DNA from: Clostridiales bacterium
GTDB lineage: Bacteria > Bacillota > Clostridia > Peptostreptococcales > Anaerovoracaceae
Length of the DNA stretch: 54,580 bases
Direction of reading: 5' to 3'
Assembly (NCBI GenBank): GCA_022773945.1
Contig: JALFNS010000003.1
Location: 1-54,580, forward strand
The first letter of the stretch is position 1. The number at the start of each line of letters is the position of its first letter. The position numbers were made by a program, and so were the translations under genes. The notes under the pieces were generated by a model. The model was not told the DNA's origin and ran no database searches. It worked only from the letters and a program-made list of their open reading frames with translations. Shown here piece by piece: positions 1 to 54,580 of the stretch.

Positions 1-69
1 ACTGATTTGACATTTCTGGATGATTTACTGCCCTGGTCTGACACTCTTCCTGACAGCTGTAGAAGCTGA
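1..69 (+). CDS. 3' end of an unidentified plus-strand gene, possibly IS66-type transposase
   Basis: Frame 1 is open from the left edge to a TGA at 67-69 and encodes 22 residues containing LDDLLPWSDTLPDSCRS. A strong plus-strand terminator follows 19 bases later, which supports a real gene end. The LLPW-x-x-x-LP-x-x-CR ending resembles the C-terminal tail of Firmicute IS66-family transposases as I remember it. With 22 residues this is only a suggestion. The gene starts outside the window. Confidence 0.35.
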   Translation, partial: TDLTFLDDLLPWSDTLPDSCRS

Positions 70-87
70 AACCCTTGATAAAAGTTG

Positions 88-113
88 CGCCCCGCTCACG
101 CGGGGCGATTTTT
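88..113 (+). terminator. Rho-independent terminator
   Basis: A perfect 8-bp GC stem (CGCCCCGC, loop TCAC, GCGGGGCG) is followed by ATTTTT. It closes the plus-strand gene entering from the left edge. Confidence 0.85.
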
Positions 114-173
114 GTCAAGGTACATAGGTTTTACCGCTTACCACTAAATAGTAAATTACCTGGAATTTAACAG

Positions 174-208
174 AAAAAAGAGGAGGCCTCGGATTAATTG
201 CCTCCTCT
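174..208 (-). terminator. Rho-independent terminator of the carD-to-LRR gene cluster
   Basis: On the minus strand AGAGGAGGC pairs with GCCTCCTCT (9 bp, 12-base loop) and runs into six T. It lies 17 bases past the stop of the leucine-rich-repeat gene and ends the long minus-strand cluster. Confidence 0.85.
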
Positions 209-224
209 CCGAATTCTTCTAATC

Positions 225-2081
225 TCACCTCTTGGCTTTGGCCCATTTGACAGATGAATATCCGCCGTATACGGTCTTGCCGTTAACTACTCTGTAAGCT
301 CGTACTTTGTATTTGTATTTTTTGCCTTTCTTCAGGCCTTTGTGGGTTACGGATTTGATATAGGCCTTGCGGGTTACCTTACATTTGTACTTCTTGCTCT
401 TTGAGTCGTACATGTAGAGCTTGTAGCCGTGAGCGCCCGGCACCTGACTCCAGCTTATCTTAATCTTGCGGCCTTTGTACGCCTTGACCTTTATCACAGG
501 TGCGGACAGGCTTATCTTCAGGGGCACCTTCTTAGATGCGGATTTGTAATACTCGTTTTCGGGAGCAGTTATATATATTGTGGCGCTTCCCGGGTTCTTC
601 ATGGTTACGAGCCCCTGCGAATTCACCGTTGCTATATTCGTATTGCTGCTCTTGTATGTGACAGGGGTCTTCGAAGTGCTTCTGACTGAAAATGTCCCGT
701 TGTAGTTAAAGGCCTTCGATACCGAACCGGTACCCTCTATACTCTGGGGAGCTTTGGAAACGGTTACCTTGACCTCCTTGTAGGCTTCTCTGAATTTGTT
801 CGTTTTGGCTGCTCTTACCTCAATGACAGTGCTGCCCGGAATCCCCACTGTGACTACGCCGTCATCACTAATATCAGCCACCTGCGGATTTCTGCTCACG
901 TAACTGATGGCGGCACCCGTAGCTTCCGAGGTATCCCCTGCAGAAACAACCTCCGCTTCCAGACTAAAGCTCTCGTCTCCGTAGCATTTCGTGAATGCAT
1001 CCGCCACCTGAATCTTCTGCTTGTCCAGCGGGGTTATCACCGGAGCCTCCGGATCTGACAGCGGCGCCACATTCAGCCCTGCCTCCACGGCATAGTTGTA
1101 GGCATAGGAGCCCTCATCGCAGTATATGGTCGGCTGTTCTATGGCATAGGGATTCGAGAACACACTGTCCCCCATTGATGTTATGTTTGAAGAAAGAGAT
1201 ACTCTCTCCAAATCCCACCAACCATAAAAAGCATTATTTCCTATGGTCGTAACGCTCTCCGGTATAGCTATCTCAACAAGCGCACGTAATCCGGCAAAAG
1301 CATCCTGACCTATTTCTTCAACACCATTACCTATACTAATATCACTGAGTTTAGTGCATCCGTCAAATGCATAATTCTCGATGTGCCTGATGCTTCCGGG
1401 AATATTGACGCTGGTAAGACCCTTGGCATTCAAGAATGCACCGTCTCCCAGAGTTGTAACTGTATCCGGTATATCCATGGTCTTAATATTCTGGTTGTAT
1501 GAGAATGCATTGGTATTTATCGTCTCCACACTGGCAGGTATATTGTAGGAGCTCCCTTCCCTGTTGGAAGGATACCTCACCAAGGTTTCCATATCCTTAG
1601 TATACATAACCCCGTCTATAGAGGTATAGAACTGATTGTCCTCATCTACTTCATATTTCACAATCTCGGTGCAATAGGAAAATGTGGCTGCCGTACCCTT
1701 GAACATACTTGTGACATTCTCCCCTATGTACACCTCTCTGAGCGCTTCACAGTCCATGAAGTAACACGTACCGGGATTTGTATCCAAGGTCAGCTTTTCC
1801 AGAGAAGTACACTCCTTGAAAGCATTCTCCAGCACTATGGTTACCGGCACGCCGTCAATTTCACTGGGAATCGTAGCTTCCGTAACCTCCGTATCGCAGC
1901 TCAGGATGGAAATAAAGTCACCGCTACTCTCATGAAAATGTGCACAGTGCAGTGCACCTCCGACAATGGTCTCATCTGAGTAATCGAAGTATTCCATATC
2001 AGCATGTACAGTAACAGGAACCGCGCTCATGGTCATAACCATGGCCAGGCACACCATCAGGCAAACAAGTCTTCTCCTCAC
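225..2081 (-). CDS. Secreted BspA-type leucine-rich-repeat protein with Ig-like and fibronectin III-like C-terminus
   Basis: Secreted surface or adhesin-like protein of 618 residues. The chosen start is the GTG at 2081, giving MRRRLVCLMVCLAMVMTMSA..., a clear signal peptide ending near VHA. The frame is open further upstream, but that extension reads through the previous gene in another frame. After about 60 residues come LRR_5 repeats of the kind IxxNAFxxCxxLxxxxIPxSV (roughly residues 60-340). Two Ig-like (Big_2-type) repeats follow (about 350-530), then a lysine-rich module with a fibronectin III pattern at the end. There is no LPXTG-type sorting signal or membrane anchor, so cell attachment is unclear. 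The GTG overlaps the stop of the chromate transporter gene by 4 bases (GTGA), implying translational coupling. Family members are described as adhesins or host-interaction proteins; the role here is inferred. Confidence 0.85.
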   Translation of the reverse strand: MRRRLVCLMVCLAMVMTMSAVPVTVHADMEYFDYSDETIVGGALHCAHFHESSGDFISILSCDTEVTEATIPSEIDGVPVTIVLENAFKECTSLEKLTLDTNPGTCYFMDCEALREVYIGENVTSMFKGTAATFSYCTEIVKYEVDEDNQFYTSIDGVMYTKDMETLVRYPSNREGSSYNIPASVETINTNAFSYNQNIKTMDIPDTVTTLGDGAFLNAKGLTSVNIPGSIRHIENYAFDGCTKLSDISIGNGVEEIGQDAFAGLRALVEIAIPESVTTIGNNAFYGWWDLERVSLSSNITSMGDSVFSNPYAIEQPTIYCDEGSYAYNYAVEAGLNVAPLSDPEAPVITPLDKQKIQVADAFTKCYGDESFSLEAEVVSAGDTSEATGAAISYVSRNPQVADISDDGVVTVGIPGSTVIEVRAAKTNKFREAYKEVKVTVSKAPQSIEGTGSVSKAFNYNGTFSVRSTSKTPVTYKSSNTNIATVNSQGLVTMKNPGSATIYITAPENEYYKSASKKVPLKISLSAPVIKVKAYKGRKIKISWSQVPGAHGYKLYMYDSKSKKYKCKVTRKAYIKSVTHKGLKKGKKYKYKVRAYRVVNGKTVYGGYSSVKWAKAKR

Positions 2082-2650
2082 TTCTTCACACTTCCTCTCA
2101 ACACAGTATAGACAATCCCTATCACCATACCCGCCAGTATCACCCAGACAACGGAGACTCCCAGGAAGCAGACGGCAACACCGCCGGCGAACATCATCAC
2201 CCACTGGAAGGGTGATGTGAGTATCTGTTTTCCCAGGCGAACCATGGTTACTATGATAAGACCGCAGACTGCGGCCTTTATTCCTGTGAATGCGCCGTAT
2301 ACGAAGCCGTTGTCACCTATGACATCCAGGACTCCCACAGCCAGGAGAATCACCAGGAATGCGGGAATCACAACTCCCACCGTCGCCGCGACGGCGCCGG
2401 CGAGGCCTTTGCGCATGTGGCCTATGTAGGTGGCCATGTTGACGGCGATGACGCCCGGAAGTGACTGTCCCAGGGCGATGCAGTCAACCATCTCCTCCTC
2501 TGTCAGCCACTTTTTCTCCTCCACGGCAATCTGCTGCATCTGTGGAATCATGGCCGCGCCGCCTCCGATGGTGAATATTCCTATCTTGAAAAACTCCCAG
2601 AAGAGGCTCAGGCATTCGTGTTTATCTGCGTGGTCCGTGTTTTTCCGCAT
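2078..2650 (-). CDS. chrA: Short-chain CHR-family (ChrA-like) transporter, single domain
   Basis: Integral membrane protein of 190 residues forming one CHR domain. The motif FKIGIFTIGGGAAMIP near the N-terminus and the LPGVIAVNMATYIG segment are family hallmarks, and five to six hydrophobic segments follow. CHR proteins are named for chromate export, but the physiological substrate of clostridial members is usually unknown. Short-chain members normally occur as two adjacent genes encoding opposite-topology halves. Only one half is present here; the flanks are proS and the LRR protein. The ATG at 2650 lies inside the 3' end of proS (29-base overlap), and the stop overlaps the downstream GTG start. 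Function alone, as a homodimer, or with a partner elsewhere is possible. Confidence 0.85.
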   Translation of the reverse strand: MRKNTDHADKHECLSLFWEFFKIGIFTIGGGAAMIPQMQQIAVEEKKWLTEEEMVDCIALGQSLPGVIAVNMATYIGHMRKGLAGAVAATVGVVIPAFLVILLAVGVLDVIGDNGFVYGAFTGIKAAVCGLIIVTMVRLGKQILTSPFQWVMMFAGGVAVCFLGVSVVWVILAGMVIGIVYTVLRGSVKK

Positions 2651-4370
2651 TTACCAGTTCAACTGCCTTAGCGACAGCCTCCTCTCCGGTCAGACTTATC
2701 TTGTCCGCCTCACGTCTGAGCTTGTATTCCACACGACCGTCGGCCGCATCTCTTCCCACGGTGATTCTGATCGGAATGCCTATGAGATCCGCGTCCTTGA
2801 ACTTGACTCCCGGACGCTCCTTCCTGTCGTCGAGAACAGTCTCAACGCCGGCAGCCCAGAGCTTGTTATATATATCCTCCGCTAGATTAGCCTGTACCTC
2901 GTCATCAGGCTTCATGAGGGTGATAATAGCATGATAAGGAGCCACTGAAACCGGCCAGATTATGCCGTTCTCATCGTGGTTCTCAGGCATGTCAATGATA
3001 GCCTGGAAGGTTCTCGATACACCTATACCGTAGCAGCCCATTACTATCGGGTGATCCTGCTGGTTCTCGTCCTTGTATATGGCTCCCATGGCCTCGGAGT
3101 ACTTGGTTCCCAGCTTGAATATCTGGCCCACCTCAACACCTCTGGCGTGCTTTATCGGTGCACCGCACACAGGACAAGGGTCTCCCTCCAGAAGGTTCTT
3201 GATATCCGTAACGATGTCGGCCTCATAATCTCTGCCGTAGTTCATATTGATAATGTGACAGTCCTCCTCACAGGCTCCCGCCACAAGATTTCTCAGTCCC
3301 GGAATCTCGCTGTCCACAACGATACGGCAGTCGTGAAGTCCCACAGGACCCGTGAATCCGCCCACGCAGCCGCATGCCGCAGACATCTTCTCCTCATCGG
3401 CGAATTCTATCATGTACTCGCTGATGCCGAGAGCATTGACGAGCTTGGTCATGTTCAGTTCTCTGTCGCCGCGAATGAATGCAGCCACATAGCCCGCTTC
3501 ACTTCCGTCCTCGTTATATGTTGTGAAGAGCAGGGCTTTCAGCGTCCTAGTCTTATCGATTCCCAGGAAAGCCGCCACCTCGTCGATGGTCTTCGTTCCC
3601 GGGGTGCTCACCTTCTCCATCGGGAGCATCTCTTCATCGGATGCCGGTGCATCGGCGCACTCGGCCTTCTCCACTGTCTTGGCCATGTCACAGCTGTCGC
3701 AGTAGCAGATTTCACTCTCTCCGTACTCGCAGAGCGCCGTGAACTCATGGGAAGCCGAACCGCCTATGGCCCCGTTGTCCGCCTCAACCGGTCTGAAAGT
3801 CAGTCCGCATCTGGTGAACACCTTGTTGTAGGCGTCGAACATCTCTCTGTAGCTTATCTCCAGCCCTTCCTCATCCTTGTCGAAGGAGTAGTTGTCCTTC
3901 ATTATGAAGTCTCTGGAACGCATCATACCGTAACGAGGTCTCGCCTCGTCTCTGAACTTATCAGTGAACTGATAGAGCTGCAAAGGCAGCTGTCTGTATG
4001 ATGTAACATCGTTTCTGATAATATCGGTGAACACTTCTTCTGCTGTAGGTCCCAGACAGAAGCCTCTGCCGTTTCTGTCCTCCACTCTCCACATCTCAGG
4101 TCCGTAGGCGCTCCATCTGCCTGACTCCTCCCAGAGCTCGCCCGGCTGAAGCACAGACGTGCGTATCTCCTGACAGCCCTTGGCGTCCATCTCTTCACGG
4201 ATTATTCCCTGAATCTTGTCTATGACTCTGGTTCCCATAGGCATGTAGCTGTATATGCCTGCAGCAGCCTTCTTGATCATTCCCGCTCTCAGCAGGAGGA
4301 TGTGGCTGGGAATTTCAGCTTCGTTAGGTACCTCTCTCAGTGTCTTGAAGTATGCTCTTGATAATCTCAT
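2622..4370 (-). CDS. proS: Prolyl-tRNA synthetase, bacterial type with editing domain
   Basis: Charges tRNA-Pro with proline in the cytoplasm. At 582 residues it matches the bacterial ProS form, which carries an insertion domain between motifs 2 and 3. Recognisable are the N-terminal MRLSRAYFKTLREVPNEAE start, class II motif 2 around FRDEARPRYGMMRSRDFIMKD, the INS editing domain (about residues 225-400) that hydrolyses Ala-tRNA-Pro, motif 3 with MGCYGIGVSRTFQAI, and the C-terminal anticodon-binding domain. The start is the ATG at 4370, preceded by GAAGGAG. It sits 22 bases after ispDF and overlaps the downstream chrA by 29 bases, so the three are probably cotranscribed. Confidence 0.97.
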   Translation of the reverse strand: MRLSRAYFKTLREVPNEAEIPSHILLLRAGMIKKAAAGIYSYMPMGTRVIDKIQGIIREEMDAKGCQEIRTSVLQPGELWEESGRWSAYGPEMWRVEDRNGRGFCLGPTAEEVFTDIIRNDVTSYRQLPLQLYQFTDKFRDEARPRYGMMRSRDFIMKDNYSFDKDEEGLEISYREMFDAYNKVFTRCGLTFRPVEADNGAIGGSASHEFTALCEYGESEICYCDSCDMAKTVEKAECADAPASDEEMLPMEKVSTPGTKTIDEVAAFLGIDKTRTLKALLFTTYNEDGSEAGYVAAFIRGDRELNMTKLVNALGISEYMIEFADEEKMSAACGCVGGFTGPVGLHDCRIVVDSEIPGLRNLVAGACEEDCHIINMNYGRDYEADIVTDIKNLLEGDPCPVCGAPIKHARGVEVGQIFKLGTKYSEAMGAIYKDENQQDHPIVMGCYGIGVSRTFQAIIDMPENHDENGIIWPVSVAPYHAIITLMKPDDEVQANLAEDIYNKLWAAGVETVLDDRKERPGVKFKDADLIGIPIRITVGRDAADGRVEYKLRREADKISLTGEEAVAKAVELVNAEKHGPRR

Positions 4371-4392
4371 CGGTTGTCTTTCTCCTTCGTTT

Positions 4393-5544
4393 TTATCTGT
4401 ATATTGAAGCTACCGCCTCGCAGGCGATGCCTTCTTCTCTTCCTGTGAATCCCAGTCCTTCCGTGGTGGTTCCCTTGACGTTGATTCTGTCTCTGTCCAC
4501 ACCCAGAACACGGGCTATGTTATCTCTCATCTGCTCCTTGTACGGTCCGATCTTCGGCTTCTGGGCAATCAGCGTGATGTCCGCATTGGCCACCATATAG
4601 AGGCTCTCGTCGAGAAGCTCCTTAACCTTCTCCAAAAGAACCATGCTGCTTATGCCTTTGTATGCCGGATCGCTGTCCGGGAAATGCTCCCCGATGTCTC
4701 CGAGACCTGCCGCTCCCAGAAGCGCATCCATTAGAGCGTGAATGAGCACGTCCGCGTCGGAATGACCCTTAAGTCCTCTGTTGTACGGTATTTCAACACC
4801 TCCCAGCACAAGTCTCCTGCCCTCTTCGAAGGCATGCACATCGAAACCTGTCCCGATTCTGTTTTCCATCGGTAAATCCTCTTTCGTAGTAATCTTGATA
4901 TTGCCGTACTCTCCCCTAACAATCTCCACGGGGTATCCTGCGCGCTCCACAAGTGAGGCGTCATCGGTTCCGCGGAAGCTGTCGTCATATGCCTTCTCGT
5001 AGGCCTCTATGAGCACGGCCTTGCGGAAGCCCTGAGGCGTCTGCACCGAAAAATACTCATCACGGTCCACGCCTATGCTTCCCATCCTGTCATCCGTGGT
5101 CTTCCTGATACTGTCCTTCATGGACACGCAGGCCACGGCGGCGCCTTTTCTGTCTACAGCCTCTATAACATCCATGACAGTCTGCTCCGTCACGAAGGGT
5201 CTGGCGCCGTCGTGAACCAGCACATATGATGTTCCCGGCTTTTTCCTGTTTATTTCCTGAAGCGCGTTGAAAACCGAGTCCTGCCGTTCCTCTCCGCCTT
5301 CGATTACGGACTCAACCTTAGTTATACCCGCATTCTCCGCCATCTCACGAACGAAGTCCACGTACTCGCCGCCCGTAACAACGAATATGTAATCGACGGC
5401 ATCCATCTTCTGAAACACCTTGAGCGTTTTGACAAGAACCGGCTCTCCGCCGATTTTAAGAAACTGCTTGGGAAGGGAGCTTCCCATTCTCCGGCCCCTG
5501 CCGGCGGCCGCCACGATGACGGCAGTCTTCCTGTTACCGTACAT
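4393..5544 (-). CDS. ispDF: Bifunctional IspD/IspF isoprenoid enzyme
   Basis: Fusion of two non-consecutive MEP-pathway enzymes, 383 residues. The N-terminal part (about 1-225) is 4-diphosphocytidyl-2-C-methylerythritol synthase, with the nucleotide-binding AAAGRGRRMG and PKQFL motifs and VHDGARPF. The C-terminal part (from MENRIGTGFDVHAFEEG, about 227 on) is 2-C-methylerythritol 2,4-cyclodiphosphate synthase, with the zinc ligands in DVHAF and the GHSDADVLIHALMDALLGA motif. IspE, which acts between them, is not in the window. The fusion is well known in alpha- and epsilonproteobacteria and occurs in some Firmicutes. The ATG at 5544 (GAGAGGAAGAC upstream) overlaps the 3' end of the PIN/TRAM gene by 11 bases. 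Confidence 0.96.
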   Translation of the reverse strand: MYGNRKTAVIVAAAGRGRRMGSSLPKQFLKIGGEPVLVKTLKVFQKMDAVDYIFVVTGGEYVDFVREMAENAGITKVESVIEGGEERQDSVFNALQEINRKKPGTSYVLVHDGARPFVTEQTVMDVIEAVDRKGAAVACVSMKDSIRKTTDDRMGSIGVDRDEYFSVQTPQGFRKAVLIEAYEKAYDDSFRGTDDASLVERAGYPVEIVRGEYGNIKITTKEDLPMENRIGTGFDVHAFEEGRRLVLGGVEIPYNRGLKGHSDADVLIHALMDALLGAAGLGDIGEHFPDSDPAYKGISSMVLLEKVKELLDESLYMVANADITLIAQKPKIGPYKEQMRDNIARVLGVDRDRINVKGTTTEGLGFTGREEGIACEAVASIYR

Positions 5545-6658
5545 GTCTTCCTCTCCCCGAAGGTCTGGCGAATATCATCCTGCCCGCCGCCGTCTGAAGC
5601 ACCGTGGTAACCGTGGTCTTGATAGTCTGTCCGATATAGTTGCGTCCGTCCTCCACCACAATCATGGTGCCGTCGTCAAGATAAGCGATGGCCTGATTCT
5701 TCTCCTTGCCCTCCTTGACGAGGGAAAGCATCATCTCTTCGCCCGGCAGAACAGCCGGCTTGAGACTGTTGGCCAGTTCATTGATATTCAGCACGGGAAC
5801 ACCCTTGATCGCGGCAACCTTGTTAAGATTGAAGTCGTTGGTCACAACCTTGCCGTTCATTATCTGGGCAAGCTTGAGAAGCTTGACATCCACTTCGGGT
5901 ATCTCCTTCAGCGCCTTCTCCGTATCCGTGTTGTATATTTCCACACCGTATTCGGACTGTATCCTGTTGAGTATGTCCAGACCTCTCCTTCCCCTCTGTC
6001 TCTTGAGGGAGTCCGACGAATCGGCTATATGTCTCAGCTCCACCAGAACAAATTCCGGGATCACGATAGGCCCCTCCAGAAATCCCGTCTTCATGATATC
6101 TGATATTCTGCCGTCTATTATGACGCTGGTGTCGAATATCTTAGGAGTGGCTTCGTCCTTCTTCTTGCCGCCCTTGCCGCCCACGGAGGATATCTTCTTC
6201 GAAGTGATGATGTCGCTTATGAGCTCGCTGCCTTTGCTGTTGGCCACACTGATTCCGATGAATCCCATAACGATGTACGTGGCTATGTTCAGCATTATAT
6301 TGACGGCAGGCGCCTTGATCACCGCATACACATTGCTGATGAAGAAGGCGATGGCGACTCCGCAGAGGAGTCCGATAAATGTGGTGACCACCTCGGTGAC
6401 CGAGGTTCCTGACATCTGCTTCTCCAGATTGTATGCCACTCTGTCACCGTGCTTGATGAAGAGGGGCGTCAGTCTGTAGAAGAGCAGACCGAAGATAACG
6501 GCAAAAACGGATATGACAAAAATCTCCTCGCTCGTCGTGAAGGATTCTGTGAAATCATGTCCGTTGATGACGGTCAGGTAATCAACCAGTCTGTATACTG
6601 CGAACCCTACAACCACACCCAGCAGGGTCAGTATAATCTTGAGCAGTTTTCTAAGCAA
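5534..6658 (-). CDS. PIN and TRAM domain membrane protein (YacL family)
   Basis: Protein of 374 residues with four predicted N-terminal membrane segments (about 1-150), then a PIN nuclease-like domain beginning IFDTSVIIDGRISDI (about 175-295) and a C-terminal TRAM RNA-binding domain ending with GRGRHVR. The acidic PIN residues (D in DTSVIIDGR, E in VLVELRHIAD, D in VVTNDFNLN) are retained, so RNase activity is plausible, but the physiological target of YacL proteins is not established. The order carD, yacL-like, ispD/ispF is conserved in many Firmicutes. It lies 34 bases after carD and overlaps ispDF. Confidence 0.93.
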   Translation of the reverse strand: MLRKLLKIILTLLGVVVGFAVYRLVDYLTVINGHDFTESFTTSEEIFVISVFAVIFGLLFYRLTPLFIKHGDRVAYNLEKQMSGTSVTEVVTTFIGLLCGVAIAFFISNVYAVIKAPAVNIMLNIATYIVMGFIGISVANSKGSELISDIITSKKISSVGGKGGKKKDEATPKIFDTSVIIDGRISDIMKTGFLEGPIVIPEFVLVELRHIADSSDSLKRQRGRRGLDILNRIQSEYGVEIYNTDTEKALKEIPEVDVKLLKLAQIMNGKVVTNDFNLNKVAAIKGVPVLNINELANSLKPAVLPGEEMMLSLVKEGKEKNQAIAYLDDGTMIVVEDGRNYIGQTIKTTVTTVLQTAAGRMIFARPSGRGRHVR

Positions 6659-6692
6659 TTAAATTCCTTTTCCTCTCTGTATTTCGCAAAAT

Positions 6693-7166
6693 CTATATGG
6701 CCCTCTCGATAGCCTCGAGGGCTTCCTCTCTGGTCATATCCAGCACGAGCATTATCTCGCTCTGAAGAATCTTCCTGGCGTTCGAGAGCATCTTCTTCTC
6801 CCCTGCGGAGAGCTTGCTTTCCCTGTCTATCCGTGTCAGATTCCTGACTATTTCAGCCACGCATTCTATGTTGCCGGATTTTATTTTCTCCGAGTTCTCC
6901 CTGTATCTCTTGTTCCAGTTACCCGTCATCTCTGTGGATTCCTCACCGAGAATCTCAATGGCCCTGTAAACCTCCTCCGGTGTCACAACAGGTCTGACTC
7001 CGATACTGTCGCAGCCCTCAACCGGTATCATAACGTCCATTTCCCCGCAGGGAACCGTGAAAATATAATACTCCTTTATCTCACCCAGGATTTCCCGTTT
7101 TGATATCTGTTTTATCACTCCGGCTCCATGCATAGGGTAGAGAATCTTGTCTCCCAGCTTATACAT
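6693..7166 (-). CDS. carD: CarD family RNA polymerase-binding regulator
   Basis: Protein of 157 residues that binds the RNA polymerase beta subunit and stabilises open promoter complexes. The N-terminal RNAP-interaction domain is MYKLGDKILYPMHGAGVI, with the YIFTVPCGEMDVMIPVE strand region. The helical C-terminal DNA-binding domain includes NKRYRENSEKIKSG, ARKILQSEIMLVLDMTREEALEAIE and a family-typical tail. The ATG at 7166 follows CTAGGAGGGTGTT, an excellent ribosome binding site. It is the first gene of the minus-strand cluster and has a good sigma-A promoter immediately upstream, back to back with the two-component system. Confidence 0.95.
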   Translation of the reverse strand: MYKLGDKILYPMHGAGVIKQISKREILGEIKEYYIFTVPCGEMDVMIPVEGCDSIGVRPVVTPEEVYRAIEILGEESTEMTGNWNKRYRENSEKIKSGNIECVAEIVRNLTRIDRESKLSAGEKKMLSNARKILQSEIMLVLDMTREEALEAIERAI

Positions 7167-7189
7167 AACACCCTCCTAGATATACCCGA

Positions 7190-7218
7190 TTTAATTATAT
7201 CACACAGTATGGTACAAT
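7190..7218 (+). promoter_or_regulatory. Weak promoter of the two-component system
   Basis: TTTAAT (7190-7195), a 17-base spacer and TACAAT (7213-7218). It overlaps the divergent carD promoter, so the two may compete for polymerase. Confidence 0.4.
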
Positions 7219-7223
7219 AGCAA
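7194..7223 (-). promoter_or_regulatory. Promoter of carD
   Basis: On the minus strand TTGCTA (7218-7223), an 18-base spacer and TATAAT (7194-7199). It lies 28 bases upstream of the carD start. Confidence 0.65.
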
Positions 7224-7299
7224 AAGAACAATCACAGGGTCTTCACCTTATTGGTTTATGATGATTGTGAGAATAACCTGATGCAAGGAGGTGACAGAA

Positions 7300-7977
7300 A
7301 TGGCAGATATTCTTATTGTTGACGACGAACAGAAAATACGTGAGGTCATAAGAGAATACTCGGAGTTTAACGGACACACGGTCACGGAGGCGGCCGACGG
7401 AATGACGGCTGTAGGCCTTTGCAAACTCAATGACTACGACCTTATCATCATGGACATAATGATGCCGAAGCTTGACGGCTTCTCCGCATGCAAGGAAATA
7501 AGAAAGATTAAGAACACCCCGATAATAATGCTCTCGGCCCGTGGCGAGGAGTACGACAAGCTCTTCGGCTTCGAGCTGGGAATCGACGACTATGTGGTCA
7601 AGCCTTTCAGCCCGAAGGAGCTTATGGCCAGAGTCAACGCGGTTCTCTCCAGAAACACGGTTCGCGAGAACCCCGCTCCCGACGTGCTCACCTTCGACGG
7701 GCTGGAAATCAACATACCCGCCCGCACGGTAACCGTCGACGGAGTCAGAGCGGATCTGACACCCAAGGAATACGACCTTCTCTTCTACCTTGTGGAGAAC
7801 AGGAACATCGTGCTCTCCAGAGAGAAGCTCCTGTCGGATATATGGGGATACGACTTCCTGGGGGACGACAGAACCATAGACACGCACATCAAAAACCTGA
7901 GAAACAGTCTCGGACCTTACAGGGACTATATCGTAACCGCCAGAGGAGTGGGCTATAAATTTGAAACCAAAGATTGA
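7300..7977 (+). CDS. OmpR/PhoB-family response regulator
   Basis: DNA-binding response regulator of 225 residues. The receiver domain (about 1-115) has the acidic pair in VDDEQ, phospho-acceptor D52 (IIMDIMMPKLDG) and the KPF lysine. The winged-helix DNA-binding domain (about 130-225) ends with TARGVGYKFE. The ATG at 7300 is chosen because AAGGAGG (7285-7291) sits 8 bases before it; a GTG at 7291 lies within that site. It overlaps the histidine kinase gene by 17 bases. The partner's signal and the regulon are not evident from sequence. Confidence 0.95.
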   Translation: MADILIVDDEQKIREVIREYSEFNGHTVTEAADGMTAVGLCKLNDYDLIIMDIMMPKLDGFSACKEIRKIKNTPIIMLSARGEEYDKLFGFELGIDDYVVKPFSPKELMARVNAVLSRNTVRENPAPDVLTFDGLEINIPARTVTVDGVRADLTPKEYDLLFYLVENRNIVLSREKLLSDIWGYDFLGDDRTIDTHIKNLRNSLGPYRDYIVTARGVGYKFETKD

Positions 7978-9451
7978 CTGCAACAGCATTAAATTCAAGA
8001 CCTGGCTCTACTTCATACTCTTCGCCGCAGGGCTCATGCTCGTGCTGTGGATCATGCAGGTGTTTCTCTTCAACAGCGCCTACGGCACCATGAAGGAGAC
8101 GCAGACCAGGGAAGTGGTAAGAGACATAAATCAGTCCTTTAAGAAGCACGATACGGAGAAATTTCTCCATGAAATCGGCGAGCTGTCCGATTCCTACGAT
8201 ATGTACATATACGTGGTGTCCTATGACGGCAAAACCCAGTATTTCAGCCCTTCGGCAGAGGATTACGCCAAGGCTCCCAGCTTCGAGACCGATTACTCGG
8301 GAGACGGCACCTCATCGGACAGCGAGTTCATATCCAAGATTCAGACTCTCAATGAGCATATGATAAGGAACAACGGATCCGCATACGTGAAGATCGAAGG
8401 AAATGACAAATCGCAGGTCATTCTGGCTTACGGAGGAGTTCTCACTCTGGAGGACAAGGAGCCTCTCATTGTGTATGTCTTCTCGCCTCTGTGGCCGGTA
8501 AATTCAACGGTACAGATCCTCACGAACCAGCTCGTTGCCGTTTCAATAGTTGCACTGATAATAGCCTGCTGCATATCAATATATCTTTCCACGAGAATCA
8601 CCCGCCCAATACGAAAGATAAGCGCCACGGCCCAGCGCCTGGCACAGGGCGAGTACGGCATAGTCTTCAGAGGCGGACACTATACGGAGCTCAACAACCT
8701 GGCGGACACTCTGACGGGAGCATCCATCGAGCTTGAGAAATCCCTCATGCTCCAGAAGGATCTGGTTGCCAACGTGTCCCACGATCTGAGAACGCCGCTT
8801 ACAATGATTAAATCCTACGCGGAAATGATTCGTGATATTTCCGGAGACAATCCGGACAAGCGCAACGAACATCTGAAGGTTATAATAGAAGAGACGGACA
8901 GGCTTAACGGTCTGGTGGGAGATCTCCTCACCGTATCGCGCCTCCAGTCGGGCAAGATGGTTCTCGATATCAGCGAGTTCAGTCTGACGGAAGCGGTGGA
9001 AAGCATCCTCAACACCTACAAAGTCATGGAGATGGAACAGGATTACAGGATAGAATTCAACTGTAGCTCCAATTACATCGTCAGAGGAGACGAGGAAAAG
9101 CTGAAGCAGGTTGTCTCCAACCTGGTGTCAAATGCGGTGAAGTTCAGCGGAGAGGAGAAGCATGTAATCGTCTCACTCAGAAAGAAAGGCAGATATGTCC
9201 AGTTCCGTGTCAGTGACTCCGGTCCGGGAATTCCTCCCGAAGAGCTTGACCACGTATGGGAGAGATACTACAGATCCAGTTCCAATATGGTGCGCTCCGC
9301 AGAAGGCACCGGGCTGGGACTGGCCATATGCAAGGAGATACTCTCCCTTCACAAGACAGATTTCGGTGTTTCCAGCACTCTGGGAGAAGGCAGCGAATTC
9401 TGGTTTGACGCGGAGCTTGTCAGAACAGATAAATTAAACACGACGGACTAA
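7961..9451 (+). CDS. Membrane sensor histidine kinase
   Basis: Sensor kinase of 496 residues, partner of the preceding response regulator. It has a transmembrane segment at about 14-37, an extracellular sensor region (about 38-185), a second segment at about 190-210, a HAMP linker, a HisKA domain with phospho-acceptor H274 (VSHDLRTPL), and a HATPase_c domain with N box (VSNLVSNAVKFS), DSGPGIP and GTGLGLAI boxes. The start is TTG at 7961, inside the regulator's 3' end, with AGAGGAG 12 bases upstream; no better start exists before the first membrane segment. Overlapping genes imply coupled translation. The extracellular part has no domain I recognise. Confidence 0.93.
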   Translation: MKPKIDCNSIKFKTWLYFILFAAGLMLVLWIMQVFLFNSAYGTMKETQTREVVRDINQSFKKHDTEKFLHEIGELSDSYDMYIYVVSYDGKTQYFSPSAEDYAKAPSFETDYSGDGTSSDSEFISKIQTLNEHMIRNNGSAYVKIEGNDKSQVILAYGGVLTLEDKEPLIVYVFSPLWPVNSTVQILTNQLVAVSIVALIIACCISIYLSTRITRPIRKISATAQRLAQGEYGIVFRGGHYTELNNLADTLTGASIELEKSLMLQKDLVANVSHDLRTPLTMIKSYAEMIRDISGDNPDKRNEHLKVIIEETDRLNGLVGDLLTVSRLQSGKMVLDISEFSLTEAVESILNTYKVMEMEQDYRIEFNCSSNYIVRGDEEKLKQVVSNLVSNAVKFSGEEKHVIVSLRKKGRYVQFRVSDSGPGIPPEELDHVWERYYRSSSNMVRSAEGTGLGLAICKEILSLHKTDFGVSSTLGEGSEFWFDAELVRTDKLNTTD

Positions 9452-9464
9452 GGAGCACAAAAAA

Positions 9465-10301
9465 ATGATAACAAGCGATTTTCACACACACACATGTTTT
9501 TCGGATGACTGCGAGACGCCTTTTGAGACTGCACTGGAATCAGCCGGTAAGCAGGGTATAGAGCATCTGGCCGTTACGGATCACTACGACCCGGGCTATC
9601 CAAACCCGGACTTCCCTTTCATTCTGGATTTTGACAATTATCTGCCTGCGCTTCAGAAGGCGCGTGAGAAATACGCGGAGCGTGACGACTTCACACTGGC
9701 TGCAGGGATAGAAGTGGGAATCATGGAAGGCCAGCTTGACAATATAGAGAACGCCCTTAACAGATTCGACTACGACGTTGTCATCGGATCTTTTCACTGC
9801 TACAGGGATCTTGACATAAGCGACTTCGATTTCTCGACAATAGACAGGATTAAATTTCTCGAAGATTTCTATGAGTACATCTACAGAATGCTCAGAGAGT
9901 TTGACAACTACGATATTCTGGGACACCTGACCGTCATAGACAGGTACGTGGGAGACATGCTCGAGCCGGCAGGCTCCGTTCCCTGCCGTCACCTCTACGA
10001 CTACGGCTTCATAAGCGATGTCATCGACGAAATCCTACGTCTCCAGATAGACAGAGGCAAAGCCGTGGAGATAAACTCCTCCAGCTTCAACTACAGAATG
10101 GGAACATTTCTCCCGAGAGAATCAGTGCTCAGAAGATACAGAGAGCTGGGAGGCGAAATGATAACCTTCGGTTCAGATGCCCACAGCCCTCTTCTCTACA
10201 GAAGCCATTTCGAGGATACCACACAGCTGGCGAAATCCATAGGCTTCGAATATCACTGCACATATACGAACAGGAAACCGGAATTCAGAAGAATTCCCTG
10301 A
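9465..10301 (+). CDS. PHP-domain phosphoesterase, HisJ/HisK-like
   Basis: Protein of 278 residues with a complete PHP metal-binding set: SDFHTHTCFSDD at the N-terminus, VTDHYD, GIEVGI, SFHCY and GSDAHSP near the C-terminus. It resembles histidinol-phosphate phosphatases of the PHP type, which act in histidine biosynthesis. No other his gene is nearby, so a different phosphate ester substrate is equally possible. It follows the kinase by 13 bases and may be cotranscribed. The 3' end overlaps the 3' end of the convergent radA by 17 bases, leaving no room for a terminator between them. Confidence 0.85.
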   Translation: MITSDFHTHTCFSDDCETPFETALESAGKQGIEHLAVTDHYDPGYPNPDFPFILDFDNYLPALQKAREKYAERDDFTLAAGIEVGIMEGQLDNIENALNRFDYDVVIGSFHCYRDLDISDFDFSTIDRIKFLEDFYEYIYRMLREFDNYDILGHLTVIDRYVGDMLEPAGSVPCRHLYDYGFISDVIDEILRLQIDRGKAVEINSSSFNYRMGTFLPRESVLRRYRELGGEMITFGSDAHSPLLYRSHFEDTTQLAKSIGFEYHCTYTNRKPEFRRIP

Positions 10302-11679
10302 TTTCACGTATATTCCTGATTCCAATCACTTCAATTTTACCGCCGGGCTTAATACGCTCGGCGTTTTTAACGGGCATAATCACTCTCCTGAAACCCATGC
10401 GCTCCCCTTCTCTGACGATCTTCTCGCTGTTCTGAACAGCTCTCAGGTCTCCCGTAAGCCCCAGCTCTCCAAGAACCAGAGTCCTGCTGTCCAGCCTGCG
10501 GCCGACAAAGCTTGAGTATACCGCAGCAGCCACAGCCAGATCCGTGTATGTGCCCTCCGGCTTCAGGCCGCCCACTATGTTCACATAAACATCCTGATCT
10601 ATGAGCTTGACACCCATCTTCTTCTCCAGAACCGCCAGTATCATGTTGACTCTTGAGTTGTCTATTCCTATGGTCGTTCTTCTGGCGAAGCCTACGTTGC
10701 ACGGACATGTCAGAGCCTGAACCTCCAGAATGAGAGGTCTGGTCCCTTCATACACCGCGGTTGCCACAGCACCTTCGTTTCCCTCGTCCATTTCCTCCAT
10801 GAGGGTGCCCGACAGATTCTCGATTTCCACAAGTCCTTCCTCGGCCATCTCGAATGCGCCGATTTCACTCGTGGTCCCGAACCTGTTCTTCTGAGCTCTG
10901 AGTATTCTCATCTCGTGGCTTCTGTCCCCCGTGAAGCTCAGCACACAGTCCACCATGTGCTCCAGAATTCTCGGACCGGCAAGCTCACCGCTCTTGGTTA
11001 CGTGAGCTACGATAAACACCGGAATGCCGCGGCTTTTGCCTATCTTCATGAGCTCGTTGCCGCAGGCCCTGACCTGTGAAACGCTTCCCGGCGCGCTCTC
11101 CGTCTCGCTGCTGTACATTGTCTGAATTGAATCGACAATGAGAAACTCCGGCTTGAGATTCTCGCAGACAGTCGAAACGTTCTCTATATTCGTCTCCGCC
11201 AGTATGAACAGATTGTCGCTGATTTCGCCTGCCCCCGTATCCGGACGCCGGCACACCCTGTCGGCACGCATCTTGATCTGCTCCTCAGACTCCTCGCCGG
11301 ATACATAGAGCACGCAGCCTCGCTCACGGGCAATATTGCCCGCCGCCTGTATTATTATTGTTGATTTGCCTATTCCCGGTTCACCTGAAATCAGCACGAG
11401 GGATCCGGGCACAAGGCCTCCTCCCAGAACTCTGTTAAGCTCCCTTATTCCCGTGTCGATTCTCTCCTTCTCACCGGAGGAAACCTCTGCCAGCTTCTGG
11501 GGTTTGCCCGCAGCTGCCGCCGAAGAGGTGCGTCTTCTCCTGTCATCCTCTTTGCCGGTGAACACCTTCTCCTCAACCATGGAGTTCCAGGCGTGACACA
11601 CGGGACACTGCCCCGTCCACCGGGTGCTTTCGCTGCCGCACTCCTGACACACGAAAACCGTATCTTTTTTCTTGGCCAT
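10285..11679 (-). CDS. radA: DNA repair protein RadA
   Basis: RecA-like ATPase of 464 residues that drives branch migration in recombinational repair. It starts with a four-cysteine zinc finger (FVCQECGS...GQCPVCHAW). The ATPase core has Walker A GEPGIGKST, Walker B EFLIVDSIQ and the RadA signature KNRFG (in RAQKNRFGTTSEIG). The C-terminal Lon-protease-like domain contains VGGLKPEGTYTDLAVAAA and GELGLTGDLRAV. The ATG at 11679 is preceded by AAGGAGTAAGGGGGG. It sits 23 bases after pfkA, as the last gene of dnaE-pfkA-radA. Confidence 0.97.
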   Translation of the reverse strand: MAKKKDTVFVCQECGSESTRWTGQCPVCHAWNSMVEEKVFTGKEDDRRRRTSSAAAAGKPQKLAEVSSGEKERIDTGIRELNRVLGGGLVPGSLVLISGEPGIGKSTIIIQAAGNIARERGCVLYVSGEESEEQIKMRADRVCRRPDTGAGEISDNLFILAETNIENVSTVCENLKPEFLIVDSIQTMYSSETESAPGSVSQVRACGNELMKIGKSRGIPVFIVAHVTKSGELAGPRILEHMVDCVLSFTGDRSHEMRILRAQKNRFGTTSEIGAFEMAEEGLVEIENLSGTLMEEMDEGNEGAVATAVYEGTRPLILEVQALTCPCNVGFARRTTIGIDNSRVNMILAVLEKKMGVKLIDQDVYVNIVGGLKPEGTYTDLAVAAAVYSSFVGRRLDSRTLVLGELGLTGDLRAVQNSEKIVREGERMGFRRVIMPVKNAERIKPGGKIEVIGIRNIREIREFF

Positions 11680-11702
11680 TCTTCTGTCCCCCCTTACTCC
11701 TT

Positions 11703-12668
11703 CTAGGAAAGCACGTTAGCCAGATTGTACATATCCATCCTGAATTCTCTCTTCATCCCTACAGCCTTTTCAAGATCCAGTGCGACGATTTCGCCCTGGA
11801 GTGTCCCCACGGCTCTGCTCCCCGAATCGTTATAGAGCACGTCCGCCGCCTTGGCTCCCGTCAGGCTTGCAAGGCGTCTGTCAGCCTCTGTCGGGCTTCC
11901 GCCCCTCTGTATATATCCGGGCACCACAATCCTGGCCTCTCTGCCCGTCATTTCCTCCAGAATCTCAGCCAGCTGGCGCGAATCGATATCCACGCCCTCC
12001 GCCTTGACTATTATGCTGTGGACTTTGCCCGAGGACTGACCTCTCAGCACCCTGCGGCACACCTCGTTTATGTCCTGGGGAACCTCCGGCACCATGATGA
12101 CATCGGCTCCTCCGCCAAGGCCGGCATAGAGAGCCAGATCCCCGCAGTGCCTGCCCATAACCTCTATTATTGTGGTCCTCTCGTGGGATGATGACGTGTC
12201 TCTGATGTTGCCGATAAGATTCAGCGTTGTGTTTACCGCCGTGTCGAAGCCTATGGTCATATCGGTGTACCCCATATCATTGTCGATAGTTCCCGGAACC
12301 ACGGCCACGTCAACGCCCAGCTTCGACAGCTCCAGAGCTCCCTTCATCGAGCCCTCTCCGCCTATTACGACCAGGCCTTCTATTCCGTAGGCTCTGAGAA
12401 TGCCCACCGCATGCTCCTGCCACTTCTTCTCCATAAACCTGCTGCTTCTGGCGGTTTTGAGAATCGTTCCGCCTCTGTGAAGTATATCTCCGCCGGAAAC
12501 CCACTCCAGCTTCTGTATATCTCCGTCAATCAGACCTTCGTAGCCTCTGCTGATACCGTAAACCTCCATCCCCAGATGTATTCCCGTGCGCAGCGCCGAT
12601 CTTATCGCCGCGTTCATGCCCGGCGCATCTCCACCGCTTGTCAGTATTCCTATCCTCTTCATTGTCAT
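11703..12668 (-). CDS. pfkA: 6-phosphofructokinase
   Basis: Glycolytic enzyme phosphorylating fructose 6-phosphate; 321 residues, the usual bacterial length. It has LTSGGDAPGMNAAIR for nucleotide binding, the catalytic PGTIDND motif, the TIGFDTA and MGRHCGDLAL substrate motifs, and IQRGGSPTEADR. PGTIDND rather than PKTIDND indicates the ATP-dependent class. The usual GGDGS loop is GGEGS here (E105), replacing the Mg-ATP-contacting Asp103 of the E. coli enzyme. The ATG overlaps the dnaE stop (ATGA); a second ATG two codons later is also possible. Pairing of dnaE with pfkA is common in Firmicutes. Confidence 0.96.
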   Translation of the reverse strand: MTMKRIGILTSGGDAPGMNAAIRSALRTGIHLGMEVYGISRGYEGLIDGDIQKLEWVSGGDILHRGGTILKTARSSRFMEKKWQEHAVGILRAYGIEGLVVIGGEGSMKGALELSKLGVDVAVVPGTIDNDMGYTDMTIGFDTAVNTTLNLIGNIRDTSSSHERTTIIEVMGRHCGDLALYAGLGGGADVIMVPEVPQDINEVCRRVLRGQSSGKVHSIIVKAEGVDIDSRQLAEILEEMTGREARIVVPGYIQRGGSPTEADRRLASLTGAKAADVLYNDSGSRAVGTLQGEIVALDLEKAVGMKREFRMDMYNLANVLS

Positions 12669-15600
12669 TCAACCCCCTTGTAATTCTCCCTTCCGACTAT
12701 TTCTGTGATTTTTCTCTCAAAATCCTCATCCGGCTCAACCCACATGTCTCTGTCGCCTCTGAAGCTTCCGCCCTGAGGCAGATAAATTATCGGCTGGCAG
12801 TTTCCCGGATGCTGACTGATAACTCTCCTTATCCTGTCGAGCACCTCTCTGTTCTGCTCTCTGATGTTGTGTATGCCGTCACCCTGAGGAAGGCGTATCT
12901 TGACTATTCCTCTGCTCACGGACTGCCGCAGGTCCACTATGGACTCGGCCAGAAGCTTAGGCATCTCCTCTTCCTTGAAGTTGATTTTGCCTCTGACGGA
13001 TACTATTGAGTCCTCTCCCAGAAGTCCGCCGTACTTCTCGTACACGTTAGGGAATACCACAACCTCCACGCTGCCGTAGAGATCCTCCATATCCGCAAAA
13101 GCCATCATCTTGCCGTTTTTGGTTATGAGTGTCTTCTTCCCCGTTATGATTCCCGCCATCACAGCCTTCATTCCGTCCTCCACGGAGCTCTCGGCAATCT
13201 GGCCTTCCCCCTCTTCTTCAGACGTTACCGCCTCCGCCAGCTCTCTGCTGGTAACGGTGACCTGTCTGTTTATCACATCGGCGAAATCGTCCAGAGGATG
13301 CGCCGTCAGATACACTCCCAGCATCTCCTTCTCCTGTGCCATGAGAATATCCGAAGAGAATTCCTTCACTTCAGGCAGCTTGTTCAGCATGCCCGAGTCC
13401 ATAATCTCCGCCTCAGTCTGGAAGAGTGATATCTGGCCCTCCAGAGTATTCTTCGCCGCAGCCTGAGCCGAATCCATAAGTGACTCGTATACGGACAGAT
13501 GGGCAGCTCTGCTTCCTCCCAGAGAATCCATGGCGCCGGCTTTAATAAGGCTCTCCGCAGCCTTCCTGTTTATCCTGTGTATATCTATATTGTTGAAAAA
13601 AGCGAATATGTCCTTCGGTCTTCCCTTCGTCTCTCTGGCTTCAATTATGGCGTCTATAGGGATTTCCCCCAGATTCTTGATACCCAGAAGCCCGAATCTG
13701 ATTCTGCCTCTCCTGCGGCCCTTCTCGTCCTCATCATAGACCACTGTAAACTTCTTGCCGCTTTCATTCACATCGGGAGGCAGGACTTCTATTCCCATTT
13801 CCCTGCAGTTTCTTATATAGTGGGCCATGGACTTGGCATCTCCCATAACGCTGGTCATGAGAGCCGCCATGAACTCCACCGGATAGTGAGCCTTGAGATA
13901 GCCCGTCTCATAGGCGAGCACCGCATATGCGGCAGCGTGGGATTTGTTGAAGGCATACTCGGCGAAGCTGATCATCTGATTGAATATCTCCTCAGCCTTG
14001 TCCTCCGGTATTCCTCTCCTTACACATCCGTCTATCTCAACATTGCCCGCTTCATCAGTCTTGCCGTGGATGAAATACTCCTTCTCCTGAAGCATGACAT
14101 CCATCTTCTTCTTGCTCATGGCTCTTCTTACCAGGTCGGATCTGCCGTAGGAATATCCTCCCAGATCACGGACTATCTGCATTACCTGCTCCTGGTACAC
14201 CATACATCCGTAGGTTACGGACAGAATAGGCTTCAGACTCTCGTGTATGTACTCCACATGTCCCGGATTTCTCTTGTTCTCGATGTATGTGGGAATCGAG
14301 GACATAGGACCCGGTCTGTAGAGAGCGATTCCCGCCACGATATCCTCGAAGCAGTCCGGCTTCAGGTTCTTCATGAAGGAAGTCATACCGCTGCTCTCCA
14401 GCTGGAACACACCTCCCGTGTTGCCGCCGGCAATAAGCTCGAAAACGCGGGGATCGTCGTATTCCATAGATGAGAAGTCGATGCTTACCCCGTGGCCCTT
14501 CTCTATCATCTCCAGAGCATCCCTGATTATGGTCAGGTTTCTAAGTCCCAGGAAGTCCATCTTGAGAAGTCCCAGCTCCTCGATGGTTGTCATATTGAAC
14601 TGGGTCGACAGGCCTTTGTCCGTCAGATAGAGCGGCACGTACTCATCCAGAGGCAGTCTGGAGATAACCACTCCCGCCGCATGTGTTGATGCGTGGCGGG
14701 GCATTCCTTCTATAGCCCTGGCCATATCTATAACCTGCCTGGCCTGCGTGTCCGTATCATACATTGTCTTCAGATCCGGGCTCGTCTCCAGCGCCTTGTC
14801 CAGAGTCATGTGCAGACTGAATGGTATCGCCTTGGCTATGGCATCCGTATCGGCATAGCTCACATTCAGCACCCTGCCCACGTCCCTGACAGCCTGCTTC
14901 GCCTTCATGGTTCCGAAGGTTATTATCTGCGACACGTTGTCCGCTCCGTACTTCTCCGTAACGTAATCAATAACCTCTCCGCGGCGCTCGTAGCAGAAGT
15001 CTATATCGATATCCGGCATGCTGACTCTCTCCGGATTGAGAAATCTCTCGAAGATGAGGCCGTACTTTATCGGATCGATATCCGTTATTCTCAGTGTGTA
15101 CGCAACTATGGAGCCGGCAGCCGAACCTCTTCCCGGTCCTACCATTATGTCCCTGCTCCTGGCGTAGTTTATGAAATCCCATACTATGAGGAAGTACTCC
15201 ACATAGCCCATATTCTCTATGGTCTCAAGCTCGTACTCCAGTCTCTCTCTGTTCCCGGAGGCCTGCTCCCCGTATCTCTCCTCCAGACCCGTGAAGCAGA
15301 GCTTTCTCAGATACTCCCTGTTGCTCATGCCGTCAGGCGCATGAAACTCCGGCAGATGAAGCTCGCCGAAGGTGAAGGTGACGTTGCACCTTTCCGCTAT
15401 CTTGTGGGTGTTGTCCACTGCTTCCGGGATGCCCGCGAAGATTTTGCGCATTTCATCCTCTGACTTCAGATAGAACTGATCATTGGAGAATCGCATTCTG
15501 TTGTCCTCGTCCAGTGTTGTTCCCGTCTGGATGCACATGAGCACATCCTGGGCCTCCGCATCCTCCTGCTTCACATAATGCACATCATTTGTGGCAACAA

Positions 15601-16198
15601 AAGGTATCCCCGTCTCCTCATGAAGCTTTTTCATGAGAGGGAGTATTCTCGCCTCTTCCTCCAGGCCCTGATCCTGCAGCTCCAGGAAGAAGTTGTCTTC
15701 TCCGAAGATGTCTCTCATGGCCAGAGCCTCATCCCTGGCCCTGTTGTAGTCCCCCATGAGAAGAGCGTGCTGAACATTTCCCGCCAGACAGGCTGACAGT
15801 GCGATTATTCCGTCGCTGTACTCGCGCAAAAGCTCCCGGTCCACTCTCGGCTTGTAGTAGAAGCCGTTACGATAGGCTTCCGAGACTATCTTCATCAGGT
15901 TTCTGTAGCCTTCATTGTTCTCCGCCAGCAGCACCAGGTGGCCCATGCCCTTATCCTTGTCGACTTCCTTGTCGAAGCGTGTTCTGGGCGCCACATAGAC
16001 CTCGCATCCGATTACCGGCTTGATTCCCGCATCCAGACAGGCTCTGTAGAAGTCAATGACCCCGAACATGACGCCATGGTCCGTAATTGCCAGAGAGTCC
16101 ATTCCCATCTCTGCGGCGGCGGAAACCAGATCCTTTATCCTGGCGGCACCGTCCAGAAGGCTGTATTCAGTATGTACGTGCAAATGTGTAAAACTCAT
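12665..16198 (-). CDS. dnaE: DNA polymerase III alpha subunit (DnaE type)
   Basis: Replicative polymerase subunit of 1177 residues. It has an N-terminal PHP domain starting MSFTHLHVHTEYSLLDGAAR, the family C polymerase core with the catalytic aspartates in MPDIDIDFCYERR and GPGRGSAAGS, a helix-hairpin-helix region (about residues 830-900), and a C-terminal OB fold (VMAGIITGKKTLITKNGKMMA...). The start is taken at the ATG at 16198, where similarity to the family begins. A GTG five codons upstream (16213) has AAAGGG four bases before it and cannot be excluded. A TATAAT box lies only six bases before the ATG. It is the first gene of an operon with pfkA and radA. Confidence 0.97.
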   Translation of the reverse strand: MSFTHLHVHTEYSLLDGAARIKDLVSAAAEMGMDSLAITDHGVMFGVIDFYRACLDAGIKPVIGCEVYVAPRTRFDKEVDKDKGMGHLVLLAENNEGYRNLMKIVSEAYRNGFYYKPRVDRELLREYSDGIIALSACLAGNVQHALLMGDYNRARDEALAMRDIFGEDNFFLELQDQGLEEEARILPLMKKLHEETGIPFVATNDVHYVKQEDAEAQDVLMCIQTGTTLDEDNRMRFSNDQFYLKSEDEMRKIFAGIPEAVDNTHKIAERCNVTFTFGELHLPEFHAPDGMSNREYLRKLCFTGLEERYGEQASGNRERLEYELETIENMGYVEYFLIVWDFINYARSRDIMVGPGRGSAAGSIVAYTLRITDIDPIKYGLIFERFLNPERVSMPDIDIDFCYERRGEVIDYVTEKYGADNVSQIITFGTMKAKQAVRDVGRVLNVSYADTDAIAKAIPFSLHMTLDKALETSPDLKTMYDTDTQARQVIDMARAIEGMPRHASTHAAGVVISRLPLDEYVPLYLTDKGLSTQFNMTTIEELGLLKMDFLGLRNLTIIRDALEMIEKGHGVSIDFSSMEYDDPRVFELIAGGNTGGVFQLESSGMTSFMKNLKPDCFEDIVAGIALYRPGPMSSIPTYIENKRNPGHVEYIHESLKPILSVTYGCMVYQEQVMQIVRDLGGYSYGRSDLVRRAMSKKKMDVMLQEKEYFIHGKTDEAGNVEIDGCVRRGIPEDKAEEIFNQMISFAEYAFNKSHAAAYAVLAYETGYLKAHYPVEFMAALMTSVMGDAKSMAHYIRNCREMGIEVLPPDVNESGKKFTVVYDEDEKGRRRGRIRFGLLGIKNLGEIPIDAIIEARETKGRPKDIFAFFNNIDIHRINRKAAESLIKAGAMDSLGGSRAAHLSVYESLMDSAQAAAKNTLEGQISLFQTEAEIMDSGMLNKLPEVKEFSSDILMAQEKEMLGVYLTAHPLDDFADVINRQVTVTSRELAEAVTSEEEGEGQIAESSVEDGMKAVMAGIITGKKTLITKNGKMMAFADMEDLYGSVEVVVFPNVYEKYGGLLGEDSIVSVRGKINFKEEEMPKLLAESIVDLRQSVSRGIVKIRLPQGDGIHNIREQNREVLDRIRRVISQHPGNCQPIIYLPQGGSFRGDRDMWVEPDEDFERKITEIVGRENYKGVE

Positions 16199-16204
16199 GT
16201 TTTT

Positions 16205-16210
16205 ATTATA
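16205..16210 (-). promoter_or_regulatory. TATAAT -10 box immediately upstream of dnaE
   Basis: TATAAT on the minus strand ends six bases before the dnaE ATG, so a transcript from it would start at or next to the A of the start codon. No good -35 element is visible at 16-18 bases. Confidence 0.4.
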
Positions 16211-16294
16211 CACTAATCCCTTTAATATTTGGCAGAAATAAATTATACTGGTAATGTTATCAGAAAGACGGAAAGGCAGGGAATACCACAGATT

Positions 16295-17692
16295 ATGAAG
16301 AAGACAATCGGAATTTTAACAGCTGTACTGTTCGCATGCGCTGCTGCCATAGGAGTGATGACCTGGTGCTATGCATCCTCTGATGCCATCAGTGAGGAAG
16401 CCTTCGAAAACAGCACCTTTATTAATGGTGTCAACTGCTCCGGTCTCCCTTATGAAGACGCCGAGGGCAAGCTGGCAGATGACAGAAACGGGGGCAGCAT
16501 TGTGATGAAGGGCGACAGCGATAAAACTCTTGCCGTCTACAGAAACTTCGATTTCACCTTCGACATATCGGACAAAACTGCTTCCTTCAAGAAGGATCAT
16601 ATAATTCTCGCCGCCCTGAATCACTATCTGGGCATTCCTCTCAAATCCTCCATCACCATGACAATCGACGAGGACAATGGTGATCTTAAGGAACAGATAG
16701 AGGAAACACCTTTCATCGAAAGTCTTTCCTCCGATGAGAGCAAGGATGCTTACGTGGATCTCACAGATCCATCCTTCCCTATAGTTGCCGAGGTTTACGG
16801 CAGCAAGCCGGATGTGGATCAGCTCTACCATGATATATGCGCGGCCATCGAGAAGGGTGACAGAACCTTCATCTACTCCGACGACTCCTACCACGACATC
16901 CCTGACATAACCAGCGAAAGCGAGGAGATTCTCAACTATCAGAAGTTCTGCCTCAAGTATCTGAATCAGAAGATAGAGTACAAGCTGGGATCCGAAACCT
17001 TCACCATCGCTCCCGAAGAGCTGGCAACTCTTTATAAGGACGATTTGAGCGGTGATGCGGATGAGGATGCTGTCAGCAGCTATGTAAGCAGCCTTGCTGA
17101 CAAGTACGACAATGCGGGGATGGGCGTAACCTTCGAATCCGTAACAAGCGGAACCGTTTCCCTCAGCAGCGGAACCTACGGATGGACCATCGACCGCGAG
17201 AAGGAGGCAGAGCAGCTCGCCGGCGACATCAATTCACATAAGGATGTAAGCAGAGAGCCTGTCTGGGCACAGAAAGGCTACGGCGAATATTCCGACACCA
17301 TCGGTAACACCTACGTGGATGCAGATCTGTCAGCCCAGAAGGTCACTGTTATCAAAGACGGGAAGAAAATTTTCCAGTGTGACTGCGTCTCCGGCAACGA
17401 GGCCATGGGCTACAACACCCCTACCGGCGCCTTCTATATAGTAAATCGCCTCCAGAACCTGGTTCTCAGAGGCGATAACGCGGACGGCACCAAATACGAA
17501 AGCCCTGTCAAGTACTGGTGCGGATTCTACAAGGCATCCCACGGATTCCACGATGCCGACTGGCGCAGCACCTTCGGCGGCACCATCTACAAGACGAACG
17601 GAAGCCACGGCTGCATCAACATGCCACCTTCCCTGATGCCTGAATTCTTCGAGAAGGTTGAAGTGGGAATGCCGGTTATGGTGCATAAATAA
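16295..17692 (+). CDS. L,D-transpeptidase (YkuD) with N-terminal membrane anchor
   Basis: Cell-wall cross-linking enzyme of 465 residues. It starts at the ATG at 16295, giving MKKTIGILTAVLFACAAAIG, a signal-anchor segment; upstream in-frame codons lack this character. Two PG_binding_4-type repeats follow (about residues 45-310). The C-terminal YkuD domain begins near NTYVDADLSAQKVTVI and carries the catalytic motif SHGCINMP, nucleophile C440, plus the upstream HGFHDADWR histidine. It forms 3-3 cross-links in peptidoglycan or attaches proteins. It is divergent from dnaE and convergent with the AIM24-like gene, with 9 bases between stops. Confidence 0.93.
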   Translation: MKKTIGILTAVLFACAAAIGVMTWCYASSDAISEEAFENSTFINGVNCSGLPYEDAEGKLADDRNGGSIVMKGDSDKTLAVYRNFDFTFDISDKTASFKKDHIILAALNHYLGIPLKSSITMTIDEDNGDLKEQIEETPFIESLSSDESKDAYVDLTDPSFPIVAEVYGSKPDVDQLYHDICAAIEKGDRTFIYSDDSYHDIPDITSESEEILNYQKFCLKYLNQKIEYKLGSETFTIAPEELATLYKDDLSGDADEDAVSSYVSSLADKYDNAGMGVTFESVTSGTVSLSSGTYGWTIDREKEAEQLAGDINSHKDVSREPVWAQKGYGEYSDTIGNTYVDADLSAQKVTVIKDGKKIFQCDCVSGNEAMGYNTPTGAFYIVNRLQNLVLRGDNADGTKYESPVKYWCGFYKASHGFHDADWRSTFGGTIYKTNGSHGCINMPPSLMPEFFEKVEVGMPVMVHK

Positions 17693-17701
17693 AGGGCGGT
17701 T

Positions 17702-18385
17702 TTATTTATCGGTTATAATGTACGGTGCAATTGCGTTTGCAACATTATTAATCGGCATGGTCTGGAGAATCACCTTGCCGGGTCCTTTGACTATTGTATT
17801 GAAGATACCCTCTCCGCCGAGGAACATGTTCTTCACTCCCGGAACGGTAACGATGTCCATTGTGCAGGTTGAATCCATTGCCGCGAGGTAACCTGTATCT
17901 ACTATAATTTCCTGCCCTGCGCCCAGATTGTATTCGACAGCACTGCCGTCGATTTCGATAAATGCAGTACCGTTACCCGAGAGCTTTTGCATGATGAATC
18001 CCTCGCCACCGAAAAGGCCGGCACCAATCTTTTTTCTGAAGAAAATATCCAGATTCACTGTCGCTTCCGATGCGAGAAACGCACTCTTCTGTACGATCAT
18101 CGGCTTGTCCTGAGTGATCTCGACTGCCCTTATTTCACCCGGGAATGATGATGCAAAGGCTATAAGCCCATCGCCGCCCATGGCCGTGTATCTGTTCTGG
18201 AACAGAGTATCGCCTGACAGCGCTCTGCCGAGAAGTTTGCCGATGCCTCCGTTTGAGCTTGTCTCCATCTTCATGTTCGGGCTCATCCAGCTCATGGCGC
18301 CCGATTCAGTAATAAGTGTTTCTCCTGCGTACACATTGCAGATTACAACCGGCAGATTGCCACCTTTAATTTCGTAACTCTTCAT
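17702..18385 (-). CDS. AIM24/TIGR00266 family protein
   Basis: Protein of 227 residues made almost entirely of glycine-rich beta strands, matching the AIM24 (TIGR00266) family: ITESGAMSWMSPNMKMET near the N-terminus, FLASEATVNLDIFFRKKIGAGLFGGEGFIMQKLSG in the middle, and GLxxMDSTCxMDI-type strands near the end. The biochemical role of bacterial members is unknown. The ATG at 18385 follows AAAGGAGGTCGGAT. It is a single gene between two convergent or opposing units with its own promoter upstream. Confidence 0.9.
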   Translation of the reverse strand: MKSYEIKGGNLPVVICNVYAGETLITESGAMSWMSPNMKMETSSNGGIGKLLGRALSGDTLFQNRYTAMGGDGLIAFASSFPGEIRAVEITQDKPMIVQKSAFLASEATVNLDIFFRKKIGAGLFGGEGFIMQKLSGNGTAFIEIDGSAVEYNLGAGQEIIVDTGYLAAMDSTCTMDIVTVPGVKNMFLGGEGIFNTIVKGPGKVILQTMPINNVANAIAPYIITDK

Positions 18386-18422
18386 ATCCGACCTCCTTTA
18401 TACAATTACTTAATCCGCAGTA

Positions 18423-18452
18423 ATTATACACCGACTATACCTGTTATGTCCC
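18423..18452 (-). promoter_or_regulatory. Promoter of the AIM24-like gene
   Basis: On the minus strand GGGACA (18447-18452), an 18-base spacer and TATAAT (18423-18428), about 38 bases before the start codon. Confidence 0.45.
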
Positions 18453-18543
18453 ACCATAATTGCAATATAAAGAAATTTTCTGACAATGCGGCGATTATTC
18501 TATAGTTTTAGGAGCAGGTCAGTCCATATGCGAAAGGAACATA

Positions 18544-18609
18544 GGAAACAGAAAAATCCCGGACACGTCCGAGAGATTAAGTCTCGAGTTTGTCCGGGAT
18601 TCTGTTTCC
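18544..18609 (-). terminator. Unusually long terminator hairpin after the AGCS symporter gene
   Basis: GGAAACAGA (18544-18552) pairs with TCTGTTTCC (18601-18609), ATCCCGGACA (18556-18565) with TGTCCGGGAT (18591-18600), and CGAGA with TCTCG at the tip. On the minus strand the GC-rich stem is followed by TTTTTC. The extra outer 9-bp pairing is more than a terminator needs. Confidence 0.75.
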
Positions 18610-18620
18610 TGTGAAAAGTC

Positions 18621-20084
18621 TTATTTCTTGTGGCAGCCAAGCGGCAGTTTAGTATATCCGTCCTTGTACTCGCCGGTTTCCAGTCTGTTGAAGTAATCCT
18701 TAACAGCTCTGGCTACAACACCGTTAAGGAGTACCAGTCCGATAAGGTTAGGTGCAGCCATGAGTGCGTTGAATATATCGGCAACTGTCCATACCTGTGA
18801 AAGTGTGAGGAACGGTCCGATAAATACTGCAAAAACGTAGAGCCATCTGTAAATCTGTACGGCTACCTTACTTCCGTTGAAGAGGTATTCACAGCATCTC
18901 TCTGCATAGTAGTCCCATCCGAGGATAGTTGTGAATGCGAAGAATGCCAGTGCGCACATTACTACGAATGATCCGGCTGTAGGTCCGAGCAGTCCCATTG
19001 AGAATGCGTCGATTGTAACCTGAGCTCCGTCGTGACCAACCTGAAGGGCATAGTCATAAGCGCCGGAAGTCATGATTACGAGACCTGTCATCGTACATAC
19101 GCAGATAGTATCTACGAATGTACCTGTCATGGATACGAGGCCCTGTCTTACAGGCTCGTTAGTCTGTGCTGCAGCAGCTGCTATAGGAGCTGAACCCAGA
19201 CCTGACTCGTTGGAGAATACTCCTCTGGCAACGCCCTTGGTGATAGCCAGATAGAATGCTCCGAAAGCTCCTCCTGCTACTGCCTTGCCTCCGAAGGCCA
19301 TCGTAACGATGTCAGCTATTGCCTGAGGAACCTCAGTTATGTTCTTGAATATGATAATCAGTGAAATGAGAACGTAAGCTATTGCCATGAACGGTACTAC
19401 AACTGTAGTTACGGTAGCAATTCTCTTGATTCCGCCGATGATTACCAGTGCTGCACATACAGTAACTACTACGGCAACAATGATTGTTACTATAGTTATG
19501 TTCTTCTCCTCTCCGATAGTGAAGAGTGTAGGAGCTGTGAAGAAAGACTCAGCTGCTGATGCGATACCGTTAATCTGAGTAATCGTACCTATACCGAAGG
19601 CACCAGCGATACATCCGAAGATGGCGAAGAGCTTGCCCAGCCATCTGGCGTTCCATCCGTATCTCTCCTTGATACCTCTCTCGATGTAGTAGAAAGGTCC
19701 GCCCAGATATCCGCCGTCAGGATTCTTCTGTCTGTATATTACTGCCAGACAACCTTCTGAGAACTTGGTTGCCAGACCTACACATGCTGCGATGAACATC
19801 CAGAAGAGAGCTCCGGGTCCACCTACCATTACTGCTGTAGCAACACCAACGATGTTTCCTGTACCGATAGTTGCCGAAAGAGCTGTACAGAGTGCTCCGA
19901 AGGATGTAACCTCTCCGGTACCGTCCGCTTCATTCTTAACCATGTACTTGAGGGCTCTTCCCAGTTTAACGAACTGCATTCCCTTAAGTCTGATCGTAAG
20001 AAGAAGGCCGGTTCCCATAATCATTACGAGTAGAGGAACTCCCCAGACGAAGCTGTCGACCGCGTTTAAAAATTCCGTTACCAT
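18621..20084 (-). CDS. Sodium:alanine/glycine symporter (AGCS family)
   Basis: Polytopic membrane carrier of 487 residues that imports alanine or glycine with Na+. Family signatures are GTGNIVGVATAVMVGGPGALFWMF, YRQKNPDGGYLGGPFYYIE and GVARGVFSNESGLGSAPIAAAAA. The ATG at 20084 is preferred because AAGGAG lies seven bases before it; an upstream in-frame ATG at 20135 falls inside the terminator-containing leader. A glycine riboswitch lies directly upstream, which points to glycine as the physiological substrate. It is transcribed alone and ends at the long hairpin at 18544-18609. Codon choice is strongly biased, suggesting high expression. Confidence 0.94.
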   Translation of the reverse strand: MVTEFLNAVDSFVWGVPLLVMIMGTGLLLTIRLKGMQFVKLGRALKYMVKNEADGTGEVTSFGALCTALSATIGTGNIVGVATAVMVGGPGALFWMFIAACVGLATKFSEGCLAVIYRQKNPDGGYLGGPFYYIERGIKERYGWNARWLGKLFAIFGCIAGAFGIGTITQINGIASAAESFFTAPTLFTIGEEKNITIVTIIVAVVVTVCAALVIIGGIKRIATVTTVVVPFMAIAYVLISLIIIFKNITEVPQAIADIVTMAFGGKAVAGGAFGAFYLAITKGVARGVFSNESGLGSAPIAAAAAQTNEPVRQGLVSMTGTFVDTICVCTMTGLVIMTSGAYDYALQVGHDGAQVTIDAFSMGLLGPTAGSFVVMCALAFFAFTTILGWDYYAERCCEYLFNGSKVAVQIYRWLYVFAVFIGPFLTLSQVWTVADIFNALMAAPNLIGLVLLNGVVARAVKDYFNRLETGEYKDGYTKLPLGCHKK

Positions 20085-20136
20085 TTTAAACTCCTTACCA
20101 TTAATAGAACTATAATTGCGTGCCGTTTCCGGCATA

Positions 20137-20172
20137 AAAGAAAAAAGTCGATAATATTACTATTAGCGACTT
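20137..20172 (-). terminator. Intrinsic terminator in the glycine riboswitch expression platform
   Basis: On the minus strand AGTCG-C-TAATA pairs with TATTA-T-CGACT across a GTAA loop and is followed by TTTTTTCTTTT. It lies between the aptamer and the symporter start, so glycine binding probably prevents its formation (an on switch, as in known cases). Confidence 0.75.
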
Positions 20173-20204
20173 CCCGGAGTGGACAAAGACAAACAGTCTT
20201 CATA

Positions 20205-20278
20205 TCTGCTCTGTCCTTTTGCCTGAGTGACTTTCACACCTTCGGCGCCCGATTCAATCGAGTCTCTCCAGAGAAATA
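20205..20278 (-). ncRNA. Glycine riboswitch aptamer
   Basis: The minus strand carries the glycine aptamer core: CTCTGGAGAG at the 5' side, GGGCGCCGAAGGTG, then CACTCAGGCAAAAGGACAGAG, with CTCTG/CAGAG closing P1. Only one full aptamer is visible; the downstream sequence may form a ghost partner helix. A terminator and the AGCS symporter gene follow. Confidence 0.9.
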
Positions 20279-20298
20279 AGTATATTACTTACTAAACG

Positions 20299-20327
20299 AA
20301 TATACCACATCGACTCTTTTCTTTCAA
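20299..20327 (-). promoter_or_regulatory. Promoter of the glycine riboswitch-symporter transcript
   Basis: On the minus strand TTGAAA (20322-20327), a 17-base spacer and TATATT (20299-20304). Predicted transcription start near 20292, about 15 bases before the aptamer. Confidence 0.75.
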
Positions 20328-20364
20328 CGATTTAAACAAATAAATATTGTATACAAGATTTCTA

Positions 20365-21435
20365 CTATTCTACAACTTCTGCATTATCATATATGAAATC
20401 CTGAACCTTGCTGTAGAGCAGGGAAATATGAACATACTGCTCAAGATTGCGTCCCGTCTGCTCCTCAACAGCCTCATCATCATATCCCTGTGTTTCAAGA
20501 CCTGAAATCATGTTGTCCAGTTCTTCATCAGTATACGTCAGCTCCTCTTTATCGGCGATATACTCGATAAGAAGCTCCTGCTTGACAAGCAGCTGTGCCG
20601 ACTCCTTTATCATCTTCTTGAGCTCCTTCTCAGTGCTCACGCCGAACATTGTCAGAGCCTCACTTCTCTCATCCGTTCCCTTCTCGCCGTACTGGTCAAC
20701 CTGAGCGTTAAACACCTCGATGTAGTGATTGAGCTCATCCTCAGGGTATTCCTTAACCTTCGTGTTCTCGAGCACATCTGACCAGAGCTCCTCCTTGGCG
20801 GCGGATTCCGCCTCGGACTTCTTCTCGGCACGAATCTTCTTCTTTACCGCCTTCTCGTACTTGTCCGTAGTATCGTAACCCTGACTCTGCGCGAACTCGT
20901 CATCATACTCAGGCTCCTCAGGTCTTGTGGCGGAATTTATTTTAACGGTGAAGACAACATCCTTGCCCTGAAGATCCTCCGAGGAGTAATCATCCGGGAA
21001 TGTGAGCTCCAGCTTGATTCCCTTCTGTCCCACCTTCTTGCCTTCCAGGCCTTCCTCGAATCCGTCTATGAAGGATCCGCTGCCCAGAGTCAGATCCTGC
21101 TTCTCGGCACTGCCGCCGTCGAACTTCTTGCCGTCAATTTTTCCCACATAGTTAATGTTGACTGTGTCTCCCTCGGCAACCTTGTCACCCTTCTCGAGAT
21201 CCTTGTCCTCCGTGGCTGCTTCAAGAGCTGAGGAAATTTCATCTCCAATGTCCTGCTGTGTGACTTCCACCTTTATCTTCTCAGTCTCCAGACCCTTATA
21301 GTCTCCCACCTTCAGATAGTCTCCCGGATCCAGATTCCCGTAAGGCATATCGCCGTCGCAGCCTGACAGAACCATTATTCCCGCTATTGCCATGGCTAAG
21401 ATTCCCGCCGTCTTAAAGATTTTTTTCATTTTCAT
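20365..21435 (-). CDS. Trigger-factor-like FKBP peptidyl-prolyl isomerase lipoprotein
   Basis: Surface lipoprotein of 356 residues. It starts at the ATG at 21435 (GAGAGG six bases upstream) and has a type II signal peptide with lipobox LSGC, lipidated C26. An FKBP domain follows (about residues 90-185: GDTVNINYVGKIDGKKFDGG, LGSGSFIDGFEEGLEGKKVGQK, LTFPDDY), then a helical trigger-factor C-terminal-like domain. It probably folds exported proteins at the membrane outer face, in the way PrsA does, by analogy. The start overlaps the 3' end of the TetM-like/NYN gene by 23 bases, so the two are cotranscribed. Confidence 0.88.
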   Translation of the reverse strand: MKMKKIFKTAGILAMAIAGIMVLSGCDGDMPYGNLDPGDYLKVGDYKGLETEKIKVEVTQQDIGDEISSALEAATEDKDLEKGDKVAEGDTVNINYVGKIDGKKFDGGSAEKQDLTLGSGSFIDGFEEGLEGKKVGQKGIKLELTFPDDYSSEDLQGKDVVFTVKINSATRPEEPEYDDEFAQSQGYDTTDKYEKAVKKKIRAEKKSEAESAAKEELWSDVLENTKVKEYPEDELNHYIEVFNAQVDQYGEKGTDERSEALTMFGVSTEKELKKMIKESAQLLVKQELLIEYIADKEELTYTDEELDNMISGLETQGYDDEAVEEQTGRNLEQYVHISLLYSKVQDFIYDNAEVVE

Positions 21436-24076
21436 TCCAATCCTCTCTGATTTCAATAGTATTCTTATGTTCCAGCATATTCCTGCGGTTGTTACGTTCT
21501 ATGGCCTCCTGTATGCTGTCCTCCACGAGTTCAACTTCTTTCCTGAACTCTGTGGCGGACACGCAGACTCCATCGTTACCCAGAACTATGGATCTCTCCA
21601 GTCTGTCCGATGTGGCCACCCGGACTCTGCACTTGCCGCGCATATTAAATGTAGTCCGTTCTATACACGTATCAGCCGTCTCGTCTTCTCCTGTAAATAC
21701 CACTTCCACCCCGTTCCTGTCTTCTCTGCGTCTCTGGCCGCCTTTAACTCTGTAGGCGTCGAAGACCACAGTGACAGGACAGTTTCTGTATCCCCTGTAG
21801 TTTCCCATTATCTCCACCAGCGCATCGGCTGCGCTGTCAATGTTGACCTTAGCCAGATCTCTGAGCTCCTCCCAGGCGAATATTATGTTATATCCGTCCA
21901 CGAAGAGATGCTCCGGCAGGCTTTCTCCGGCAGGTTTCTTTCGCCTCTTAACGGGAGCTTCCACCTCTCTGGCGGCTATTCGCGGTTTCTTCTCCCCGCT
22001 TCTCCTGTTGGCGCTGAGATTTCTCTCGAAAATACGCTTCAGATTCTCCTCGTCATTTCCCGAAGTGCCGGCACCGCTTCCCGATGACGGCCCTGTCTCC
22101 ACGGGCGGAACGATGTCAGCCTCCCCCGGAAGCCTGCAGCTCACATGCATCAGTTCATCACTCTCATCCCAGGGCACGCTTCTCCCCGCACCCCTGACAC
22201 AGAAAATAGAATCCGAATGCACGCTGCTGTCACCGTCCGCATCATAACCGATGGTCTCCGCAACTTCATCACTGTTGTGACACGGATAATAACCTGCATA
22301 CTCACAGAAAATTCTCCCGCGCCCGCCCGAATAGGATCTGAGCTGAGTCGTGTAATCCTTCAGTTCGGCAACGGGAGCTCTGCCCTCGAGGATGACACCG
22401 CCTGGTGCCTGCACCGGCTCGCCCGTTTCGCCTCCCATCCTCTGTATGTCTCCCATGGCCTTGCCCACATATTCCGCAGGCACCTCCAGACGAAAATCAT
22501 ACCAGGGTTCCAGAAGGATTATCTCACCGTCCCTGAGGCTTTTGCGCAGTCCCTGGGCTACGGCTCTGTATGTGGCCTGTCTGAAATCGCCGCCCTCCGT
22601 ATGTTTCCCGTGAGCTCTGCCGCCCAGAACGGAAATCTTCATATCGGTAATTGACGATCCGGTCAGAGGGCCTGTGAACTCCTTTTCCGCCAGGTGAGTC
22701 ATTATAAGCCGCTGCCAGTTTCTGTCCAGTTCATCTTCACTGCAAAGGCTGCCGATCCGGATGCCGCTTCCCGGTTCAAGCGGCTCCATGAGCAGATGCA
22801 CCTCCGCATAATGGCGCAAAGGCTCGAAGTGCCCTGCACCCTGCACGGGTCCGGCCACAGTTTCCCTGTAGCTTATCTTTTCTTCTCCGAAATCCACCGA
22901 AAATCCGAATCTGTCATGGACCATGCCCCGGAGAATCTCCATCTGCACCGGTCCCATGAGAGAAACCTGTATTTCCTCATGTTCCTCGTCCCAGGTCACA
23001 TGAAGCCCGGGATCTTCCTCCTCCAGCTCTCTGAATTTCATGAGAGCATCATGAGGATTTACGTCTTCGGGGATTATGACGCTGTAGGAGAGTACCGGTT
23101 TCAGGTCGCCTTCCCCGGGAACCACTCCCGAAACACCTGTAAGTGTGCATATCATGCCCTCGGAGGCTTCACCTGTCTGCCTGTATCTGTCACCGGAGTA
23201 AACCCTGATCTGGTTGATTCTACCCGCTTCTCCGTCACCCGAAGCAACAGAATCTCTGACCTTCAGAGTTCCTTCCGTCACCTTCACATGAACGAGCTTG
23301 TCGCCCCGTGAGTCTCTGGTGATTTTGAAGACTTTGCATCTGAAGTCATCACCCCATATGTCGGCTGCGGGCATTCTCAGAGGAACCGCCTTCATGAAGC
23401 TCTCGAAGCCTCTGAGAAATTCATCTATTCCCTCAAACTTCAGAGCCGATCCGAAGAAACATGGATAGACGGCACCATCACCCACGGCACGGCTCAGGGA
23501 TTCGAAAGTGATTTTTCCCTTGTCCAGATACTCTTCCAGAAGCACCTCATCTGCCGCTGCCACATCCTCGAGTTCGCCGTTTTCCGGCAGGCCGTCAGGT
23601 CCCGCAGCGAAGCAGCCTTCCCCCAGATTCTCCTTCAGGTTCTCCATCAGCTCATCTCTGCCGGCGACAGCAATATCCATCTTGTTTACGAATATTACGG
23701 CAGGGATGTTAAGCCTCCTGAGAAGTCTCCACAGTGTCACCGTGTGACCCTGAACTCCATCGCGTCCGCTGACCACGAGAACTGCACAGTCCAGTACACC
23801 CAGAACCCTCTCCGTCTCCGAAGAGAAGTCCACATGGCCCGGCGTATCGAGAAGAGTGAGATCCGTCTCTTCAAGAGGCAGCTCAGCCTGTCCGAAAAAG
23901 ATGGTAATCCCGCGCTTTCTCTCCTGCTCCGCACTGTCCATGAAGGCATTGCCCCGGTCCACACGGCCCGGTTTGTCTATAACGCCGGTCCGGTAGAGCA
24001 TCGCCTCGGAGAGCGTGGTCTTCCCCGCGTCCACGTGTGCCAGTATTCCTGTTGTGAGTTTCTTTCTCTCAGTCAT
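21413..24076 (-). CDS. TetM-like translational GTPase fused to a Rae1/YacP-type NYN nuclease
   Basis: Protein of 887 residues. Residues 1-640 are an EF-G/TetM-type GTPase: G1 AHVDAGKTT, G3 DTPGHVDF, G4 FVNKMD, domains II-V and a C-terminal LRSYSGGRGRIFCEY as in ribosomal protection proteins. A low-complexity charged linker follows (about 660-722). Residues 723-865 are a NYN/YacP domain with conserved acidic residues D727 (VDGYN), D773 (VFDAY), D802 (ETAD) and D824 (TSDR), closely resembling B. subtilis Rae1, the mRNA endonuclease that acts in the ribosomal A site. The fusion suggests a factor that enters the A site and cuts mRNA on particular ribosomes. Tetracycline protection is an alternative for the GTPase part. 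The ATG at 24076 has no Shine-Dalgarno sequence; a TATACT box ends six bases before it. Confidence 0.9.
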   Translation of the reverse strand: MTERKKLTTGILAHVDAGKTTLSEAMLYRTGVIDKPGRVDRGNAFMDSAEQERKRGITIFFGQAELPLEETDLTLLDTPGHVDFSSETERVLGVLDCAVLVVSGRDGVQGHTVTLWRLLRRLNIPAVIFVNKMDIAVAGRDELMENLKENLGEGCFAAGPDGLPENGELEDVAAADEVLLEEYLDKGKITFESLSRAVGDGAVYPCFFGSALKFEGIDEFLRGFESFMKAVPLRMPAADIWGDDFRCKVFKITRDSRGDKLVHVKVTEGTLKVRDSVASGDGEAGRINQIRVYSGDRYRQTGEASEGMICTLTGVSGVVPGEGDLKPVLSYSVIIPEDVNPHDALMKFRELEEEDPGLHVTWDEEHEEIQVSLMGPVQMEILRGMVHDRFGFSVDFGEEKISYRETVAGPVQGAGHFEPLRHYAEVHLLMEPLEPGSGIRIGSLCSEDELDRNWQRLIMTHLAEKEFTGPLTGSSITDMKISVLGGRAHGKHTEGGDFRQATYRAVAQGLRKSLRDGEIILLEPWYDFRLEVPAEYVGKAMGDIQRMGGETGEPVQAPGGVILEGRAPVAELKDYTTQLRSYSGGRGRIFCEYAGYYPCHNSDEVAETIGYDADGDSSVHSDSIFCVRGAGRSVPWDESDELMHVSCRLPGEADIVPPVETGPSSGSGAGTSGNDEENLKRIFERNLSANRRSGEKKPRIAAREVEAPVKRRKKPAGESLPEHLFVDGYNIIFAWEELRDLAKVNIDSAADALVEIMGNYRGYRNCPVTVVFDAYRVKGGQRRREDRNGVEVVFTGEDETADTCIERTTFNMRGKCRVRVATSDRLERSIVLGNDGVCVSATEFRKEVELVEDSIQEAIERNNRRNMLEHKNTIEIREDWNENEKNL

Positions 24077-24082
24077 AGAACA

Positions 24083-24088
24083 AGTATA
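24083..24088 (-). promoter_or_regulatory. -10 box (TATACT) six bases from the GTPase-NYN start codon
   Basis: On the minus strand TATACT is followed by six bases and the ATG. A transcript from it would be leaderless or nearly so. TTATAC lies 18 bases upstream as a poor -35. Confidence 0.35.
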
Positions 24089-24092
24089 ACAC

Positions 24093-24124
24093 AAAAAAAC
24101 ACGCCCGTATAACCGAACGTGTTT
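24093..24124 (-). terminator. Terminator of the infC-rpmI-rplT operon
   Basis: On the minus strand AAACACG pairs with CGTGTTT (7 bp, 14-base loop) and continues into a seven-T run. It lies 17 bases past the rplT stop and ends just before the GTPase-NYN gene. Confidence 0.65.
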
Positions 24125-24140
24125 CGTTTCTCATCATATT

Positions 24141-24494
24141 TTAGAGAGCCTTCTTAGCAGTCTCGCAAACGCTGGCGAATCCTGCAGGATCGTGGATTGC
24201 CATTTCTGAGAGCATCTTTCTGTTCATGTCAACTCCTGCTGCCTTCAGTCCGCCCATGAGCTTGCTGTAGCTGATTCCGTTCATTCTGGCTGCTGCGTTG
24301 ATTCTGGCAATCCAGAGCTTTCTGTAATCTCTCTTCTTCTGCTTCCTGCCAACATATGCTGAGCGGAGAGCTCTCATAGTTGCCGGCTTGGCTGCTCTGT
24401 AAGTGCTGTGCTTGGAGCCGTAGTAGCCCTTCGCCATCTTTAATACTTTTTTATGTCTCTTGTGTGCATTTACACCTTTCTTAACTCTTGCCAT
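24141..24494 (-). CDS. rplT: 50S ribosomal protein L20
   Basis: Large-subunit protein of 117 residues, the full L20 length: [36 protein letters not shown] at the N-terminus and the [29 protein letters not shown] core. It binds 23S rRNA early in assembly and is the known autoregulator of this operon in Firmicutes, acting on the leader upstream of infC. It lies 11 bases after rpmI with a good AGGAGG site. Confidence 0.99.
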
Positions 24495-24505
24495 TTCTTA
24501 CCTCC

Positions 24506-24706
24506 TTACTTGCTCAGTACTGCCTTGATTCTCTTAAGATCCGCACTTGTTAATGTAGTTGCCTTTCTCAGGCCTCTCTTTCTCTTCTGGCTCTTCTTAG
24601 TAAGGATGTGTCCCTTGTATGCCTTGTTTCTCTTAACTTTGCCTGAACCTGTAATCTTAAATCTCTTGCATGCGCCTCTATGAGACTTCATCTTATTTTT
24701 TGCCAT
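24506..24706 (-). CDS. rpmI: 50S ribosomal protein L35
   Basis: Basic 66-residue large-subunit protein: [39 protein letters not shown] is typical L35. It is the middle gene of infC-rpmI-rplT, 35 bases after infC, with AGGAGG ahead of its ATG. Confidence 0.99.
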
Positions 24707-24741
24707 GTTTTCCTCCTATATATTAATTCATTGTTGACATA

Positions 24742-25260
24742 TTATTTCTTGTCGCTCTTCGGCGAAAGAATCATAGTAAGACTTCTGCCCTCAAACTTAG
24801 GCTTCTTGTCCATCTCGCCGTATTCGGATACAGCCTCGGCGAACTTCTCCATAACTTCCTGTCCGCGAGCCACGTAATCGCGCTCTCTGCCTCTGAATCT
24901 CAGGCTGACCTTGAGCTTGTTCCCGTCCTTGAGGAACTTGGCTCCCGTCTTCGCCTTGACCATGATGTCATGATCTTCGATGAAAGTGGACAGTCTTATC
25001 TCCTTCACCTGTGTCGTGTGCTGTTTCTTCTTGGCTTCCTTCTCTCTCTTCTGCTGCTCGTACTTGTACTTGCCGTAGTCAAGAATCTTACACACAGGCG
25101 GATCTGCCTTAGGCGCTATGCATACGAGGTCAAGCTTCTTCTCCTCGGAGAGGTCGAGAGCTTCCTGTCTGCTCATGATGCCAAGCTGATTTCCTTCATC
25201 ATCGATAACTCTAAATTCTTTCCCACGAATTTCTTCGTTTATGTACGCTTCTCTGGCTAT
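24742..25260 (-). CDS. infC: Translation initiation factor IF-3 with a non-canonical ATA start
   Basis: Initiation factor of 172 residues that keeps ribosomal subunits apart and proofreads start codons. The first in-frame ATG (25176) would remove the conserved N-terminal segment INEEIRGKEFRVIDDEGNQLGIM, which is encoded immediately upstream. The only sensible start for the full protein is the ATA at 25260, nine bases after AGGAGG. No ATG, GTG or TTG lies in frame between them. IF-3 genes are known to use rare AUU/AUC/AUA starts as a negative feedback device. The N domain, linker helix (KYKYEQQKREKEAKKKQ) and C domain are all present. Confidence 0.93.
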   Translation of the reverse strand: MAREAYINEEIRGKEFRVIDDEGNQLGIMSRQEALDLSEEKKLDLVCIAPKADPPVCKILDYGKYKYEQQKREKEAKKKQHTTQVKEIRLSTFIEDHDIMVKAKTGAKFLKDGNKLKVSLRFRGRERDYVARGQEVMEKFAEAVSEYGEMDKKPKFEGRSLTMILSPKSDKK

Positions 25261-25298
25261 TGTTCCGTACCTCCTGAATCACACGCCGCACCGCGACT

Positions 25299-25423
25299 AA
25301 AAAAAATGCAGATACAAAAGCATCCGCACAAACAATCTCAAACCACTACGGGTTCATTCGAGAATTATTAACCCGGGGACCTATGTCCTCAAGGTGAGAA
25401 GCGGATAACTTCTGCTTGTTACC
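25299..25423 (-). ncRNA. L20-type leader of infC-rpmI-rplT with intrinsic terminator
   Basis: The 5' leader transcribed from the promoter at 25430-25458 contains CAGAAGTTATCCGCTTCTC, CACCTTGAGGACAT and GGTCCCCGGGTT, matching the Firmicute L20 leader as I know it. It ends in an attenuator: GCGGATGC pairs with GTATCTGC (two G-U pairs) across a TTTT loop, followed by ATTTTTTTT (25299-25327). L20 binding is expected to favour termination. Confidence 0.85.
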
Positions 25424-25429
25424 TCAAAT

Positions 25430-25458
25430 ATTATACCCCAGCATTTCACGGTATGCAA
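25430..25458 (-). promoter_or_regulatory. Promoter of the infC operon
   Basis: On the minus strand TTGCAT (25453-25458), a 17-base spacer and TATAAT (25430-25435). The -35 lies within the 3' end of sfsA. Confidence 0.65.
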
Positions 25459-26174
25459 GGCTTTTTTAAGACAATTTCTACTGGGCTGTCCGCAGCCAGA
25501 CCGTCCTCGGTGACTGTTGAATCAAAGGCCAGGAGCTGCACTCCTGCTTCTGCGCATTCTCTCATTGCCTTTGCGAAATCGGGATGCATCTCTTCGTTGG
25601 GTCTGAATGTCTTCACGCCCTTCATCTGTATGAGAAACACCGCAAAAGCCTCATAGCCCTCCTCCAGAGCTTTCACGAGTTCATTAAGATGCTTGACTCC
25701 CCGCACCGTAGGCGCATCGGGAAAGAGAGCTTCCCCCTCATTCTCCAGAGTGACTCCCTTAACCTCCACGAAAGCCTTCTTCTCCTCCGACTCGACGTAG
25801 AAATCGAATCTGGAATTTCCAAAGGTCTTCTCTGCCTTTATTGCCGTCAGCTCACCCATGCCGGGAAGTCTGATAACGCCGGATTCCAGAGCCTCCCCCA
25901 CCACGTGGTTCGGTGCCTGGGAATCCATGTTTATCCTGATGATACCTCTGTCAGTAACCTTGTCAACAGCCACCAGAGAGTATCTGTACTTCCTGCTGCC
26001 CATTCGTCCCTCGAAATCCTCAAGATATACCTTCGCCCCCGGAACCAGAAACTCCCGGCACCTGCCCGTGTTCTTGACATGAACTTTCTCTTCCTTATTA
26101 TTAATAACAACGCGGGCTACAAATCTGTTCTCCCTCACGACGAACCTGCCCGATGTAACTTTCTCGTAATGCAT
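25446..26174 (-). CDS. sfsA: SfsA family protein
   Basis: Protein of 242 residues of the SfsA family, historically named sugar fermentation stimulation and now usually annotated as a DNA/RNA nuclease with an OB-fold N-terminus and a nuclease-like core. Characteristic motifs are KVHVKNTGRCREFLVPGAKVYLE, SRFDFYVES, FVEVKGVTLE and FPDAPTVRGVKHLNEL. The E-V-K in FVEVKG and the D in RFDFY fit a PD-(D/E)XK-like active site. The ATG at 26174 follows GAGGAAGAC. It is divergent from the sigma-54 activator gene. Its biological role is not established. Confidence 0.92.
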   Translation of the reverse strand: MHYEKVTSGRFVVRENRFVARVVINNKEEKVHVKNTGRCREFLVPGAKVYLEDFEGRMGSRKYRYSLVAVDKVTDRGIIRINMDSQAPNHVVGEALESGVIRLPGMGELTAIKAEKTFGNSRFDFYVESEEKKAFVEVKGVTLENEGEALFPDAPTVRGVKHLNELVKALEEGYEAFAVFLIQMKGVKTFRPNEEMHPDFAKAMRECAEAGVQLLAFDSTVTEDGLAADSPVEIVLKKPCIP

Positions 26175-26251
26175 GTCTTCCTCAACCTTTCTCGTGATAT
26201 TATATACTATTCTGTGATATAATTCATGATAAAGGAGACAGGAATACAGCT

Positions 26252-27634
26252 ATGAAATACAATGTGCCGGAAACCATCAGAATGGATGAGCTTCTCCCCA
26301 TTCTCGACGGTATAAGTGATGCCGTATTTATCGATGACGCCCGGGGTATCTGCAGGTGGTGCAACGGACCCTGTGAGGAAATGTACAAGATCAACCTGGA
26401 GGATATCGAAGGTCGCAGCGTCGACGACCTGGAGAAGGAAGGAATCTTCACGCCTTCTGTTACACGTCGCGTCCTTCAGGAAAAGCGTGAAATCACAATA
26501 ATCCATGAGAACCGCCTGGGAAGAAAGCTTCTCACCACGGGAACTCCCCTCTTCGACGGCTCCCGTCTCACCATGGTTATAACCACATCCAGGGATATAA
26601 CACGCATATCCGAAACGGGAAGCGACCCTGATGAGGCGGCACGTCTTCTCCTTCCCGGCAACAGAAGCTATACAGATTCCGCGTACATAGCCGGCGGCAT
26701 CGTAGCCAAAAGCCAGCCCATGAAGAACGTTATGGCTCTGGCCAAGAAACTGGCCGCCGTCAACTCCACGGTCCTCATCACCGGAGAATCGGGAGTGGGC
26801 AAAGGCCTCATCGCCAAAACTCTCCATGAGGAAGGTGTGCGCTACAAAGGCCCCTTCGTCACAGTCAACTGCGGAGCAATCCCTGAGAATCTCATAGAAT
26901 CCGAGCTCTTCGGCTATGTGGCCGGAGCTTTCACAGGTTCCCGTGCCGGAGGCAAGAAAGGATTCTTCGAGGCGGCCCAGAGCGGCACAATCTTTCTGGA
27001 TGAAATATCCGAGCTACCCCTGAACCTGCAGGTTAAGCTCCTCCAGGTAATACAGGAGAGGTCCATAACTCCCGTAGGTGCAGTGAAGTCCATTCCTGTC
27101 GATGTACGAATCGTATCGGCAACCAACAGAAATCTGGAATCTCTCGTTAAAGAGGGCAAGTTCAGAGAGGATCTCTACTACAGGCTGAACGTAGTGCCTA
27201 TTAACGTTCCTCCTCTGAGAGAGCGTCCCGAGGACATCCTGCCGCTCATTCACATGTACCTGTCCCGCTTCAACGAAAGCCTGGGAGAAAACAAGACCAT
27301 AAGCTCCGCCGCCCTGTCAATACTCATCAAGTATCCCTGGCCGGGCAACATACGTGAGCTGCAGAATATAGTGGAGCGCCTGATAATCACATCCTCCACA
27401 GACGTTATAGGCGAAGAGGATATATTCATATTCATCAAGGAGGGCGCCGAGAGCACACCTTCGGTTCTCGACGACTTTTCTCTGGCTTCCGCACTGGAGA
27501 AGGCAGAGAAGAGGATTCTGGAGCAGGCTCTGGAAACCTGCGGTTCCACGAGAGCCATGGCACGTGTTCTCAAGGTGAGCCAGCCCACAATCGTGCGCAA
27601 ACTCCACAAGTACGGCCTTGCCGGTGATTCATAA
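26252..27634 (+). CDS. Sigma-54-dependent activator, PAS-AAA+-Fis
   Basis: Enhancer-binding transcription activator of 460 residues. An N-terminal PAS sensor (about 10-120) is followed by the AAA+ domain: Walker A GESGVGK (178-184), the sigma-54 contact loop GAFTGS (225-230, Ser instead of the usual final Ala), Walker B FLDEI (248-252) and RLNVVPINVPPLRERPEDI. A Fis-type helix-turn-helix closes the protein (CGSTRAMARVLKVSQPTIVRKLH). No receiver domain is present, so activity is probably set by a ligand or redox state sensed by PAS. It sits directly upstream of a perfect -24/-12 promoter with nearby palindromes, so the aldehyde dehydrogenase/aminotransferase operon is its likely target. Confidence 0.95.
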   Translation: MKYNVPETIRMDELLPILDGISDAVFIDDARGICRWCNGPCEEMYKINLEDIEGRSVDDLEKEGIFTPSVTRRVLQEKREITIIHENRLGRKLLTTGTPLFDGSRLTMVITTSRDITRISETGSDPDEAARLLLPGNRSYTDSAYIAGGIVAKSQPMKNVMALAKKLAAVNSTVLITGESGVGKGLIAKTLHEEGVRYKGPFVTVNCGAIPENLIESELFGYVAGAFTGSRAGGKKGFFEAAQSGTIFLDEISELPLNLQVKLLQVIQERSITPVGAVKSIPVDVRIVSATNRNLESLVKEGKFREDLYYRLNVVPINVPPLRERPEDILPLIHMYLSRFNESLGENKTISSAALSILIKYPWPGNIRELQNIVERLIITSSTDVIGEEDIFIFIKEGAESTPSVLDDFSLASALEKAEKRILEQALETCGSTRAMARVLKVSQPTIVRKLHKYGLAGDS

Positions 27635-27635
27635 C

Positions 27636-27650
27636 TGTATCAGCGATACA
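27636..27650 (+). promoter_or_regulatory. Putative activator-binding palindrome (UAS 1)
   Basis: TGTATC-AGC-GATACA, a perfect 6-bp dyad two bases after the activator gene's stop and about 250 bp before the -24/-12 promoter, in the range used by sigma-54 enhancers. Its TGATACA/TGTATCA core recurs in the second palindrome. Confidence 0.7.
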
Positions 27651-27661
27651 TTGATGAATCG

Positions 27662-27684
27662 CAAGGCCTCTGACCTTGATTTTT
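27662..27684 (+). terminator. Weak terminator of the sigma-54 activator gene
   Basis: CAAGG and CCTTG form a 5-bp stem around CCTCTGA, followed by ATTTTT. Short stem, so termination may be partial. Confidence 0.4.
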
Positions 27685-27720
27685 CAAGACTTCGGACCAA
27701 ATCTCAACCTCCGACGGTTT

Positions 27721-27744
27721 TGCTGATACAATTTTGTATCAGCA
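27721..27744 (+). promoter_or_regulatory. Putative activator-binding palindrome (UAS 2), possibly also a terminator
   Basis: TGCTGATACAA and TTGTATCAGCA form a perfect 11-bp dyad with a 2-base centre. The shared TGATACA/TGTATCA core with UAS 1 indicates one DNA-binding protein. T-rich sequence follows, so the transcript could also form a terminator-like hairpin. Confidence 0.7.
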
Positions 27745-27781
27745 TTTATTTTTTTAACCGGCCGGTTTCTCTCGTTCTTTG

Positions 27782-27793
27782 ATTGTATACAAT
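27782..27793. promoter_or_regulatory. Palindrome ATTGTATACAAT, possible GntR-type operator or third UAS
   Basis: Perfect 12-bp palindrome between UAS 2 and the -24/-12 promoter. TTGTATACAA resembles operators of FadR-subfamily GntR regulators; the same 10-mer occurs at 20347-20356. It may alternatively be a degenerate activator site. Confidence 0.4.
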
Positions 27794-27882
27794 ATTCTTT
27801 CGCCGGAGGCGAGGGCTGAAGCCTTTGCAAATACTAAATTTCGCAGAAATTCACCTGCTGCTCCGACAGGAATCCCCCTGTT

Positions 27883-27898
27883 TGGCACGAGGGTTGCA
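27883..27898 (+). promoter_or_regulatory. Sigma-54 (-24/-12) promoter
   Basis: TGGCACGAGGGTTGCA matches the RpoN consensus TGGCAC-N5-TTGCA exactly, with GG and GC ten bases apart. Predicted start near 27909, 67 bases before the aldehyde dehydrogenase ATG. Confidence 0.92.
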
Positions 27899-27975
27899 TT
27901 TAATAGGTGTGGACTCGGTTGGGGTTCACTTAAACAGTTAACCAAATAAGTTATTTATAAAGGAGGACTTTAAAA

Positions 27976-29403
27976 ATGGCAGATTTTAATGCACAGGAAT
28001 ATGTAGCAGGATTAGTTGAGAAGGCAAGAGCCGCTCAGAAAATCGCTGAAGGCTTCACTCAGGAAGATTGCGACCTGATGACAGCTGCAGTAACTTATGA
28101 ACTGACTAAGCCTGAGAACATCAAGATGTTCGCTGAGATGCTGGTAGAAGAATCCGGCATGGGAATTCCTGCAGACAAGGAATCAAAGATCATCGGTAAG
28201 GTTTGGGGTTCATACCTCCAGATGAAGGACGAGAAGACTGTCGGCATGGTAAGCGACAACAAGGAAACAGGAATGCAGGCTTATGCTAAGCCAATGGGTG
28301 TTGTTGCCGGAATCATGCCTGTAACTAACGGAGAAGCTACTCCTATCGTTAAGTCAAACATGGCTCTGAAGACAAGAAACGCTATCATTCTCGCACCACA
28401 CCCTAAGTGCAAGAAGCTCAACGTTGTTATCGTTGACAAGATCAGAGCAGTCCTGAAGAAGCTGGGATATCCTGAAGATTTGGTACAGACTTGTGCTCCT
28501 GAAGCTGTTAAGCTCGAGACTTCACAGCAGCTCATGAAGCAGTGTGACTTCATCCTGGCAACAGGCGGCGAAGCACTGGTTGAGACAGCTTACTCCTCCG
28601 GAACTCCTGCTATCGGCGTTGGCGTAGGTAACTGCGTATCCATCGTAACAGGCAAGACTCCTATGAAGCAGGTTGCAGAGCTCATCGTTAAGTCAAAGAA
28701 GTTCGATAACGCTACTTCATGCTCAACAGAGAACAACATCATCGTATTCGAAGACTGCTATGAAGAGTTCGTTAAGGAAATGGAAGCTCACGGCGCTTAC
28801 ATGTGCAGAGAGGGTTCAGAAGACAAGAAGAAGCTGCAGGTTGCTATGTGGCCGAACACTCCTAACGATCACGTGCTCAACAGAGCTATCGTAGCTCAGA
28901 ACGCTGAGAAGATTGCTGAGATCGCAGGAATCGACGTTCCTAAGGGAACTGTAGTACTCATGGCTGAAGAAGACGGCGCAAGCCTCGAGCACCCATTCGG
29001 CGGCGAGAAGCTTTCACCGGTATCCGGAATCCAGAAGGCTAAGGATCTGGACGAGGCTATCGAGAAGATGATGGCTTGCCTCGAGTATCAGGGCAAAGGC
29101 CACAGCTGCGGTATCCACACTAACGACGATGCAGATGTAGCTAAGCTGGCTTCAGTTGCTCCTGTAACCAAGTGCGTTGTTAACCAGGCACAGTGCCTCG
29201 TTAACTCCGGTGGATGGACTTGCGGATTCCCTGTATCCATGACATTAGGATGCGGTACTTGGGGCGGCAACAGTGTATCCCACAACGCTACATTCAAGGA
29301 TCTCCTCAACTACACTTACGTATCAAGAGAGATTCCTAACTGGAAGCCTGAGAAGGTTGAAGACTTTATCGATGCATCAGTAATCGCTAAGGTTGACGCA
29401 TAA
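27976..29403 (+). CDS. CoA-acylating aldehyde dehydrogenase
   Basis: Protein of 475 residues of the short CoA-acylating aldehyde dehydrogenase group (oxidises an aldehyde to acyl-CoA with NAD(P)+, or the reverse). Catalytic cysteine is C249 in NATSCSTENN; nucleotide-binding segments MPVTNGEATPIVK and ATGGEALVETAYSSGTPAIGVG are present. Relatives include succinate-semialdehyde, sulfoacetaldehyde and acetaldehyde dehydrogenases; the substrate cannot be set from sequence. It lacks the N-terminal targeting extension of microcompartment enzymes, and no shell genes are near. AAAGGAGGAC precedes the ATG. It is the first gene after the sigma-54 promoter and is paired with an aminotransferase 31 bases later, so its aldehyde probably comes from an omega-amino acid. 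Codons are strongly biased (GTT, GCT, ATC, AAG), implying high expression. Confidence 0.9.
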   Translation: MADFNAQEYVAGLVEKARAAQKIAEGFTQEDCDLMTAAVTYELTKPENIKMFAEMLVEESGMGIPADKESKIIGKVWGSYLQMKDEKTVGMVSDNKETGMQAYAKPMGVVAGIMPVTNGEATPIVKSNMALKTRNAIILAPHPKCKKLNVVIVDKIRAVLKKLGYPEDLVQTCAPEAVKLETSQQLMKQCDFILATGGEALVETAYSSGTPAIGVGVGNCVSIVTGKTPMKQVAELIVKSKKFDNATSCSTENNIIVFEDCYEEFVKEMEAHGAYMCREGSEDKKKLQVAMWPNTPNDHVLNRAIVAQNAEKIAEIAGIDVPKGTVVLMAEEDGASLEHPFGGEKLSPVSGIQKAKDLDEAIEKMMACLEYQGKGHSCGIHTNDDADVAKLASVAPVTKCVVNQAQCLVNSGGWTCGFPVSMTLGCGTWGGNSVSHNATFKDLLNYTYVSREIPNWKPEKVEDFIDASVIAKVDA

Positions 29404-29434
29404 GTTATATTAGGACTTTTAAGGAGATAATACA

Positions 29435-30760
29435 ATGTCAGCAATCAAAGATAAGGATTTAAAATATAATCTTCACTCCTGGTCAGCTCAGGGCGGACTG
29501 GATCCAATCGTTGTAACCAAGGCAGAAGGAATTTACTTCTGGGATGAGAACGGCAAGAAGTATGCAGACATGTCCTCACAGCTGGTTAACTCCAACCTGG
29601 GACACGGCAACAAGGCTATCGTTGATGCTATCATCGAACAGGCTCAGAAGATTCCGTTCATGGGACCGGCTTTCGCTATGGACTGCAGATCAGACGCTGC
29701 TGAAGCTGTTGTTAAGGCTACAGGCTTCGCAGACGGCGCTAAGGTATTCTTCACAAACGCAGGTGCAGAGTCCAACGAGAACGCCATCAAGATCGCTCGT
29801 CAGTACACAGGCAAGCAGAAGATTTTCTCACAGTACAGATGCTATCACGGTTCATCCGCCGGTGCAGGAATGCTCACAGGTGAACCTAGACACTTCTTCA
29901 ACGAGCCGGGCGGCCCGGGATTCGTTAAGTATGACGGACCTTATGCTTACAGAGCACCTAAGGCATGCAGCTTCAAGAACGACGACGAAGTAGCTGATTT
30001 CTATCTCGAGCTTCTGGAAAACCAGATTCTCTATGAGGGACCTGAACAGATCGCAGCTATCTGGCTTGAATCAGTAGTTGGTTCAAACGGCGTTCTCATC
30101 GCTCCTGTTAAGTGGTATCAGGGCGTTAGAGCTCTCTGCGACAAGTACGACATCCTCATGGTAGCAGACGAAGTAATGGCCGGCTGGTACAGAACAGGTA
30201 AGTGCTTCGCATTCCAGAACTTCGGATATGAACCTGACATGATCACTTTCGCTAAGGGCGTAACCTGCGGTTATGTTCCTCTCGGCGGCGTTGTTGTACA
30301 GGCTCCTATAGCTAAGTTCTTCGACGACACTTCAATGGGTTGCGGACTTACTTACTCAGCTCATCCGATGGGATGCGCAGCTGCAGTAGCTACTATCCAG
30401 GAGTACAAGAACCAGGATATAGAAGGAAAGATTGCTGTTACAGGCAAAATCCTGGCAGACACTCTCGACAGCTTCGTTGACAAGCACCCTTGCGTAGGAC
30501 AGGTAAGACACATAGGTCTCTTCTCAGCTATCGAGCTTGTTAAGGACAAGGAAACAAGAGAGCCGCTGGTACCGTTCGGTAAGGATCCTGAAGGCATCAT
30601 GCCTAAGATCATCGGCATGCTCAAGGCTGACGGTTTCTGGACATACTCACACGAGAATATGTTCGTAGTAACTCCGCCGCTCATCATCACTCCTGAGCAG
30701 CTGGAAGAAGAGCTGGCTAAGGTTGATAAGGTTCTCGATTCAGTAGATAAGATGATCTAA
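29435..30760 (+). CDS. Class III omega-aminotransferase (taurine/beta-alanine/GABA type)
   Basis: PLP-dependent aminotransferase of 441 residues. Schiff-base lysine is K274 (TFAKGVTCGYVPLGG), with D245 in VADEVMAG and the phosphate-binding TNAGAESNENAI. It moves an amino group from a terminal amine such as taurine, beta-alanine, GABA or 5-aminovalerate to a 2-oxoacid, producing a semialdehyde. The N-terminal LHSWSAQGGLDPI recalls taurine:2-oxoglutarate and related omega-amino-acid enzymes, a resemblance from memory only. Together with the upstream acylating dehydrogenase it would convert an omega-amino acid to an acyl-CoA. AAGGAGAT precedes the ATG. The operon ends in a strong terminator. Confidence 0.9.
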   Translation: MSAIKDKDLKYNLHSWSAQGGLDPIVVTKAEGIYFWDENGKKYADMSSQLVNSNLGHGNKAIVDAIIEQAQKIPFMGPAFAMDCRSDAAEAVVKATGFADGAKVFFTNAGAESNENAIKIARQYTGKQKIFSQYRCYHGSSAGAGMLTGEPRHFFNEPGGPGFVKYDGPYAYRAPKACSFKNDDEVADFYLELLENQILYEGPEQIAAIWLESVVGSNGVLIAPVKWYQGVRALCDKYDILMVADEVMAGWYRTGKCFAFQNFGYEPDMITFAKGVTCGYVPLGGVVVQAPIAKFFDDTSMGCGLTYSAHPMGCAAAVATIQEYKNQDIEGKIAVTGKILADTLDSFVDKHPCVGQVRHIGLFSAIELVKDKETREPLVPFGKDPEGIMPKIIGMLKADGFWTYSHENMFVVTPPLIITPEQLEEELAKVDKVLDSVDKMI

Positions 30761-30791
30761 TCATCCTGAAGACAGGTTATTTGAGACTTGA

Positions 30792-30821
30792 AGAGGCACC
30801 GCTTGAGCGGTGCCTCTTTTT
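30792..30821 (+). terminator. Terminator of the aldehyde dehydrogenase-aminotransferase operon
   Basis: AGAGGCACCGC, loop TTGA, GCGGTGCCTCT: an 11-bp perfect stem followed by TTTT. Weaker on the minus strand (two T only) for the convergent AlbA_2 gene. Confidence 0.92.
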
Positions 30822-30833
30822 ATGGTTGCGTTA

Positions 30834-32297
30834 TTACTTTGCCGAATAAAACTTCTGGTTTTTGCTCTTCGGATGCTCCGGTATTGTCAGTAAGAGCCGG
30901 TTTGATTTAACAAGAGGATCGATATATTTCTTCGTTACATAATAAATAGTTTTTAAGCCGAGATATTCAGCTATTTCTCCTCTGGATTTAGGTTCCCTGC
31001 AAAATTCTATCAGATCTGTTACTGCACTGCACTCTGATTTGCCGCCGAACCCATACTTAACAGCTACTTCCTTTGCTGATTGATTCTTAAGTATTACCAC
31101 AAATTCATTTCTTCCGTTCTTAAATACCGGCTCCGGCAGGCCATATTCTTTCATTGCCAGTCTGATTGTCGGTATCCCCGAGTATCTGTTCTCCGCCTCT
31201 GTCTGCGACTCTGCAATCAGTGCCAGGGCAGGATTGCGGAGATCCGGTTTGGAATATCCAAGTTGCTCAACAGTCATTCTGCCGTAAAGACTCCCCGGGC
31301 TATGTATTTCCAGACGGTCTGCATAGAATATAATCTGCACCGGTGTTCCTTCAGTGAAATGACTATAGTCGCGATGAATCAGAGCATTAAGTACAGCTTC
31401 TCTGATAGCTTTTATCGGATACTCTGTCCTGTCGACTCTCTTCCCTGTATTCTTGTCTATTATGGTTGCGACCTTCATATTTCTCATGCAGAAGGCTAAA
31501 GCACCATTCATCATTTCTGCTAACGTTCCCTCAATTCGTTTGTTATCGATGAACCGGGCATCATTTTCATCAACTTCACCGATTTCAAACCCCGGTACAC
31601 GCACTGCAGTAATTGCCATTTGCGGCAGGTAGCCTTGCGGATAAACACAGAAATTCATTACAGCAGCAACTGTCGGCTTGCCCTCGCGAGTTATATTAAG
31701 CATTTCCTCCTGCAGATTTCTCGGTAGCTTGGCGAACTCAGGTTTATCGCTCTGTTGCTTTTCAATAAACTCATTAATTTTATTACTGTCAAGGCTTCGC
31801 ATTGTAGCCCTTTCGACAACGCGTTCATCATCATGGGCATGCTTTCTGAAAGCCTCGAAGCTATACAGCTCGTAATCTGTCATGGGAAGATCTGCATCCC
31901 CCACTCTGACAAACGAGCCTCTCAATTTACCGGCACCGGTGTAATAGCAAGGTCTCTCAGACAAATCAATCCCCGGAATTTCAGCCGAACAGATAGTGCA
32001 CCCCTTATATTCAGCAGTTGTGAACACGGCTCTGACAGGAGGCATCATCTGATTGCATTGCTCAGTCACTTTTTTCTGAAGATCCTGCACATCATATACA
32101 TTGCACGGAACAAAGCCCTCCTTTTCATTAATCCCGAAGACTATTGTTCCGCCCATATCCTGATTGGAAAAACCGGATAAAGTACCGTACAACTTCTGTG
32201 GACATCCGCCCTCCGCCGTCTTCAACTCTATCGTCTGCTCCTCTGCCTTGTTAGCACAAATTCGATCAGCTAAAGCCAACAATTCTTCTTTTGTCAT
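30834..32297 (-). CDS. AlbA_2 (Schlafen-like) domain transcriptional regulator/ATPase
   Basis: Protein of 487 residues. The N-terminal AlbA_2 domain (about 10-130: IELKTAEGG, GTLSGFSNQDMGGTIVFGI, GSFVRVGDADLPM) is followed by an ATP-binding HATPase_c_4-like region (YPIKAIREAVLNALIHRDYS, GTPVQIIFYADRLEIHSPGSLYG, RNPALA) and a C-terminal winged helix (FCREPKSRGEIAEYLGLKTIYYVTKKYIDPLV). Such proteins are annotated as putative regulators; some occur with defence or stress genes. The ATG at 32297 is chosen because GGAGG lies eight bases before it. Three spaced repeats overlap its promoter, suggesting autoregulation. It has no operon partner. Confidence 0.85.
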   Translation of the reverse strand: MTKEELLALADRICANKAEEQTIELKTAEGGCPQKLYGTLSGFSNQDMGGTIVFGINEKEGFVPCNVYDVQDLQKKVTEQCNQMMPPVRAVFTTAEYKGCTICSAEIPGIDLSERPCYYTGAGKLRGSFVRVGDADLPMTDYELYSFEAFRKHAHDDERVVERATMRSLDSNKINEFIEKQQSDKPEFAKLPRNLQEEMLNITREGKPTVAAVMNFCVYPQGYLPQMAITAVRVPGFEIGEVDENDARFIDNKRIEGTLAEMMNGALAFCMRNMKVATIIDKNTGKRVDRTEYPIKAIREAVLNALIHRDYSHFTEGTPVQIIFYADRLEIHSPGSLYGRMTVEQLGYSKPDLRNPALALIAESQTEAENRYSGIPTIRLAMKEYGLPEPVFKNGRNEFVVILKNQSAKEVAVKYGFGGKSECSAVTDLIEFCREPKSRGEIAEYLGLKTIYYVTKKYIDPLVKSNRLLLTIPEHPKSKNQKFYSAK

Positions 32298-32326
32298 CTC
32301 ACCGACCTCCATAGTTTTATAGAATT

Positions 32327-32355
32327 ATTATAAAACATTTAGTTAATTCCGGCAA
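32327..32355 (-). promoter_or_regulatory. Promoter of the AlbA_2 regulator gene
   Basis: On the minus strand TTGCCG (32350-32355), a 17-base spacer and TATAAT (32327-32332), 30 bases before the start codon. Confidence 0.7.
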
Positions 32356-32400
32356 GATTTAGTTTATTTTCGTAAATTAGCAAAGTGCATTTAGTTTATT
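32337..32400 (-). repeat. Three spaced direct repeats over the AlbA_2 promoter
   Basis: On the minus strand AATAAACTAAAT (32389-32400), AATAAACTAAAT (32357-32368) and AATTAACTAAAT (32337-32348). Start-to-start distances are 32 and 20 bases, close to three and two helical turns. One copy lies in the promoter spacer and one just upstream of the -35, as an operator would. Confidence 0.6.
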
Positions 32401-32584
32401 TCTACAACAATTACCAGACCCGCTACAAACAAGCTTGCTCTCCACGCAGCATATATAACAATAGTAAAAACACTGCTTAAAGCCTCCAATTTGTATATGC
32501 ACCCAAGGATATATATGGATTGAATACATCCTGGACAAAACGACATATGAATGTGATTGATAATAGGAACATCACTTTCTTCAT
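32391..32584 (-). pseudogene. Deletion remnant of a 141-residue membrane protein gene
   Basis: The minus strand encodes FICRFVQDVFNPYIS, matching FICRFVQDLFNPYVS of the intact gene at 35422-35847. After TNW it jumps, in another frame, to LEALSSVFTIVIYAAWRASL, matching LESVSGIISIVICAVWRISL near that gene's C-terminus. About 58 internal codons are missing. The junction falls at TTGGAG, and related TTGG(G)A/TTGGAG sequences flank the corresponding segment in the intact copy, so deletion between short repeats is likely. The first part begins at an ATG (32584) and stops after NWRL. Confidence 0.85.
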
Positions 32585-32589
32585 CGTCA

Positions 32590-32787
32590 TTATAAATACT
32601 TGTTCAGAATTGATACTATACAAGCAATGTCAACCATAACAAATAAAGATTTAATCAGCAATGCTACAACTGCATATTGTTCTTCGTCACGGGCGAACAC
32701 ATAGGAATTTGTAAGAATCAAATAGGCTCCAATTGACGCAATTACTACAAATGCGATTAATACGGTAATCTTTTTATAAGTCTTCAT
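32590..32787 (-). CDS. Small two-helix membrane protein, unknown
   Basis: Protein of 65 residues with two hydrophobic segments (about 8-26 and 40-62) separated by a charged turn ARDEEQ. No family recognised. AGGAGG stands ten bases before the ATG, so it is probably translated. It follows the secreted protein gene at 32826-33560 by 38 bases, and the pseudogene overlaps its stop. It belongs to the island of paired secreted and membrane proteins; an immunity or accessory role is only conjecture. Confidence 0.7.
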   Translation of the reverse strand: MKTYKKITVLIAFVVIASIGAYLILTNSYVFARDEEQYAVVALLIKSLFVMVDIACIVSILNKYL

Positions 32788-32825
32788 AATTGAAGGTTCC
32801 TCCTAAATAACATGCATCCAAAATA

Positions 32826-33560
32826 TCACTTGTACGTAAACGTTTTGTATATATCCACACCGTATGCCCGCTTTGTAGTAGATGTTCCTTTTTTCTCCCA
32901 GTCAGTATATCCACTTACTCTTGAATAAACAGTATATTGTCTTTTACTATATTCCGGTCGCATATGTAAGTGTCCTCTCTTTACTGATTTCCCGTTATGC
33001 TTTGACGGAACTGTCCAAGTGCCATAATAGGTCAAAGTCTTCGCTGATGATGTTCCCCAAACAGCATTTGCAATATTCGGAGACGGGCAACCATAAGTCG
33101 CCCCAAAAGTGATGCTATAACTTTTCGTTCTTGCATCCGATAAACCAATATTAATACCGGGTGCACCGGAAACGTTCAAATAGTTTGCACCATAAACATT
33201 GCTAAGTTTTTTGATGCTTGTAATTTTATAGATTATATTTCCTTGAACGCTCATCTTGTCATTCCCGTATAGATACATCTCGACATTTTCTTCTGCCTCG
33301 CCTGAAGTATTTATTATTTTTATATGATCACATTCGCTTAACGCCTCATTGATCGTTTGATTTAAAACAGATTTGTTGTTTTCAAATTGTCCTGCATCAA
33401 TCACTATCACCTCTGTTGACGCTACCGTCCCATCCTCGGAGTCCTGTATTGACATATCAACATCCACTTCAGTTACCTCAGTTGTTGCAAACGCAAGTGT
33501 TGGTATCGTTGTTAACGCCACGATAACTACAATAAATATTGTTATTGCTTTCTTTTTCAT
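32826..33560 (-). CDS. Secreted protein of unknown function
   Basis: Protein of 244 residues starting at the ATG at 33560, which gives a clean signal peptide (MKKKAITIFIVVIVALTTIP... cleaved near AFA). An acidic region (about 27-100) precedes a C-terminal domain rich in Tyr, Thr, Ser and Gly, with WGTSSAKTLTYYGTWTV, KRGHLHMRPEYS and YSRVSGYTDWEKKG. No domain recognised. The two-part layout (acidic N-terminal part, compact basic C-terminal part) resembles secreted effectors or bacteriocin-like precursors but proves nothing. Low GC compared with the housekeeping genes around. It follows the DUF4367 gene by about 120 bases and may be part of the sigma factor's transcription unit. Confidence 0.75.
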   Translation of the reverse strand: MKKKAITIFIVVIVALTTIPTLAFATTEVTEVDVDMSIQDSEDGTVASTEVIVIDAGQFENNKSVLNQTINEALSECDHIKIINTSGEAEENVEMYLYGNDKMSVQGNIIYKITSIKKLSNVYGANYLNVSGAPGINIGLSDARTKSYSITFGATYGCPSPNIANAVWGTSSAKTLTYYGTWTVPSKHNGKSVKRGHLHMRPEYSKRQYTVYSRVSGYTDWEKKGTSTTKRAYGVDIYKTFTYK

Positions 33561-33679
33561 TCCTAACCCACTCCCTTCCATACAAGTTTATTTATACAAC
33601 AATCTGTCGAAGAGCTCTTTCGTTTCACTCTTACCTACGGTATTGTCAGTTTCATCGCCATTCCGCTCAAAAGCGACAT

Positions 33680-34357
33680 TTATTTTAAACCCCTCATCAG
33701 ATTATTCGCCATCTGCTCAAGCTGTTCCAACGTGCAGTTCCCATAAACATCGTATAAATATATCCCATCACTCCATGTTATGGATTGGACGCCGTATTTA
33801 GATGACGAATACCCTTTATATCCGGAGATTTCCAGCTCCTCAAGCTCATTATTCTCCGAGTCAATACTTAAAGCTATGTTATCAATTCCTTTTTCCTGAC
33901 TGTATATTATATAATCATCACCATTAGAGTATTCTACACAGTAACTACTTCCGGTTTTCTCCTCACTCGACACAGAATATCCATCCGGCGTTTCAGGTTT
34001 CAAAATCCCGTAATCCTTCAGCGTATCGTCCGGATCTTCAACAACAAAGTCCACGTCAAGCGTCCCTTGTTCTGTATTAACAGTCTCATTCCAATTGATT
34101 ACGGCCTGCTTAACAATGAATCCACAGCCTGCCAGCATCATAAGCATCGCTGCCAGAAGTGCAGCTGCAGCCACCCTGGTTATACGAAAGCGACCTACGC
34201 TTACATACTTTCTGTCGGCCATATTAAATATTCTTTTTATACCGTCGTTGAACCCATCAGAAAAGCAATACTCATAATCCATATCATCCCAACTGTCAAC
34301 CCAGGCATATTCTGTTTCCAGCGCACATTTCAGTGCTTCCTTTGTTTTAAAGTCCAT
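33680..34357 (-). CDS. DUF4367-type membrane protein, likely partner (anti-sigma) of the ECF factor
   Basis: Protein of 225 residues. A cytoplasmic N-terminal part (about 1-60: MDFKTKEALKCALETEYAWV..., acidic) leads to one membrane segment (about 64-80, VAAAALLAAMLMMLAGCGF). The extracellular C-terminal half (IIYSQEKGIDNIALSID, GYKGYSSSKYGVQSITWSDG, YLYDVYGNCTLEQLEQMANNL) has the DUF4367 pattern. The ATG at 34357 (GAGG nine bases before) overlaps the sigma gene by 11 bases, the usual arrangement of sigma and anti-sigma factors. The anti-sigma role is inferred from topology and coupling. Confidence 0.8.
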   Translation of the reverse strand: MDFKTKEALKCALETEYAWVDSWDDMDYEYCFSDGFNDGIKRIFNMADRKYVSVGRFRITRVAAAALLAAMLMMLAGCGFIVKQAVINWNETVNTEQGTLDVDFVVEDPDDTLKDYGILKPETPDGYSVSSEEKTGSSYCVEYSNGDDYIIYSQEKGIDNIALSIDSENNELEELEISGYKGYSSSKYGVQSITWSDGIYLYDVYGNCTLEQLEQMANNLMRGLK

Positions 34358-34865
34358 CTTTAAGAACCTCACGAGCCCTTTGCATATTCTTTCTTGCGGC
34401 TCCCTCCTTAATGCCCAGCAAATTGGCTATTTCACGATAACTGTATCCGTAGATCGCATAGAGATACATGACATTTCTCTGCACTTCAGACAGCTTCAAA
34501 ATCCTCTGAGCCAGTTCATTGTTTTCCGCTTCTCCCACTGTTGTGTCATTTTTATGCAGGATATTTTCATAATCAGCAATATCCTCCGCCGTAAACCGAT
34601 CCTCCTTTTTCAGAATGGTAAGCGCCACGTTTTTTGTAATTATTACTACGAACTTCTTTGTCGACGCTGTATCAATATCATTAATTTTATGGAAGTTCTT
34701 AGCTATACGTATAAACGCTTCCTGAACAGCATCTTCCGCCAGACCATCGTCTTTCAGTATGGCTTTTGCGGTATAATGCATTAACCTGTGATACTTCTCA
34801 TACAGTGAAATGAATTTTGATTTGTCCTCAGGTTCATCTATAAGCGCCAGATATAATGTCAGCAT
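34347..34865 (-). CDS. ECF-type RNA polymerase sigma factor
   Basis: Extracytoplasmic-function sigma factor of 172 residues. Region 2 is FISLYEKYHRLMHYTAKAILKDDGLAEDAVQEAFIRIAKN; region 4 is LSEVQRNVMYLYAIYGYSYREIANLLGIKEGAARKNMQRARE. The ATG at 34865 is chosen because GAGAGGT lies six bases before it; longer versions would read through the promoter region. It is coupled to a DUF4367 membrane partner and lies between genes for secreted proteins, so it probably controls cell-envelope or export functions, perhaps this island itself. Confidence 0.92.
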   Translation of the reverse strand: MLTLYLALIDEPEDKSKFISLYEKYHRLMHYTAKAILKDDGLAEDAVQEAFIRIAKNFHKINDIDTASTKKFVVIITKNVALTILKKEDRFTAEDIADYENILHKNDTTVGEAENNELAQRILKLSEVQRNVMYLYAIYGYSYREIANLLGIKEGAARKNMQRAREVLKDGL

Positions 34866-34902
34866 GTCTTTACCTCTCATAACCGGTATTTCTTTGACTG
34901 AC

Positions 34903-34931
34903 ATTATATATGGCATTACAGCGGTGCGCAA
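34903..34931 (-). promoter_or_regulatory. Promoter of the ECF sigma gene
   Basis: On the minus strand TTGCGC (34926-34931), a 17-base spacer and TATAAT (34903-34908), 37 bases before the start. It is a sigma-A-like promoter, so sigma production may not depend only on autoactivation. Confidence 0.55.
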
Positions 34932-34970
34932 GCTGCAGCTATAACAAGCATCCTAAGCCACACGCTTGTT

Positions 34971-35387
34971 TCAATAGGTGGCACTGCTGTACTTTGTTAC
35001 CGTCTCGCACTTCGTTCCTATATATGCCTTACACACAGCTTTCACTCTGTACTTACCCTTATCAACAGATTTGCTTTTTGAAAGAGTACAACTCGAGGCA
35101 TTTTTGGTGCTCGTCCAGTCAGCTACAGCTGTCCATTTTTCGTTCTTATATTTCTGCAAATACAAATGCACCGATGTTTTCGTTGTTGTTCCGGCATACC
35201 CTGTGATAGAACCTTTAACAGTTGCAGTTCCGTTGTCGGTAATGTCAATCTTCGCGTACGCTGAACGGTAGCACGTTGCCATCGGTTTAACATCAGGTTC
35301 ATTTACTGCCGCCGAAGCCATTCCGGTGATACATACCATCCCTATACATGCAACAATGGCAAATACTATAGCTTTTCTCATAATCAT
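34971..35387 (-). CDS. Small secreted beta-rich protein, unknown
   Basis: Protein of 138 residues with a signal peptide (MIMRKAIVFAIVACIGMVCITGMASA). The mature part alternates short strands (AKIDITDNGTATVKGSITGY, TSVHLYLQKYKNEKWTAVADW, SKSVDKGKYRVKAVCKAYIG, CETVTKYSSATY), a beta-sandwich pattern common in small clostridial secreted proteins of unknown role. Three cysteines in the mature part. The ATG at 35387 follows AAAGGTG. It lies 34 bases after the membrane protein gene, so the two are likely cotranscribed with the 36768 gene. A 7-bp hairpin (34943-34970) without a T run follows its stop. Confidence 0.75.
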   Translation of the reverse strand: MIMRKAIVFAIVACIGMVCITGMASAAVNEPDVKPMATCYRSAYAKIDITDNGTATVKGSITGYAGTTTKTSVHLYLQKYKNEKWTAVADWTSTKNASSCTLSKSKSVDKGKYRVKAVCKAYIGTKCETVTKYSSATY

Positions 35388-35421
35388 TTCTCACCTTTCA
35401 AAACTCCTAAGACAAATATCG

Positions 35422-35847
35422 CTACCTACTTTTTCTATCCGTGAATTTGTCATAAATAATGCCGACAATCCATATAACGATTACTATTCCTGCAATTAGC
35501 AAGCTTATTCTCCATACAGCGCAAATAACTATACTAATGATGCCGCTTACGGACTCCAACAAAAGTGCTTTTTTCTGGATGAGGGTAAATAGAATAGAGA
35601 AGAAAGAAATAATTATTGCCATAATTTTAACCAACTTCCTTCTTCGCTCCTTAAAACTCCTATAGCAAAACCATCCTATAATCAATTCGATCGTCAGCAT
35701 TACAGCATCACACACATTCAATAACCACAGTTCCCAATTCATATACGAAACACAGGACACATATGGGTTAAATAAATCTTGGACAAAACGACATATGAAT
35801 GCGATTAATAGCAACAGAATTATTCTCTTTAGTTCCAGAGTTTTCAT
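35422..35847 (-). CDS. Four-helix membrane protein, unknown (intact copy)
   Basis: Protein of 141 residues with about four membrane segments (8-26, 40-62, 75-93, 105-130) and short basic tails. No family recognised. The ATG at 35847 is preferred because GGGTG lies six bases before it; an ATG two codons upstream is also open. Parts of it (FICRFVQDLFNPYVS and LESVSGIISIVICAVWRISL) recur in the decayed copy at 32391-32584, so the gene has been duplicated in this island. Its position directly after a gene for a secreted protein, mirrored by the decayed copy, suggests that secreted and membrane proteins work in pairs. Confidence 0.75.
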   Translation of the reverse strand: MKTLELKRIILLLLIAFICRFVQDLFNPYVSCVSYMNWELWLLNVCDAVMLTIELIIGWFCYRSFKERRRKLVKIMAIIISFFSILFTLIQKKALLLESVSGIISIVICAVWRISLLIAGIVIVIWIVGIIYDKFTDRKSR

Positions 35848-35865
35848 ACGCATCACCCAAATTAT

Positions 35866-36768
35866 CTAATAATTATTGCGGACATCATACGCTGTATTTT
35901 TTGTTGTAATGTATCCCGTCTTTGAACATACTACTCCGGCCTGCACCAGCACTGTCTTAAGTTTAACAGGCACTGCTCCACCCCACAATTCACCATACTG
36001 CGCAACCTTTCCATTATAATATGCCCAATAAGATTTTTCAGACGAAGAATATTGTGAACGATATGCATTGCCTGATAACCTTTTCCAATTTGCAGGAGCA
36101 TTTATTTTCAAGGATCCCTTTAAGCCACTTTTATACCAAGCCTTTGTGCCATTATAGTAGAAATTACAATTTACTTTTGCTGTAGCAATCTTTGTTCCGC
36201 CACTATAATATACTTTTGTCGAATACCCATTTGTTGATTTTGTCGTTGACGCTGGCTCTACTACACTTATCCTCGCATCTAAATCCAATAGTGAAGGATC
36301 ACTACTATCTAAACCCGAACCTACAATCTCCAACGAAATATATAATGGCGAAATCTCAAAAGCTGCAATATCAGATATTCGATACGTAGAAGTTAACTGC
36401 TGATAAGATGCTTCATCGATTTCTAACGTAGAAATGCCTTCATTTGATGTTTCAAGCCTTTCTAATCCAACATCTTCATTGTCCATGATAGCATCAAAAA
36501 ATACACCGTCATATATTTTTTCGATATCTTTTTTCTTTTTAGCGGAAGCATTAGCAATAACCTGCTCATACTCGTCCACCGTTTTCTCATTTAGTTGTGT
36601 CATTATTTCCTCACCAATTTTATTAATTTGCTCCTCTCTGAACTCGGATACAGTCAGATCTTTCGATTTGATTTCAACAGTATCCATTTCCTCCGCAAAC
36701 CCGAATAAAGGCACTGACGCCATTAGAACTAATCCCATCATCGTCAGCGCTACTTTTCTCATAACCAT
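35866..36768 (-). CDS. Secreted protein of unknown function, 300 residues
   Basis: Starts at the ATG at 36768 (AAAGGAG five bases before) with signal peptide MVMRKVALTMMGLVLMASVPLFGFA. The N-terminal half (about 25-175) is acidic and helical (LTVSEFREEQINKIGEEIMTQLNEKTVDEYEQVI). The C-terminal part (about 180-300) is Tyr/Lys/Gly-rich and probably beta-stranded (KVNCNFYYNGTKAWYKSGLKGSLKI, YWAYYNGKVAQYGELWGG). No domain recognised. This helical pro-region plus beta domain layout resembles that of the 244-residue protein at 32826, without clear sequence similarity. First gene of the minus unit starting at the symmetric divergent promoter at 36834-36922. Confidence 0.75.
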   Translation of the reverse strand: MVMRKVALTMMGLVLMASVPLFGFAEEMDTVEIKSKDLTVSEFREEQINKIGEEIMTQLNEKTVDEYEQVIANASAKKKKDIEKIYDGVFFDAIMDNEDVGLERLETSNEGISTLEIDEASYQQLTSTYRISDIAAFEISPLYISLEIVGSGLDSSDPSLLDLDARISVVEPASTTKSTNGYSTKVYYSGGTKIATAKVNCNFYYNGTKAWYKSGLKGSLKINAPANWKRLSGNAYRSQYSSSEKSYWAYYNGKVAQYGELWGGAVPVKLKTVLVQAGVVCSKTGYITTKNTAYDVRNNY

Positions 36769-36833
36769 CACAACTCCTTTCTCTGTCTCTCTTACAAGTG
36801 CCGTTTCACAATATTAAATCAAACCATTCACTT

Positions 36834-36922
36834 ATATAAACCTGATCAAACAGCATTTCGTGACACCTTTTATAATTTCACAAAGAAAGATGTCACATAC
36901 AGGCGTTCTATAAGGTTTATAT
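36834..36922. promoter_or_regulatory. Symmetric divergent promoter/operator dyad
   Basis: Both directions carry the same bipartite motif with identical spacing: TGTCAC-N16-AGGTTTATAT. On plus, TGTCAC is at 36891-36896 and AGGTTTATAT at 36913-36922. On minus they are at 36860-36865 and 36834-36843. The 16-base spacers differ in sequence. It stands between the 36768 gene (minus) and the 49-residue gene (plus). The -35/-10-like spacing fits a promoter recognised in both directions by one sigma factor, or paired sites of one regulator. Confidence 0.6.
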
Positions 36923-36944
36923 GAATAGGATGTGAGGAGGTGCT

Positions 36945-37094
36945 ATGATGAATAATAACCGGATCTTAATGGGTATTCAGATAATAATAATCTTTCTTTC
37001 AGTAATAGAAGTAATAGGTATATTGCCGCGACAGGGAATAGCCGGAATGATTGCGGCTTGTAGTGTTTGGGGGATCGTTATCTTATGCAAATAG
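36945..37094 (+). CDS. Small hydrophobic protein of 49 residues
   Basis: ATG ATG start at 36945 after GAGGAGGTGCT, a near-perfect ribosome binding site; stop TAG at 37092-37094. The sequence is MMNNNRILMGIQIIIIFLSV followed by IEVIGILPRQG and a second hydrophobic stretch IAGMIAACSVWGIVIL, ending CK. It is thus a two-helix hairpin membrane peptide. No family recognised. It is the only plus-strand gene of the island and is divergent from the 300-residue secreted protein gene across the symmetric promoter. It could be a regulator or immunity peptide; nothing in the sequence decides. Confidence 0.7.
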   Translation: MMNNNRILMGIQIIIIFLSVIEVIGILPRQGIAGMIAACSVWGIVILCK

Positions 37095-37145
37095 TCTACC
37101 TAAGAAACAGTAAGAACAATCGGCTGTAGCGGAGTGCAAAGGCAC

Positions 37146-37194
37146 AAAAAAGGAAGCCGCGCTCTAACGGTACTTCCCGTTAAAACGCAGCCTC
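37146..37194 (-). terminator. Terminator of the por operon
   Basis: On the minus strand GAGGCTGCG pairs with CGCGGCTTC (two G-U pairs), with an inner AACGG/CCGTT stem, followed by CTTTTTT. It lies 22 bases past the porB stop. Confidence 0.8.
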
Positions 37195-37215
37195 GCTGCC
37201 TGATTCTGTATGTGC

Positions 37216-38148
37216 TTATCCGTTACATCTGGCCAGCAGTTTCTCCCACTGCTCATCAACGTACTTCTGGGTTTCCTCTATCATCCACTCGCTTCCCGGG
37301 ACGAACATGTGCTTGAATCTGCCCTGCTTGCGGAGGAACTCCTCCACCGGAAGCTTACGCTTAGGCTCGTAGGTGAGTCTCCACTCTCCATTCTCGATTT
37401 CGTAGAGAGGCCATACGCAGGTGTCAACCGCCAGGCGGCATATCTCTGCCAGATCCTCAGTCTCATATCTCCAGCCTCTCGGGCACGGAGCGAGAACATT
37501 GAGGAAGCAGGCGCCCTCTGTGTATATGGCCTTATGGGCCTTAGTGTGCAGATCTCTGAAGTCTCCCAGGAATGTTGTCTGAGCGGCATAAGGTATATTG
37601 TGAGCCGCTATGATTTCAGTCAGATTCTTCTTGTTCTGGATTTTGCCCGGAATCTCCTCACCTGCAGGAGATGTAGTCGCATCGGCGAATCTAGGTGTTG
37701 ATGAGGATCTCTGAATTCCCGTGTTCATGTAGGCTTCGTTGTCGTAGCAGACGTACACCATGTCATGACCGCGCTCCATGGCACCCGAAAGTGACTGAAG
37801 ACCTATATCATATGTACCTCCGTCGCCGCCGAAGGCTATGAACTTGAAATTATCCTGAATCTTACCCTTCTTCTTGAGCACTCTGTAGGCAGTCTCCACG
37901 CCGGACATGGTTGCCGCACCGTTGGCGAATGCCGTATGTATATAACTGTCATAATAAGCCGTGTGAGGATATATGAACGTGGAAACCTCCAGACAGCTGG
38001 TGGCGTTGGTGACCACAGCCTTATCTCCCGGCTCCAGCGCACGCAGCACCCCTCTGACCGCCACACCGGCTCCACAGCCGGCGCATAATCTGTGACCGCC
38101 TGCCAGCCTCTCCGGCTTCTGTACTTCTTTCTTCAAACTGTATGCCAT
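37216..38148 (-). CDS. porB: 2-oxoacid (pyruvate):ferredoxin oxidoreductase, beta subunit
   Basis: TPP-binding beta subunit of 310 residues: LCAGCGAGVAVRGVLRAL with iron-sulfur cysteines near the N-terminus, the TPP/Mg motif GGDGGTYDIGLQSLSGA and DNEAYMNTGIQRSSSTP. With the alpha, gamma and delta subunits it converts pyruvate and CoA to acetyl-CoA, CO2 and reduced ferredoxin. The gamma-delta-alpha-beta order is standard for four-subunit PORs. Branched 2-oxoacids are possible substrates as well, since the operon lies next to branched-chain amino acid genes, but pyruvate is the default. Nine bases after porA. Confidence 0.94.
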   Translation of the reverse strand: MAYSLKKEVQKPERLAGGHRLCAGCGAGVAVRGVLRALEPGDKAVVTNATSCLEVSTFIYPHTAYYDSYIHTAFANGAATMSGVETAYRVLKKKGKIQDNFKFIAFGGDGGTYDIGLQSLSGAMERGHDMVYVCYDNEAYMNTGIQRSSSTPRFADATTSPAGEEIPGKIQNKKNLTEIIAAHNIPYAAQTTFLGDFRDLHTKAHKAIYTEGACFLNVLAPCPRGWRYETEDLAEICRLAVDTCVWPLYEIENGEWRLTYEPKRKLPVEEFLRKQGRFKHMFVPGSEWMIEETQKYVDEQWEKLLARCNG

Positions 38149-38157
38149 TCTTATCTC

Positions 38158-39378
38158 CTAATCTTCGTATTTCCTGTGGTCGAATCCGCCTTCTTCGTAT
38201 CTGGAGTCTCTAACGCCTACGTATCTGTAGACATCTCCCGGGTCATCCGTCTCGTGAATGATGAACAGATCGTTGAATATCTCGTAATAATCATCCACCG
38301 TAATGTCTCTGCCTCCCAGACCGTATATGTAGTTAATGGCATAAGGTCTGTCCGGCAAATCGTAGAGAGAGCTTCTGGCCTCGTTAAAGAGCGGGCCGCC
38401 GCTGTTGGAGAAGCTCTCAGCCTTGTCCATTATCGCCACAGCCTTAACCTTACACATGGCTTCTGCCAGAGGAATTCTAGGGAACGGTCTGAATACTCTC
38501 AGCTTGATGAGACCAACCTTCTTACCCTCGGCCCTCAGCCTGTCCACGGCTTCCTTACCTGTTCCCGCACTGGAACCGATAACAACAACTGCCACCTCAG
38601 CATCGTCCATCATATACTCTTCGAAGAATCCGTACTTCCTGCCGCTGATTTTCTCGAATCGCTCCGCCACTTCAAGTATGATAGGCATGGAGTCCTTCAT
38701 TGACTGAGCCTGGGCTCTCTTCACCTCCATGTAGTAAGGCGAGGTTCCGTAAGGTCCCACGGCCAGCGGGTTCTCGTGCTTGAGAAGGTAGTTCTCAGGA
38801 TTGTATTCTCCAACAAAGTCCTTAACCACATCGTCATCGAGAATCTCTATATTGGAAACTCCGTGACTGGTCACGAATCCGTCCTGACAAACCATTATAG
38901 GCAGTCTTATCGCCTCCGATATAGGCATTGCCTGGATGAAGTTGTCGTAAACCTCCTGATTCGTCTCCGCATATATCTGAATCCATCCCGAATCTCTGGC
39001 TCCCATGGAATCGGAATGATCGTTGTTAATATTGATAGGTCCCGTCAGAGCCCTGTTTACCACAGCCATGGTTATCGGCAATCTGGAGGATGCCGCCACA
39101 TAGAGCAGCTCCCACATGTAGGCCAGACCCGCCGAGGATGTTGCCGTCACGGCTCTGGCTCCCGCAGCCGAGGCTCCCATACACACGGACATGGCACTGT
39201 GCTCCGACTCAACGGCCACGAATTCAGTGTCAACAAGTCCGTCAGCCATGTACTGTGAGAAGTACTGAGGAATCTCCGTAGACGGGGTAATCGGGAACGC
39301 TCCCATAACATCCGGATTTATCTGTCGCATAGCTGTAGCAACAGCTTCGTTTCCCGACATTCTGTCTTTTCTCGCCAT
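38158..39378 (-). CDS. porA: 2-oxoacid (pyruvate):ferredoxin oxidoreductase, alpha subunit
   Basis: Alpha subunit of 406 residues, carrying the pyrimidine-binding half of the TPP site and the substrate pocket. Typical stretches are GNEAVATAMRQINPDVMGAFPITPSTEIPQYFSQYMADG, EHSAMSVCMGASAAGARAVTATSSAGLAYM and the C-terminal transketolase-like domain (VVIGSSAGTGKEAVDRLRAEGKKVGLIKLRVFRPFP). ATG at 39378 with GAGGAG upstream, directly adjacent to the porD stop. Fermentative core enzyme, expected to be highly expressed. Confidence 0.95.
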   Translation of the reverse strand: MARKDRMSGNEAVATAMRQINPDVMGAFPITPSTEIPQYFSQYMADGLVDTEFVAVESEHSAMSVCMGASAAGARAVTATSSAGLAYMWELLYVAASSRLPITMAVVNRALTGPININNDHSDSMGARDSGWIQIYAETNQEVYDNFIQAMPISEAIRLPIMVCQDGFVTSHGVSNIEILDDDVVKDFVGEYNPENYLLKHENPLAVGPYGTSPYYMEVKRAQAQSMKDSMPIILEVAERFEKISGRKYGFFEEYMMDDAEVAVVVIGSSAGTGKEAVDRLRAEGKKVGLIKLRVFRPFPRIPLAEAMCKVKAVAIMDKAESFSNSGGPLFNEARSSLYDLPDRPYAINYIYGLGGRDITVDDYYEIFNDLFIIHETDDPGDVYRYVGVRDSRYEEGGFDHRKYED

Positions 39379-39696
39379 CTACTTCTCCTCCTTCACAAAA
39401 TCTATAGCATCGAACGGGCAGACCTTGACGCAAATCCCGCAGCCTTTGCAGTGTTTAAAATCAAAATCCAGCCTCTTGTCTCCTTCTACCGGTATGGAAC
39501 TGTCGGGACAGAATGGAACGCAGAGCATGCAGTGTTTGCACTTATCCTCCTTGAATACAGGGACCATAACCCTCCATTCTCCCGTCTCCACTAAAAGAGA
39601 GGTTGCCGGCTCGTAAATCTCCGCTCCGGTCGTAACCTCCTGCCACGTTACCTTCTCATTTATGTCTTCAGCTCTTCGCTTCATCAGTTCATTCAT
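39379..39696 (-). CDS. porD: 2-oxoacid:ferredoxin oxidoreductase, delta (ferredoxin-like) subunit
   Basis: Subunit of 105 residues with two 4Fe-4S motifs, CKHCMLCVPFCPDSSIP and CKGCGICVKVCPFDAID. It passes electrons from the TPP site to free ferredoxin. Its ATG overlaps the porG stop by 4 bases and its stop abuts porA, so translation of the operon is tightly coupled. Confidence 0.95.
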   Translation of the reverse strand: MNELMKRRAEDINEKVTWQEVTTGAEIYEPATSLLVETGEWRVMVPVFKEDKCKHCMLCVPFCPDSSIPVEGDKRLDFDFKHCKGCGICVKVCPFDAIDFVKEEK

Positions 39697-40283
39697 CCGA
39701 CCTTAACCTCATCCATTGATTTTATCAGCGCCTTCATGTTTCCTTCTATCAGATTCTCCTTGTGGACGAACTTGTGTCTGAAGGATTCTCTCATGTCGTT
39801 TATGAATTTCTCCCTGCCTATAACATTGCTGATTTTAACTACAGCTGCCAGCATAGGCGTGTTAGGGAAGTTCTTGCCCAAGGTTTCCATGGAGATCTTC
39901 TCAGCATCCACTGAGCATACCTTGCCCTTGTATCCGTTGAGCATAGGTCTTATCTCCTCGGGAGACTTCTTGCTGTTAATAATGAGAGCTCCGCTTTCCT
40001 TAAGTCCCTTGGTAACGTCAACCGACTTGAGAAGCGTCTCATCAACTACAACAACGTAATCCGGCGTGTAAATATTGGAGTGAACCTTACAGTGTTCGTC
40101 GGAAATTCTGTTGTAGGCGGTAATCGGCGCACCCATACGCTCAGGACCGTATTCAGGAAATCCCTGTACATGCTTGCCCGAATTGAAGGCTACATCTGCC
40201 AGAAGAAGGCATGCAGTCTTAGCTCCCTGACCGCCTCTGCCATGCCATCTTATTTCAACCGCATCTTTTATCTTGTCTGTCAT
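39693..40283 (-). CDS. porG: 2-oxoacid:ferredoxin oxidoreductase, gamma subunit
   Basis: Gamma subunit of 196 residues: EIRWHGRGGQGAKTACLLLADVAF, GKHVQGFPEYGPERMGAPITAYNRIS and DYVVVVDETLL are diagnostic. It belongs to the CoA-binding domain III group of PORs. The ATG at 40283 is preferred (GGGAG four bases before); a longer frame to 40346 would run into the promoter. First gene of the por operon, with a strong promoter upstream. Confidence 0.95.
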   Translation of the reverse strand: MTDKIKDAVEIRWHGRGGQGAKTACLLLADVAFNSGKHVQGFPEYGPERMGAPITAYNRISDEHCKVHSNIYTPDYVVVVDETLLKSVDVTKGLKESGALIINSKKSPEEIRPMLNGYKGKVCSVDAEKISMETLGKNFPNTPMLAAVVKISNVIGREKFINDMRESFRHKFVHKENLIEGNMKALIKSMDEVKVG

Positions 40284-40317
40284 TTCATATCTCCCTTTTA
40301 TTTTTAACTTCCCCATT

Positions 40318-40346
40318 AGGTTACAGCAAGTTGCAATCAATGTCAA
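40318..40346 (-). promoter_or_regulatory. Promoter of the por operon
   Basis: On the minus strand TTGACA (40341-40346), a 17-base spacer and TAACCT (40318-40323). Upstream lies a very A/T-rich tract (40347-40450) that could act as an UP element. Confidence 0.75.
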
Positions 40347-40450
40347 TAGTTTTTGGTGCTTTTTTATTTGTTTTTCACAAATGATTTTGCTTTTATTTGT
40401 TTCTACACACAGTTTTTAATCATTTTTCTTGTGTTTCGGATTAATTTTTA

Positions 40451-40483
40451 AAAATAACAGGCTGCCGCTTAAAGCGGCAGCCT
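40451..40483 (-). terminator. Terminator of lexA
   Basis: An 11-bp stem (AGGCTGCCGCT and AGCGGCAGCCT, loop of three) followed on the minus strand by GTTATTTTTA. It separates lexA from the por promoter. Confidence 0.8.
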
Positions 40484-40509
40484 TTCATATCTGTTATTAA
40501 ACCGAACAT

Positions 40510-41175
40510 CTAGAGGAATCTGAACACTCCTATAACCTTGCCGAGTATCTTCACATCCTGCACTATTATAGGGCTCATGGCCGAGTTTTCAGGCTGGAGT
40601 CTTATGCGATCCGCTTCCTTATAGAAAGTCTTGACTGTGGCCTCACTCTCGAAGCCGTCTATCATCGCAACCACCGTGTCTCCGTTACCGGCGGTACTGC
40701 ACTCTTCAACCATGACATAGTCACCATCCATGATTCCCACCTCAATCATGCTCTCTCCTTTTACCTTGAGCATGAATGTGGTTCCCCTGCCTACATATCT
40801 GGCAGGTACAGGGAAGCTGTCCTCCACGTTTTCCTCCGCGAGAATAGGAACTCCCGCCGCCACTCTGCCGACAACAGGAACATCAACCACGTCTATTCTG
40901 TCCAGCGCAACCATGCTGCCGGCGACATCCGCCGCCGCATCAGCCACAGCCTCCTGCTGATTGAAGTCATCATCTATCACTATGAACGCCCTCGGCTTGG
41001 CCGGATCCTTTTTAACGTAGCCTTTGCGCACCAGACTGTCGATATCCTTATGAGCCGTCGACGTCGATTTAATGTTCAGCGCAGCGCATATTTCCCTCAC
41101 CGTAGGCGGATAGCCCTTCTCCCGTATCTCCTTCTTCATGAAGTCGAGAATCTTCTGTTCGCGTTCTTTTAACAT
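40510..41175 (-). CDS. lexA: LexA repressor
   Basis: SOS repressor of 221 residues. N-terminal winged helix (LKEREQKILDFMKKEIREKGYPPTVREICAALNIKSTSTAHKDIDSL), linker, self-cleavage site A107-G108 (RVAAGVPIL), catalytic S142 (GESM) and K182 (EATVKTFY). The ATG at 41175 follows AAGGGAG. RecA-stimulated cleavage derepresses repair genes. I looked for the Gram-positive SOS box (GAAC-N4-GTTC) in its promoter and found none; the nearest is a GCAAAC/GTTTGC dyad at 41242-41257, which may instead be the ilvE terminator. Half-sites GAACAT and ATGTTC flank the -10 box. Confidence 0.96.
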   Translation of the reverse strand: MLKEREQKILDFMKKEIREKGYPPTVREICAALNIKSTSTAHKDIDSLVRKGYVKKDPAKPRAFIVIDDDFNQQEAVADAAADVAGSMVALDRIDVVDVPVVGRVAAGVPILAEENVEDSFPVPARYVGRGTTFMLKVKGESMIEVGIMDGDYVMVEECSTAGNGDTVVAMIDGFESEATVKTFYKEADRIRLQPENSAMSPIIVQDVKILGKVIGVFRFL

Positions 41176-41192
41176 TTCAGTCTCCCTTAACT

Positions 41193-41238
41193 TTCTCAGG
41201 AACATCTATTCATTTATATTATAGCATGTTCTCAGGAA
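41193..41238 (-). repeat. Direct repeat of TTCCTGAGAA in the lexA upstream region
   Basis: On the minus strand TTCCTGAGAA occurs at 41229-41238 and 41193-41202, 36 bases apart, one on each side of the lexA -10 box (TATAAT, 41218-41223; -35 TTGCTT at 41240-41245). Possible regulatory site. Confidence 0.45.
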
Positions 41239-41241
41239 AAA

Positions 41242-41257
41242 GCAAACACTTGTTTGC
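41242..41257 (-). terminator. Small hairpin after ilvE: terminator, or operator of lexA
   Basis: On the minus strand GCAAAC-AAGT-GTTTGC followed by TTTTT, 15 bases past the ilvE stop. The T run favours a terminator. Its dyad symmetry and overlap with the lexA -35 would also suit a repressor site. Confidence 0.5.
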
Positions 41258-41271
41258 AGGAAGCCGGAAGA

Positions 41272-42342
41272 TTACTCAATAGGAACAGTCCATCCGTAAG
41301 TGTCCTCAACTGCGCCCGTCTGGATTCCGTAAATGGTATCGTAGAGAAGCTGCGCCACAGGACCGATCTTGCCGTCGTTGATTTCCATAACAGTATCTTT
41401 GTACTTGAGAGTTCCTACCGGTGAAATGATAGCTGCTGTTCCGGAAGCGAACATTTCCTTGAACTCGCCCTTCTTGTGGGCTTCAACCACCTCGTCAATG
41501 GCCATTCTTCTCTCGGAAACCTTGTAGCCTTTGTCCTTGAGCACCTGTATGCATGAGTTTCTGGTGATTCCCGGCAGAATAGTACCTTCCAGCGGTGCCG
41601 TTATAATCTCGTCGCCGATTACGAAAAAGGCATTGGATGTTCCCACTTCCTCAACATACTTTCTCTCGACTCCGTCAAGCCAGAGAATCTGATCGTACCC
41701 CTGCTCATGGGCAATAACCTGAGCCTTCAGGCTGGCCGCATAGTTGCCGCCACACTTGGCTTCACCCGTACCGCCTGCAGTGGCTCTGACATATGTATCT
41801 TCAACATAGAGCTTTGTCGGCTCAAGTCCGTTCTCATAGTATGGACCGGACGGACTGAGTATGATTACGAAGAGATAGCTCGTCGATGCATGGATTCCCA
41901 GAGTCGGCTCAGTACCGAAGATAAACGGTCTGATGTAGAGGGACGTATCCTTCTTCTCCGGTATCCAGTCCATATCAACCTTAACCAGCTGCTTGACAGC
42001 CTCAACGTAGAGTTCCTCATCAACCTTAGGAATGCAAAGTCTGTCGTTGGTATTGTTTGTTCTCTTGGCGTTCATCTCCGGCCTGAAAAGCTGTACTCTG
42101 CCGTCTACAGTCTTGTAAGCCTTCAGGCCTTCAAACATTTCCTGCCCGTAGTGGAGAACAACAGCAGCCGGGTCAATCTGCAGAGGTGCATAAGGCACGA
42201 TTCTTCCGTCATGCCAACCCTGACCTTCGTCATATTCCATAATGAACATGTGATCCGTGAAATTCGAGCCGAAAGGAAGGTTGTTCGGATCCGGTTTAGC
42301 TTTAGGATTTGTCGTTCTTGTTACAGGAAATTCGTATTTCAT
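41272..42342 (-). CDS. ilvE: Branched-chain amino acid aminotransferase
   Basis: Fold-type IV PLP aminotransferase of 356 residues, of the long (class II) BCAT type. It performs the last step of valine, isoleucine and leucine synthesis or the first of their breakdown. Motifs: HYGQEMFEGLKAYKTVDGRVQLFRPEMNAKR, ATAGGTGEAKCGGNYAASL (PLP lysine in the GEAKCGGNY segment), DGVERKYVEEVGTSNAFFV and LPGITRNSCIQVLKDKGYKVSERRM. AAGGAGTAATACT precedes the ATG. Third gene of ilvB-ilvN-ilvE on the minus strand, 40 bases after ilvN. Confidence 0.96.
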   Translation of the reverse strand: MKYEFPVTRTTNPKAKPDPNNLPFGSNFTDHMFIMEYDEGQGWHDGRIVPYAPLQIDPAAVVLHYGQEMFEGLKAYKTVDGRVQLFRPEMNAKRTNNTNDRLCIPKVDEELYVEAVKQLVKVDMDWIPEKKDTSLYIRPFIFGTEPTLGIHASTSYLFVIILSPSGPYYENGLEPTKLYVEDTYVRATAGGTGEAKCGGNYAASLKAQVIAHEQGYDQILWLDGVERKYVEEVGTSNAFFVIGDEIITAPLEGTILPGITRNSCIQVLKDKGYKVSERRMAIDEVVEAHKKGEFKEMFASGTAAIISPVGTLKYKDTVMEINDGKIGPVAQLLYDTIYGIQTGAVEDTYGWTVPIE

Positions 42343-42382
42343 AGTATTACTCCTTCATTATATATGTGAACTTTACTTTATT

Positions 42383-42901
42383 TTACCTGTCCTGCATGCT
42401 TATGGACTCGATGGCCACAGGGCCGCCGCGCACCACTTCTATAGCGCTGAATCTGTCCTTGAAAACTCTCAGAATAGAATCGTTCTTGGCTTCCGTCCTG
42501 ACTGCCTCAATGAGAACGCTGCTCTTGTCCATATCCTTGACCTGGAACCTGAAGGCTTCCGCCATCTGGAAAATTTCGGCACGCTGTTTCTCGTTAACGC
42601 CGTAAACCTTGATGAACATAACCTCCTTGGTCCTGATATGGGCGTCAGTATAGTCGATAACCTTGATTACCTCAACGCTTCTGTTGAACTGTTTCTTAAT
42701 CTGCTCGTAAGTGCTGTCATCCGCGTCCAGGCATATGGTCATTCTCGAAACGGAAGAATCCTCCGTCTCGCCTACAGTCAGAGAATGTATATTGTATGAC
42801 TTTCCGGAAAGAAGTCCGGATATTCTGGCCAGTACGCCGGTTTTGTTCTCAACGAAAAGAGAAAGCCATCTTCTCTTCAGTCCGTCGTCTTTTTTTCTCA
42901 T
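42383..42901 (-). CDS. ilvN: Acetohydroxyacid synthase, regulatory subunit (copy 1)
   Basis: Small subunit of 172 residues. N-terminal ACT domain (RRWLSLFVENKTGVLARISGLLSGKSYNIHSLTVGETEDSSVSRMTI) binds valine for feedback control; the C-terminal ALS_ss_C domain begins about residue 85. It partners the ilvB copy 12 bases upstream. Compared with the second copy at 46574-47086, the sequence differs substantially, so the two holoenzymes probably differ in valine sensitivity. Confidence 0.93.
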   Translation of the reverse strand: MRKKDDGLKRRWLSLFVENKTGVLARISGLLSGKSYNIHSLTVGETEDSSVSRMTICLDADDSTYEQIKKQFNRSVEVIKVIDYTDAHIRTKEVMFIKVYGVNEKQRAEIFQMAEAFRFQVKDMDKSSVLIEAVRTEAKNDSILRVFKDRFSAIEVVRGGPVAIESISMQDR

Positions 42902-42913
42902 CGCGCCTTCCTC

Positions 42914-44671
42914 CTATACCTCAGTTATAAGATCCGTTATAGCTCCGCCCGGTTTTATCATCGGCATAACGAGTTCTTCCTCTTCGATGATAAACTCTAT
43001 GATAGTCGGGCCGTCCTTTTTAGCCTTTGCTTTAGCGAAAGCCTCCTTTATCTGGCTCTTGTCGGTAACACGAATACCCTGAGCCCCGTAAGCCGCCGCC
43101 AGCTTCATGAAATCCGGCACATATTCCGGACAGGTTTCGTCTCTGCCCTTGCAGTCGAGACCGCCGCCGTAGCATTTGCACTCTCTGTTTCTCACGAGAC
43201 ACGTTCCCGCATAAACCTTGTCATAGAAGAGTTCCTGCCACTGACGCACCATGCCCAGATATCCGTTGTTGAGCACGCAGCATATAACAGGAAGTCTCTG
43301 TATGGTTGCCGTAGCCAGCTCCTGAGAATTCATCTGGAAACCCCCGTCTCCGGACACGCTGATTATCTCTCGCCCCGGATTGCCCAGCGCAGCTCCGATA
43401 GCCGACGGAAGTCCGAATCCCATGGTTCCCAGACCTCCGCTTGTAATCAGCTGACGTCTGCCGTAGAGTTCAAGGAACTGTGTGGTCCACATCTGGCTCT
43501 GACCTACGTCCGTGGTTACTATCGGTTCGTCGAATTCCTCGTTGATAGCATCGATAATGTGCTTAGGACAAAGTTTCTCTTTTTCCTCCATCTTGAGAGG
43601 TTTCTCCGCATTCCAAGCTCTTATCTGCTCTGTCCATGCACTGTTCTCCTCAAGACGGACTTCCTTCTTCTCTACAGATGCGAGCAGCTTCAGTATCGCT
43701 TCGTGCGCATCACCTACCACAGGAATATCAACGTTGACATTCTTGGATATGGATGCAGTGTCTATATCAATATGTATAATCTTGGCCTTAGGCGCGAATG
43801 TTCCCAGTTTGCCTGTGATACGATCGTTGAATCTCGTACCGATGGAAATGAGAAGATCGCAGTTGTTTACCGCGTTATTGGCGGCATAGCAGCCGTGCAT
43901 TCCCACATTGCCGAAACAGAGGCTGTGATTCGTCGGAACAGAGCCTTTGCCCATTATCGTGGTGACGGCCGGTATTCCCGTTCTCTCCACGAGCCGCGTC
44001 ATATCCTCCGTCGCACCGGCAATCTTAACACCGCCGCCCAGAAGGAAGAGCGGACGTTTGGCCCGTTTCATCATGGTTGTTATTCTGTCTATCTGACCGT
44101 CATGAACCTTAGTGTTAGGTTTGTAGCCTCTCAGATTGACCTCCTCAGGGTAGTCTCCGCTTCCCAGCTCAGCCATTACATCCTTCGGCAGGTCTATGAG
44201 AACCGGTCCCGGTCTTCCCGAAGACGCTATATAAAAAGCTTCCTTGATTGTGCTGTTAAGTTCTTCTCTGGTTCTTACCATACAGGAGTACTTGGTTATG
44301 TTCCTGGTGATTCCAACAATGTCAACCTCCTGGAAGGTGTCGTTGCCTATGAGGCTTGTGGCCACCTGACCCGTGAAACACACGAGAGGAATGCTGTCCA
44401 GATTGGCATCGGCAATTCCTGTAACCAGATTAGTTGCGCCGGGGCCGCTTGTAACAAGACATACGCCAACCTTGCCCGTAGATCTGGCATAACCCTCTGC
44501 AGCATGTATGAGCCCCTGCTCATGCCTCGGAAGAATAAGCTCTATCTCCTGCTGCTTGTACAACTCATCAAATATATCGACGACGCAGGCTCCCGGGTAT
44601 CCGAATAGGGTATCTACGCCCTCTTCATGCAGTGCTTTAATAAAAAACTCGTTGCCTGTCATCTTAGCCAT
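42914..44671 (-). CDS. ilvB: Acetohydroxyacid synthase, catalytic subunit (copy 1) with cysteine-rich insert
   Basis: TPP- and FAD-dependent enzyme of 585 residues that joins two pyruvates, or pyruvate and 2-oxobutyrate. E in LPRHEQGLIHAAEGYARSTG activates TPP; SGDGGFQMNSQELATA and LNNGYLGMVRQWQELFYDK form the TPP/Mg site. Unlike the second copy it carries an extra segment at residues 491-514 with five cysteines (C491, C498, C500, C507, C514), placed between the active-site helix and VPDFMKLAAAYGAQGIRV. Zinc or redox sensitivity is possible. ATG at 44671 with AAGGAGAC upstream; strong promoter at 44711-44739. Confidence 0.95.
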   Translation of the reverse strand: MAKMTGNEFFIKALHEEGVDTLFGYPGACVVDIFDELYKQQEIELILPRHEQGLIHAAEGYARSTGKVGVCLVTSGPGATNLVTGIADANLDSIPLVCFTGQVATSLIGNDTFQEVDIVGITRNITKYSCMVRTREELNSTIKEAFYIASSGRPGPVLIDLPKDVMAELGSGDYPEEVNLRGYKPNTKVHDGQIDRITTMMKRAKRPLFLLGGGVKIAGATEDMTRLVERTGIPAVTTIMGKGSVPTNHSLCFGNVGMHGCYAANNAVNNCDLLISIGTRFNDRITGKLGTFAPKAKIIHIDIDTASISKNVNVDIPVVGDAHEAILKLLASVEKKEVRLEENSAWTEQIRAWNAEKPLKMEEKEKLCPKHIIDAINEEFDEPIVTTDVGQSQMWTTQFLELYGRRQLITSGGLGTMGFGLPSAIGAALGNPGREIISVSGDGGFQMNSQELATATIQRLPVICCVLNNGYLGMVRQWQELFYDKVYAGTCLVRNRECKCYGGGLDCKGRDETCPEYVPDFMKLAAAYGAQGIRVTDKSQIKEAFAKAKAKKDGPTIIEFIIEEEELVMPMIKPGGAITDLITEV

Positions 44672-44710
44672 AGATTCAGTCTCCTTCCTTATAATATATA
44701 ATACACGTTA

Positions 44711-44739
44711 AATATAACTTAGTAATTATTTGATGTCAA
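44711..44739 (-). promoter_or_regulatory. Promoter of ilvB copy 1
   Basis: On the minus strand TTGACA (44734-44739), a 17-base spacer and TATATT (44711-44716), 40 bases before the ATG. Confidence 0.8.
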
Positions 44740-44755
44740 TAGATTTTCGAGCGTT

Positions 44756-44805
44756 TTTGTAGTTTTTGACAAAAAAACATGGAATTTATTTGTAGTTTTC
44801 TACAA
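44756..44805. promoter_or_regulatory. Putative shared operator between the divergent ilv operons
   Basis: TTTGTAGTTTT occurs twice (44756-44766 and 44789-44799, 33 bases apart, about three helical turns). The second copy is part of a dyad, TTGTAG-TTTT-CTACAA (44790-44805). Both lie between the back-to-back ilv promoters, where a common regulator would bind. Confidence 0.5.
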
Positions 44806-44822
44806 GTTTTTGCTTTTTACTG

Positions 44823-44850
44823 TTGATTTTATTTTATTATCGGATATAAT
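44823..44850 (+). promoter_or_regulatory. Promoter of the second ilv operon
   Basis: TTGATT (44823-44828), a 16-base spacer and TATAAT (44845-44850), about 50 bases before the ilvB copy 2 start. The leader is too short for a T-box or peptide attenuator. Confidence 0.7.
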
Positions 44851-44901
44851 TATTTAAGAAGGTTTTTATTATGACCACATTATATGAACTTGGAGGAAAT
44901 A

Positions 44902-46563
44902 ATGAGAATAAACGGCTCACAACTTGTTATGGAGGTTCTGCTTCAGCACGGAGTAGATACGGTTTTCGGATACCCGGGCGGTACCGCCTTAAACCTCTAC
45001 GACGCTCTTTATGAGTACAGCGACAGAATCAAACATGTTATGACAGCACACGAACAGGGTGCGGCACATGCTGCCGACGGCTACGCCAGAGCTACAGGCA
45101 GGACAGGCGTATGCTTCGCCACAAGCGGCCCCGGCGCCACAAACCTTGTTACGGGTATTGCTACCGCTTTCATGGACAGCATTCCTATGGTCGCCATCAC
45201 GGCCAATGTACCTGACAGTCTCATAGGCAGGGATGCATTTCAGGAGGTCAGCATATCCAACGTGGTTATCCCCGTTACGAAGCACACTTTCTTCATTAAT
45301 GATATAGACGATCTGGAGGATGCCCTCTACAACGCGTTCCGCATCGCCAACAGCGGACGCAAGGGGCCGGTCCTCGTGGATATAACCAAGGATGTTACGG
45401 CAGAGAAGATAAACTACAAGGCCAGGAAGCCTATGGACATCACTCCGCCTCCTGCTTTTAAGGAGGAACAGGTCCGCAAGGTGGCCGATATGATTAATAC
45501 TGCCGACAAACCTGTAATCTACTGCGGCGGCGGCGTTGCCTCCGCCAATGCAGGTGCAGAGCTTCTGGAGCTCATGGACAAAGCCGACATCCCTGCGGCT
45601 CACACACTGATGTCCGCCGGAGTTATCGGCTATGACAACCCTAAGAATCTGGGCATGGCAGGTATGCACGGAACAATAGCAGCCAACAAGGCCTTTGACA
45701 GGAGCGACCTCATAATAGCTCTGGGAACAAGATTCAGTGACAGAGTTGCTCTGAACCCGGAGAAGTTCGGTCGACGCGCCAGAAAGGTTCAGATCGATAT
45801 AGACGCCAGCGAGATAAACAAGAATGTCGTTGTGGATCTGGGCATCGCAGCCGACGTTAAAGAATTTCTCACAGCCCTCCTCCCTCTTATCAAGGAGAAG
45901 GATCACAAGGACTGGATATCACTGGCAACAGGCTGGAAGAAAACAACCGGCGATGTGAAGAGCTCCGATGCCGAGCTTCATCCGAGTGAGATAATAGAAG
46001 CCGTATGCAGGTGCACGGACAAGGAGACCATATACGTTACCGATGTGGGTCAGCACCAGATGTGGGCGGCCCAGTACCTGAAGCATGAGCATACGAAGCA
46101 GTTCATAACGAGCGGAGGTCTGGGAACTATGGGATTCGGCTACGGTGCCGCCATAGGCGCGCAGATGGCCTTCCCGGAGAACAGAGTCATCCACTTCACC
46201 GGCGACGGCTCATTCCATATGAACATGAACGAGGCCTGCACCGCAGTCAGCGAAAACCTTCCTATTATAACCATAATAATGAACAACACGGTTCTGGGAA
46301 TGGTTTATCAGTGGCAGACCATGTTCTACGGCAAGAGATATTCCTCGACGGTTCCCGAGAGACAGACGGACTTCGCTAAGGTCATCGAAGGATTCGGGGG
46401 CAAAGGCTACAGGGCCGAGACTCCGGCCGAGTTCGAGGAAGTCTTTAACAAGGCCCTCAAGGACAACTGCCCTGTGTGGATAGACTGCCACATAGCGGCC
46501 AACGAATGTGTATATCCGATGATTCCGGGCGGCGGAACCATTGAAGATATGATAATCGGTTAA
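44902..46563 (+). CDS. ilvB: Acetohydroxyacid synthase, catalytic subunit (copy 2)
   Basis: Second catalytic subunit, 553 residues, starting at the ATG at 44902 (GGAGG five bases before); an in-frame ATG 18 bases upstream lacks a ribosome binding site. TPP-activating E in TAHEQGAAHAADGYARATG, FAD-binding middle domain, and FTGDGSFHMNMNEACTAVSENLPIITIIMNNTVLGMVYQWQ. It lacks the cysteine insert of copy 1. Organised as ilvB-ilvN-ilvC-ilvD, which together make the 2-oxo precursors of valine and isoleucine, with ilvE supplied by the divergent operon. Confidence 0.95.
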   Translation: MRINGSQLVMEVLLQHGVDTVFGYPGGTALNLYDALYEYSDRIKHVMTAHEQGAAHAADGYARATGRTGVCFATSGPGATNLVTGIATAFMDSIPMVAITANVPDSLIGRDAFQEVSISNVVIPVTKHTFFINDIDDLEDALYNAFRIANSGRKGPVLVDITKDVTAEKINYKARKPMDITPPPAFKEEQVRKVADMINTADKPVIYCGGGVASANAGAELLELMDKADIPAAHTLMSAGVIGYDNPKNLGMAGMHGTIAANKAFDRSDLIIALGTRFSDRVALNPEKFGRRARKVQIDIDASEINKNVVVDLGIAADVKEFLTALLPLIKEKDHKDWISLATGWKKTTGDVKSSDAELHPSEIIEAVCRCTDKETIYVTDVGQHQMWAAQYLKHEHTKQFITSGGLGTMGFGYGAAIGAQMAFPENRVIHFTGDGSFHMNMNEACTAVSENLPIITIIMNNTVLGMVYQWQTMFYGKRYSSTVPERQTDFAKVIEGFGGKGYRAETPAEFEEVFNKALKDNCPVWIDCHIAANECVYPMIPGGGTIEDMIIG

Positions 46564-46573
46564 GGAGGACACC

Positions 46574-47086
46574 ATGGACAGAACAGAAAGAAGTGAAATC
46601 CTGAGTATTCTGGTGGTTAACGAACCGGGTGTAACGGCGAGACTGGGAAGCCTTTTCGCCAGGAGAGGTTTCAATATCGACTCCTTCACCGCATCGCCTA
46701 CCAACGATCCTACTCTCACCCGTATAACAATAGCCACTACAGGTGATGACAGGAAGTTTGACCAGATCCTGACACAGACCGCTAAGCAGGAATTCGTCAA
46801 GACTGTGGACATTATGGATTCCAAAAGCATTTACAGAGAGCTTCTGCTCCTGAAGGTCAAAGCAGGCAAGAAGGATCGCTCACAGATCAGAGAGATAGTT
46901 GAGATATACAGAGGACGCATCGTGGACCTCTCCAGGAAGAGCCTTATCATTGAGCTGACAGGCTCCACTGAGAAGATTGACGGTTTCATGGACATGATGA
47001 GCTGCTACGAGATCATCGACGTGTGCCGTACAGGCGTCACCGGAATCAACAGAGGAGATGCCGGAATTTCGGATGTTGTCGAATAA
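46574..47086 (+). CDS. ilvN: Acetohydroxyacid synthase, regulatory subunit (copy 2)
   Basis: Small subunit of 170 residues with an N-terminal ACT domain (EILSILVVNEPGVTARLGSLFARRGFNIDSFTASPTNDPTLTRITI) and an ALS_ss_C domain. Closer to the classical IlvH/IlvN pattern than copy 1. AAGGAGGACACC precedes the ATG, 10 bases after ilvB. Confidence 0.95.
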   Translation: MDRTERSEILSILVVNEPGVTARLGSLFARRGFNIDSFTASPTNDPTLTRITIATTGDDRKFDQILTQTAKQEFVKTVDIMDSKSIYRELLLLKVKAGKKDRSQIREIVEIYRGRIVDLSRKSLIIELTGSTEKIDGFMDMMSCYEIIDVCRTGVTGINRGDAGISDVVE

Positions 47087-47141
47087 CCTCCGGCTGATAA
47101 AGATGAACTTAATTTGTTAATAATATAAAAGGAGAAAAACC

Positions 47142-48137
47142 ATGATCAAAAAATACTACGACACAGATTGTAACTTAGGAATGTTAGACGGCAAGACCAT
47201 AGCCATCCTCGGATTCGGTTCCCAGGGTCATGCTCACGCTATGAACCTTAACGAAAGCGGCTGTGATGTTGTGGTAGGTCTCAGACCCGGCTCATCCCAT
47301 ACAGCTAAGGCAGAGGCCGCAGGTCTTAAGGTTATGACAATAGAAGAAGCTGCTGAGGCAGGCGACATCGTTATGATGCTGGTTCCTGACGAGCTGGCTG
47401 CTGATATCTACAAGAACCAGGTTGAGCAGCACATGAAGGAAGGCGACGTTCTGGCCTTTGCACACGGATTCAACATCCACTTCAATCAGATTACACCGAA
47501 GGCTGATAACGACGTTATCATGATCGCTCCTAAGGGTCCGGGACACACTGTAAGAAGTCAGTACCTGGAAGGCAGAGGAGTTCCTTCACTTATCGCAGTT
47601 TATCAGGATGCTTCCGGCAAGGCCAAGGACTACGCTCTGGCATATGCTTCCGGTATCGGTGCAGGTCGTGCAGGAATCCTGGAGACTACTTTCAAGGAAG
47701 AGACAGAAACTGACCTCTTCGGCGAACAGGCTGTACTCTGCGGTGGTGTAACTGAGCTCATGAAGGCAGGTTTCGATACTCTCGTTGAAGCTGGTTATGC
47801 TCCTGAAATGGCATACTTCGAATGTATCCACGAGATGAAGCTTATCGTTGACCTGATTAACGAAGGCGGCTTCGACAAGATGAGATACTCAATCTCCAAC
47901 ACTGCTGAATACGGTGATTACAGAACAGGCAAGAGACTCATAACTGAGGATACAAGAAAAGAAATGAAGCAGGTTCTCTCCGAAATTCAGGACGGAACTT
48001 TCGCATCGGAATTTATCCAGGAATTCAACGCAGGCGGCAAGGCCAAGTTCCTGGCAACTCGTAAGAAGGAAGCTTCACATCTCCTCTGCAAGGTAGGCGC
48101 TGAGCTGAGAAAGATGATGAGCTGGCTGAAGAAATAA
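47142..48137 (+). CDS. ilvC: Ketol-acid reductoisomerase
   Basis: Enzyme of 331 residues (class I length) that rearranges and reduces acetolactate or acetohydroxybutyrate. Rossmann motif [14 protein letters not shown]; the cofactor loop VGLRPGSSH has the Arg and Ser residues usual for NADPH. The KARI domain has the metal-binding [12 protein letters not shown] and [30 protein letters not shown] precedes the ATG. Its codon use is more biased than that of its neighbours, fitting a high expression level. Confidence 0.98.
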
Positions 48138-48154
48138 ATAAAGGTAACAGAAAC

Positions 48155-49813
48155 ATGAGAAGCGATACAGTAACAAAAGGCGTAGAAAGGGCTCCCAACA
48201 GGAGTCTCTTCTACGCGATGGGATACACCAAAGAGGAACTGGAGAGACCTCTTATAGGTGTTGTTTCCGCCAAGAGTGAAATCGTTCCGGGTCACGTGCA
48301 CCTGGACAAGATTGCCGAAGCCGTTAAGGCAGGCGTACGTATGGCGGGAGGAACTCCGGTTGAGGTTCCGGCCATCGGCGTATGCGACGGTATAGCTATG
48401 GGACACATCGGTATGAAGTACTCCCTGGCAAGCAGAGAGCTCATCGCTGACAGCGTGGAAACAATGACCATGGCACACGCCTTCGACGGACTGGTTCTGA
48501 TTCCTAACTGCGACAAAATCGTTCCCGGAATGATTATGGCTGCAGTAAGAATGAACGTCCCTGCCGTTGTATGCTCAGGCGGTCCTATGATGTCAGGTCT
48601 TGTTCAGGGCGAGGAGACGAGCCTGAGCAAGATGTTCGAGGCAGTCGGCTCCTACAAGGCAGGTATCATTGATGAAGCCGGTCTCACGGAATTCGAAGAG
48701 AATGTATGTCCGGGATGCGGTTCCTGCTCCGGAATGTACACGGCCAACAGCATCAACTGTCTGGCTGAGGCTGTCGGAATTGCTCTGCCGGGCAACGGCA
48801 CGATTCCGGCTGTACACAGCGGCAGAATCATGCTGGCCAAGCATGCGGGAATGGCTATCATGAACCTGGTTGAGAAGGACATCAAGGCTCGCGACATAAT
48901 CAACGAGAAATCCCTGAGAAACGCCCTCGCCTGCGATATGGCGCTGGGATGCTCTTCAAACACAGTGCTTCATCTTCTGGCAATCGCCAATGAAGCCGGT
49001 GTGGATTTCAATCTTGAGCTCTTTAACGAATACAGCAGCAAAGTCCCTAATCTGTGCCATCTGGCACCGGCAGGTCCTACTCACATGCATGACCTCAACA
49101 ATGCCGGAGGACTGCCTGCAGTGCTGGCTGAGCTGGATAAAATAGGCGTTATCGATACTTCACTCATCACTGCCACAGGCAAAACCGTGAAGGAGAACAT
49201 CGAAGGCGCTCACATCAAGGACACAAGCTGCATCAGGCCTGTAACGGATCCTTACAGCTCCACAGGCGGTATAGCCATCATGTGGGGCAACATAGCGCAG
49301 GAAGGCTGCGTTGTCAAGAGAAGCGCCGTAGCTCCTGAGATGCTCGTACACAGCGGCCCTGCCCGAGTGTTCAACAGCGAAGAAGAAGCAATTGACGCTA
49401 TCTACAATGGCAAAATCAAAGACGGAGACGTTGTTGTCATCCGTTACGAAGGTCCTAAGGGCGGCCCGGGCATGAGAGAAATGCTCAACCCTACAAGCGC
49501 TCTGGCCGGAATGAAGCTGGACAAGACGGTGGCTCTCATCACTGACGGTCGCTTCAGCGGTGCCAGCAGAGGCGCTTCCATCGGCCATGTATGCCCTGAG
49601 GCTGCAGCAGGCGGCAACATCGGACTTCTGGAAGAGGGAGATATCATCGAGATAGACATTCCGGGAGCTTCCATCAACGCCAGGGTCAGCGAGGAAGAAT
49701 TCGCCCGCAGACGCGAAACTCAGGTTCCGCCTGAATCGGAAATCAAAGGCGGCTGGCTTGACAGATACAGACGTTATGTTGATTCAGCAGCCCACGGCGC
49801 TGTTATGAAATAG
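48155..49813 (+). CDS. ilvD: Dihydroxy-acid dehydratase
   Basis: Iron-sulfur dehydratase of 552 residues making the 2-oxo acids of valine and isoleucine. Cluster ligands lie in [29 protein letters not shown]-like [19 protein letters not shown], and further cysteines; [12 protein letters not shown] and [15 protein letters not shown] are signature segments. It follows ilvC by 17 bases with AAAGGTAAC as a moderate ribosome binding site. Last gene of the plus-strand ilv operon; the terminator lies at 49959-50003, within the TGTCCA array. Confidence 0.98.
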
Positions 49814-49848
49814 GCGGCCGCTTATTAATGGTTATCAGCGCTCTGCGA

Positions 49849-50060
49849 ATTGTCCATTTTAGCATTAAAATTTAGGAATGGACAATATCCTGTCCATTAG
49901 TTTCATTCGATAGTTAAATGGACAAAATATCAGCTTGAAAATGTAGATTAATAACAGAAATTGTCCAAATTCCAATTTTTATGTTGGATTTGGACAATTT
50001 TTTATTATAATTTTGTCCATTTTAAGTTCATTTCAGCGCATTGGACAATTTATTGTCCAT
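49849..50060. repeat. Array of nine TGTCCA/TGGACA half-sites in tandem inverted repeats
   Basis: Half-sites: TGTCCA at 49851, 49891, 49962, 50014 and 50054; TGGACA at 49879, 49919, 49991 and 50042. They alternate, so that TGTCCA-N22 or N23-TGGACA occurs four times (starts 28, 28, 29 and 28 bases apart), with variable interiors. The first unit has 10-bp arms (ATTGTCCATT, AATGGACAAT). Adjacent units also meet as TGGACA-N6-TGTCCA, one being the palindrome TGGACAAT-TT-ATTGTCCA (50042-50059). About 0.1 such 6-mers would be expected by chance in this length. The third unit also forms the ilv operon terminator. The array ends 34 bases before the -35 of the next gene. Confidence 0.85.
49959..50003 (+). 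terminator. Terminator of the ilvBNCD operon, built from one array unit
   Basis: AATTGTCCAAAT pairs with ATTTGGACAATT (12 bp), with a further CCAA/TTGG pairing inside, followed by a run of T ending at 50003. About 145 bases past the ilvD stop. Confidence 0.8.
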
Positions 50061-50093
50061 ACATTTTAAAACCACAAAATTAGGGGAATCCGA

Positions 50094-50122
50094 TTGACTT
50101 TAATGTTAATATATGGTAAATT
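50094..50122 (+). promoter_or_regulatory. Promoter of the nuclease-like gene
   Basis: TTGACT (50094-50099), a 17-base spacer and TAAATT (50117-50122). The TGTCCA array lies immediately upstream, where activator or repressor sites are expected. Confidence 0.6.
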
Positions 50123-50163
50123 TTAGTAAATAATTACATTTTAGAAGCGCGGAGGTACTTTTT

Positions 50164-51039
50164 ATGGATAGAATTACTGCACGAACTGCGAGAGAATCTA
50201 TTATAAGCGAAGTCAATCTTGCTGATGTTCTTTTAGAGATTATACAGAGCACATTCGTTAGTGATTTAAATGTTTTCGTTCGATCGGAAACAAGGAAGAA
50301 AAAAATCGAATTAACCGATATGAGCCCGGGAGGACTTCACATAAAAAGAGTTAACGGAAAACACTATTATGATATGCGTGCGGACGGCAGGGATATTCCC
50401 ATCACAAGGAATCCCGAACAGGTCCGGGAGCTGGCGAGAAAAGGGTTTATCAAGGCCTCTCTAAGTGATCTGGAGAAGATAGAGCATATACTGGACAGAG
50501 CAACGAAATCTTTGGCAGTCATGGCGAGAAACTCTTCGACGACGAAATTGTACGACCGATACAGCACTGCCGGGATCGATCCACTAAGTCTGGTTTTCAC
50601 CCCTCAGCAGCTTCAATGGATAGATGAACCGTACACGCCCAATCCTTTTCACAGAGAAAACCTCAGATACAAGACTTCAGGCGGTATTCCCATGAGATCC
50701 AAGTCAGAAGCCACCTTCGGTTCCAGACTGGAATACAGAGGAATACCTTACAGGAGCGACGACCTGATTCTTGTTACAATAAGCGAGGACGGCAGAATTT
50801 ATGAAAAATCATATTACGCCGATTTCAAGGTTCCGAATTTCATCGGAGGGATTTCCGTCTGCGAACATCTTGGCGCCTTCAACCTGGATACCTACGGAGA
50901 CAATTCCCTCATCAAACTTCACAATTACATAGAAACAGGCAGCGTCAGGGAGGAGGAGCTGTTCTGGTCTTTCGACTCCACGGTCAACGATCCCGACAAG
51001 CTGGACGCTTTGATTGACCGCATGCTCCTTCCTCTCTGA
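50164..51039 (+). CDS. PD-(D/E)XK nuclease-like protein of unknown function
   Basis: Protein of 291 residues. The N-terminal part (about 1-170) is helical with no recognised domain. The C-terminal part has the spaced motif of a restriction-endonuclease-like fold found in many clostridial orphan proteins: RSKSEATFGSRLEYRGIPY (E182), YYADFKV (D220) and CEHLGAF (E234), then LIKLHNYIETG and a C-terminal helix. D220 and E234 would be the metal ligands; the usual lysine after the acid is replaced by H235. No methylase or partner gene is adjacent. The ATG follows GCGGAGGTACTTTTT. Its 5' end is more AT-rich than its 3' half. The repeat array upstream suggests dedicated regulation. Confidence 0.7.
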   Translation: MDRITARTARESIISEVNLADVLLEIIQSTFVSDLNVFVRSETRKKKIELTDMSPGGLHIKRVNGKHYYDMRADGRDIPITRNPEQVRELARKGFIKASLSDLEKIEHILDRATKSLAVMARNSSTTKLYDRYSTAGIDPLSLVFTPQQLQWIDEPYTPNPFHRENLRYKTSGGIPMRSKSEATFGSRLEYRGIPYRSDDLILVTISEDGRIYEKSYYADFKVPNFIGGISVCEHLGAFNLDTYGDNSLIKLHNYIETGSVREEELFWSFDSTVNDPDKLDALIDRMLLPL

Positions 51040-51062
51040 GCTGCCTTGCTTATAGTTTCTTA

Positions 51063-51833
51063 TTATTCTGTCTCAACTGCTACTACATAGAATCTGCCGT
51101 TGTCCACATGGTAAGCACATGTGGAGAGGGTTATGAGCTGCTGCCCGTATTCGGGAGCTATTCCCGTGTCGTAACATGATTCCTTCTGAACTCCCTTCAC
51201 ATACTCGTTAAAGGTGTCTTCATCTGTATATGAGGTGTACTGATAGTACTTGAAGGAATTGTCGTCCTTTTCCTTGATTCTGGAGTAGCAGGCGGCGACA
51301 ACTCTGTAAGTTCCCTCTTCAACCTTCAGAGAACCGCCATCATTCTTAATCACATTGAAGCTGATAGTCGGATGCTCCTCCATGAAGCTTTTCTCTTCAT
51401 ACTTCAGCAGATCGTGGAACATTACACCTGTCTTCATATGATGTCCGTAGATGAACCAGTTGAACGTAGGCAGATTGACATCGCACCCCGCGTCCATGAA
51501 AGGCGTCCCCGAAAGAGAATACTCCTTTTCGAAGTTCTTTCTCAGATAGTACTCCGGTTCACTCTTCGTCTGCATCACAGGATAGTCAATTTTGGTACCG
51601 TCAACCTTTATCCATCCTATCAGATCGCTGTTCTCCTCATAGAGCTCCAGCAGGCCCTTCTCATCCGAGCCCTTCTCCTGAAGCTTCGCCGTATCCGCCT
51701 TCACGAGAAAATAGTTTTTGTAGAAGTAATCGGCCAGATATGAAGCCGAGGCGACGAACACAATGAGGCAGAGCAGGAGAATAATCTTCCTGCCCGTACC
51801 CATAGGCTCTCTTCTTCTCTTTTTATCCGACAT
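51063..51833 (-). CDS. srtB: Class B sortase
   Basis: Membrane-anchored transpeptidase of 256 residues that attaches surface proteins to the cell wall. Basic N-terminus, one membrane segment (about 15-36), then the sortase B domain: DLIGWIKVDGTKIDYPVMQ, catalytic histidine in FIYGHHM (131/132), C239 in TLSTC and R247 in NGRFYVV. No substrate with an NPxTN-type signal is encoded in the window. It lies 28 bases after the ACT-domain gene and may be read through from the aromatic acid operon, though the function is unrelated. Convergent with the nuclease-like gene. Confidence 0.94.
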   Translation of the reverse strand: MSDKKRRREPMGTGRKIILLLCLIVFVASASYLADYFYKNYFLVKADTAKLQEKGSDEKGLLELYEENSDLIGWIKVDGTKIDYPVMQTKSEPEYYLRKNFEKEYSLSGTPFMDAGCDVNLPTFNWFIYGHHMKTGVMFHDLLKYEEKSFMEEHPTISFNVIKNDGGSLKVEEGTYRVVAACYSRIKEKDDNSFKYYQYTSYTDEDTFNEYVKGVQKESCYDTGIAPEYGQQLITLSTCAYHVDNGRFYVVAVETE

Positions 51834-51861
51834 ATCAGTTTCCCCTTATTCAAATACTGTC

Positions 51862-52287
51862 CTAAGCCAGATCGGCCAGGCTGAACAGTTTAACTCCGGC
51901 ATTCTCAAGTATCTTCACAGCCTTTTCGGAATCGCTTACCTTAACCATGATAGCCGCTTCACCCTTGGCATCCTGTATGGTTGAATAGATATACTTGACA
52001 GCGATGTCATTCTCCGCGAGAGCCTTCAGCACGCTGTTAAGTCCGCCCGGCTTGTTGTCAATAGCCACTGCGATAACCTCCGTGAGACTTGCAGAATAGT
52101 TGTGGGCCCTGAGAATATCAACAACCTTCTCAGGTTCCTGAACGATGCATCTGAGTATGCCGTACTCGCCTGTTTCTGCGATAGTGGCAGCATTCAGGTT
52201 AACACCTTCATCAGCCAGTGTCTGCATAAGATCATAGAGCCTGCCCGTTTCATTCTCCACAAATATGGAAACCTGCTTGATTATCAT
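51862..52287 (-). CDS. Tandem ACT-domain protein linked to paaK
   Basis: Protein of 141 residues made of two ACT domains (about 1-68, QVSIFVENETGRLYDLMQTLADEGVNL; 70-140, VIAVAIDNKPGGLNSVLKALAENDIAV). Such stand-alone ACT pairs are commonly encoded beside phenylacetate-CoA ligase and indolepyruvate oxidoreductase genes and probably sense aromatic amino acids, but their partner is not established. AAGGAGGTTATAGTC precedes the ATG, overlapping the end of paaK. Confidence 0.92.
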   Translation of the reverse strand: MIIKQVSIFVENETGRLYDLMQTLADEGVNLNAATIAETGEYGILRCIVQEPEKVVDILRAHNYSASLTEVIAVAIDNKPGGLNSVLKALAENDIAVKYIYSTIQDAKGEAAIMVKVSDSEKAVKILENAGVKLFSLADLA

Positions 52288-52289
52288 GA

Positions 52290-53588
52290 CTATAACCTCC
52301 TTGTATCTTCAATACGCACAGCTTTACCTTCAGAACGCGGAAGTGTTCCCGGATTCAGGAACTTGACGTTACATCCGATTCCCAGCATATCCCTGAGAGC
52401 TCTCTCTACGCGAGCGCGCATATTCTCGACAAATTCGATATCCTCGACAGCAAGACCCGGTGCAAATTCAACCTGCAGCTGGAAGGTATCCGTATTGTTC
52501 TCTCTTCCAACGATAAGCTTGTAATTGAGTGTGAGCTCGTCGAACTCTCCTATTACAACCTCCACCTGTGAAGGGAATACATTGACACCTCTGATAATGA
52601 GCATGTCATCGCTTCTGCCGAATACACGACTCATCCTTACTGTGGTTCTGCCGCACTTGCACTTGTCTCTCATAAGATAGCAGATGTCCCTTGTTCTGTA
52701 TCTTATCATAGGCATACCTTCCTTGCCAAGAGTTGTGAGAACAAGCTCACCCTTCTCGCCGTCAGGTACAGGTTCGAGAGTCTTCGGATCGATTATCTCG
52801 GCGTAGAAGTAGTCTTCCTGTATATGCATGCCTTCATTGTACTCGCAGCTTGTTGAAACTCCCGGTCCCATAATCTCCGAAAGTCCGTAAATATCATGAG
52901 CTCTGATTCCGAGTCTCTTCTCAATCTCATCACGCATAGCCTGAGTCCAAGGCTCCGCTCCGAACAATCCTGACTTGAGGTGCAAATCATCCTTGGTCAT
53001 TCCGTGCTTTTCCAGACCTTCAGCCAGAGTGAGAGCATATGAAGGTGTGCAGCAGAGAACCGTGCTCTGCAGGTCCTTCATGAACATGAGCTGCTTCTGA
53101 GTGTTTCCCGAACTCATAGGTATGGCAGTAGCACCCATGGTCTCGGCCCCCAGGTGAGCTCCCAGTCCGCCTGTGAAAAGTCCGTATCCGTAGGATACAT
53201 GAACAACGTCATTCTCATCGGCTCCGGCCATTGCCAGACCTCTGGCGACGCATTCGCCCCAGGCATCGATATCATTTCTCGTATACCCTACAATCTTAGG
53301 CTTGCCTGTGGTTCCGGATGAGGAGTGCACTCTGACTACATCCGACATAGGCACTGCGAAAAGACCTGTAGGATAGTTGTCAGCTATGTCCTCCTTGGTG
53401 ATAAACGGCAGCTTTCTGATGTCCTCAAGAGAGTGGATATCTTCCGGCTTGACACCCTTCTCATCCATCTTGTCCCTGTAGCACTTCACATTGTCATAGG
53501 TGTGCTTAACAGTTTTCTTCAGTTTGATAAGCTGTACGGCTTCAATAGTTTCACGATCCGCACATTCAATTTCCTTGTTCCAAATCAT
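52290..53588 (-). CDS. paaK: Phenylacetate-CoA ligase
   Basis: Adenylate-forming ligase of 432 residues. P-loop-like motif VHSSSGTTGKPKIVGYT, then GYGLFTGGLGAHLGAETMGATAIPMSSG, YGLSEIMGPGVSTSCEYNEGMH, and MLIIRGVNVFPSQVEVVI; the catalytic lysine is in RSEGKAVRI at the C-terminus. It activates aryl acetates (phenylacetate, indoleacetate, hydroxyphenylacetate), or runs in reverse to make ATP from aryl-acetyl-CoA produced by IorAB. A zinc-like cysteine pair (DKCKCGRTT) is typical of the family. Second last of the iorA-iorB-paaK-ACT operon. Confidence 0.95.
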   Translation of the reverse strand: MIWNKEIECADRETIEAVQLIKLKKTVKHTYDNVKCYRDKMDEKGVKPEDIHSLEDIRKLPFITKEDIADNYPTGLFAVPMSDVVRVHSSSGTTGKPKIVGYTRNDIDAWGECVARGLAMAGADENDVVHVSYGYGLFTGGLGAHLGAETMGATAIPMSSGNTQKQLMFMKDLQSTVLCCTPSYALTLAEGLEKHGMTKDDLHLKSGLFGAEPWTQAMRDEIEKRLGIRAHDIYGLSEIMGPGVSTSCEYNEGMHIQEDYFYAEIIDPKTLEPVPDGEKGELVLTTLGKEGMPMIRYRTRDICYLMRDKCKCGRTTVRMSRVFGRSDDMLIIRGVNVFPSQVEVVIGEFDELTLNYKLIVGRENNTDTFQLQVEFAPGLAVEDIEFVENMRARVERALRDMLGIGCNVKFLNPGTLPRSEGKAVRIEDTRRL

Positions 53589-53641
53589 CTAAAATGTCTT
53601 CCTTTCTTTGTTTTTCTGAACAGTCGGGTCTTTGACGGGAG

Positions 53642-54214
53642 CTACTGCCTCGCTCCCTTAATAAAGGCCTCCTTGTTCAAGTCAACAAACTTCGGTTTAA
53701 CATTCTCCTCGATCACTTTTATCCACTGTTCCTCTCCGAACGGCAGGCTGCCTGATGCAGCCCCCAGAAGAACCACGTTAACAGCCTTGCTGCTTCCGCA
53801 TTCCTCCGCAATCTTCAGGGCGTCAAAAGCCACAACTCTGCCCGCACGGGATTTAATTATGCTATCGGCATCCTCCGGGTATGCAGTCTGTCCCAGAATT
53901 ACCGGCATCGGCATAATCTGCTGGTCGTTCACGAAGCATTCCCCGCCCTTCTTCAGGTAAGGAAGCCATCTGTACGCCTCCAGCTTCTCGAAGCCTATAA
54001 TCATATCCGCTTCACCCTTCTCGATGAGAGGTGAATTAACCTTGCTGTCACTTATCTTAACGTGAGTAACCACGTCGCCGCCTCTCTGCGACATACCGTG
54101 AACCTCACTCAGCTTCACATCGTATCCGGAATCCAGGGCCAGATTTCCCAGAAGAACGCTTGCCAGAAGAGTTCCCTGTCCGCCTACTCCGACAATCAGT
54201 ATATTCTTATCCAT
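53642..54214 (-). CDS. iorB: Indolepyruvate:ferredoxin oxidoreductase, beta subunit
   Basis: Subunit of 190 residues homologous to POR gamma: NILIVGVGGQGTLLASVLLG, EVHGMSQRGGDVVTHVKISD, and GFEKLEAYRWLPYLKKGGE. With IorA it decarboxylates arylpyruvates (from Trp, Phe, Tyr) to aryl-acetyl-CoA with reduction of ferredoxin. The ATG shares its A with the iorA stop (TAATG), so the subunits are translationally coupled. Confidence 0.95.
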   Translation of the reverse strand: MDKNILIVGVGGQGTLLASVLLGNLALDSGYDVKLSEVHGMSQRGGDVVTHVKISDSKVNSPLIEKGEADMIIGFEKLEAYRWLPYLKKGGECFVNDQQIMPMPVILGQTAYPEDADSIIKSRAGRVVAFDALKIAEECGSSKAVNVVLLGAASGSLPFGEEQWIKVIEENVKPKFVDLNKEAFIKGARQ

Positions 54215-54580
54215 TATCTGTTCTCCTTTCCCGGGTTTTCAATCGCATCGAACGGACACACATTAGTGCAAAGTCCGCAGCCTACGCACCGCTCAGCGGC
54301 AACGAAAGGTCTTCCGTCCTTGAGCTCGATGGCCGGACATCCCACGTTCATGCAGAGCCTGCAGTTTTTGCATCTGTCTGTAATAACGCTCGGAATTCCC
54401 GGCTGCTTGACGATCAGCGCGCAAGGTCTTCTCGTTATTATTACAGAGAGCTCGTCTCTCGCTGTTTCGGTTCTGACAACTTCTTCAAGCCTCTCAATAT
54501 CAAAAGGATCCACAACCTCAACATTGTTGACGCCGCAGGCTCTGACGAGAGCCTCTATATTGATGGCCGGTGCCGGATCT
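54214..54580 (-). CDS. iorA: Indolepyruvate:ferredoxin oxidoreductase, alpha subunit (C-terminal part, truncated by window edge)
   Basis: The frame runs to the right edge without a start, so only the last 121 residues are seen. They begin in DPAPAINIEALVRACG, continue through VVDPFDIERLEEVV and IITRRPCAL (end of the TPP-enzyme core), and end in two 4Fe-4S motifs, CKNCRLCMNVGCPAIEL and CVGCGLCTNVCPFDAIE. A GTG at 54513 is internal, not a start. Together with iorB, paaK and the ACT gene it forms an aromatic amino acid fermentation operon. Confidence 0.93.
   Translation of the reverse strand, partial: DPAPAINIEALVRACGVNNVEVVDPFDIERLEEVVRTETARDELSVIITRRPCALIVKQPGIPSVITDRCKNCRLCMNVGCPAIELKDGRPFVAAERCVGCGLCTNVCPFDAIENPGKENR

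Follow-up and report, generated by a model that had tools for sequence, protein, structure and literature searches.

Known relatives of the two halves of the protein studied here include the tetracycline ribosomal protection proteins and Rae1 (YacP) of Bacillus subtilis. Rae1 is characterized, in the available part of its published account, as a translation-dependent mRNA endonuclease (PMC10100781). In bacteria, the mRNA on stalled ribosomes often has to be cut before rescue, and an excerpt on this subject calls the list of cutting enzymes incomplete (PMC12320835). A combination of a Tet protein with a YacP-like NYN RNase was reported from ten clostridial species by Atkinson 2015 (BMC Genomics, PMC4342817), who, in the portion of text available, put these fusions among the Tet proteins and proposed that the added RNase strengthens or changes tetracycline resistance. 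That portion offered no functional test of the fusion, and the literature searched yielded no follow-up to the suggestion. An earlier note, made from the letters of this DNA alone, had named an existing functional description of such fusions as a point against its reading; the architecture as such has been known since 2015. What is new here is the placement of the GTPase in a separate, apparently non-Tet subfamily that also exists unfused and is set apart by its domain-IV tip and by a C-terminal module of its own, together with trees compatible with one fusion, the replacement of free Rae1 in most cases and the loss of an LExxR element from the fused copies.

Fusion gene, domains and spread

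The window, meaning the whole stretch of 54,580 nucleotides analysed, carries the fusion gene at positions 21413..24076 of the minus strand, where translation from the ATG at 24076 to the stop at 21413-21415 gives a single uninterrupted frame of 887 aa. The earlier note had coordinates and length right, and its reading needs amending only as to strand, since the plus strand of the same interval contains three internal stops. Residues 1–602 (22271..24076, minus) form an EF-G-type GTPase with domains G, II, III, IV and V, as delimited by Pfam and modelling: GTP_EFTU at 8–226 (2.7e-49), EF-G_D2 at 245–319, EFG_III at 327–397 (25.7 bits, slightly under the cut-off of 27), EFG_IV at 400–513 and EFG_C at 521–602. 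The marks of an EF-G-type translational GTPase, namely GTP-binding motifs, catalytic His and domains II to V, are all present, with EFG_III at its slightly low score, and D16, K19, D77, H81, N131 and D134 of the G domain are kept in all 44 aligned fusions. The best solved relatives of this half by sequence are TetM, TetO and EF-G, and only EF-G/EF-2-type matches appeared among the best 50 of a fold search. In domain IV, loop III (residues 485–502; 22571..22624, minus) has the signature HxKHTxGGDFR in alignments, here HGKHTEGGDFR. It is followed, after domain V, by a C-terminal module of the subfamily (residues 603–644; 22145..22270, minus), recognized from alignments and predicted to be folded, which ends SIFC..GAG..VPW....MH.

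Residues 645–723 (21908..22144, minus) make up a linker with 15 K/R and 12 D/E among its 79 residues, delimited by alignment and model and predicted to be disordered except for a helix at 675–688, the site of an ELxxIFExTY motif in many relatives. The NYN_YacP (Rae1) nuclease domain covers residues 724–882 (21431..21907, minus; Pfam E 2.5e-42, 145.2 bits against a cut-off of 24.6) and matches the structure of B. subtilis YacP (5mq8) at E 5.7e-25. Its acidic residues D727, D773, D802 and D824 show no variation across 24 aligned fusions and are kept in 44 of 44 in a larger set. Pfam and both alignments thus bear out the earlier description of an EF-G-type GTPase joined, through a charged linker, to an NYN domain with four acidic positions. 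In models of two orthologues, each half is folded and the linker is disordered, with the relative placement of the halves poorly defined in both (pTM 0.43 and 0.59).

Fusion-size GTPase frames were detected in 99 of the 293 genomes that make up our sample of the window genome's class, spanning 24 family codes by hand count. Because such frames are present in many other assemblies, the fusion is genuine and no assembly accident. Among the NYN matches listed, the nuclease match sits inside a frame of at least 734 aa in 84 fusion entries. In a scan of genome contigs, most of the at least 80 loci listed match the GTPase part alone (generic GTP-binding motifs; 25–33% identity); those reaching the NYN part, among the matches listed, bear the names Lachnospiraceae, Oscillospiraceae, Merdimonas, Pseudobutyrivibrio, Clostridiaceae and Clostridia.

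GTPase subfamily and fate of free Rae1

The GTPase scores 381.9 bits against the NCBIfam tet_protect profile (cut-off 775) and 247.6 bits against the EF-G family profile (cut-off 659.4), and thus does not rank as an orthologue of EF-G itself. The window genome has another gene, presumed to encode EF-G (688 aa; L108), whose product was the one outgroup in a GTPase tree of 75 sequences built by a quick method. In this tree, fused and unfused members form one clade (SH-aLRT 100), the Tet clade is separate (SH-aLRT 95) and the window GTPase falls outside the Tet(M), Tet(O), Tet(W), TetB(P) and OtrA sequences. The fused members group at SH-aLRT 98, with a single unfused sequence, from L. salivarius, among them. 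The loop-III proline (P509 of TetM) is found in all seven annotated or close Tet/OtrA sequences aligned and is replaced in the window protein (SPVSTP in Tet(M) versus GKHTEG), where K491 occupies its place; two genomic sequences of the Tet clade (L048 and L049) likewise lack it. None of the Tet and EF-G sequences compared has the C-terminal module. The GTPase half therefore does not look like a Tet protein, and its sequence points to a distinct subfamily; the label 'TetM-like' in the earlier note does not hold beyond the common EF-G-type family. Some members, from Agathobacter rectalis and L. salivarius, carry the NCBI name 'TetM/TetW/TetO/TetS family'. The unfused L. salivarius member is annotated either as Tet-family or as 'translation factor GTPase family protein', and that of Paenibacillus cellulosilyticus is unannotated. 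Plasmids of L. salivarius carry the unfused GTPase.

In the class sample, NYN_YacP is present in all 99 fusion genomes, which are about half of the 192 genomes with this domain. Exactly one copy was found in 95 of the 99 and a second copy in the other four (G235 included). A separate yacP, raised by the earlier note as a point to check, is missing from the window genome, where the fused copy was the one NYN_YacP found. The fusion thus mostly replaces free Rae1. The two halves are not generally dependent on each other, given that 6 of 20 genomes with the unfused GTPase lack NYN_YacP and 75 of the 192 NYN genomes lack such a GTPase at E 1e-85. One clade of fused domains was not rejected in the NYN tree (p-AU 0.511), and a single fusion event in evolution would fit both the GTPase and the NYN trees.

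The place vacated by free rae1 could be followed with B. subtilis queries and the TIGR00186 profile at 18 free-Rae1 loci and in the 10 fusion genomes tried. At 16 of the 18 loci, rae1 lies between sigH and rlmB, with a larger gap to rlmB at one locus (L085). The slot is closed up or emptied in 5 of the 10 fusion genomes: in the window genome the sigH frame begins at the end of the rlmB frame, in two others (G059 and G071) the frames abut in the same way, and in another two rlmB is followed by sigH with no rae1 between them, across gaps of 112 bases (G235) and 567 bases (G306). In four more of the ten (L201, L204, L206 and L207), the short loci showed no sigH close to rlmB, and in the last, G068, no rlmB match reached the cut-off.

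The fused domains also differ from free Rae1 in a C-terminal LExxR element, a feature found in this analysis rather than an agreed criterion of the family. Its R165 (B. subtilis numbering) is present in 17 of 19 free Rae1 proteins and in 0 of 44 fused copies, and a looser pattern is matched by some sequences but not by the window protein; the four aspartates occur in all 19 free proteins. In the available text of PMC6613710, R166P was selected in B. subtilis Rae1 as an apparent loss-of-function change, an effect that might be plain helix breakage. Loss of the element may have been one event inherited by every fusion.

Neighbourhood and mobility

The downstream gene (20365..21435, minus), whose probable ATG is at 21435, starts within the 3' end of the fusion frame. 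Profiles assign FKBP and trigger-factor C domains to its product, with TIGR00115 over its cut-off, so that the FKBP chaperone named in the earlier note is there; 'lipoprotein' was read from the appearance of the N-terminus alone. Upstream lie a terminator-like hairpin (24096..24125, minus), a consensus match only (five such sites in the region versus 4.2 in shuffles), then rplT for ribosomal protein L20 (24141..24494, minus) and infC for IF-3 (24742..25176, minus; true start probably farther upstream), the last two identified by Pfam. We compared 49 other fusion loci of 4.4–16.4 kb, some of which end at contig ends. None of them gave a match to the trigger-factor-like gene, to L20 or IF-3, or to the transporter. 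Since the chaperone gene was not found at any of the 49, its value as a clue, first suggested in the earlier note, is not supported. SfsA recurs at two loci (L022 and L106) with near-identical fusions. The most widely common neighbour cluster, ABC-transporter-like by eye, is found at no more than 9 of 44 loci, on either side.

Two further readings were set aside. For a defence system, the fusion had no PADLOC match. For a mobile element, no mobile context emerged: 945 plasmid records were matched, mostly through Tet genes among those listed, and two of them include 80% or more of the query. The NYN part alone matched 23 plasmid records, and 2 of the 20 listed (Agathobacter and Monoglobus) are annotated as GTPase. 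Query coverage of 80% or more is also reached in two of 97 phage records; both derive from human faecal samples, and one of them (MT835563) is an unverified scaffold. Among viral contigs, none of the best 80 of 140 relatives matches past query residue 722.

Proposed mechanism, alternatives and known systems

The explanation that we consider best as a whole, at somewhat better than even odds, is that a dedicated GTPase took over the delivery of Rae1 to ribosomes. The gene would be a fused form of Rae1, widespread in clostridia. The rae1 gene would have joined once to the 3' end of a non-Tet translational GTPase gene, after which free rae1 is usually missing from the genomes examined. With its own domain-IV tip, rich in His and Lys, the GTPase part would dock in the EF-G site of the ribosome, probably during a pause in which the A site is empty. 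Because a domain IV occupying the A site would keep the nuclease out of it, the nuclease would have to act sequentially or elsewhere: domain IV would depart after GTP hydrolysis, and the tethered nuclease, on its linker of about 80 residues, would cut mRNA in or beside the A site and so allow ribosome rescue. We infer mRNA on ribosomes as the substrate, by analogy with B. subtilis Rae1, as well as docking by the GTPase half and gating of cutting by GTP hydrolysis. A ribosome-directed nuclease, as proposed earlier, would be the natural reading of the fusion, and the surveillance idea is plausible. More tentatively, and with the odds somewhat against it, Rae1 could, in about half of the clostridia that bear it, be no free enzyme but the effector of a GTP-powered ribosome machine whose tip inspects the decoding site before the tethered nuclease cuts mRNA after hydrolysis, which would amount to GTPase-clocked surveillance in one polypeptide.

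The resistance function suggested by Atkinson 2015, in which the RNase strengthens or alters tetracycline protection, draws on their classing of the ten clostridial examples with Tet, on the NCBI family name and on TetM and TetO as nearest solved relatives. An L. salivarius strain is also reported as tetracycline-intermediate; in the available text, software calls tet(M) and tet(L) in it, and the gene called tet(M) is not certainly the unfused GTPase (PMC12502609). We regard this function as improbable given a profile score at about half the cut-off, a position outside the Tet/OtrA clade, the replaced proline (with the same exception of two Tet-clade sequences), a module missing from Tet sequences and the scarcity of plasmid records holding most of the query.

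A maturation or turnover factor, with the GTPase delivering the nuclease to immature or damaged ribosomes where it would trim or destroy rRNA or tRNA, would suit the position of the gene after infC and rplT. Related GTPases such as BipA function in ribosome assembly, which favours it too. NYN_YacP was in addition earlier predicted to mature rRNA or tRNA, as cited in the available part of Atkinson 2015 (PMC4342817). This role seems unlikely, given that the ribosomal-gene context is not conserved at the other loci and that the studied member of the family, Rae1 of B. subtilis, cuts mRNA and needs translation to do so. Hardly more probable is that the halves are independent, with the GTPase sharing the role of its unfused relatives and the nuclease working as an ordinary Rae1 that is simply attached. 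Their separate occurrence in the class sample and the long flexible linker, with no defined placement in the models, speak for it; the persistence of fusion-size frames over so many family codes, mostly replacing free Rae1, and the lost C-terminal element speak against it, as does the lack of a convincing ribosome-binding site, judged by eye, at the possible internal start codons (641–740).

Delivery by a dedicated GTPase would give Rae1 a partner in many clostridia, as the fusion itself points to. The data also suggest that some commensal genes labelled as tetracycline resistance, for example in Agathobacter rectalis, carry that label wrongly, a point of consequence for surveys of resistance.

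Set against known systems, the window protein shares with B. subtilis Rae1/YacP (5mq8) an NYN domain with all four aspartates, whereas the latter is a free protein of 170 aa, encoded in the order rlmB-rae1-sigH and bearing an LExxR-type element, and the window copy is fused, its slot closed and the element lost. With Tet(M) and Tet(O) it has in common an EF-G-like five-domain GTPase at about 29% identity (about 31% to Tet(W)), and it differs in loop III, C-terminal end and clade and stays under the Tet family cut-off. The unfused GTPases of L. salivarius and Paenibacillus cellulosilyticus share with it the C-terminal module and a domain-IV loop of the GGDF type, at 42–45% identity, but lack the NYN domain. 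The fusions of Atkinson 2015, so far as the available text describes them, likewise join a YacP-like NYN RNase to a translational GTPase and very probably belong to the same family; there they are a Tet class in ten species, whereas here the GTPase appears as a separate subfamily, with fusion-size frames in about a third of the class genomes.

The fusion gene and its surroundings

The protein is encoded by a single minus-strand frame of 887 aa (translated from the ATG at 24076 to the stop at 21413), with an EF-G-type GTPase extending to residue 602 (Pfam; EFG_III falls slightly below its cut-off) and a NYN_YacP domain at residues 724–882 (Pfam). With Pfam domains in both halves of one frame, the fusion described in the earlier note is real; it is also widespread, and its architecture was already known. 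Among solved structures, the nuclease half matched Bacillus subtilis YacP (5mq8, E 5.7e-25) and the GTPase half matched TetM, TetO and EF-G. All 44 aligned fusions keep the four aspartates that the earlier note had reported in the NYN domain, and also the G-domain residues D16, K19, T20, D77, H81, N131, K132 and D134. Named relatives include records from Agathobacter, Monoglobus and Lachnospiraceae, which points to a clostridial source. Atkinson 2015 (PMC4342817) described the architecture in ten clostridial species, and its introduction suggests testing for RNase activity on rRNA; among the papers listed by searches of the open-licence PMC literature, no other deals with the fusion.

A terminator-like hairpin (consensus match, minus strand, within 24060–24130) separates rplT from the fusion gene. 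By eye, the 19 bases between the hairpin end and the fusion ATG hold no evident ribosome-binding site or clear Shine–Dalgarno sequence, and the transcript is possibly leaderless. The last codons of the fusion overlap the start of a trigger-factor-like gene. Neither rplT nor the trigger-factor-like gene, which is the FKBP chaperone neighbour of the earlier note, was found at 49 other fusion loci (4.4–16.4 kb each, some cut by contig ends), so the chaperone gene is not supported as a clue. Upstream of infC lies an L20 leader (RF00558, 25294–25423, minus strand), the usual autoregulatory element of the infC operon.

Other features were observed in the window. An extended -10-like stretch, TGTTATACT, was seen by eye on the minus strand near the fusion ATG, within 24060–24130. 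A glycine riboswitch aptamer (RF00504, 20201–20281, minus strand) lies directly upstream of the gene for a 504-aa membrane protein (18621–20135), which by eye looks like an amino-acid:cation symporter. A gene encoding a protein with Schlafen AlbA_2 and HATPase_c_4 domains (30834–32312, minus strand) immediately precedes a region of lower G+C content (0.38–0.43 at 32–38 kb), perhaps an acquired segment.

Distribution of the fusion and the rlmB–sigH site

Counts in the family, class and phylum samples around the source genome make the fusion a common form of Rae1 (YacP) in these bacteria. NYN_YacP was detected in 60 of 119 family genomes, 192 of 293 class genomes and 163 of 299 phylum genomes. 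A GTPase relative was present in 61 family genomes at E 1e-60 or better, at least one of which (G065) carries a Tet(O)-like gene instead, and in 123 class genomes at E 1e-85 or better. Sorted by frame length, with 780 aa or more taken as fusion size, these 123 comprised 99 genomes with fusion-size frames, 4 with split or broken frames and 20 with unfused GTPases. The 99 span 24 family codes (hand count) and include two matches with internal stop codons (TAG in G305, TGA in G178). Among the matches listed, at least 84 class NYN_YacP domains belong to frames no shorter than 734 aa. Outside the class, at least 12 phylum-sample genomes from at least five family codes (hand count) have fusion-size frames.

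In most genomes that carry it, the fusion has replaced free Rae1 and is the sole copy. The search for a separate yacP proposed in the earlier note bore this out: the fused domain is the sole NYN_YacP found in the source genome, and all 99 fusion-size class genomes contain NYN_YacP, with a second copy in only four, including G235. Among the 20 class genomes with unfused GTPases, a separate NYN_YacP was detected in 14 and none in six; the 14 include G245, whose GTPase groups with Tet proteins in the tree, and G261, known from a partial match alone. Another 75 class genomes have NYN_YacP without such a GTPase (E 1e-85).

With B. subtilis proteins as queries, rae1 was located between sigH and rlmB at 16 of 18 loci encoding free (stand-alone) Rae1, the gap to rlmB being larger at L085; of the exceptions, L081 has sigH only and L078 has neither gene. 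At locus L205 of the source genome, the rlmB frame runs to position 2247 and sigH starts on the next base, 2248, which leaves no space for rae1. The two frames likewise meet in G059 and G071, while gaps of 112 bases in G235 and 567 bases in G306 were found, the latter without a 60-aa frame on that strand. The nine rlmB loci L199–L207 gave no match to rae1, but four of them are not informative on this slot because sigH was not seen there either; G068 had no rlmB over the cut-off.

The GTPase and NYN trees fit a single fusion. In the NYN tree, the free L078 and L081 rows fall among the fused domains, and a small number of fused rows are placed elsewhere; a topology constrained to keep every fused domain in one group was not rejected (p-AU 0.511), which is no proof of a single clade. 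L078 and L081 are possible relatives of the fusion's donor. Both free genes keep the C-terminal element of Rae1.

The nuclease end and its linker

This element is conserved in free Rae1 (L161 in 16, E162 in 18 and R165 in 17 of 19), whereas the same letters occur in 5%, 18% and 0% of 44 fused domains. After position 140, 19 of the 44 fused tails have seven or fewer residues, against 25–32 in free proteins, and a more permissive pattern, applied to the final 18 residues, matched 19/19 free and 7/44 fused sequences. Among the matches listed, and leaving out six rows with frames of 295–618 aa, the Pfam alignment extends to position 162 for 60/60 free and 35/84 fused domains. The element adjoins R166, and in B. 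subtilis Rae1 the change R166P emerged under selection as an apparent loss-of-function mutation (PMC6613710). We infer that the element may serve docking to the ribosome or to a partner and that the GTPase made it needless; its absence from fusions may equally reflect a single loss passed on to all of them.

AlphaFold2 predicts a folded GTPase with its C-terminal module and a folded NYN domain in the window protein (mean pLDDT 76.9, pTM 0.43), joined by a linker (652–718) with pLDDT mostly below 50 and a helix at 675–688; the model of the orthologue L119 agrees in these respects (mean 78.9, pTM 0.59). Linkers measure 67–119 residues (median 78) in 44 fusions, and 23 of these carry an ELxxIFExTY-type motif that the window's linker does not match. 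Because folded halves are joined by a mostly low-confidence linker of this length, the most fitting picture is of a nuclease tethered to the GTPase. On the best reading, the GTPase half would deliver the nuclease to the ribosome. Domain IV would itself occupy the A site, so cleavage at that site would have to follow the departure of this domain, or take place elsewhere.

Relation to tetracycline resistance proteins

The earlier note had called the GTPase TetM-like, a designation that is poorly supported: the protein scores 382 bits against the 775 cut-off of NCBIfam tet_protect, and its GTPase belongs to a separate clade. In a GTPase tree of 75 rows, built by a quick method, fused members cluster with unfused ones in one clade (SH-aLRT 100), and a second clade (95) comprises Tet(M), Tet(W), Tet(O), TetB(P) and OtrA rows together with L048 and L049, genomic rows first taken for unfused members. 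Fused rows form a clade (98) holding a single unfused row, from L. salivarius, most readily explained by transfer and subsequent loss of the nuclease; placement of some long branches (L058, L059 and L071) is uncertain. For L. salivarius, one study describes intermediate tetracycline sensitivity alongside software-called tet(M) and tet(L) (PMC12502609), and another describes a strain without resistance genes (PMC12427466). The source genome also encodes an EF-G-like GTPase frame of 654 aa (L109, contig C46) that is neither the fusion nor the presumed EF-G.

A GGDF-containing loop III, mostly of the form HxKHTxGGDFR, was found in 42/44 fused (all but L058 and L066) and 21/21 unfused members; it was detected in none of nine Tet-clade rows and is absent from the EF-G row compared. 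Because unfused GTPases with the same domain-IV signature occur in Bifidobacterium avesanii (L132) and an uncultured Collinsella (L128), transfer into actinobacteria is suggested. NCBI labels such proteins 'translation factor GTPase family protein' or as Tet-family proteins, the latter probably a misnomer on these sequence comparisons. Where Tet(M) has SPVSTP in loop III, the window protein has GKHTEG, and domain V is followed in this subfamily by a C-terminal module, predicted to be folded in the window protein and L119 (AlphaFold2) and absent from the Tet and EF-G rows compared.
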